A DNA stretch of 22,197 nt from a virus: positions 1 to 22,197 of the IMG/VR virus record IMGVR_UViG_3300027782_000397, one strand, 5' to 3'. The notes under the pieces were generated by a model that was given only the letters and a program-made list of their open reading frames with translations, did not search any database and was not told the DNA's origin. The position numbers and the translations under genes were made by a program. Below, in pieces: positions 1 to 22,197 of the stretch. How positions within the stretch are numbered: position 1 is the first letter of the stretch; every line of letters begins with the position of its first letter.

Positions 1-468
1 ATTTATAATGGTGGTGCTTTAGGAACTCGTGTTAAGGTGGCTGGAACTACTTTAGACTCTTCTAATATCGCTACCGAAATGGCGAAACTGTACAACGCAA
101 TCCCCGCTCGTGTTTTATTTGGAGCTGTTAAACCTTATATTTATTGTCCTTACAATGTAAAGCAATTTATAAATGTTTATAACATCACTGCTACTTATCG
201 TGATTTATTTGCGGTAACTAATTTAGGTCAACCGACTGAAGCTTATTTTTACAATGGAGTTCAATTACAATTTGTACCATTAGCAAGTAACGTTTTAATC
301 GCAGCAAGACCAGATTATATTTTTTGGTGTACTGATCTAACAAGTGATATTAATAAATTTGAAGTTAACAAAATTGCTTTCAATCGTGAAGATATGTTCG
401 TAAAAAACATCATGACTATTTTCGCACACGTTGTTAATCAAGCAATGAATGTTCTTTACGTAGGATAA
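1..468 (+). CDS. Major capsid protein, C-terminal part (5' truncated by window edge)
   Basis: The frame is open from base 1 to the TAA at 466-468, so the true start lies outside the window; an internal GTG at 37 is not a convincing start. About 155 residues are visible. They end in a pattern I associate with major capsid proteins of Bacteroidota phages: a hydrophobic strand ending in FWCTDL, a short acidic segment, a NREDMFVKNI stretch and a final beta-rich tail ending VLYVG. The protein would form the HK97-fold shell. The next gene belongs to a family that commonly follows the capsid gene in these phages, which supports the call. No catalytic motif exists to confirm it, and another abundant virion protein is possible. 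Note that the portal gene lies downstream, not upstream, of this gene. Confidence 0.7.
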   Translation: MYNGGALGTRVKVAGTTLDSSNIATEMAKLYNAIPARVLFGAVKPYIYCPYNVKQFINVYNITATYRDLFAVTNLGQPTEAYFYNGVQLQFVPLASNVLIAARPDYIFWCTDLTSDINKFEVNKIAFNREDMFVKNIMTIFAHVVNQAMNVLYVG

Positions 469-475
469 ATTTAAT

Positions 476-491
476 GGAGGGGCAACCCTCC
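476..491 (+). promoter_or_regulatory. Intercistronic GC-rich hairpin after the capsid gene
   Basis: GGAGGG (476-481) and CCCTCC (486-491) pair perfectly around a GCAA tetraloop, only eight bases after the capsid stop codon. The flanks are AT-only. The following TTATTATAAA is not a clean T-run, so it is a weak terminator at best. It may partly terminate transcription or protect the 3' end of the capsid message. The structure is seen directly; the role is inferred. Confidence 0.6.
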
Positions 492-521
492 TTATTATAA
501 ACAAATTAAAATTATAAAAAA

Positions 522-1049
522 ATGGCGTGTGTATTAACATCAGGTTATACCTTTCTCGGATGTAAAGGTGGAGCTGGAGGAATAAAGAAAGTTTATCTAA
601 CTGAATTTGAAAACAACTCAGGAACTGGTTATACTTTTACAGCAACTGCTGGATTAGTTACAGCTTATACTTTAGCTACAGGCAAGAAGTACCGGGTATA
701 TTCTCTCGATAAGGAGATGTCGAACATGACTAGTCCGGGAACTTATACTCCAGGTTCAGGAACTATTTCTTATGAGCCACAAATCGATTTCACTATTAAG
801 AAATTAACTACTGCAGTTATTCAAGAAATTCACTTAGTTGCTCAAAATGTTTTAACTATGATGGTTGAAGATATTAACGGTGATTATTGGTTATTTGGTA
901 AGGATCAAGGAATGGATTTAATGACTTGGAGTTTAGAAAGTGGAACTGCACTTACTGATTTTAACGGGCAAAAACTTTCTTTTAAAGGTAAGGAGATAGC
1001 TCCAATTTACAAAGTAACAAGTACTTTAATTGCTAACTTAATAGCTTAA
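522..1049 (+). CDS. Conserved phage structural protein following the capsid gene
   Basis: This 175-residue protein starts at an ATG preceded by an A-rich tract. Recognisable features are an N-terminal glycine-rich turn (GCKGGAGGIKKVYL, about residues 13-26), a beta-rich middle, and near residues 105-150 the segments LVAQNVLTMMVEDINGDYW, GKDQGMDL and SGTALTDFNG. I know these from a family placed directly after the capsid gene in Bacteroidota phages. The family has no assigned biochemistry that I can name; a tail-tube, decoration or head protein would all fit a beta-rich virion protein. It is closed by an intrinsic terminator, so with the capsid gene it probably forms the end of a strongly transcribed late unit. 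There is no signal peptide or membrane segment. Confidence 0.7.
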   Translation: MACVLTSGYTFLGCKGGAGGIKKVYLTEFENNSGTGYTFTATAGLVTAYTLATGKKYRVYSLDKEMSNMTSPGTYTPGSGTISYEPQIDFTIKKLTTAVIQEIHLVAQNVLTMMVEDINGDYWLFGKDQGMDLMTWSLESGTALTDFNGQKLSFKGKEIAPIYKVTSTLIANLIA

Positions 1050-1069
1050 TAAGTAACTTTTTAAATTTC

Positions 1070-1101
1070 AGCTCAGGCCCGTAAGCTTGAGCTTTTTTTT
1101 T
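1070..1101 (+). terminator. Intrinsic terminator after the capsid/structural unit
   Basis: AGCTCAGG (1070-1077) pairs with CTTGAGCT (1086-1093) with one G-T wobble around an 8-base loop, followed by a run of T to 1101. It sits 20 bases after the stop of the upstream gene and is a textbook Rho-independent terminator. The next gene needs read-through or its own promoter; TATATTTA at 1116-1123 matches seven of eight bases of the Bacteroidota -7 box, but no good -33 element precedes it. Confidence 0.88.
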
Positions 1102-1138
1102 AAATAACAATTTTGTATATTTAAACATTATTAAAGTA

Positions 1139-1525
1139 GTGATAACGATAAACAAAAATACTTCGAATACAGTTGTTTTAACACTTACTGAAAAATGTTT
1201 GTTAAACAATCCTTATTTTTTATTTGAGTTTAAAAACGTTTCAACAAATACAAAACAATTTATTATTCCTATTGATAATAGTACGCAAAAAGATAGGTTT
1301 AATCAATTTACAATAGTAGAAACAACAATACCAACAATCCCTCAAATCAAGTTGACTGTAGGTGATTATGAATATACAATTTACGAACAAGCAAGTAGCT
1401 CGAACACAAACCCAGCGGGATTAAATGTTGTTGAGGTGGGTTATGCAACTTGTTATGATTTAACTACAGTTACCTTTGCTGAATATCAAGGTGGCACAAC
1501 AACTAATAAAGTTTATAATGGCTAG
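1139..1525 (+). CDS. Small conserved phage virion-associated protein, unknown function
   Basis: This is a 128-residue, beta-rich protein. The start is a GTG at 1139, after a weak AAAG; no better in-frame start lies between the terminator and this codon. The N-terminal ITINKNTSNTVVLTLTEKC, the middle LNNPYFLFEFKN, and the later DYEYTIYEQASSSN and VVEVGYATCY segments are a pattern I recognise from Bacteroidota phages, always without a known function. An immunoglobulin-like or other beta-sandwich fold is plausible. The stop overlaps the start of the portal gene by 8 bases (ATGGCTAG), so the two are translationally coupled. That points to a head or portal-associated role, which is inference. Confidence 0.65.
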   Translation: MITINKNTSNTVVLTLTEKCLLNNPYFLFEFKNVSTNTKQFIIPIDNSTQKDRFNQFTIVETTIPTIPQIKLTVGDYEYTIYEQASSSNTNPAGLNVVEVGYATCYDLTTVTFAEYQGGTTTNKVYNG

Positions 1526-3653
1526 AAAATTAGAAGTATATAATGACATAATTACTATTAAGATGGTTGTTAATCAACTTCCTACTTATAAAATTGATAC
1601 TGCTGGTGAGTTTGTTAAGTGGGGTAAAGATAATAACTTTCCAAAAGAATTATTAAATTCTTATAACAATCATCCTGAGCATGCTGCTATTGTAAAAGGT
1701 AAAGCACGTTATCTTAGCGGATTGAAAATAGTACCTAGTCAAGATTTACCACAAGTTCAACAATTTTTAGCCAAGGCAAATAGATTTGATTCATGGTATG
1801 AATTAAGAAAAAAATGTGATTCCGATAAGGCAATTTATGGAGGTTTCGCATGTCAAGTAACTACAAATTTAATAGGGCAACCGATTGAGTTTTACCATTT
1901 AGATATGGGTAAGATTAGACTAAGTGCAGATAATTGCGGGGTTTGGTATTCAGAAGATTGGACTGCTAAAAGTTACCATTTAAAAAAGACTTACTTTCCA
2001 TTTTACAAGGAAGGTTTTATAGGTGCCTCAATTTACTATTCTAAGGACTTTACACCGTCTTTAAATGAATTAGATGGACTTTACCCTTCACCCGATTATT
2101 CGAGCGTTCTATTGGACATTAATACCGATATTGAGATTAGCAACTTTTTTCACTCTTTAGTAAAGAATGGTTTTAGTGCTGGTCATATTATAACTTTTTT
2201 CTCGGGTAAATTAACACCTGAAGTTAAAGAGGATATCAAAGAACGTTTCCAAGAAAAACATCAAGGTACACAAAATGCTGGCAAAGTAGTTTTATCATTC
2301 ACTAATCCCGATGGTAAAGGAGCAGAAGTTGTAAATGTAACTCCAACAGGATTAGCGGACCAATACGAAGCTTTAAATAAACGTAACCAACAAAAGATAA
2401 TAACAGGACATAACGTGCCAGGAGTGTTGTTTAAAATAAAAACTGAGGGTACTTTAGGCGATCGTAACGAATTAGATTTAGCACATGAATTATTTATTAA
2501 CGAATATGCTAAGATTGAACAAGTTGCTTTTAATAAGTTTATTGATAAAATGTTTAAACTAAAGACTGGTTTAGATATTACATTTGAAGTAGAACAAGTT
2601 CAGCCAATAGGCAAAGAACTTCCATTAGAAAATCAAAATGTTATCAATGCTTTAAATGCACGTGATCCTAATATCGTAACTAATTATATAATTGAAAAAT
2701 ACGGATTAAAGATTGAAGCTGCAGAAATTGGCACTCCGAGTGCAACTGTAGTACAAGAAGAAATACAAGTAAACGAACACCTTAAAAACTTAACAGGCCG
2801 ACAAAGACAAAATTTATTTAATATAGCCAACAAGTTAAAGAAAGGTGATTATACAGCGGACCAGGCATTAATAATGATTAAAACAGGGTTTGGATTAAGT
2901 GATGCGGATGCTTTAACGTTCTTAGGAATAGCTCAGGATGAAATGAATAATGAGGTTGTAAAAGTTCAACAATCATCTGATAAAGAAAAAAGATTTATTG
3001 AATGGGTAAAAGCAAATGCTGTAGATGTAGATGATGATGACGAAATTATAGACCTTGAATATGTAAACTTTAAAGATTCAAAACAAGTTCTAAGATTTGA
3101 GTTATCGAAACAAAAATTATACACAGCGAATAGATTACAATTATCAGTTACTGATTTACGAAATGCAATACTGAATCAATTTAAAGGTAATCCATTTGCT
3201 AAACCTGAAGAACTTGCTAAGGCATTAAATGTAGATATTGAAAAAATAAATACTGAAATAACTTGGTTAGAGAAAAAAAAACTAGGTAGCTTTTTAGATG
3301 GGATATTTACACCAACTGAAAAAGGTTTAGATAAAGATACTGAAGATTACGATACCGAAATTTACACTGTTTATAAATACGACAAAAGACCTGATGTAAG
3401 TGGCCCTAAAAGATTGCCAACAACAAGGGAGTTCTGTTTGCAAATGATGATTGAAACAAGTGGTCGAGAAACTGTTGATGGAAAAAATGTAGCACGAAGA
3501 TTAACCTACGAACAAATAGATGCTTTTACCAACGAGTTTGGAGAAAGTGCTTGGGATTTCAGGGGAGGATTTTATAATGATGGAACTGAAACAACTCCTT
3601 GGTGCCGCCATATTTGGGTAGGTGAAACAAGAATAAAACGTAAAAAGAAATAA
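1518..3653 (+). CDS. Portal protein with C-terminal extension
   Basis: This 711-residue protein forms the dodecameric ring through which DNA enters and leaves the capsid. I chose the ATG at 1518, inside the overlap with the preceding stop codon; an earlier in-frame start at 1476 would add 14 unlikely residues. Residues 1 to about 420 look like a portal core, including GHNVPGVLFKIKTEG followed by a helical segment with ELDLAHELFINEY. Beyond that come a helical linker, a very acidic stretch (VDVDDDDE), a winged-helix-like segment (about 540-600, ending in FTPTEKG) and a final 75-residue domain with SGPKRLPTTREFC, WDFRGGFY and PWCRHIW. The last domain resembles the Cys/His-bearing C-terminus of phage head-morphogenesis proteins. 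Typical portals are 400-550 residues, so the tail is an addition. The beginning is coupled to the upstream gene and the next gene follows after two bases. Confidence 0.85.
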   Translation: MARKLEVYNDIITIKMVVNQLPTYKIDTAGEFVKWGKDNNFPKELLNSYNNHPEHAAIVKGKARYLSGLKIVPSQDLPQVQQFLAKANRFDSWYELRKKCDSDKAIYGGFACQVTTNLIGQPIEFYHLDMGKIRLSADNCGVWYSEDWTAKSYHLKKTYFPFYKEGFIGASIYYSKDFTPSLNELDGLYPSPDYSSVLLDINTDIEISNFFHSLVKNGFSAGHIITFFSGKLTPEVKEDIKERFQEKHQGTQNAGKVVLSFTNPDGKGAEVVNVTPTGLADQYEALNKRNQQKIITGHNVPGVLFKIKTEGTLGDRNELDLAHELFINEYAKIEQVAFNKFIDKMFKLKTGLDITFEVEQVQPIGKELPLENQNVINALNARDPNIVTNYIIEKYGLKIEAAEIGTPSATVVQEEIQVNEHLKNLTGRQRQNLFNIANKLKKGDYTADQALIMIKTGFGLSDADALTFLGIAQDEMNNEVVKVQQSSDKEKRFIEWVKANAVDVDDDDEIIDLEYVNFKDSKQVLRFELSKQKLYTANRLQLSVTDLRNAILNQFKGNPFAKPEELAKALNVDIEKINTEITWLEKKKLGSFLDGIFTPTEKGLDKDTEDYDTEIYTVYKYDKRPDVSGPKRLPTTREFCLQMMIETSGRETVDGKNVARRLTYEQIDAFTNEFGESAWDFRGGFYNDGTETTPWCRHIWVGETRIKRKKK

Positions 3654-3655
3654 AC

Positions 3656-4237
3656 ATGGCAACACTTTGGATAGGTCAAGATTATTTAATTAGACATTCG
3701 GTTATTGATGACAATACCGAGTACGATAAGATAACACCAGTTATTGAATTGGTACAGGATAAATACATACTTCCTTTATTGGGAACGAGTTTATACAATA
3801 CGATTGAAACTCACATCTTAGCTTATATAAATTCATCAACTACTATTCCAGCAGCTTACAAAACATTAATAGATAACTACATTTTAAAAATGATGGTTCA
3901 TTATATTATGTATGAAAGCTCACCAACTTTTAAATTCCGATATGCTAATAAAGGCATAATGACAAATAGTAGTGATAACGGGCAACCGATACCTACTAAT
4001 GACATGGAATATTTAATGAATATTTGGAAAACAAATGGCGAGATGTACGGGGATAGAATGATAAAATATTTAAACTATAATAATTCTACTTATCCAACTT
4101 ACAATAATAATACAGGTGCGGATATATTCCCTGAACGAAATGCTTATGATGTAGACATTTATTTAGGCACTAGAATTTTAGGTAAAAAAGATTATAGTAA
4201 TATACAAGATAACCGAGACAATCCAGTATGGCAATAA
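3656..4237 (+). CDS. Probable head-tail connector / adaptor protein
   Basis: This 193-residue protein starts two bases after the portal stop. Its N-terminal half is helical: an ELVQDKYILPLLGTSLYNTI segment (about residues 32-51), then a paired helix including NYILKMMVHYIMYE. This is the layout of the gp6/gp15-type adaptors that bind the portal ring, and I know the YILPLLG..LYN pattern from Bacteroidota phages beside the portal. The C-terminal 70 residues are Asn- and Tyr-rich and probably extended. Position right after the portal supports a head-completion role. Confidence in the family is fair; the exact step (adaptor versus stopper) cannot be seen. Confidence 0.65.
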   Translation: MATLWIGQDYLIRHSVIDDNTEYDKITPVIELVQDKYILPLLGTSLYNTIETHILAYINSSTTIPAAYKTLIDNYILKMMVHYIMYESSPTFKFRYANKGIMTNSSDNGQPIPTNDMEYLMNIWKTNGEMYGDRMIKYLNYNNSTYPTYNNNTGADIFPERNAYDVDIYLGTRILGKKDYSNIQDNRDNPVWQ

Positions 4238-4359
4238 GAAAAAAAACAAAGATTGAAATAAAAAAGTACATTAAAAAAAATAAGAAAAAGATAGATGCTT
4301 ACATTAAACAAATTGGTAATTGCGATAGAAAGTTATGCCACTGCTCACAAACAAATTAA
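4228..4359 (+). CDS. Tiny lysine-rich peptide overlapping both neighbours
   Basis: An ATG inside the last codons of the connector gene opens a 43-codon frame. The product is extremely basic in its first 27 residues (many Lys, with YIKKNKKKIDAYIKQ) and has three Cys near the end (C32, C37, C39: a CxxxxCxC pattern). It overlaps the next gene by 65 bases. The stretch between the two flanking genes (57 bases) is almost pure A with Lys codons, so the frame could be real or simply an A-rich linker read in one frame. I regard it as a candidate only. Confidence 0.35.
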   Translation: MAIRKKTKIEIKKYIKKNKKKIDAYIKQIGNCDRKLCHCSQTN

Positions 4360-4750
4360 GAGCTGGTTCTTTGGCGATCCGTGGGATGAATTAAATGGAG
4401 GGCAATCTATTCATTACCCTATGTTGTTTGGTACTTTGCAACCTAATCGAATTAGTGGAACGAGTGATGTAACTGTAATTAGATTTTATATTTGTGATAA
4501 AAGCAAGAAGGGATTAAGAAATCAATTAGAGGTCTTATCGGACTGCAAACAGATTTGTTTAGATACTTTAATTTATTTTATGCAGTATGATTTTAGCGAA
4601 CTAATAAAGATAAATAGTGAGGTAACTTTAACTGATTTTGTAGATGCTTTTAATGATGAAGTAGCGGGGTGGTATTTTGATGTAGAATTTAGTGCAATAT
4701 TTGAGTGGGATGCATGTAGTATTCCGATAACAAATCCAACAGTTCAATAA
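4295..4750 (+). CDS. Probable head completion or tail terminator protein
   Basis: This 151-residue protein has a helix at the N-terminus (LNKLVIAIESYATAHKQIKSW) followed by GQSIHYPMLFGTLQP, an RFYICDKSKKG strand-turn, a central helix with NQLEVLSDCKQICLDTL, and a beta-rich end. I know this pattern from a small protein between connector and tail genes in Bacteroidota phages. Size and place match tail-completion or neck proteins (lambda gpU/gpZ-like), which join the tail to the head. No sequence motif proves this. The start is the ATG at 4295; the A-rich context upstream is usual for this phage. Confidence 0.55.
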   Translation: MLTLNKLVIAIESYATAHKQIKSWFFGDPWDELNGGQSIHYPMLFGTLQPNRISGTSDVTVIRFYICDKSKKGLRNQLEVLSDCKQICLDTLIYFMQYDFSELIKINSEVTLTDFVDAFNDEVAGWYFDVEFSAIFEWDACSIPITNPTVQ

Positions 4751-4775
4751 TTAATAATTTAAAAATATAAATAAA

Positions 4776-5225
4776 ATGGTAAGTAAAAGAACAATAACAA
4801 GACCCGCTAACACTACAGCTTATTCAATAGGCGATGTATTATCAGGAGATGGTATAGTAATACCGATAACAATAGATGCTGACTTGGGTAATTCAGTAAT
4901 TGTAAACAGTTCGATAATAAGTTCTAATCCAGCTTCAACACCTTCTTTGACTTTGAATTTTTATTCAGAATCATTTACAGTTGCTGCTGACAATGCTGCT
5001 TTCGTTCCGACTGCTGCAAATCAAAAGAACTTTTTAGGTAAAATAAAACATACTAACTGGGCGGCAACAACTAATGAAAAAACCTCAACGAATGATATTA
5101 GCAAACCTATTTGTGTGGTACCTACTTTAAGTGCTGCTCATATTTTTTGTGTAGTAACTTTAGAAAGTGTTTACACTCCAACAAGTGCTGAACAAATTAC
5201 AATCGTTTTAAACATAGTTCAATAA
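4776..5225 (+). CDS. Putative virion structural protein (beta-rich, Ser/Thr-rich)
   Basis: This 149-residue protein begins MVSKRTITRPANTTAYSIGDVLS. The TRPANTTAY..GDV opening is a pattern I know from proteins of unrelated phages, where the protein is near head or tail genes and of unknown exact role. The rest alternates short hydrophobic strands with Ser/Thr/Asn turns (PSLTLNFYSESFTVAADNAAF, then NFLGKI), consistent with a beta-sandwich. It is followed without a gap by the glycine-rich gene (TAATG, one shared base), so the two are translationally coupled. A head fibre, decoration or tail protein are all possible. Confidence 0.55.
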   Translation: MVSKRTITRPANTTAYSIGDVLSGDGIVIPITIDADLGNSVIVNSSIISSNPASTPSLTLNFYSESFTVAADNAAFVPTAANQKNFLGKIKHTNWAATTNEKTSTNDISKPICVVPTLSAAHIFCVVTLESVYTPTSAEQITIVLNIVQ

Positions 5226-6082
5226 TGAATATCAGTAAGTTTAATAGTTTTTATTATGGAGCTCCTCCATTTACGGTTGCTACAGGTGGAACTATAACTA
5301 CCGATGGGGATTATAAAATACATACTTTTTTATCAAGTGATAATTTTGTAGTTACAACTTTAGGTGCTGCACCTTTTAATGTAGTTGAATATTTAGTTGT
5401 TGCTGGTGGTGGCGGTGGTGGTGGTGAAGTTTCAACTGGTGGTGGAGCTGGTGGAGCTGGAGCAGGTGGTTTATTAACAGCATCAGGATTATCAATAGCA
5501 GTTCAAAGTTATGCAGTTGTTGTTGGTAGTGGTGGAGCTGGAGCTGTTAATAGAGGAGTATCAGTAAGTGGTAATAATTCATCTTTTAATTCAATAGTTT
5601 CTACAGGTGGTGGTCGTGGAGGAGTTCCTTCAACAACCGCTGCAGCTACTGGAGGAAGTGGTGGTGGAGGTTCTTGGTCTGGAACTACAGCTGGAGCTTT
5701 AGGAATAGTTGGACAAGGTAAAAATGGAGCTAATGGTGGAAGTGTTAATGCTGGAGGTGGTGGTGGTGGAGCTGGAACTAATGGTTTTGCAACTATTGGT
5801 ACTGGAGTTGGTGGTGCGGGCGGTACTGGTTTATCTAATTCAATAAGTGGAGGTGCTGTTTTTTATGCTGGAGGCGGTGCTGGTGGTTCTTGGAATACAA
5901 TTTTATTTGGAGTTGGTGGCAATGGTGGTGGTGGTAACGGAGGATTTCTAAATTCAATGAATGGAATTAGTGGAGTTGCAAATACAGGCGGTGGCGGTGG
6001 CGGTGGAACTGGTTCGGGTGGTAATGCAACGGGTGGTACTGGTGGAAGTGGAATAGTAATAATAAAATATAAATTTAAATAA
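5225..6082 (+). CDS. Glycine-rich tail fibre tip / adhesin-like protein
   Basis: This 285-residue protein has a short beta-rich head (residues 1-55, with ITTDGDYKIHTFLSSDNFVV, then NVVEYLVVAGG) and about 220 residues of dense Gly runs separated by short Ser/Thr/Ala/Asn segments, ending GGSGIVIIKYKFK. This architecture is the Gly-rich domain found on phage tail-fibre adhesins; in T4-like phage S16 gp38 such runs pack as polyglycine-II helices and the loops between them bind the host surface. The variable loops here would be the receptor-contact sites, which is inference. GGT and GGA repeats make the DNA locally repetitive and prone to slippage. The stop codon shares bases with the next start (TAATG). 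Confidence 0.7.
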   Translation: MNISKFNSFYYGAPPFTVATGGTITTDGDYKIHTFLSSDNFVVTTLGAAPFNVVEYLVVAGGGGGGGEVSTGGGAGGAGAGGLLTASGLSIAVQSYAVVVGSGGAGAVNRGVSVSGNNSSFNSIVSTGGGRGGVPSTTAAATGGSGGGGSWSGTTAGALGIVGQGKNGANGGSVNAGGGGGGAGTNGFATIGTGVGGAGGTGLSNSISGGAVFYAGGGAGGSWNTILFGVGGNGGGGNGGFLNSMNGISGVANTGGGGGGGTGSGGNATGGTGGSGIVIIKYKFK

Positions 6083-6444
6083 TGGCAAACTTTGCACTTA
6101 TAAAAGATAGTATTGTGATAGCTGTAATCGTTATTGATAATGAAGTTATTACTAACAATGGAATTGAGGTTGAACAATTAGGTATTGATTTTATAGATTC
6201 TTTAAATATTAAAAGTATTTATGATTACGATTTGATAAAACAAACATCTTATAATTCTAATTTTAGAAATACTTACGCTGGAATAGGATTTACTTATGAT
6301 AGTATCAATGATGTTTTTATATCACCTAAGCCATACGAAGATTGGATTTTAGTAAAATATAAATGGGAAGCACCAATACCTTATCCTAGCGATAATAAAT
6401 TGTATTCGTGGAATAATAATAAATGGAACTTAATTAATATATGA
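6082..6444 (+). CDS. Tail-fibre-associated protein of marine-phage type
   Basis: This is a 120-residue protein. The first 60 residues form a beta/alpha unit (ALIKDSIVIAVIVIDNEVI). The second half holds NTYAGIGFTYDSINDVFISP, KPYEDWIL, WEAPIPYPSDNKLYSW and NNNKWN. The phrases YAGIG.TYD, F..PKPY..W and WEAP..YP are a signature I know from small proteins of cyanophages and other marine phages, usually near tail-fibre genes. Its job there is not well fixed; chaperone or fibre component are the usual guesses. It lies right after the glycine-rich adhesin gene and shares four bases (ATGA) with the next gene. Confidence 0.65.
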   Translation: MANFALIKDSIVIAVIVIDNEVITNNGIEVEQLGIDFIDSLNIKSIYDYDLIKQTSYNSNFRNTYAGIGFTYDSINDVFISPKPYEDWILVKYKWEAPIPYPSDNKLYSWNNNKWNLINI

Positions 6445-6635
6445 CACAATTTGACATTCTTTTATGGCTGGTCTCGGGGTTGATAGCCATCTTATCTTTT
6501 ATCGGAGCATTAGGGGTTAATGCTTTGATGAAGATGAGCAAAGACCTTAACGAAATTAAAACTATGGTTATGGTCCAGGATGTTAAGCACGATAGTTTAG
6601 AACGCAGAGTTGAACAATTAGAACATAAGAAATGA
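6441..6635 (+). CDS. Small membrane protein with coiled coil, lysis-cassette start
   Basis: This 64-residue protein has one hydrophobic segment (about residues 5-29, with LLWLVSGLIAILSFIGALGV) followed by a charged helix with heptads ending LERRVEQLEHKK. It overlaps both neighbours by ATGA. Single-TM proteins with cytoplasmic or periplasmic coiled coils at the start of lysis cassettes are often class III holins or holin regulators; this one could also be a membrane anchor. I see no motif that decides. Confidence 0.6.
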   Translation: MTQFDILLWLVSGLIAILSFIGALGVNALMKMSKDLNEIKTMVMVQDVKHDSLERRVEQLEHKK

Positions 6636-7180
6636 AAAAATATAGCATCGAAGAAATAAAAGCACAATATTTATTAAACAAATACAAATGGTTTAGTGAT
6701 ATTAATTTTGTTGGCATACGTTCAAATGCTGATTTGCCTAATGTATTCGATGACTTATTCGGAGTAATTAATAATGATAAAATAGAATGGTTTACTTGTA
6801 CTACTAATCCTGGAGTTCATTGGTTAAAAAACTTATTAAATCCAAAAGGTGCAGCATTACTAAGACCTAGTCAATACGTTGATACTTGGAAAATAGGAAT
6901 GCATCAAGGCAAGTATGAAGCGTTTTGTCAAGTAAAGCCAGTAACTGTTTATCGTGATAAAAACTTAAATGATAAAGCAGAAGAAAATCAAACTTTAGAT
7001 ACGGGATTATTTGGTATCAATATACACAGGGCAAACGAAAAATCAATATCTACAATAATAGATAAATGGAGTGCTGGATGTCAAGTTCTGAATAATCCCG
7101 CAGACTTTAAAAAGATTTTAACTTTAGCAAAGGAATCAAAGAAATTAAACTTTACTTATACACTTTTAAAAGAATTTTAA
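6632..7180 (+). CDS. Putative L,D-transpeptidase-like (YkuD-type) cell-wall enzyme
   Basis: This 182-residue protein shows the conserved strings NPGVHWLKNLL, LLRPSQYVDTWKIGMHQGKY, FGINIHRA and KWSAGCQV. The spacing of His132 (NIHR) and the SAGCQV block with Cys150 recalls the H...S/THGC catalytic region of YkuD L,D-transpeptidases, where Cys is the nucleophile. In a phage such an enzyme could act on peptidoglycan crosslinks or peptide stems during lysis or entry. The protein family itself is one I have seen in Bacteroidota phages next to lysis genes. There is no signal peptide. The cassette thus carries two possible wall enzymes, this one and the lysozyme at 7423. The enzymatic reading is inference from the motif; a non-catalytic role cannot be excluded. 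Confidence 0.55.
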   Translation: MKKYSIEEIKAQYLLNKYKWFSDINFVGIRSNADLPNVFDDLFGVINNDKIEWFTCTTNPGVHWLKNLLNPKGAALLRPSQYVDTWKIGMHQGKYEAFCQVKPVTVYRDKNLNDKAEENQTLDTGLFGINIHRANEKSISTIIDKWSAGCQVLNNPADFKKILTLAKESKKLNFTYTLLKEF

Positions 7181-7181
7181 A

Positions 7182-7436
7182 ATGGACCAGGTTTCTATTA
7201 TTGGCATAGTAGTCGCCTTAATAGGCGTACTTAAAGGAAAGGATGTTTGGGATTATTTCAAAAGTAGAAATGAACTAAAAGCTTCAGGTAATAACAAAGT
7301 AATTACAATTTACGAAGAACAAATTAACGAACTTAAAAAGAGAATAGAATTATTGGAGCAACGAATTGAAATGTTAATCGAGAAATTACAAAGTAAGATA
7401 ACTAAAAGTCGAGGTAAGAAAAATGAAAATAACTAA
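7182..7436 (+). CDS. Small membrane-anchored coiled-coil protein
   Basis: This 84-residue protein has a short hydrophobic N-terminus (VSIIGIVVALIGVL, residues 4-17), then KGKDVWDYFKSR, then a long charged helix with clear Leu/Ile heptads (EEQINELKKRIELLEQRIEML) and a Lys-rich tail. The start is one base after the previous stop. It overlaps the lysozyme start by 14 bases. A holin accessory, antiholin or membrane tether is possible, but nothing in the sequence fixes the role. Confidence 0.6.
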   Translation: MDQVSIIGIVVALIGVLKGKDVWDYFKSRNELKASGNNKVITIYEEQINELKKRIELLEQRIEMLIEKLQSKITKSRGKKNENN

Positions 7437-7881
7437 AACAGGAACTAAGGGATTAGACCTTATAAAGAAATTTGAAGGGTTTAGATCATTGCCTTATTTA
7501 TGCCCCGCCAAAGTGCCTACAATTGGATTTGGAGCAACTTACTATCCTAATGGTAGCAAAGTAACAATGAATGATAAACCGATAACTGAAGCGGTTGCAA
7601 CTGAGTTATTAGCCAGTATGATAGTAGGTTATGAAAAATCGGTGGATTCATTTTGTAGGGATGACATTAATCAAAATCAATTTGATGCACTTGTTAGTTT
7701 TTGTTATAACTTAGGATCGGGAAATTTAAAGATATCGGGGTTGTTAAAAAAAGTAAATACTAATCCAAATGATGAAACTATTAAAGCTGAGTTTATGAAA
7801 TGGGTTAAAGCTGGAGGTAGAACTTTGCCAGGATTAGTTAAAAGAAGAGAAGCGGAATCAACATTATACTTTACAAAATGA
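7423..7881 (+). CDS. Endolysin, T4-type lysozyme (GH24)
   Basis: This 152-residue muramidase would cleave the MurNAc-GlcNAc bond of peptidoglycan at lysis. The KKFEGFR block places the catalytic Glu at residue 18, and PTIGFGATY gives the Thr of the active site at residue 33. The usual Asp of the E-D-T triad is replaced by Cys27 in LPYLCPAKVPTIG, a substitution known from other phage lysozymes and tolerated in T4 lysozyme (D20C stays active). Later blocks, INQNQFDALVSFCYNLGSG and GLVKRREAE, are classical for the family. No signal-arrest-release segment or signal peptide is visible, so release should depend on a holin. It overlaps the genes on both sides. Confidence 0.92.
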   Translation: MKITKTGTKGLDLIKKFEGFRSLPYLCPAKVPTIGFGATYYPNGSKVTMNDKPITEAVATELLASMIVGYEKSVDSFCRDDINQNQFDALVSFCYNLGSGNLKISGLLKKVNTNPNDETIKAEFMKWVKAGGRTLPGLVKRREAESTLYFTK

Positions 7882-8102
7882 AAAACTTTATAAAACAAAT
7901 ATTACAAGATGAAAGCGGTTGCGTATCTAGTAAAAGAGTATGCGGTATAATATGCACTATTATGCTTTGTGCTACTTTATTTGCTAATCAATTCACACCC
8001 GAACACATTAAGCCATCGGACACCTTAGTACAATGTGTAACTGCATTAGCTTTTGGTTGTTTAGGATTAACTACTGTTGATAAATTTAGCACAAAGAAAT
8101 GA
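7878..8102 (+). CDS. Putative holin, two membrane segments
   Basis: This 74-residue protein is coupled to the lysozyme by ATGA. It has a basic N-terminus, DESGCVSSKRVCG, and two hydrophobic segments (about residues 22-37 and 51-67), ending in a Lys-rich tail (KFSTKK). This fits a class II holin, with both termini cytoplasmic. I know the SSKR..G.I opening from small membrane proteins beside lysozyme genes in Bacteroidota phages. The position right after an endolysin lacking its own export signal strengthens the call. The other small membrane proteins of the cassette are competing candidates. Confidence 0.65.
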   Translation: MKNFIKQILQDESGCVSSKRVCGIICTIMLCATLFANQFTPEHIKPSDTLVQCVTALAFGCLGLTTVDKFSTKK

Positions 8103-8188
8103 AAAAAATAAAAGAGAATAAAACGTTAATAATATTTATTGTATCAATAATTTTATGGGTTTGTTTTTATTCCTATTATGTTAGATAA
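8099..8188 (+). CDS. 29-residue single-span membrane peptide
   Basis: An ATGA overlap with the holin stop opens a 29-codon frame: a Lys-rich start (MKKIKENKT) and one hydrophobic helix (LIIFIVSIILWVCFYSYYV). Its stop overlaps the next start by 11 bases, so it is coupled on both sides and fills what would otherwise be a 75-base gap. Size, charge pattern and position fit a small holin, antiholin or lysis regulator. Coupling and composition make it likely to be real; no homologous family is known to me. Confidence 0.6.
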   Translation: MKKIKENKTLIIFIVSIILWVCFYSYYVR

Positions 8189-8543
8189 TATACCTGATAA
8201 CTTTATCATGTCCAATAAATCGATTATTTTATGCTTGATAACATTATGTGTTCATTTATTGATATTGAAGTTTTTATATTCTCCTTACAATGAATTAGGA
8301 ATAATACAAAATTATAGAATAGAAATTGATAGTTTGAATAAAATAAATGATAGTTTGTATTCAGAGATTAAGTATCACAATATTGAAATCGAGCATTACG
8401 AACAGGAGATAAGTTATTTAGGCCACCAAAAACAAACAGTAATAATAAAATATAAAACCAAAGTAAATGAAATTGATTCACTTAATAATAATAACCTTGT
8501 TGCTGAATTTGACAGCATATTCTCAAAGTTTAATTATAAATAA
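8178..8543 (+). CDS. Inner-membrane spanin-like protein (TM plus periplasmic coiled coil)
   Basis: This 121-residue protein has one N-terminal membrane segment (about residues 15-35, SIILCLITLCVHLLILKFL), then a long helical region with repeating Ile/Leu heptads (IDSLNKINDSLYSEIKYHNIEIEH), ending in a short polar tail. This is the Rz (i-spanin) layout. A second start at the ATG of 8208 would shorten it by 10 residues without losing the membrane segment. The following gene begins inside it in another frame, with 77 shared bases, as in Rz/Rz1 pairs. Function is inferred from architecture and position only; no sequence motif exists for the group. Confidence 0.6.
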   Translation: MLDNIPDNFIMSNKSIILCLITLCVHLLILKFLYSPYNELGIIQNYRIEIDSLNKINDSLYSEIKYHNIEIEHYEQEISYLGHQKQTVIIKYKTKVNEIDSLNNNNLVAEFDSIFSKFNYK

Positions 8544-8874
8544 TAAAGATACTTTAATTTGTTTTAGCTCCGATAAAGCAAAGTTCTTAGCAAAGCAATA
8601 TCATAAAGCTGAAGCATATTACTTATCAGATTCATTATGCCAGCAACAAGTTATCTTAAAAGGTAACCAGGTTAAACTTTATAAAAAGAATGAAGATAAG
8701 TTACAAAGTATTATCGGAAACCAAGTAACTATAATCAAGTTTAAAGACGAAGAAAACAAATCACTAACTATTCAAATGAAAGGTTTAAACCTGGAGGTTA
8801 AAAAACAAAAGCGGTTAAAAGGAATCAGTATTATTTTTGGAGTATCCTGTTTAGTTTTTGCTTTAGTCAAGTAG
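8467..8874 (+). CDS. Exported protein with C-terminal membrane segment, spanin-partner candidate
   Basis: This 135-residue protein has a signal-peptide-like N-terminus (MKLIHLIIITLLLNLTAYSQ, likely cleavage after Gln20), a charged helical middle with Lys/Gln, and a C-terminal hydrophobic segment (GISIIFGVSCLVFALV). It starts within the preceding spanin-like gene, in another frame. There is no Cys after the signal peptide, so it is not an obvious outer-membrane lipoprotein; with signal plus C-terminal anchor it looks like a unimolecular spanin lacking the lipobox. It could also be an ordinary periplasmic protein anchored in the inner membrane. It is the last gene of the rightward block; its TAG is directly followed by the stop of the opposing gene. 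Confidence 0.6.
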   Translation: MKLIHLIIITLLLNLTAYSQSLIINNKDTLICFSSDKAKFLAKQYHKAEAYYLSDSLCQQQVILKGNQVKLYKKNEDKLQSIIGNQVTIIKFKDEENKSLTIQMKGLNLEVKKQKRLKGISIIFGVSCLVFALVK

Positions 8875-9141
8875 TTATATCCAAGGTTCTGAATAAATAC
8901 CATCATACGACCAAATATCAACTATCATTTCATTTCCCAAAAAATCATTATCAACCATTTCAGTTTTCACAATAATAGATTTATTAAGAGAATGGTTTAC
9001 CCAGGCCCATTTATAATCATTAAAACAATTAACCATTTCCCATCCTTTGTCTTTAAAATAATTGAAAGTTGTTGTTGGTGGCCATCCGTGAAATTCTTGT
9101 AAATCAAAAAGTCCAGCAGATATTAAATTTTCATTTTTCAT
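8875..9141 (-). CDS. Small acidic protein, unknown
   Basis: This is an 88-residue protein with the ATG at 9141; the open frame continues to a TTG at 9159, which lies inside the previous gene and adds six residues. It is rich in Trp and aromatic residues (HGWPPTTTFNYFKDKGWEMV, NDYKWAWVNH, IWSYDG). This Trp-rich, short alpha/beta pattern resembles small DUF4177-like or similar phage proteins with a W..V...... GW.MV core, but I cannot name the family. It is the last gene of the leftward block and meets the + strand genes with no gap, so transcripts from both sides would have to run into each other. Confidence 0.55.
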   Translation of the reverse strand: MKNENLISAGLFDLQEFHGWPPTTTFNYFKDKGWEMVNCFNDYKWAWVNHSLNKSIIVKTEMVDNDFLGNEMIVDIWSYDGIYSEPWI

Positions 9142-9148
9142 ATTTATA

Positions 9149-9490
9149 TCAGTTTTCAATACTTTTGTTATATAAACGTTCTTTTAACATACCTTCAATA
9201 AGAATAAGATAATTAATTGCATCACCGATTTTTTCTTCAATATATTTATCAGTATAGTTTACAGCTCCATTATCAACAGCATCCAAAGTATCTTTAATAG
9301 ATTGAAAGTGTTTAACAGCAAACTCCCAAGCTATTTTTTCGGGGCATGTATGGAAGCTTATACCAACTGACTGTTTAAAATTATGGAACTTATCGGAATC
9401 GGTTGAATATTCTTTGCCTTTCGATAACATAATAGTTTTAATAAATTCAATTCTTTTTTCAATTACTTTGTTAAAATCGGTTACATTCAT
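9149..9490 (-). CDS. Phage protein, possibly nucleotide-modification associated
   Basis: This 113-residue all-helical protein contains KGKEYSTDSDKFHNFKQS near the N-terminus, a WEFAVKHFQSIKD helix in the middle and EEKIGDAINYLILIEGML near the end. The KG.EY......F.NF and KIGDAINYLIL blocks match a small phage family I know as a nucleotide-modification-associated / DUF1599-like or MazG-like helical protein; the acidic residues could bind metal and a nucleotide. Identification is tentative. It overlaps the upstream gene by ATGA, so translation is coupled. Confidence 0.5.
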   Translation of the reverse strand: MNVTDFNKVIEKRIEFIKTIMLSKGKEYSTDSDKFHNFKQSVGISFHTCPEKIAWEFAVKHFQSIKDTLDAVDNGAVNYTDKYIEEKIGDAINYLILIEGMLKERLYNKSIEN

Positions 9491-9771
9491 TTGAATCCTT
9501 TGTTTTCTATTAAATAATCATACAACTCTTTTATATCTTTATATTCTTCGTTTAAATCGGGTGTTCCATACATACCATTCATTTCGTATAAATAATAACA
9601 TAAATGGTAATCGCCATTTTCAGTTAATACTTCAGTCCATATCAATTCATTTGCTCGACCAAGTTCATTAAAGAACTCTATTGTATCAATTTTTAAAGCA
9701 TAAAGTTCATCTACTCTTTTATTGTGAGCTATTTGCAAATCAATAATTTGTTTAAATTTTTCGTAATTCAT
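9487..9771 (-). CDS. Small acidic protein, unknown
   Basis: This 94-residue protein is strongly acidic and Tyr-rich in its C-terminal half (YHLCYYLYEMNGMYGTPDL, then EEYKDIKELYDYLIENK), with a helical first half that includes HNKRVDELYALKIDTIEFFN. I recognise no family. It is coupled to 9149-9490 by a four-base overlap. Acidic small early proteins of phages are often DNA mimics or inhibitors of host enzymes, but nothing here shows that. A 58-base spacer separates it from the nuclease-like gene upstream; that spacer holds no clear promoter or terminator. Confidence 0.5.
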   Translation of the reverse strand: MNYEKFKQIIDLQIAHNKRVDELYALKIDTIEFFNELGRANELIWTEVLTENGDYHLCYYLYEMNGMYGTPDLNEEYKDIKELYDYLIENKGFK

Positions 9772-9829
9772 ATTTATATTTGTTGGTTAGTTTCTACATT
9801 AAGTTTGTTTTTGTGGATAATATACTACA

Positions 9830-10339
9830 TTATTTTTTTAAATTATTTCCATATTGCATAAATAAAACATCGGTATATTTTGATTTTCTTATTTTCCATT
9901 CTAATACTTCATGTTTTGTAAATATTTCATATTGAATATTTGTATCAGTAATAAATTTAATACACCAATAAAAATCTGATTTATCTTTGCTATTATCAAA
10001 AAATGCTTTTTTATTTATATACCAATCTTTTGAATGTTTTGAATGTGTTTTAACATCAATAGTTATATTTCCATTTATGCTTTCTACAATTATATCAGGT
10101 TCTTTTACTGGATGATTTAGCTCCGATTTATTTCTTTTATATTTTCTTTTTTTATTTGCTAATATTTCACAAACAGCTAATTCGCCCATTGCTCCGAGTA
10201 TATCTATTTCTAATTCGTTATCTCTTTTTTGATAATTAGGCCTTTCTCTTTTTTGATTGTTGTTAAATATTCTTTGGCCTTCAATTTTAGCTTTTATTTT
10301 AATATCTTTACTTACTTCCATCTTGTAATTGCATATCAT
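9830..10339 (-). CDS. Putative PD-(D/E)XK-fold nuclease
   Basis: This 169-residue protein carries the pattern of a restriction-endonuclease-like fold: ILGAMGELAVCEIL (Glu53) in the first helix, EPDIIVESINGNITIDVKTH with Pro81-Asp82 and the Asp95-x-Lys97 dyad, then a beta strand with WYINKKAFF. Such proteins cut DNA with Mg2+, and in phages serve in recombination, host DNA degradation or strand processing. The size suits a single catalytic domain. The first ATG (10339) overlaps the upstream HExxH gene by 32 bases; a second ATG at 10321 would also work. It is Lys- and Asn-rich and more AT-rich than the DnaB gene next door. The fold call rests on motif spacing only. Confidence 0.6.
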   Translation of the reverse strand: MICNYKMEVSKDIKIKAKIEGQRIFNNNQKRERPNYQKRDNELEIDILGAMGELAVCEILANKKRKYKRNKSELNHPVKEPDIIVESINGNITIDVKTHSKHSKDWYINKKAFFDNSKDKSDFYWCIKFITDTNIQYEIFTKHEVLEWKIRKSKYTDVLFMQYGNNLKK

Positions 10340-10586
10340 TGTTATTATCTATTTTTCTATAACCCTCAGACCATAATGTTTTAGTTAATATTACGCTAAG
10401 CTTTACAATATCATCTTCTTCAAGTTCGGGTAGCAGTATGTGTAAACTTTCATGAGTTAATATTTCTAGGTGCTTTTTACCTTTTAATCTAATATCGAGT
10501 TCGATAAGATTAAGTCCGCAATGAGCCAGGCCCCAAATATTCTCTCTGCCTAATTTTAAATATTTAACTTTAATTTTCTTATTCAT
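10308..10586 (-). CDS. Small HExxH protein, putative zinc metallopeptidase-like
   Basis: This 92-residue protein starts at the ATG at 10586, one base after the DnaB stop (TGATATG); an upstream GTG/TTG-type extension inside dnaB is unlikely. The core is a helix with LTHESLHILLPELEEDD, where His45, Glu46 and His49 form an HExxH motif and the acidic residues after it could supply a third ligand. I know the pattern H.HE.LH...P.L.E from small phage proteins, usually of unknown role. The ahead segment (GRENIWGLAHCGLNLIELD) is beta-like. A real peptidase of this size is unusual, so it may be a degenerate or regulatory domain. Confidence 0.55.
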   Translation of the reverse strand: MNKKIKVKYLKLGRENIWGLAHCGLNLIELDIRLKGKKHLEILTHESLHILLPELEEDDIVKLSVILTKTLWSEGYRKIDNNNDMQLQDGSK

Positions 10587-10587
10587 A

Positions 10588-11889
10588 TCAATAAAAGTTT
10601 GTACAGTTGCCGTTAAAGTTAACAATTATATCGCTTAATGCTCCATTCCTATGTTTAGCAACAATCAATTCTGCCTTACCAATAGTTGAATTACCAGCTC
10701 CATCATCCATTATTCCATAATATTCAGGTCGATAAATAAACATAACCATATCCGCATCCTGTTCAATAGCTCCCGAATCCCTTAAATGTGATAGCATTGG
10801 TCGTTTATCATTTAGCTTCTCAACTTCCCTACTTAGCTGACTTAATAATATAATCGGTATATTTAATTCTTTTGCTAATCCTTTTAATGCTCCTGATATT
10901 TCCGCAACTTGATCGTTTGTACTTTTGTTATTATTACCTTTGTCAATAAGTCCAATGTAGTCAATAACTATCATGCTTATATCTTTATCACGTTTTAACT
11001 TACGGGCCTTTACTTTAATAAAATTTATACTTATACCGCTTTTATCTTCTATTAATAATTGTGAGTTCGATAACTTAAAGGTTTCATTTTTATAAAGTTC
11101 TTTTTCATAAGGATTCATTTTTTCTTTTAAAAATTTGTAAAGTGGAATCGATGTTATTTGTGAACACATCCTCGCATATAGTTGAAGCTTAGACATTTCT
11201 AAACTAAACACTAAAACCGATTTATTTTGATTTAATACCGAATTAACAAATTTAAGCATTAAGGAAGTTTTACCCATTCCTGGTCGAGCTGCTAATATAA
11301 TTAAATCGCTATTCTGCCAACCTGAAGTAAGTTTGTTAAGTTCACTAAAACCAGTATCACAACCGATTAACTCCCCATCAACTAACTTATCAATTTTATC
11401 TAAGTGTTGGTCCATTTCGATTGCACAATCTAAAGCGGTAAAAGTTTTGCTAATAGAAATTTTATTAAATATCTCGTTTGTATTTTTTTCGTTATCGGCT
11501 AAAAGTTCAAAAACATCACTTGTTGATTCTTGAGTTTTTTCTAGGAGTTCTGAAAGCTTATACATCATTTTTCTTTTAATGTAAAACTCGCTAAGAATAA
11601 GTATTTTCTCATCGAACCTATTTAGGATAGCATCATTAGTTAACAAGGATAGGTCATAAAAGCTAATAGGGTTGATTTTAAGCGTACTTTCTAATTCGTT
11701 TGATACATTTATAAGGTCAATATTTTTGGATGCGTTATTTAAGCTTAAAATAGCTTTTGCAATTAATTGGTTTTTTTCATCGTAAAATAACTCTTCGTGA
11801 AATAGTTCTTGAATGTACTTAAATTCACTTGAATTAATTAATAATCCTCCGAGGAATTGACATTCTAATTTTGTGTTTGCTGGAATCAT
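10588..11889 (-). CDS. dnaB: Replicative DNA helicase, DnaB family
   Basis: This 433-residue ring helicase would unwind DNA at the phage replication fork. An N-terminal DnaB domain (residues 1-100) has the usual ECQFLGGLL helix. The RecA-like core shows Walker A in AARPGMGKTS (201-209), the Walker B strand MIVIDYIGL (306-314), the sensor LSQLSRE (349-355), RDSGAIEQDADMV (370-382) and the late KHRNG (412-416). Length is close to the bacterial protein, so it is complete. The start overlaps the stop of the upstream initiator-like gene by four bases (ATGA). A phage that encodes its own DnaB but no visible primase or polymerase in this window probably borrows these from the host. Confidence 0.95.
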   Translation of the reverse strand: MIPANTKLECQFLGGLLINSSEFKYIQELFHEELFYDEKNQLIAKAILSLNNASKNIDLINVSNELESTLKINPISFYDLSLLTNDAILNRFDEKILILSEFYIKRKMMYKLSELLEKTQESTSDVFELLADNEKNTNEIFNKISISKTFTALDCAIEMDQHLDKIDKLVDGELIGCDTGFSELNKLTSGWQNSDLIILAARPGMGKTSLMLKFVNSVLNQNKSVLVFSLEMSKLQLYARMCSQITSIPLYKFLKEKMNPYEKELYKNETFKLSNSQLLIEDKSGISINFIKVKARKLKRDKDISMIVIDYIGLIDKGNNNKSTNDQVAEISGALKGLAKELNIPIILLSQLSREVEKLNDKRPMLSHLRDSGAIEQDADMVMFIYRPEYYGIMDDGAGNSTIGKAELIVAKHRNGALSDIIVNFNGNCTNFY

Positions 11890-12530
11890 TTGAATGAAGT
11901 TTTTAGTTTTAGGTTAGATGAATTATTTTTATTGGCCCAGTTCTTAAAATGGTTACAAAATTCGTTAAAGTTAAGATAATCAATTTTAGAAGTTTTTTTA
12001 AAGTCTGCAATTTTTAAAGTTAATTTATCTTTTGGAATATTTAAAGATTTACTGATATTTTCAAAATTTGTTGAATTACTTAATTCTTTAAAATAAGTTT
12101 CAATATCATTTATATTTTTATTTATAATTATATCTTTATTTATATTTATAGGATGTATAACATTTGTATCATTTTCTTTTACATTTGTATTCTTTTCTTT
12201 TACATTTGTATTACTTTTGTATAACTTTTGTAATTTTCTTTGTCTCCAAACATCTTTTGCAGTTTCACTCATATTGTTTGATTTCTTATTTCTTTTATCC
12301 ATTTCAGTTGCTAAACGCTCATTATAAAAACCATGTTCAGTTTCTATAAATTTTGATCTTAATAACTCGTTATTTGCTACCAATGAATTAAAACTAAGTT
12401 TATCAATTAATCCTCCATGCTGATGCTGAGAACATAATAATCTTATATAAATACCTATTTGCTCATTATTTAAAAACATTGTTCCTGTTAAAAAATCTGA
12501 TGGGTAAAATAAAAATGCTGGGTCTTTCAT
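11886..12530 (-). CDS. Replication initiation / helicase-loading protein, DUF1376-like
   Basis: This 214-residue protein starts MKDPAFLFYPSDFLTGTMFL; the ATG at 12530 is right because this is where the known family begins, and the 30 upstream codons of the open frame run through a hairpin. The N-terminal winged-helix part (to about residue 85) has LNNEQIGIYIRLLCSQHQHGGL, typical of DUF1376 phage replication proteins. Residues 107-124 hold three copies of NTNVKE-type repeats, and the C-terminal 60 residues (FNEFCNHFKNWANKN) resemble the DnaD/DnaT-like helicase-loading tail. The role is likely to bind the origin or load DnaB, whose gene follows at once with a four-base overlap. The promoter and leader hairpin upstream suggest separate regulation. 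Confidence 0.75.
   Translation of the reverse strand: MKDPAFLFYPSDFLTGTMFLNNEQIGIYIRLLCSQHQHGGLIDKLSFNSLVANNELLRSKFIETEHGFYNERLATEMDKRNKKSNNMSETAKDVWRQRKLQKLYKSNTNVKEKNTNVKENDTNVIHPININKDIIINKNINDIETYFKELSNSTNFENISKSLNIPKDKLTLKIADFKKTSKIDYLNFNEFCNHFKNWANKNNSSNLKLKTSFK
12160..12211 (-). repeat. 21-base tandem repeat in the initiator gene
   Basis: ACATTTGTAT occurs at 12160-12169, 12181-12190 and 12202-12211, exactly 21 bases apart, giving three seven-codon units that encode NTNVKE-type repeats in the linker of the initiator protein. Copy number may vary by slippage. The period equals seven codons, so changes keep the frame. Confidence 0.75.
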
Positions 12531-12537
12531 AATAAAT

Positions 12538-12590
12538 AAAAAATGCCTTAACTCCCTTTCGTGTGCAGGCACTACTCGGGAAATAAGGCA
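12538..12590 (-). promoter_or_regulatory. Leader hairpin with U-tract just before the initiator start
   Basis: On the minus strand TGCCTTA (12590-12584) pairs with TAAGGCA (12550-12544); inside it TCCC pairs with GGGA, then an internal loop with GA on one side and GAAA on the other, then a short stem (GT, bulged A, GTG against CACAC) capped by a CCTG tetraloop. Six U residues (12543-12538) follow the stem. It ends 7 bases before the initiator ATG at 12530. It could be a transcription attenuator, a translation regulator or an inserted palindromic element. The pairing is seen; the role is inferred. Confidence 0.7.
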
Positions 12591-12633
12591 ATAAATATTA
12601 TTGTTAATTAGCTCCTGCAAGCCATAACTATTG

Positions 12634-12665
12634 CAAATATACTATAAAATTATTTCATAACCAAG
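12634..12665 (-). promoter_or_regulatory. Bacteroidota-type promoter for the initiator-dnaB pair
   Basis: On the minus strand TATATTTG (12641-12634) matches the -7 consensus TAnnTTTG. CTTG (12665-12662) lies 20 bases upstream, one base off the -33 consensus TTTG. The start would fall near 12629, giving a leader of about 100 bases that contains the hairpin. The same 20-base spacing recurs at the other early promoters. Confidence 0.6.
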
Positions 12666-12803
12666 ATTAATTATAGTATTTTTTTTAAAGTACCAAAATA
12701 CCACGTATTGTTGTTTTAAGTTATCGAATGCTAATATCGGGTTGCTTCCAGCTATTTGATGAACCATAAAGTATTCTTTGAGTGCGTGTCTTAATCCTGT
12801 CAT
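12642..12803 (-). CDS. Small protein of 53 residues, unknown
   Basis: This frame starts at an ATG (12803) that overlaps the TGA of the preceding gene by four bases (ATGA) and stops with TAG at 12642. The product begins MTGLRHALKEYFMVHQIAG and has an aromatic and basic end (YVVFWYFKKN). Its last codons overlap the promoter of the initiator gene. Translational coupling argues that it is real. I recognise no family. Confidence 0.55.
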   Translation of the reverse strand: MTGLRHALKEYFMVHQIAGSNPILAFDNLKQQYVVFWYFKKNTIINLGYEIIL

Positions 12804-12973
12804 AATTTTTCAATTTCTAGTTTAACATTTTTATAATAATCATTATTTTCTATTTTTAATATTTCATCGATTGCAACTAAGGAGCAAAGTTTTGTTTGTT
12901 CAAAATCAATAGTTAAATCAACAGTCATTTTTCTTAATAAAGAATTGGCATATTGTTTCGGGGTTTGTTTCAT
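12800..12973 (-). CDS. Small helical protein of 57 residues
   Basis: This frame starts at ATG 12973, three bases after the stop of the Cys-rich gene upstream, and overlaps the next start by ATGA. The product opens MKQTPKQYANSLLRKM and continues with CSLVAIDEILKIENNDYYKNV, a pattern I have seen in small phage proteins without a known role (A..VA.DEI). It is probably two or three helices. Tight coupling on both sides supports it. Confidence 0.6.
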   Translation of the reverse strand: MKQTPKQYANSLLRKMTVDLTIDFEQTKLCSLVAIDEILKIENNDYYKNVKLEIEKL

Positions 12974-12976
12974 ATA

Positions 12977-13144
12977 TTATCTTTTTGTGGAATTATAATC
13001 CAAATTTTGCCAGTACATTTCACATTTACCATCTTCAATAGGTGATTTAATAAAGTATGATTGCATTAAAGATTCCTTGGCTGTATATCTTTTGCAACTT
13101 TCTTTTATCGGACAATCTTCACCTTTGCATTTTGTAATATCCAT
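12977..13144 (-). CDS. Small four-cysteine protein, putative zinc-binding
   Basis: This 55-residue product has Cys6, Cys11, Cys17 and Cys41 in the pattern CKGEDCPIKESCKRY and DGKCEMYW. I know this arrangement (C.G..CP.K..C.RYTA, then DGKCE.F/YW) from a small family widespread in Bacteroidota phages. Four Cys suggest a zinc site, but the role is unknown. The start ATG at 13144 follows the leader-like AACCTAATTT repeat. It heads a three-gene string of tiny coupled genes. Confidence 0.7.
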   Translation of the reverse strand: MDITKCKGEDCPIKESCKRYTAKESLMQSYFIKSPIEDGKCEMYWQNLDYNSTKR

Positions 13145-13147
13145 AGT

Positions 13148-13188
13148 GTTTAAATTAGGTTATTAAGCTGTGTTAAAATTAGGTTTTA
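13148..13188 (-). repeat. Imperfect 17-base direct repeat between two genes
   Basis: AAATTAGGTT occurs at 13152-13161 and 13176-13185 (plus-strand reading), 24 bases apart, each within a slightly longer similar frame starting GTT. It fills most of the 41-base gap between the phosphoesterase stop and the start of the four-Cys gene. It could be a protein-binding site or a duplicated start context. The second copy touches the stop codon of the upstream gene. Confidence 0.55.
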
Positions 13189-14169
13189 GTATATTTTACC
13201 ATTAATAATTTTTAAATTGTAAAAAGTATAATTGCCTGTTTTAATATCTAATTCGCAATAGGCAAAGCCAGTGTTCCAACGATTTATGGGCATGAAATAT
13301 GGCGTTTTTCCACATAAGCAACCGACTGAATGTACCGAAATAATATCACCATTCATTGTAGTTTCAGTATTAGAACTTGTTTTGTGATAGTGGCCTACTA
13401 CTACATTTGATAAAGTTTTTAAAAACGTACCTCGAGCTGGATTAACTCCACCGCTACCTCCGAATAATTCGTGTCCATGTAGGATAAATAATTTTCCAAT
13501 TTTAACAGGCCTTTTATCTTTTACAATATCAATCTTTAACTCACCAAGTCTTAATCTACTTTCTAATTTAAACTCAGGATCATCAAATATTTCGGGTGCT
13601 TTTAAAAATAACCATTTCTCCCAGCGTTCATCGTGATTACCTAACTTAAAAACTATCTTAGCTTTGGGAAAGTGTTCACGTAGCGAACTTAAAAAGATAC
13701 GTGCAGCTTCAAATTCTTCATGCACTTTTCTTTGTCTCCAGTCTTTTTCATGTCTACTAATACCAGCAAAGTCTAAAACATCCCCATTGATTAAAATACA
13801 ATTTACTTTTTTCTCTTTACCATAATTAATAGCTTTTTGAATTGAGTCGTTATCCTGGTAAGGTATATGTAAGTCCGATATGATTAAGGTTCTTGACTGA
13901 CTAATTTCGTATGGCTCAAAAGTTTCCGCATAGGATTCAGGCATTACAAACTCAATGTTTTGATCTAAAAACTCTCTAGTTGCTAGTTGTGATTTAGTTT
14001 TTTCACCTTTTTGACCACGATAATATCTTAAGCAACTTCTAACAGCATCAACGCTAGTAAACTGTTTATTGTTTTCTGCATAGATTTTTTTAGCCAAAGT
14101 TAAAGATGGGACCTTCGGGAACTTAGTCAGATAGGATTTAATTAAATTACTTACAAATGCATTTTTCAT
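13186..14169 (-). CDS. Metallophosphoesterase (calcineurin-like)
   Basis: This 327-residue protein has all five blocks of the metal-dependent phosphoesterase fold: SDLHIP (Asp99, His101), NGDVLD (129-133), LGNHDERW (176-183), LHGHE (230-234) and GHYHKT (259-264). It should bind two metal ions and hydrolyse phosphoester bonds in DNA, nucleotides or proteins; substrate cannot be told. A 60-residue N-terminal part (LAKKIYAENNKQFTS, CLRYYRGQKG) precedes the enzyme domain and looks helix-turn-helix like; I know this addition from Bacteroidota phage homologues. Placed between NinG and the replication genes, a role in DNA end processing fits. The start shares one base with the stop of NinG (TAATG). 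Confidence 0.88.
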   Translation of the reverse strand: MKNAFVSNLIKSYLTKFPKVPSLTLAKKIYAENNKQFTSVDAVRSCLRYYRGQKGEKTKSQLATREFLDQNIEFVMPESYAETFEPYEISQSRTLIISDLHIPYQDNDSIQKAINYGKEKKVNCILINGDVLDFAGISRHEKDWRQRKVHEEFEAARIFLSSLREHFPKAKIVFKLGNHDERWEKWLFLKAPEIFDDPEFKLESRLRLGELKIDIVKDKRPVKIGKLFILHGHELFGGSGGVNPARGTFLKTLSNVVVGHYHKTSSNTETTMNGDIISVHSVGCLCGKTPYFMPINRWNTGFAYCELDIKTGNYTFYNLKIINGKIY

Positions 14170-14687
14170 TATTTTTTTATTTTAAGTTTATAATTTTTTG
14201 CTAAGGTAATTAATTCATCTTTGGTAAATTTATAACTTCTTGACAAGTCTGCCATATCTTCAAGTTCCTGTACTTTATTTATTCCTATTCTCTTTACTAA
14301 TCCTTTGCGATATTCGATAAGATTACCAGCTAATTGTAGGTTACAGTAACTGCATTGTTTATGGCAATTATCTTCGTTAAATATTAGTTTAGTGTAAATT
14401 TCAGCTTTTAAATAATGCCCAGCATCCCACTTAGCATCGGATTTATTACAGCTAATACATGGTAAATCTTTATCTCTTTGTCGAATATATATTTGAAAAC
14501 TTACACGTGCTAAATTTCGCAACTGGATTAAACTTTGGCTATCTACTTTCATTTGCTTAACTCGCTTATTCACTTCCTTTTCTGAGTTAAATTCCATTGA
14601 GCAGATAGCCGAACAAACAACTTGCAAGGTATTGAATGGTTTATAAAATTCGCCACATTGCTTACACTGTTTGAGTTTAATTTTCAT
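14169..14687 (-). CDS. ninG: NinG (Rap) recombination protein
   Basis: This 172-residue protein has an N-terminal zinc finger (Cys8, Cys11, Cys25, Cys29) and the NinG core: RQRDKDLPCISC, KWDAGHYLKAE and FNEDNCHKQCSYCNLQLAGN. In lambda the homologue Rap is a structure-specific nuclease that resolves recombination intermediates such as D-loops and Holliday junctions. Length matches the family. It works naturally with the ERF protein and exonuclease encoded upstream. The start is three bases from the stop of the upstream gene. Confidence 0.9.
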   Translation of the reverse strand: MKIKLKQCKQCGEFYKPFNTLQVVCSAICSMEFNSEKEVNKRVKQMKVDSQSLIQLRNLARVSFQIYIRQRDKDLPCISCNKSDAKWDAGHYLKAEIYTKLIFNEDNCHKQCSYCNLQLAGNLIEYRKGLVKRIGINKVQELEDMADLSRSYKFTKDELITLAKNYKLKIKK

Positions 14688-14690
14688 TTA

Positions 14691-15173
14691 TTAGTTTTTA
14701 TCAAATTTATATATAGCACCATTCTTTAAATTTATATCATTAAATTTGAAACCTAAAAATTCAGTTGCATCAATATTTGTTTTTTTTATATATTTTTTTT
14801 CTTTAATTAATTCCCTAATAGCATTTACATTTACAATTCTTACTTTTATTAATTCTGTTTCTTCATCATTCATATAAGCATAAAAATATATTTGTGATAA
14901 TCCTTCTTGTATTTTATTAACTTCAGTAAATCCATTATTTTTGCTTCTTGATCTTATTGTTAAATCAAGGTATTTTATATATTTATATTTTCTTATTCTA
15001 ACAGAAACCGTAAAGTTTAAATTAAAAACTAAATCAAAAGATAAATTACTATCTTCATATTCTGTAGCTGGCCTAAATTCCATATAATTATCATATAAAT
15101 TAGGCAAAGAATTTTTAATATGGGTTTTAATTTCAGTAGAAAATTTATTTTCTAAAAATCTAACATCAAGCAT
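14691..15173 (-). CDS. Unknown phage protein between the methyltransferase and ninG
   Basis: This 160-residue alpha/beta protein has FDLVFNLNFTVSVRIRKYKY in the middle, DLTIRSRSKNNG, a helix IQEGLSQIYFYAYMN, and a C-terminal VRIVNVNAIRELI. The succession strand-Asp, basic strand, T-I-R, helix with Y.FY recalls nuclease-fold phage proteins that lie next to recombination genes, and I have seen similar ones without a proven activity. A PD-(D/E)XK-like fold is possible but the catalytic residues are not clear. The gene overlaps the methyltransferase stop by 8 bases and is more AT-rich than NinG. Confidence 0.5.
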   Translation of the reverse strand: MLDVRFLENKFSTEIKTHIKNSLPNLYDNYMEFRPATEYEDSNLSFDLVFNLNFTVSVRIRKYKYIKYLDLTIRSRSKNNGFTEVNKIQEGLSQIYFYAYMNDEETELIKVRIVNVNAIRELIKEKKYIKKTNIDATEFLGFKFNDINLKNGAIYKFDKN

Positions 15174-16449
15174 TTATAAAATTATTTGCAATATTAAACA
15201 TTTCATTATCTAATTCTATACCTAAACTTTTAAAACCCATTTCGTTTGAAACTTTAATTGTACTTCCAGAACCCATAAATGGATCTACTATAAAATCCCC
15301 TTTCGTAGCAGAAACTTCTAAAATTTGTTTTAATAAATCATTAGGTTTTTGTGTTGGATGTATCATTTTAGAAGTATGCAATCTTGGTATATTTATTAAA
15401 TTGCCTCTTCTTAAATTAACTAGTTTTTTACCTTTAACACAATAAATAATTATTTCTGTTTGATTACCCCAATCATTATCTAAATCACCACTTCCTTTAT
15501 TTCCTTTATCCCATATAATAGGAGTTTTAATAGTAAAGTATTTTGATATTATATTTTCAAAAGAACTAAATACTGACCAACTACAAAAAAAATATAAATG
15601 TGAATTTATAGCTGTTTTTCTATTTAATACTTCACAAACTTTGTCTAATAAATCAAATGCTTCATCTTTTTTATCATTTAATAATCCACGCTTTGTAATT
15701 GATTCATTGTAAATTGAACGGTTTGAAACATAATTAATACCATAAGGAGGATCTGTTAATACAATATCTATACATCCATCTTCTAATGTTTCTAATATTT
15801 CTAAACTATCTCCGTTTTTAATATTTTCGTTTATAGTAGTTTCAATTCTTGTTTTTAAAACATTTGCTTTATATTCTTCTTTTTTCTCTTCTTTTTTAAT
15901 ATCTTGATAAACTTGATTAATACTTACTTCTCCAGTTCTTAATTGTGCTTTTATTTCTTCAGGTGCTTTTTTTACTACTACATCAAATTGTGCTTTTTTG
16001 CCTGTACTCCACCCAAGTTTTTCAGCTACTATTTTTTGTGTATTATGTTTTGGTTCGTTATCAATAATTGATAACGGAGCAGAATGTTGGTTACCTTTAA
16101 ATATTGCTTTTTGCTTATAAACTTCTAATCCTTTTTGTTTTTCTAAATCTTCTAAAGTTGTTATTAATTCGCCTTTAACAAAATCTTGTAAATTACGTCT
16201 ACCAAATTGATTTTTAACCATCCAAATTTTAATATCTAATTCACTATCAAATTCTTTATCAATAGTTTTATATTCTAAGCCATGTTTAAAAGCTATTTGA
16301 TATCGGTTATGTCCGTCAATTAAATATCCATTCCATAAAACTAAAGGATCACGAATGCCATCTTTTAAAATGTTTTCTTCTAATTGCTTAAATTCTTCAG
16401 CTGTTAATGCTGGTATTAATTTTTTAAATTCTTCTTTTATTTCTATCAT
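15166..16449 (-). CDS. ParB-domain DNA methyltransferase (beta class, N6-adenine or N4-cytosine)
   Basis: This 427-residue protein has two parts. Residues 1-90 form a ParB/sulfiredoxin-like domain with PLVLWNGYLIDGHNRYQIA, which contacts DNA or nucleotides. Residues 205-427 form an amino-methyltransferase: motif IV TDPPYGINY (232-240), a variable region with IIWDKGNKGSG, HPTQKP (364-369) and motif I VDPFMGSGST (388-397). Motif IV before motif I with the recognition region between them defines the beta class. It would methylate phage or host DNA, either to avoid restriction or to change expression. No cognate restriction enzyme is next to it. It overlaps the exonuclease stop by ATGA. Target sequence cannot be read off. 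Confidence 0.92.
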   Translation of the reverse strand: MIEIKEEFKKLIPALTAEEFKQLEENILKDGIRDPLVLWNGYLIDGHNRYQIAFKHGLEYKTIDKEFDSELDIKIWMVKNQFGRRNLQDFVKGELITTLEDLEKQKGLEVYKQKAIFKGNQHSAPLSIIDNEPKHNTQKIVAEKLGWSTGKKAQFDVVVKKAPEEIKAQLRTGEVSINQVYQDIKKEEKKEEYKANVLKTRIETTINENIKNGDSLEILETLEDGCIDIVLTDPPYGINYVSNRSIYNESITKRGLLNDKKDEAFDLLDKVCEVLNRKTAINSHLYFFCSWSVFSSFENIISKYFTIKTPIIWDKGNKGSGDLDNDWGNQTEIIIYCVKGKKLVNLRRGNLINIPRLHTSKMIHPTQKPNDLLKQILEVSATKGDFIVDPFMGSGSTIKVSNEMGFKSLGIELDNEMFNIANNFINA

Positions 16450-17120
16450 AAATTATTTAAGTAAGTTCTACATTCTTTTATTCTCGAGTACATTGATTCG
16501 ATTACTTGGTTATCTTTTTTAATGTGAAATTCCTTTATACGTTTTGCTATCGGAATATTACTGTAACTGTGATTACGTTCTATTTCTTCTACAGCTAATA
16601 AGTATTCAGGGTTTTCACTATCAATCATTCCCATCTTCCAGCTTAATCTTCTTTTTTCATCTTCTACTAATTGGGTAGGGGTATCAATTAATACATAAGC
16701 TAAACAAGCATCTTCTAATCCTGTTAATTCCATATAAGCTTGTAACTGATAAAAGTATCCTTTATTCGGTATCTCGGTTTCAAAATGTGGGAATGTATAA
16801 ATGTCCCAGCTACTTTTAATATCAATTACATTGTCCGATACGATGTCAGGAGTTCCGCTTAAAAAGTCATTGGTATACCATTGTTCGTTCTTAGTATAGA
16901 AGCCACCTTTAAAAACTGAATAGGTACTAATAGCAATGTCCTCAACTTCTAGTCCTTTCTCTACGTACTTATTAGTAAACTCCTTTCTTATGCCATAAGT
17001 TTTTTCGATAAACAAAGTCTTTAAATACGATTTACAGGTCTCACCCATTTCGTTTTTGGCTCGGCCATTAGTCATGATTTGACCAATAGCTGAAGCTCTG
17101 AATTTTAAATCGTTAAACAT
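16446..17120 (-). CDS. YqaJ / lambda-exonuclease-type recombination nuclease
   Basis: This 224-residue protein has the PD-(D/E)XK exonuclease pattern: RASAIGQIM at the start, GLEVEDIA (acidic residue in the first helix, Glu60), LSGTPDIVSDNVIDIKSSW with Asp92, Asp100 and Lys102, and YFYQLQAYMELTG (124-134) as the QxxxY-type block. It should degrade one strand of a DNA end 5' to 3', giving 3' single strands for the annealing protein next to it. Size matches lambda Exo. It shares eight bases with the ERF gene stop, so the pair is coupled and likely acts as a two-part recombinase. Confidence 0.9.
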   Translation of the reverse strand: MFNDLKFRASAIGQIMTNGRAKNEMGETCKSYLKTLFIEKTYGIRKEFTNKYVEKGLEVEDIAISTYSVFKGGFYTKNEQWYTNDFLSGTPDIVSDNVIDIKSSWDIYTFPHFETEIPNKGYFYQLQAYMELTGLEDACLAYVLIDTPTQLVEDEKRRLSWKMGMIDSENPEYLLAVEEIERNHSYSNIPIAKRIKEFHIKKDNQVIESMYSRIKECRTYLNNL

Positions 17121-17652
17121 TTATCAATGCAAGTTTAAGAACGTTTGACTGAGGACCGCTAATTGTATAGTTCTCCATTGCTTCCTTAACTTTATCGGAC
17201 TTACCTTCTTGTATGGCAGTAATCATTTTCTTTAAAGTTTCGGGTGTTAGCATTGGTTTGCTATCATTCTTTGGCTCAGGTTGTTTTTGACTATCCGCAT
17301 CACTTTCAGTTTCATCGATTAAGAATAAACCATTAAGTGCATATTTACGAGCATAACTAGAAGCAGTTCCTGTAGCTTGTTCTGCACTCATTCCTTTGTG
17401 TTCGCTTGTTTCTGCATAACCATAACAAATAGTGTCATTTATCTTTGCAGTTGCTTTTAAGAACACTTTAGTTCCTATTGCTACAATTTCATCACTAAGG
17501 GTTAAAGTAGCGTTATAACGTAAAAGAATAGGTTTAAGTGCTTCTAATATATCTTCGGCACTTCTATACTTGTATTTGCCAAATGCGTTTACATTTGTCT
17601 TTGGTACTTTTAATTCGTTTTGAATTTTTACTAAATTGTTTTCGTTGCTCAT
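17113..17652 (-). CDS. erf: ERF-family single-strand annealing protein
   Basis: This 179-residue protein carries the ERF signature: FGKYKYRSAEDILEALKPIL (24-43) and QATGTASSYARKYALNGLFL (92-111), followed by an acidic stretch (IDETESDADSQ) and a helical tail. ERF proteins anneal complementary single strands; P22 Erf circularises the incoming genome. The partner nuclease follows in an overlap. The start has the A-rich context AAAGAAATCATG with AACCC nearby, shared by four other genes of this block. Confidence 0.92.
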   Translation of the reverse strand: MSNENNLVKIQNELKVPKTNVNAFGKYKYRSAEDILEALKPILLRYNATLTLSDEIVAIGTKVFLKATAKINDTICYGYAETSEHKGMSAEQATGTASSYARKYALNGLFLIDETESDADSQKQPEPKNDSKPMLTPETLKKMITAIQEGKSDKVKEAMENYTISGPQSNVLKLALINV

Positions 17653-17669
17653 GATTTCTTTTTGGGTTT

Positions 17670-18182
17670 TTAGAATGGTTGATTTATTTTTTCTTTTATA
17701 TATTTTTCGTGTTCTGCTTTTGTGTCTAAAAGTATATTATTTATGGTCCTGTACATTTTTCTTTCTTCATCATAAATTAAATATCTATGTGCCATCATAT
17801 GTTCTTTAGGTGTTAAATAAAATATATCAATAAAATGTTCTTCATTATAAGACCAGTGATGCGCATGAAACCCTTTTTTAATTAGTTTCCTACAATTATA
17901 AGTAGCTTTATGTTTTTCGGGAAACCTTATATAATGATTTTCTCCATCTTTATATTTTACTTTCCTTTCAAATAAAGCAGTAGAATATAATCTCTTATAT
18001 TTTTCTCTACCTCTTATTCTTTCTTTTTCAATGAACTCTTTTGAAGTTTCTTTTATTTTTCTTTTAGTTTTACACTTTTCTTTCCAGCATACAATACATT
18101 CATTTCTATATTTAGAACAATCTTTTCTAAAATAAAATTCAGTTTCTTGCTTTTCTTTTTTACAATTTTTACAATTTTTCAT
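17670..18182 (-). CDS. HNH-type endonuclease with N-terminal zinc finger
   Basis: This 170-residue protein starts with Cys pairs (Cys4, Cys7, then Cys29, Cys32) that look like a zinc ribbon, continues with a very Lys/Arg-rich helix, and ends with GFHAHHWSYNEEHF and LTPKEHMMAHRYL. The HH.SY motif plus the later E-H...H pair is the HNH nuclease pattern seen in homing-type and phage endonucleases. Composition is more AT- and Lys-rich than the flanking ERF and SSB-like genes, so it may be a free-standing mobile insertion between them. Activity is inferred. A non-homing role in packaging or host DNA attack cannot be excluded. Confidence 0.7.
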   Translation of the reverse strand: MKNCKNCKKEKQETEFYFRKDCSKYRNECIVCWKEKCKTKRKIKETSKEFIEKERIRGREKYKRLYSTALFERKVKYKDGENHYIRFPEKHKATYNCRKLIKKGFHAHHWSYNEEHFIDIFYLTPKEHMMAHRYLIYDEERKMYRTINNILLDTKAEHEKYIKEKINQPF

Positions 18183-18197
18183 TTAATATAATTATTA

Positions 18198-18217
18198 GGT
18201 AATGGTAAAGGTAATGG
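18198..18217. repeat. Short tandem repeat in the gap before the HNH gene
   Basis: GGTAAT, GGTAAA, GGTAAT, GG form three six-base units on the + strand; TACC repeats (TACCAATATACC, 18223-18234) follow and are partly complementary. They sit in the 62-base gap between the SSB-like and HNH genes, which has no other feature. It could be a protein-binding site or slippage product. Confidence 0.6.
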
Positions 18218-18244
18218 AAAAATACCAATATACCAAATAAATTA

Positions 18245-18496
18245 TTAAAATTGATCAGATGAATGTTTATCTGAATTAAAAACTGTACGGCCGTTACCAA
18301 TGTAGCTTGCCTTAACTTTAGCAGCTCGTTCTTCTTTGGTTTGACCTGTAGTTATGGATGCATCTTGTCCATACTGATTAGGTTGGTCGTTTAAAATGAT
18401 ACTGATATCATAATACTCGGCTCCATTTTTACCTGGTTTGATTCTTGACTTATCTAACTTAGTTAGATCAATCGATGCTGCGATAATTTTACTCAT
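18245..18496 (-). CDS. SSB-like single-strand DNA-binding protein (putative)
   Basis: This 83-residue protein has IIAASIDLTKLDKSRI at the start, KNGAEYYDISIILNDQ, GQDASITTGQTKEER and SYIGNGRTVF near the end. I know this family from Bacteroidota phages beside recombination genes; the small beta-rich make-up suits an OB fold, and a Phe ends the short polar tail as in SSB proteins, though the acidic tip is weak. It would coat the single strands used by the ERF protein. The start has the shared AACCC/AAATCATG context. The family is clear to me, the SSB role is inferred. Confidence 0.6.
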   Translation of the reverse strand: MSKIIAASIDLTKLDKSRIKPGKNGAEYYDISIILNDQPNQYGQDASITTGQTKEERAAKVKASYIGNGRTVFNSDKHSSDQF

Positions 18497-18517
18497 GATT
18501 TATTTGGGTTTATTGGT

Positions 18518-18751
18518 TTATATTTTTTGTTCTAAAATGTCTAACAAGTAGTTTAATTTTTCTTCATCGGTAAAATCATTCTCTTTAGATATAAGCTCCA
18601 CATATCGAATGGCTTCATCTTTAAAAATGTAACGATGTTCAGGATAATTAATATCTAATACTAATAACTCATTAGGATACCAGTGTTCGGTTAGCCAACA
18701 TTGATTGTAGCTTCCGCTGGTGTAATCTTCAGTGTCTAAGTCGTACATCAT
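18518..18751 (-). CDS. Small acidic protein, unknown
   Basis: This 77-residue protein begins MMYDLDTEDYTSGSYNQCWL and has an acidic Tyr/Trp-rich first half (TEHWYPNELLVLDINYPEH) and a helical acidic end (ENDFTDEEKLNYLLDILEQK). I recognise no family. Its start lies within the last codons of the preceding gene (22 shared bases), and AACCC precedes it by about 14 bases. Its acidity and place in the early block fit a regulator or inhibitor, but there is no direct sign. Confidence 0.55.
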   Translation of the reverse strand: MMYDLDTEDYTSGSYNQCWLTEHWYPNELLVLDINYPEHRYIFKDEAIRYVELISKENDFTDEEKLNYLLDILEQKI

Positions 18752-18908
18752 ATTTTAAAATTGAATGGGTTAAACGTAAATAATTACTTGTTTCGATTCT
18801 CATTTGCATTTCAAGTCCGCAAGTAATTTGTCCTTGAGCTGCTTGTTCTAAAATTAAACTTTCTAGTTTAAATATTTTCTCGTATGATTCCTGTATTTCT
18901 TTTTTCAT
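18729..18908 (-). CDS. Small helical protein of 59 residues
   Basis: This frame starts at ATG 18908, coupled by ATGA to the preceding gene, and ends at TGA 18729. The product is helical and Glu/Gln-rich (KKEIQESYEKIFKLESLI, then EQAAQGQITCGLEMQM). It fills an otherwise empty stretch of 150 bases. Family unknown to me. Confidence 0.55.
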   Translation of the reverse strand: MKKEIQESYEKIFKLESLILEQAAQGQITCGLEMQMRIETSNYLRLTHSILKYDVRLRH

Positions 18909-19114
18909 ATAAATTTTTTTAAGTTTTGTTCAATAAATAGTTCCATTACTTTTACTTGTTCAAAGTACCTCGAACGTTTTCCTGTAGAATTTCTTGGTAA
19001 GTCATCAATATGTGATTTAAGGCGATCATTAAACATTTGCAGTCTATTTAATTGGTCTATGTCTAATTCGATATACATCATTGATTTACTAATAAATGGC
19101 TCATTTGTCGGCAT
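18905..19114 (-). CDS. Small protein of 69 residues, unknown
   Basis: The product opens MPTNEPFISKSMMYIELDID and has a helical basic part (LNRLQMFNDRLKSHIDDL, RNSTGKRSRYFEQVKVMEL). It overlaps the previous stop by 14 bases and is coupled to the next gene by ATGA. The first start is a plain ATG at 19114, next to the TATCGGAC octamer. No family recognised. Confidence 0.6.
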   Translation of the reverse strand: MPTNEPFISKSMMYIELDIDQLNRLQMFNDRLKSHIDDLPRNSTGKRSRYFEQVKVMELFIEQNLKKFI

Positions 19115-19235
19115 ATCGGACTGCTAAGAAACGTTCGTATAATTCTTTGTTAAAGTGGCCTTTATTATTCCACCAATTAACAGCATAGCAGTAACGGGCC
19201 ATACACCATACTTGATTACAGCTCATGTTTTTCAT
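19101..19235 (-). CDS. Small Cys- and Trp-rich protein, 41-44 residues
   Basis: From ATG 19226 the frame gives MSCNQVWCMARYCYAVNWW, then NKGHFNKELYERFLAVRYAD; an ATG at 19235 adds three residues. Three Cys in the first 13 residues of the short form and a WW pair stand out. I have seen this pattern in small phage proteins. It overlaps both neighbours, which supports it, and fills an otherwise empty 100 bases. Confidence 0.6.
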   Translation of the reverse strand: MKNMSCNQVWCMARYCYAVNWWNNKGHFNKELYERFLAVRYADK

Positions 19236-19485
19236 CTAGGATAGTTTTTAAAGTATCGTGATAAACAGCCATGTAATCAGCTTCTGAACAATCTTGTATC
19301 GTATCGGAATAATAAGCTCTTGATATAGGGCATAAACTAATTGAGGGTGTGGTTCCAGTTTCTAACATGATACATTTATCTTCGCTAAATACTTTGTAAT
19401 AAAAAATTAAAGACTTTCGGTACTTAGGAAGTTGAATGTCTAAAATTTCAATAAATTCTTTTGTTGATTTGATTTCGATTTTCAT
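19216..19485 (-). CDS. Small protein of 89 residues, unknown
   Basis: The product begins MKIEIKSTKEFIEILDIQL, has a beta-like section (LIFYYKVFSEDKCIMLETG) and a helical end (ADYMAVYHDTLKTILDEKHEL). I recognise no family. Its start shares the AACCCC/CAAATCATG context with other early genes, so it may be under the same translational control. Confidence 0.55.
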   Translation of the reverse strand: MKIEIKSTKEFIEILDIQLPKYRKSLIFYYKVFSEDKCIMLETGTTPSISLCPISRAYYSDTIQDCSEADYMAVYHDTLKTILDEKHEL

Positions 19486-19521
19486 GATTTGTTTTTTTTA
19501 GGGGTTAATTATTTATAATAG

Positions 19522-19641
19522 TTAAAAGTCGTGAGTTGGGTAAACTTCAATTATTTGTTCTCCTGTACTATCATCTATGTAATAGGTGTATTCTCCGATT
19601 GTAATATATACAACGTTTTCTGATCTAATATCTATATTCAT
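19522..19641 (-). CDS. Small protein of 39 residues
   Basis: ATG 19641 overlaps the TGA of the upstream gene (ATGA). The product MNIDIRSENVVYITIGEYTY continues YIDDSTGEQIIEVY, two beta hairpins in likely form. The pattern D.RSENVVYI.IG.Y.YYIDDSTGE is one I recall from small Bacteroidota phage proteins. Function unknown. Confidence 0.6.
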   Translation of the reverse strand: MNIDIRSENVVYITIGEYTYYIDDSTGEQIIEVYPTHDF

Positions 19642-19796
19642 ATAGCAGTGATATTAAAGGTTTGTATTGTAGTAACTTTGTTCATCATTACAACGTATGC
19701 ATAAAGTCTGCAATCTTCAATGGTTTCCCATTTAGTAAATTTTGTGAAAGCAATACATTTATCGCAATCCAGGAATTCAATTTTAAATTTTTTCAT
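19638..19796 (-). CDS. Small protein of 52 residues
   Basis: ATG 19796 has the shared AAAGAAATCATG context with CCCCC before it. The product begins MKKFKIEFLDCDKCIAFTKF and includes WETIEDCRLYAYVVMMNKV, with Cys11, Cys14 and Cys29. It is coupled to the next gene by ATGA. Function unknown. Confidence 0.6.
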   Translation of the reverse strand: MKKFKIEFLDCDKCIAFTKFTKWETIEDCRLYAYVVMMNKVTTIQTFNITAI

Positions 19797-19816
19797 GATT
19801 TCTTTTTGTTTGGGGG

Positions 19817-20071
19817 TTAGTTAAAATATTTAGATATTTCTATTGCTGCAAACTGATTGTTTTGACCAAAGTTTTTAGAAGCAAAATAATGTCTTATTTC
19901 CTGCAACTGGTCATTTTGAATGGCCCAATTTTTTATTTGTTCTAAACGTGGCATTTGTATTGTTAGTTCTGCTTGATCTGAATAACAACCATTTGATACA
20001 TTTGCTTTTAAAGTGATGATGTTATTTATCACCCTTAGTGCTGACATTCTTGTTTCGTTTAAATTTTTCAT
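19817..20071 (-). CDS. First gene of the early block after its promoter, unknown
   Basis: This 84-residue protein is helical (RMSALRVINNIITLKANV, LTIQMPRLEQIKNWAIQ, LQEIRHYFASKNF). I recognise no family. It starts at ATG 20071 with the AAAGAAATCATG context, about 30 bases downstream of the -7 box of its promoter. As the first early gene it may be expressed at once after infection. Confidence 0.6.
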   Translation of the reverse strand: MKNLNETRMSALRVINNIITLKANVSNGCYSDQAELTIQMPRLEQIKNWAIQNDQLQEIRHYFASKNFGQNNQFAAIEISKYFN

Positions 20072-20102
20072 GATTTCTTTTTTTTAAATTATTAATATAG
20101 AG

Positions 20103-20134
20103 CAAAAATAAAGTTTATTTTTAATATATGCAAA
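20103..20134 (-). promoter_or_regulatory. Early promoter, Bacteroidota type
   Basis: On the minus strand TTTG (20134-20131), 20 bases, then TATTTTTG (20110-20103) match the Bacteroidota -33/-7 consensus fully. The start would be near 20097, about 25 bases before the ATG at 20071. It would drive the leftward early block. Its two GCAAAA-type boxes repeat those of the regulator promoter 250 bases away. Confidence 0.75.
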
Positions 20135-20139
20135 ATAAT

Positions 20140-20349
20140 TTAATGTTTATTTTTACTTTTATATGTAACTATTTGATTATCAAAGCGATTATTTTTTGCT
20201 CTGCGTTTATATTTTGATGTTTTCTCTATAAATTTTGTCTTTCCAATCATAATATATTTTATTTGATTAGTTTTAATTTTATAGTAAATGGCTTGGTGGC
20301 TTACTGAATGTAAGGTTGCGAACTCGCTAACTGATAATAAATCTTTCAT
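20140..20349 (-). CDS. Small HTH transcription regulator, MerR/excisionase-like
   Basis: This 69-residue protein starts at ATG 20349; the open frame goes up to a TTG at 20364 that lies inside the promoter. The first 35 residues, LLSVSEFATLHSVSHQAIYY, KIKTNQIKYI, read as a winged helix-turn-helix of the MerR/Xis type (helix-turn-helix about residues 6-27, beta wing to residue 40). The C-terminal half is very basic (KYKRRAKNNR). It sits between two promoters, one in front of itself and one in front of the early block, and opposite the sigma-like gene, so it is a good candidate for the repressor or switch protein. It may also be an excisionase. No CI-type dimer domain is present. Confidence 0.65.
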   Translation of the reverse strand: MKDLLSVSEFATLHSVSHQAIYYKIKTNQIKYIMIGKTKFIEKTSKYKRRAKNNRFDNQIVTYKSKNKH

Positions 20350-20353
20350 ATTG

Positions 20354-20385
20354 CAAAAATACAAAATAAAATGATAAGTTGCAAA
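20354..20385 (-). promoter_or_regulatory. Promoter of the HTH regulator gene, nearly leaderless
   Basis: On the minus strand TTTG (20385-20382), 20 bases, then TATTTTTG (20361-20354). Only four bases lie between the -7 box and the ATG at 20349, so the message would be nearly leaderless. Match to consensus and spacing is exact. Confidence 0.75.
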
Positions 20386-20931
20386 ATAAAATTAGTTATA
20401 TTACATTTGTCAATCAAATCAATAATCGATAAACACTTCGCGGATAACTATACTTATTACAAAAGTGTATGTAAACGTTATTATAATGGTAGGTACTTAG
20501 CCGAAGATATGCTTCACGAACTTTATATAAAATTAAGCAACTCTAATCCCGATCAAATTGAACGCTATCACAAAGCAAATAAATTAAATTGTTTAGGGTT
20601 ATTAATTATTAAAGATTTATTTCGTCATCGGACTCAAAAGCTATTCCACATAGATGGCAATACTTCTAATTTATTTGAAGCAGCTAACTTTGAGATTTTA
20701 GATTTTAAACAAGTTGATGAGGAGTACTTTCAAATAGATGAAATCTTAATTGATAAAATAAAAAATTGTATCTTTGATGGGTTACTAAACCAGGATCACG
20801 ATATTGAAGTATTTGTAATGGCTCAGATAGAACCATTATATAGAATGGAGCAACGAACTAAAATAAATCGTAGCAGCTTAAAGAAAGCTTACGAGAATGC
20901 AAGGATTAAACTTAAAAACCAATTAAAATGA
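20371..20931 (+). CDS. Sigma-70-like transcription factor
   Basis: This is up to 186 residues. Residues 16-60 (SIIDKHFADNYTYYKSVCKR, then GRYLAEDMLHELYIKL) resemble sigma region 2, whose ..AED..HE.Y..L helix is well kept; the last 40 residues (EQRTKINRSSLKKAYENARI) read like a region 4 helix-turn-helix. Related proteins precede the terminase genes of other Bacteroidota phages. It could direct RNA polymerase to late promoters. The start is uncertain: ATG 20371 lies within the divergent promoter region, and if the promoter at 20378-20409 is used the gene would need TTG 20407 or a rarer start codon, as no other in-frame ATG follows soon. Confidence 0.65.
   Translation: MISCKIKLVILHLSIKSIIDKHFADNYTYYKSVCKRYYNGRYLAEDMLHELYIKLSNSNPDQIERYHKANKLNCLGLLIIKDLFRHRTQKLFHIDGNTSNLFEAANFEILDFKQVDEEYFQIDEILIDKIKNCIFDGLLNQDHDIEVFVMAQIEPLYRMEQRTKINRSSLKKAYENARIKLKNQLK
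20378..20409 (+). promoter_or_regulatory. Rightward promoter facing the sigma-like/terminase genes
   Basis: GTTG (20378-20381), 20 bases, TACATTTG (20402-20409). The -7 box matches fully, the -33 box differs by one base. Its -33 element abuts that of the leftward promoter, so one bound protein could affect both. If used, transcription starts near 20414, downstream of the first ATG of the next frame. Confidence 0.6.
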
Positions 20932-21170
20932 AAACACAAAACTTAAATCACATTAAAGAAAACGTTGAACTATTCAGAATGTGGGTAGCTAATAACGAAC
21001 ACTTACAAAACTCAATGGATGTTTTACAACCAGTTATTGAAGTTTACAACGAAGAATTCCCGCAACAAGCTATCGGACTATCAAACTGCAAAGAATGTTT
21101 ATTAGATATGCTTAGATGGGCCATCGGACTAACAAAAGAAGAAGTTAAAAAGAAAAAAAATGAAATATAA
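20928..21170 (+). CDS. Small helical protein, unknown
   Basis: This 80-residue product, coupled to the sigma-like gene by ATGA, is helical and acidic (NHIKENVELFRMWVANNEHL, LQPVIEVYNEEFPQQ, CLLDMLRWAIGL) with a Lys-rich tail. No family is recognised. It contains one TATCGGAC octamer and one CATCGGAC in its codons. Confidence 0.6.
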   Translation: MKTQNLNHIKENVELFRMWVANNEHLQNSMDVLQPVIEVYNEEFPQQAIGLSNCKECLLDMLRWAIGLTKEEVKKKKNEI

Positions 21171-21255
21171 TTATATAACATACACAACTTTAGTTCCAAC
21201 ATTTGATTGTTATACAAGTAGTCTTATCGGAACATTCTATATTATACTGAATTAA
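21160..21255 (+). CDS. Possible 31-residue peptide
   Basis: An ATG overlapping the end of the previous gene opens a 31-codon frame (MKYNYITYTTLVPTFDCYTS, then IGTFYIIL). It ends directly before the ATG of the next small gene. Position suggests a real gene; composition is not informative. Low support. Confidence 0.4.
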   Translation: MKYNYITYTTLVPTFDCYTSSLIGTFYIILN

Positions 21256-21375
21256 ATGGCAAAGACTAAAGAACTAACTATTAAAAAAACATTCGGTAAA
21301 CGAAAAATCGGTAAGGCCAAGAAATCAATTTGTAAACGAGATAGGAAAACTAAAACTTATAAAGGACAAGGATAA
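21256..21375 (+). CDS. Small, very basic conserved protein
   Basis: This 39-residue product begins MAKTKELTIKKTFGKRK and ends KTYKGQG, with Lys/Arg in nearly half of the positions. I know the pattern (GKRK.GKAKKS...K.......Y.GQG) from tiny proteins upstream of terminase genes in Bacteroidota phages. It probably binds nucleic acid. It follows the preceding stop without a gap. Confidence 0.7.
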   Translation: MAKTKELTIKKTFGKRKIGKAKKSICKRDRKTKTYKGQG

Positions 21376-21394
21376 ACTCTTATCGGACTAAACT

Positions 21395-21844
21395 ATGCCT
21401 AAAAAATATATAGACACACCTGAAGAACTTTGGACCATGTTTCAAGAATACCTAAACTCACTAGAAGTATTAGAAATGGAAGTACCTCACGTTAAACTAG
21501 GCACAGTTAAAATTCATACCCAAGAACCTCCAACTATGGAAGGTTTTAAATACTTCGGCTCTAACTACTTTGAAATCAAAGGTAAAGACAACGTTACAAT
21601 TAAACACTATATTGATAATTCTAATAATTCTTATGATGACTATTGTACAATCGTTACACGCATAAAGGACTATATTTATAAACATAACTTTAGTAGGGCA
21701 GCAGTCGGAATATATAAAGAAAGTTTAATAGCCAAACAATTAGGATTAAGTGAAAAAATTATTCAAACCGTATTTACTGAACAACCATTATTCCCTGATA
21801 GACGAATTCCAAAATTAGATGTTTCTCAGAACCACAGCGATTGA
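21395..21844 (+). CDS. Terminase small subunit
   Basis: This 149-residue protein starts MPKKYIDTPEELWTMFQEYL, a helix typical of gp3-type DNA-packaging proteins; PPTMEGFKYFG in the middle and the helical FSRAAVGIYKESLIAKQLGL near the end support it. The small subunit recognises the packaging start site and controls the large subunit. It overlaps the large-subunit start by 26 bases, as usual for terminase pairs. An octamer TATCGGAC lies 14 bases before its start. Confidence 0.75.
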   Translation: MPKKYIDTPEELWTMFQEYLNSLEVLEMEVPHVKLGTVKIHTQEPPTMEGFKYFGSNYFEIKGKDNVTIKHYIDNSNNSYDDYCTIVTRIKDYIYKHNFSRAAVGIYKESLIAKQLGLSEKIIQTVFTEQPLFPDRRIPKLDVSQNHSD

Positions 21845-22197
21845 TAAAATACTTGAATTAACTAAATTTGTCAAAGGCATTCAAGGAGGTACAAGTGCTG
21901 GTAAAACATTTGGTATATTACCTATTCTTATTGATGATGCTGCCGAATATCCACTAACCGAAACAAGTGTTGTTGCTGAATCTATTCCACATTTAAAGAG
22001 GGGTGCAATCAAAGACTTTAAAAAGATAATGGTAGAAACCAAACGTTGGCAAGATGATAGGTGGAATGGAACTGACTTTAAATATACATTTGCTAATCAA
22101 TCGGTTATTGAGTTCTTTAGTGCAGATAGTGATTCTAAACTAAGGGGTGCAAGACGTGATTATCTATACATGAATGAGTGCAATAATATGACCTTGC
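21819..22197 (+). CDS. Terminase large subunit, N-terminal part (3' truncated by window edge)
   Basis: The first 126 codons are visible, no stop inside the window. The start ATG at 21819 lies within the small-subunit gene in another frame. The ATPase Walker A is QGGTSAGKTFG (residues 22-32), and the strand YLYMNECNN near the window end fits the Walker B with its catalytic Glu (an NE rather than DE pair, as in many phage terminases). RWNGTDFKYTF and LRGARRDYLYMNE are typical for the large subunit of Bacteroidota phages. The protein pumps DNA into the prohead through the portal; the C-terminal nuclease domain must lie outside the window. Confidence 0.92.
   Translation, partial: MFLRTTAIDKILELTKFVKGIQGGTSAGKTFGILPILIDDAAEYPLTETSVVAESIPHLKRGAIKDFKKIMVETKRWQDDRWNGTDFKYTFANQSVIEFFSADSDSKLRGARRDYLYMNECNNMTL

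Follow-up and report, generated by a model that had tools for sequence, protein, structure and literature searches.

Two overlapping genes in the lysis region of a virus record of 22,197 bases (analysed over its whole length and called the window here) form a module that recurs in many divergent phage sequences. The product of the first gene, A, is predicted to be a type II inner-membrane protein that extends a coiled-coil rod into the periplasm, and that of the second, B, looks like a substrate of the Bacteroidetes SPase I (Q-rule) by its predicted signal peptide, not like a lipoprotein. On balance, we regard it as somewhat probable that A and B make up a two-component spanin-like complex that would carry out the last step of lysis with no lipid anchor, a reading suggested by a gene order, +1 overlap, cassette position, and layout of A that are those of overlapped two-component spanins. 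A preliminary description of this DNA had likened the overlap and order of the pair to Rz/Rz1, and the +1 frame, the place in the cassette, and the i-spanin-like A agree with it.

The lysis region lies on the + strand (Table 1), and scans of Pfam and PHROG gave no family match for its holin-like gene. Between that gene and A is an ORF of 29 aa with one membrane helix (P0003, 8099-8188, +), which overlaps the longer start of A; weighed as a third component, it returned nothing significant in family scans. The phrog_3000 protein is perhaps a second cell-wall enzyme of the cassette: an endolysin PHROG matches the lysozyme over its N-terminal part and the phrog_3000 protein over its C-terminal part, and the stretches FGINIHRAN and WSAGCQV, kept in 11 aligned relatives (alignment A4), presumably recall L,D-transpeptidase (YkuD) active sites. 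The host is probably a member of Bacteroidota, as supported by the Q-rule in B, a portal match to four Nonlabens phage records, and the titles of genome loci found through the neighbouring phrog_3000 gene.

Table 1. Features of the lysis region and of the A/B pair in the window
Feature	Position	Strand	Remarks
One-TM gene	6441-6635	+	5'-most of the lysis region
phrog_3000 gene	6632-7180	+	Lysis region
TM and coiled-coil-like gene	7182-7436	+	Lysis region
Endolysin, phage lysozyme	7423-7881	+	Pfam PF00959, E = 1.2e-39; phrog_7 endolysin, 3.7e-50
Two-TM holin-like gene	7878-8102	+	Named from layout and place; without family match
Gene A, 111 aa (121 aa from start 8178)	8208-8543	+	Predicted type II inner-membrane protein
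A TM helix, residues 2-23 (numbered from start 8208)	8211-8276	+	Hydropathy, AlphaFold2
A coiled-coil rod, residues 29-94	8292-8489	+	Heptads; AlphaFold2 pLDDT block means 84-97 over residues 31-90
A C-terminal motif DSIF	8511-8522	+	On the short C-terminal helix
Gene B, 135 aa	8467-8874	+	Predicted exported, without lipobox; SPase I-type signal peptide, then a helical rod and a hydrophobic helix at the C-terminus
B signal peptide, residues 1-19	8467-8523	+	Mature protein expected to start at Gln20 (codon 8524-8526)
B N-terminal beta-hairpin tip, residues 21-34, with Cys32	8527-8568	+	AlphaFold2, low confidence (pLDDT block means 53, 75)
B rod, helix, residues 35-116, with Cys58	8569-8814	+	AlphaFold2
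B C-terminal hydrophobic helix, residues 117-134, KKQKRLK just before	8815-8868	+	Hydropathy, AlphaFold2
Dual-coding overlap, 77 bases	8467-8543	+	B in the +1 frame of A

The two ORFs first reported, 8178-8543 (121 aa) and 8467-8874 (135 aa), overlapping by 77 bases in different frames, were recovered as such, with B in +1. The start of A is probably 8208 rather than 8178, since the open frame upstream of the 8208-equivalent codon is without ATG in 25 of 31 A relatives (12 of these 25 having a GTG or TTG there), and at that codon 28 of the relatives have ATG and three have GTG. Sequence and AlphaFold2 together give A an N-terminal TM, a 66-residue helical rod, and a short C-terminal helix; an i-spanin has an N-terminal TM and a periplasmic, often coiled-coil domain, and both appear in the sequence and predicted structure of A. 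The earlier view of A as a TM plus coiled-coil protein thus stands: its single, N-terminal membrane helix has a best 17-residue mean hydropathy of 2.65, the hydrophobic a/d fraction of its heptads is 0.78 against 0.52 in shuffles (P = 0.0005), and helices span residues 2-23, 29-94, and 97-109 in the AlphaFold2 monomer of the 111-aa form (mean pLDDT 85). Alignment A6 comprises 20 A proteins, and 12 of them have the C-terminal motif in the form DS[ILM][FW].

Gene B opens with the predicted signal peptide MKLIHLIIITLLLNLTAYS, followed by QS, an arrangement of signal peptide and then Gln at +1 that defines Q-rule SPase I substrates; mature B should therefore begin at Gln20. This Gln, directly after the signal peptide, is the sole invariant column across 21 aligned B proteins, and among 56 distinct B proteins a strict rule accepts 41, the remaining 15 reading SGQ (2) or YSQ (13) by eye. 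In Porphyromonas gingivalis, >60% of the proteins predicted to be cut by SPase I are reported to follow the Q-rule (PMC5837995), and phage proteins obeying it have been noted in Porphyromonas phages (PMC10367356). The only Cys residues of B in the window are 32, 58, and 128, none within a lipobox, in line with the lack of a lipobox Cys noted at the outset, and the rule-based search found no lipobox in the 56 distinct B proteins. Cys32 and Cys58 are kept in all 36 close relatives, and at least one B Cys in 12 of 15 representatives. The signal peptide and C-terminal hydrophobic segment of the preliminary description are both present by sequence, the latter as a helix in AlphaFold2, where the B monomer comprises a short hairpin (21-24/30-33) and one helix at 35-134 (mean pLDDT 75, pTM 0.27); heptad testing of B gave no significant pattern (P = 0.11). 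Residues preceding the C-terminal helix are more positive than the tail in 14 of 15 representatives, which reverses the positive-inside rule for a C-in helix and so contradicts simple inner-membrane insertion. The helix would either enter the membrane from the periplasmic side, reach the outer membrane, or differ in topology.

Related loci among viral contigs numbered 35 for A (best-segment identity 74-100%) and 36 for B (92-100%). Neither A (best PHROG E = 0.053; Pfam none) nor B (best PHROG E = 0.32, Pfam 0.15) of the window has a significant Pfam, PHROG, or NCBIfam match, the best NCBIfam for A, NF047693, reaching E = 0.0021 but scoring 18 bits where the cut-off is 270. At E up to 1, a set of 50,697 phage records holds no relative of B; a search of genome contigs gave none either, and when five B proteins were compared by tblastn with the phage collection, no convincing relative emerged. 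These searches agree with the early remark that Bacteroidota phage spanins are poorly described. One weak tblastn match of A in the phage collection, in a phage of Rossellomorea (E 0.09), was put down to the coiled coil. The PHROG matches of distant A and B proteins are weak, the best (E = 0.00031) to a family without a known function, and distant A proteins match Rz-like PHROGs weakly (E 0.01-0.3), with no such match for A of the window. In the spanin literature searched, which included that on Bacteroidetes phages and non-lipidated forms, we found no account of such pairs.

Synonymous divergence (pS) drops within the overlap in both frames and in two families, which indicates selection on both proteins, the signal peptide of B included. 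In 27 distinct sequences (from 32 complete ones including the window; of 36 loci, L028, which starts inside B, and L007, L012, L019, and L036, cut before A, were left out), A-frame pS falls from 0.332 before the overlap to 0.027 within it, and B-frame pS from 0.279 after the overlap to 0.062 within it. Outside the overlap, pN/pS is 0.067 for B and 0.29 for A. The fall is less steep in another, divergent family, whose 20 pairs overlap by 116 bases, from 0.578 to 0.283 in the A frame and from 0.462 to 0.179 in the B frame.

Recurrence was assessed at loci gathered around the neighbouring phrog_3000 and holin-like genes (one list being the best 80 of 589 loci), with a topology-only scan for an ORF hydrophobic at both ends that is preceded by an N-terminal-TM ORF ending near or inside it, a rule open to the other frame and to gaps of up to 30 bases. 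A first scan, of 113 loci, found 45 distinct pairs, every one of them on the + strand and none on the other, and the scan of viral loci gave 56 pairs, distinct by their last 60 residues, on the strand of the query gene and none on the other; because loci were sampled via shared neighbour genes, these counts are not of independent events. B is in the +1 frame in all 56, with overlaps of 77-185 bases. A scan based on Gln returned 45 pairs, three without a C-terminal TM, of which L177 and L181 are a holin-like gene coupled to A and the remaining one is an additional pair of L117. Six Q-type B ORFs in the 113 loci, first scored as lacking A, all have a +1 overlapping ORF: four overlap by 95-140 bases (L229 among them, without the TM part), and for two near an edge on the opposite strand the longer sequence contains a TM-bearing ORF with +1 overlaps of 113 and 122 bases. 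By BLAST, the B proteins fall into five mutually unlinked groups (33, 17, 3, 3, and 1), two further small groups are not of the window type, and 15 representatives remain at low 3-mer similarity. A two-TM gene stands immediately before A in 41 of 45 distinct pairs.

Gene order, +1 register, and cassette position are shared with two-component spanins, overlapped in P2 LysB/LysC and embedded in lambda Rz/Rz1, as are a first protein with an N-terminal TM and coiled coil and an exported second one (PMC6139136). Genes of two-component spanins are embedded, overlapped, or closely separated, and those of A and B overlap. The +1 register alone proves nothing, since the available text of the 2018 spanin survey counts 116 cases in -1 and reports no significant frame bias (PMC6139136). 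The same text gives at least one periplasmic Cys in 507 of 528 two-component pairs, the commonest combination being none in the periplasmic part of the i-spanin and two in its partner (Kongari 2018, PMC6139136), which is that of A (none) and B (Cys32 and Cys58). The second proteins differ: where two-component spanins have a lipobox, the signal peptide of B is of the SPase I (Q-rule) type, and B ends in a hydrophobic helix; it is by definition neither an o-spanin, which is an outer-membrane lipoprotein with a lipobox Cys, nor a u-spanin, given its C-terminal helix, absent lipobox, and two periplasmic Cys (0 of 58 u-spanins having a periplasmic Cys in the survey as available; Kongari 2018, PMC6139136). 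With T1 gp11, a unimolecular spanin, B shares an N-terminal export signal and a C-terminal hydrophobic helix in one protein; unlike B, T1 gp11 is a lipoprotein (LSGC) that needs no partner gene and lacks periplasmic Cys, and its positive charges follow the TM (tail RKHEKKEA), whereas those of B precede the C-terminal helix. The earlier suggestion that B is laid out as a unimolecular spanin lacking its lipid anchor thus finds no support, in view of the alpha-helical rod, the two periplasmic Cys, the overlapping partner gene, and charges opposite to those of T1 gp11. A remark of Kongari opens the i-spanin class, but not the o-spanin class, to type I proteins (PMC6139136), and so provides no outer-membrane attachment for B.

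Pair variants occur in two of 13 cultured Bacteroidota phages, Croceibacter phage P2559S and Cellulophaga phage phi39:1, and the arrangement is absent in the other 11. The P2559S pair (27300-27674 / 27508-28065, +1 overlap of 167 bases) directly follows the endolysin, and its B is publicly annotated only as the truncated gp30 (27826-28065), the longer frame with a signal peptide having been missed; the phi39:1 pair (21494-21793 / 21711-21995) overlaps by 83 bases in +1, with no endolysin annotated adjacent. Both resemble the window in the +1 overlap, N-TM first protein, Q-rule second protein, and lack of a lipobox, but differ in B, which has no C-terminal TM in P2559S, where the end (...LSFAIW) is beta-rich in look by eye, and no C-terminal membrane helix in phi39:1. 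P2559S also has a lipoprotein ORF at 29131-29478, 1.1 kb downstream of its pair. In three relatives of 33-35 kb, possibly partial and each read as two pieces, no ORF of at least 40 aa with a canonical lipobox was found on either strand, and the available sequence of these phages thus holds no classical o-spanin or u-spanin; a similar detector found lipoprotein ORFs in 9 of the 13 isolates. Mutual exclusion of pair and lipoprotein was considered and dropped as not significant (2 of 41 pair loci vs 4 of 45 others, P = 0.68), the two loci with both being kept in the count with spurious-looking ORFs of 45 and 54 aa.

Around the phrog_3000 gene in bacterial genomes, the best 80 of 125 loci (~66 with Bacteroidota titles) held no window-type pair. 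The topology scan of these 80 gave four other-frame matches (two a holin-like gene then one long gene, two - strand noise), and thus yields false ones; the Q-based scan of the same best 80 of 125 gave two more, each a holin-like gene then one long gene. MaF61, a distant holin match, lacks the pair in the 7.2 kb examined, and in L158, where the holin-like gene is closer (83%) than in L159-L169, the pair is missing and no clear replacement comes immediately after that gene. Eleven loci carry a holin-like protein 67-69% identical, and in the five inspected (L159-L162 and L164) the slot is taken by a single gene whose product starts with a TM and looks, by eye, beta-rich at its C-terminus. In Chitinophagaceae/Chitinophagales loci (L272, L292, L281, and L282), one gene hydrophobic at both ends follows the holin-like gene; those of L272 (6934-7584) and L292 (6957-7616), both Chitinophagaceae, share the slot and the membrane helices at both ends with A/B, but are single genes with no Q-rule cleavage site detected. 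Lipoproteins with the lipobox LSSC lie in the cassette region of L094 (4826-5209), L096 (2530-2913), L099 (3606-3968), and L101 (4826-5188). The last of these genes, which stands immediately ahead of the holin-like gene, shares 4 bases with a preceding TM and coil gene, and the two look like the canonical two-component spanin of a related phage. We infer that the beta-rich single gene, the hydrophobic-ended gene, and the lipoprotein are alternative fillings of one functional slot.

In the spanin-like complex that we favor, the rods of A and B (~10 and ~12 nm) would pair in the periplasm, and the conserved Cys of B may form disulfides. Once the endolysin had removed the cell wall, the A-B complex would collapse, and the inner and outer membranes would be joined or disrupted. 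The C-terminal helix of B would replace the membrane role of the Rz1 lipid, lying in the inner membrane (the default Sec outcome) or extending to the outer membrane. The rods would extend ~12 nm from the inner membrane if they lay side by side, and ~22 nm if placed end to end; were A and B both in the inner membrane, nothing found here would supply an outer-membrane anchor. Electrostatic complementarity of A and B, hinted at by the charges in the window, was rejected, with opposite charge in only 3 of 15 representatives. A bolder version, which we put forward tentatively and rate as rather doubtful, is that lipid-free membrane-disrupting machines are widespread in Bacteroidota phages, with B as a C-terminally anchored alpha-helical fusogen processed by signal peptidase and A holding the inner membrane. 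The helix of B, with its positive flank first and almost no tail, would then attach to the outer membrane or insert from the periplasmic side. If true, this would be an alpha-helical, non-lipid bridge of two membranes and would fill part of the gap of spanin-less phages.

Periplasmic antiholins can contain Cys, as B does, and A and B could both be anchored in the inner membrane with periplasmic rods, after a holin-like gene. Yet we think it unlikely that they are lysis-timing regulators that sense the envelope and restrain or trigger the holin in the manner of T4 RI-type antiholins: no visible outer-membrane function would be left, there being no lipobox ORF in three contigs, and we know of no regulator that is a +1 overlapping pair with an i-spanin layout. 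An uncleaved signal peptide would make B a two-helix inner-membrane hairpin, forming with A an auxiliary holin-like or scaffold complex of the inner membrane only, and the single genes of L272, L292, L281, and L282, with a helix at each end round a long hydrophilic part, do resemble an A-B fusion; the sole invariant column of B is nonetheless the Q-rule cleavage residue, unexplained without cleavage, and we hold such a hairpin to be quite unlikely.

Q-rule proteins of Porphyromonas phages have been suggested as potential outer-membrane modifiers (PMC10367356), which speaks for A and B as envelope-modifying or superinfection-exclusion proteins merely located in the cassette. Their fixed pairing and overlap, and a two-TM gene ahead of 41 of 45 pairs, make this distinctly unlikely. 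Unusual lipoboxes such as AWAC have also been described (Kongari 2018, PMC6139136), and one B family has a Cys inside its signal peptide (EPCTIYSQ), as an ordinary Rz/Rz1 pair with a non-canonical lipobox or a mis-called start might have. Against that stand the lipobox count of 0 of 56 by rule, with the Q position constant instead, and the next in-frame ATG of B in the window, which comes only from codon 104 on; we judge an ordinary Rz/Rz1 most improbable.

Unimolecular spanins have been reported in flavophages or Bacteroidetes phages (PMC8776804, PMC12596118), and the accessible text of a 2025 survey names them the exclusive type in Bacteroidetes phages, having dropped any o-spanin candidate that lacked a lipobox and any u-spanin candidate that lacked a lipobox or TM (PMC12596118). 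P2559S, P2559Y, and B124-14 are listed as spanin-less in the 2018 survey, whose authors place other topologies and anchors of such kind outside their criteria (PMC6139136, as available). Pairs of the A/B type are invisible to spanin finders because a lipobox is required, and their design may explain some phages without recognised genes for bursting the outer membrane. As a candidate for lipoprotein-free disruption of the outer membrane, the module is concrete and testable, and it provides a simple search rule, namely, a TM and coiled-coil gene, then an ORF that overlaps it in +1 and begins with a Q-rule signal peptide.

Two minor observations concern other proteins of these lysis regions. Products of L160 (4356-4886), L159 (4619-5209), and P2559Y (L250; 22998-23621) have an N-terminal TM, a Cys soon after it, and a C-terminus beta-rich by eye, and are candidates to bridge the inner and outer membranes via a beta-type anchor. 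Upstream of the holin-like gene on one pair-bearing contig, L117, is a second +1 overlapping couple of a TM gene and a Q-rule gene (4996-5289 / 5216-5899, 74-base overlap), without a C-terminal TM.
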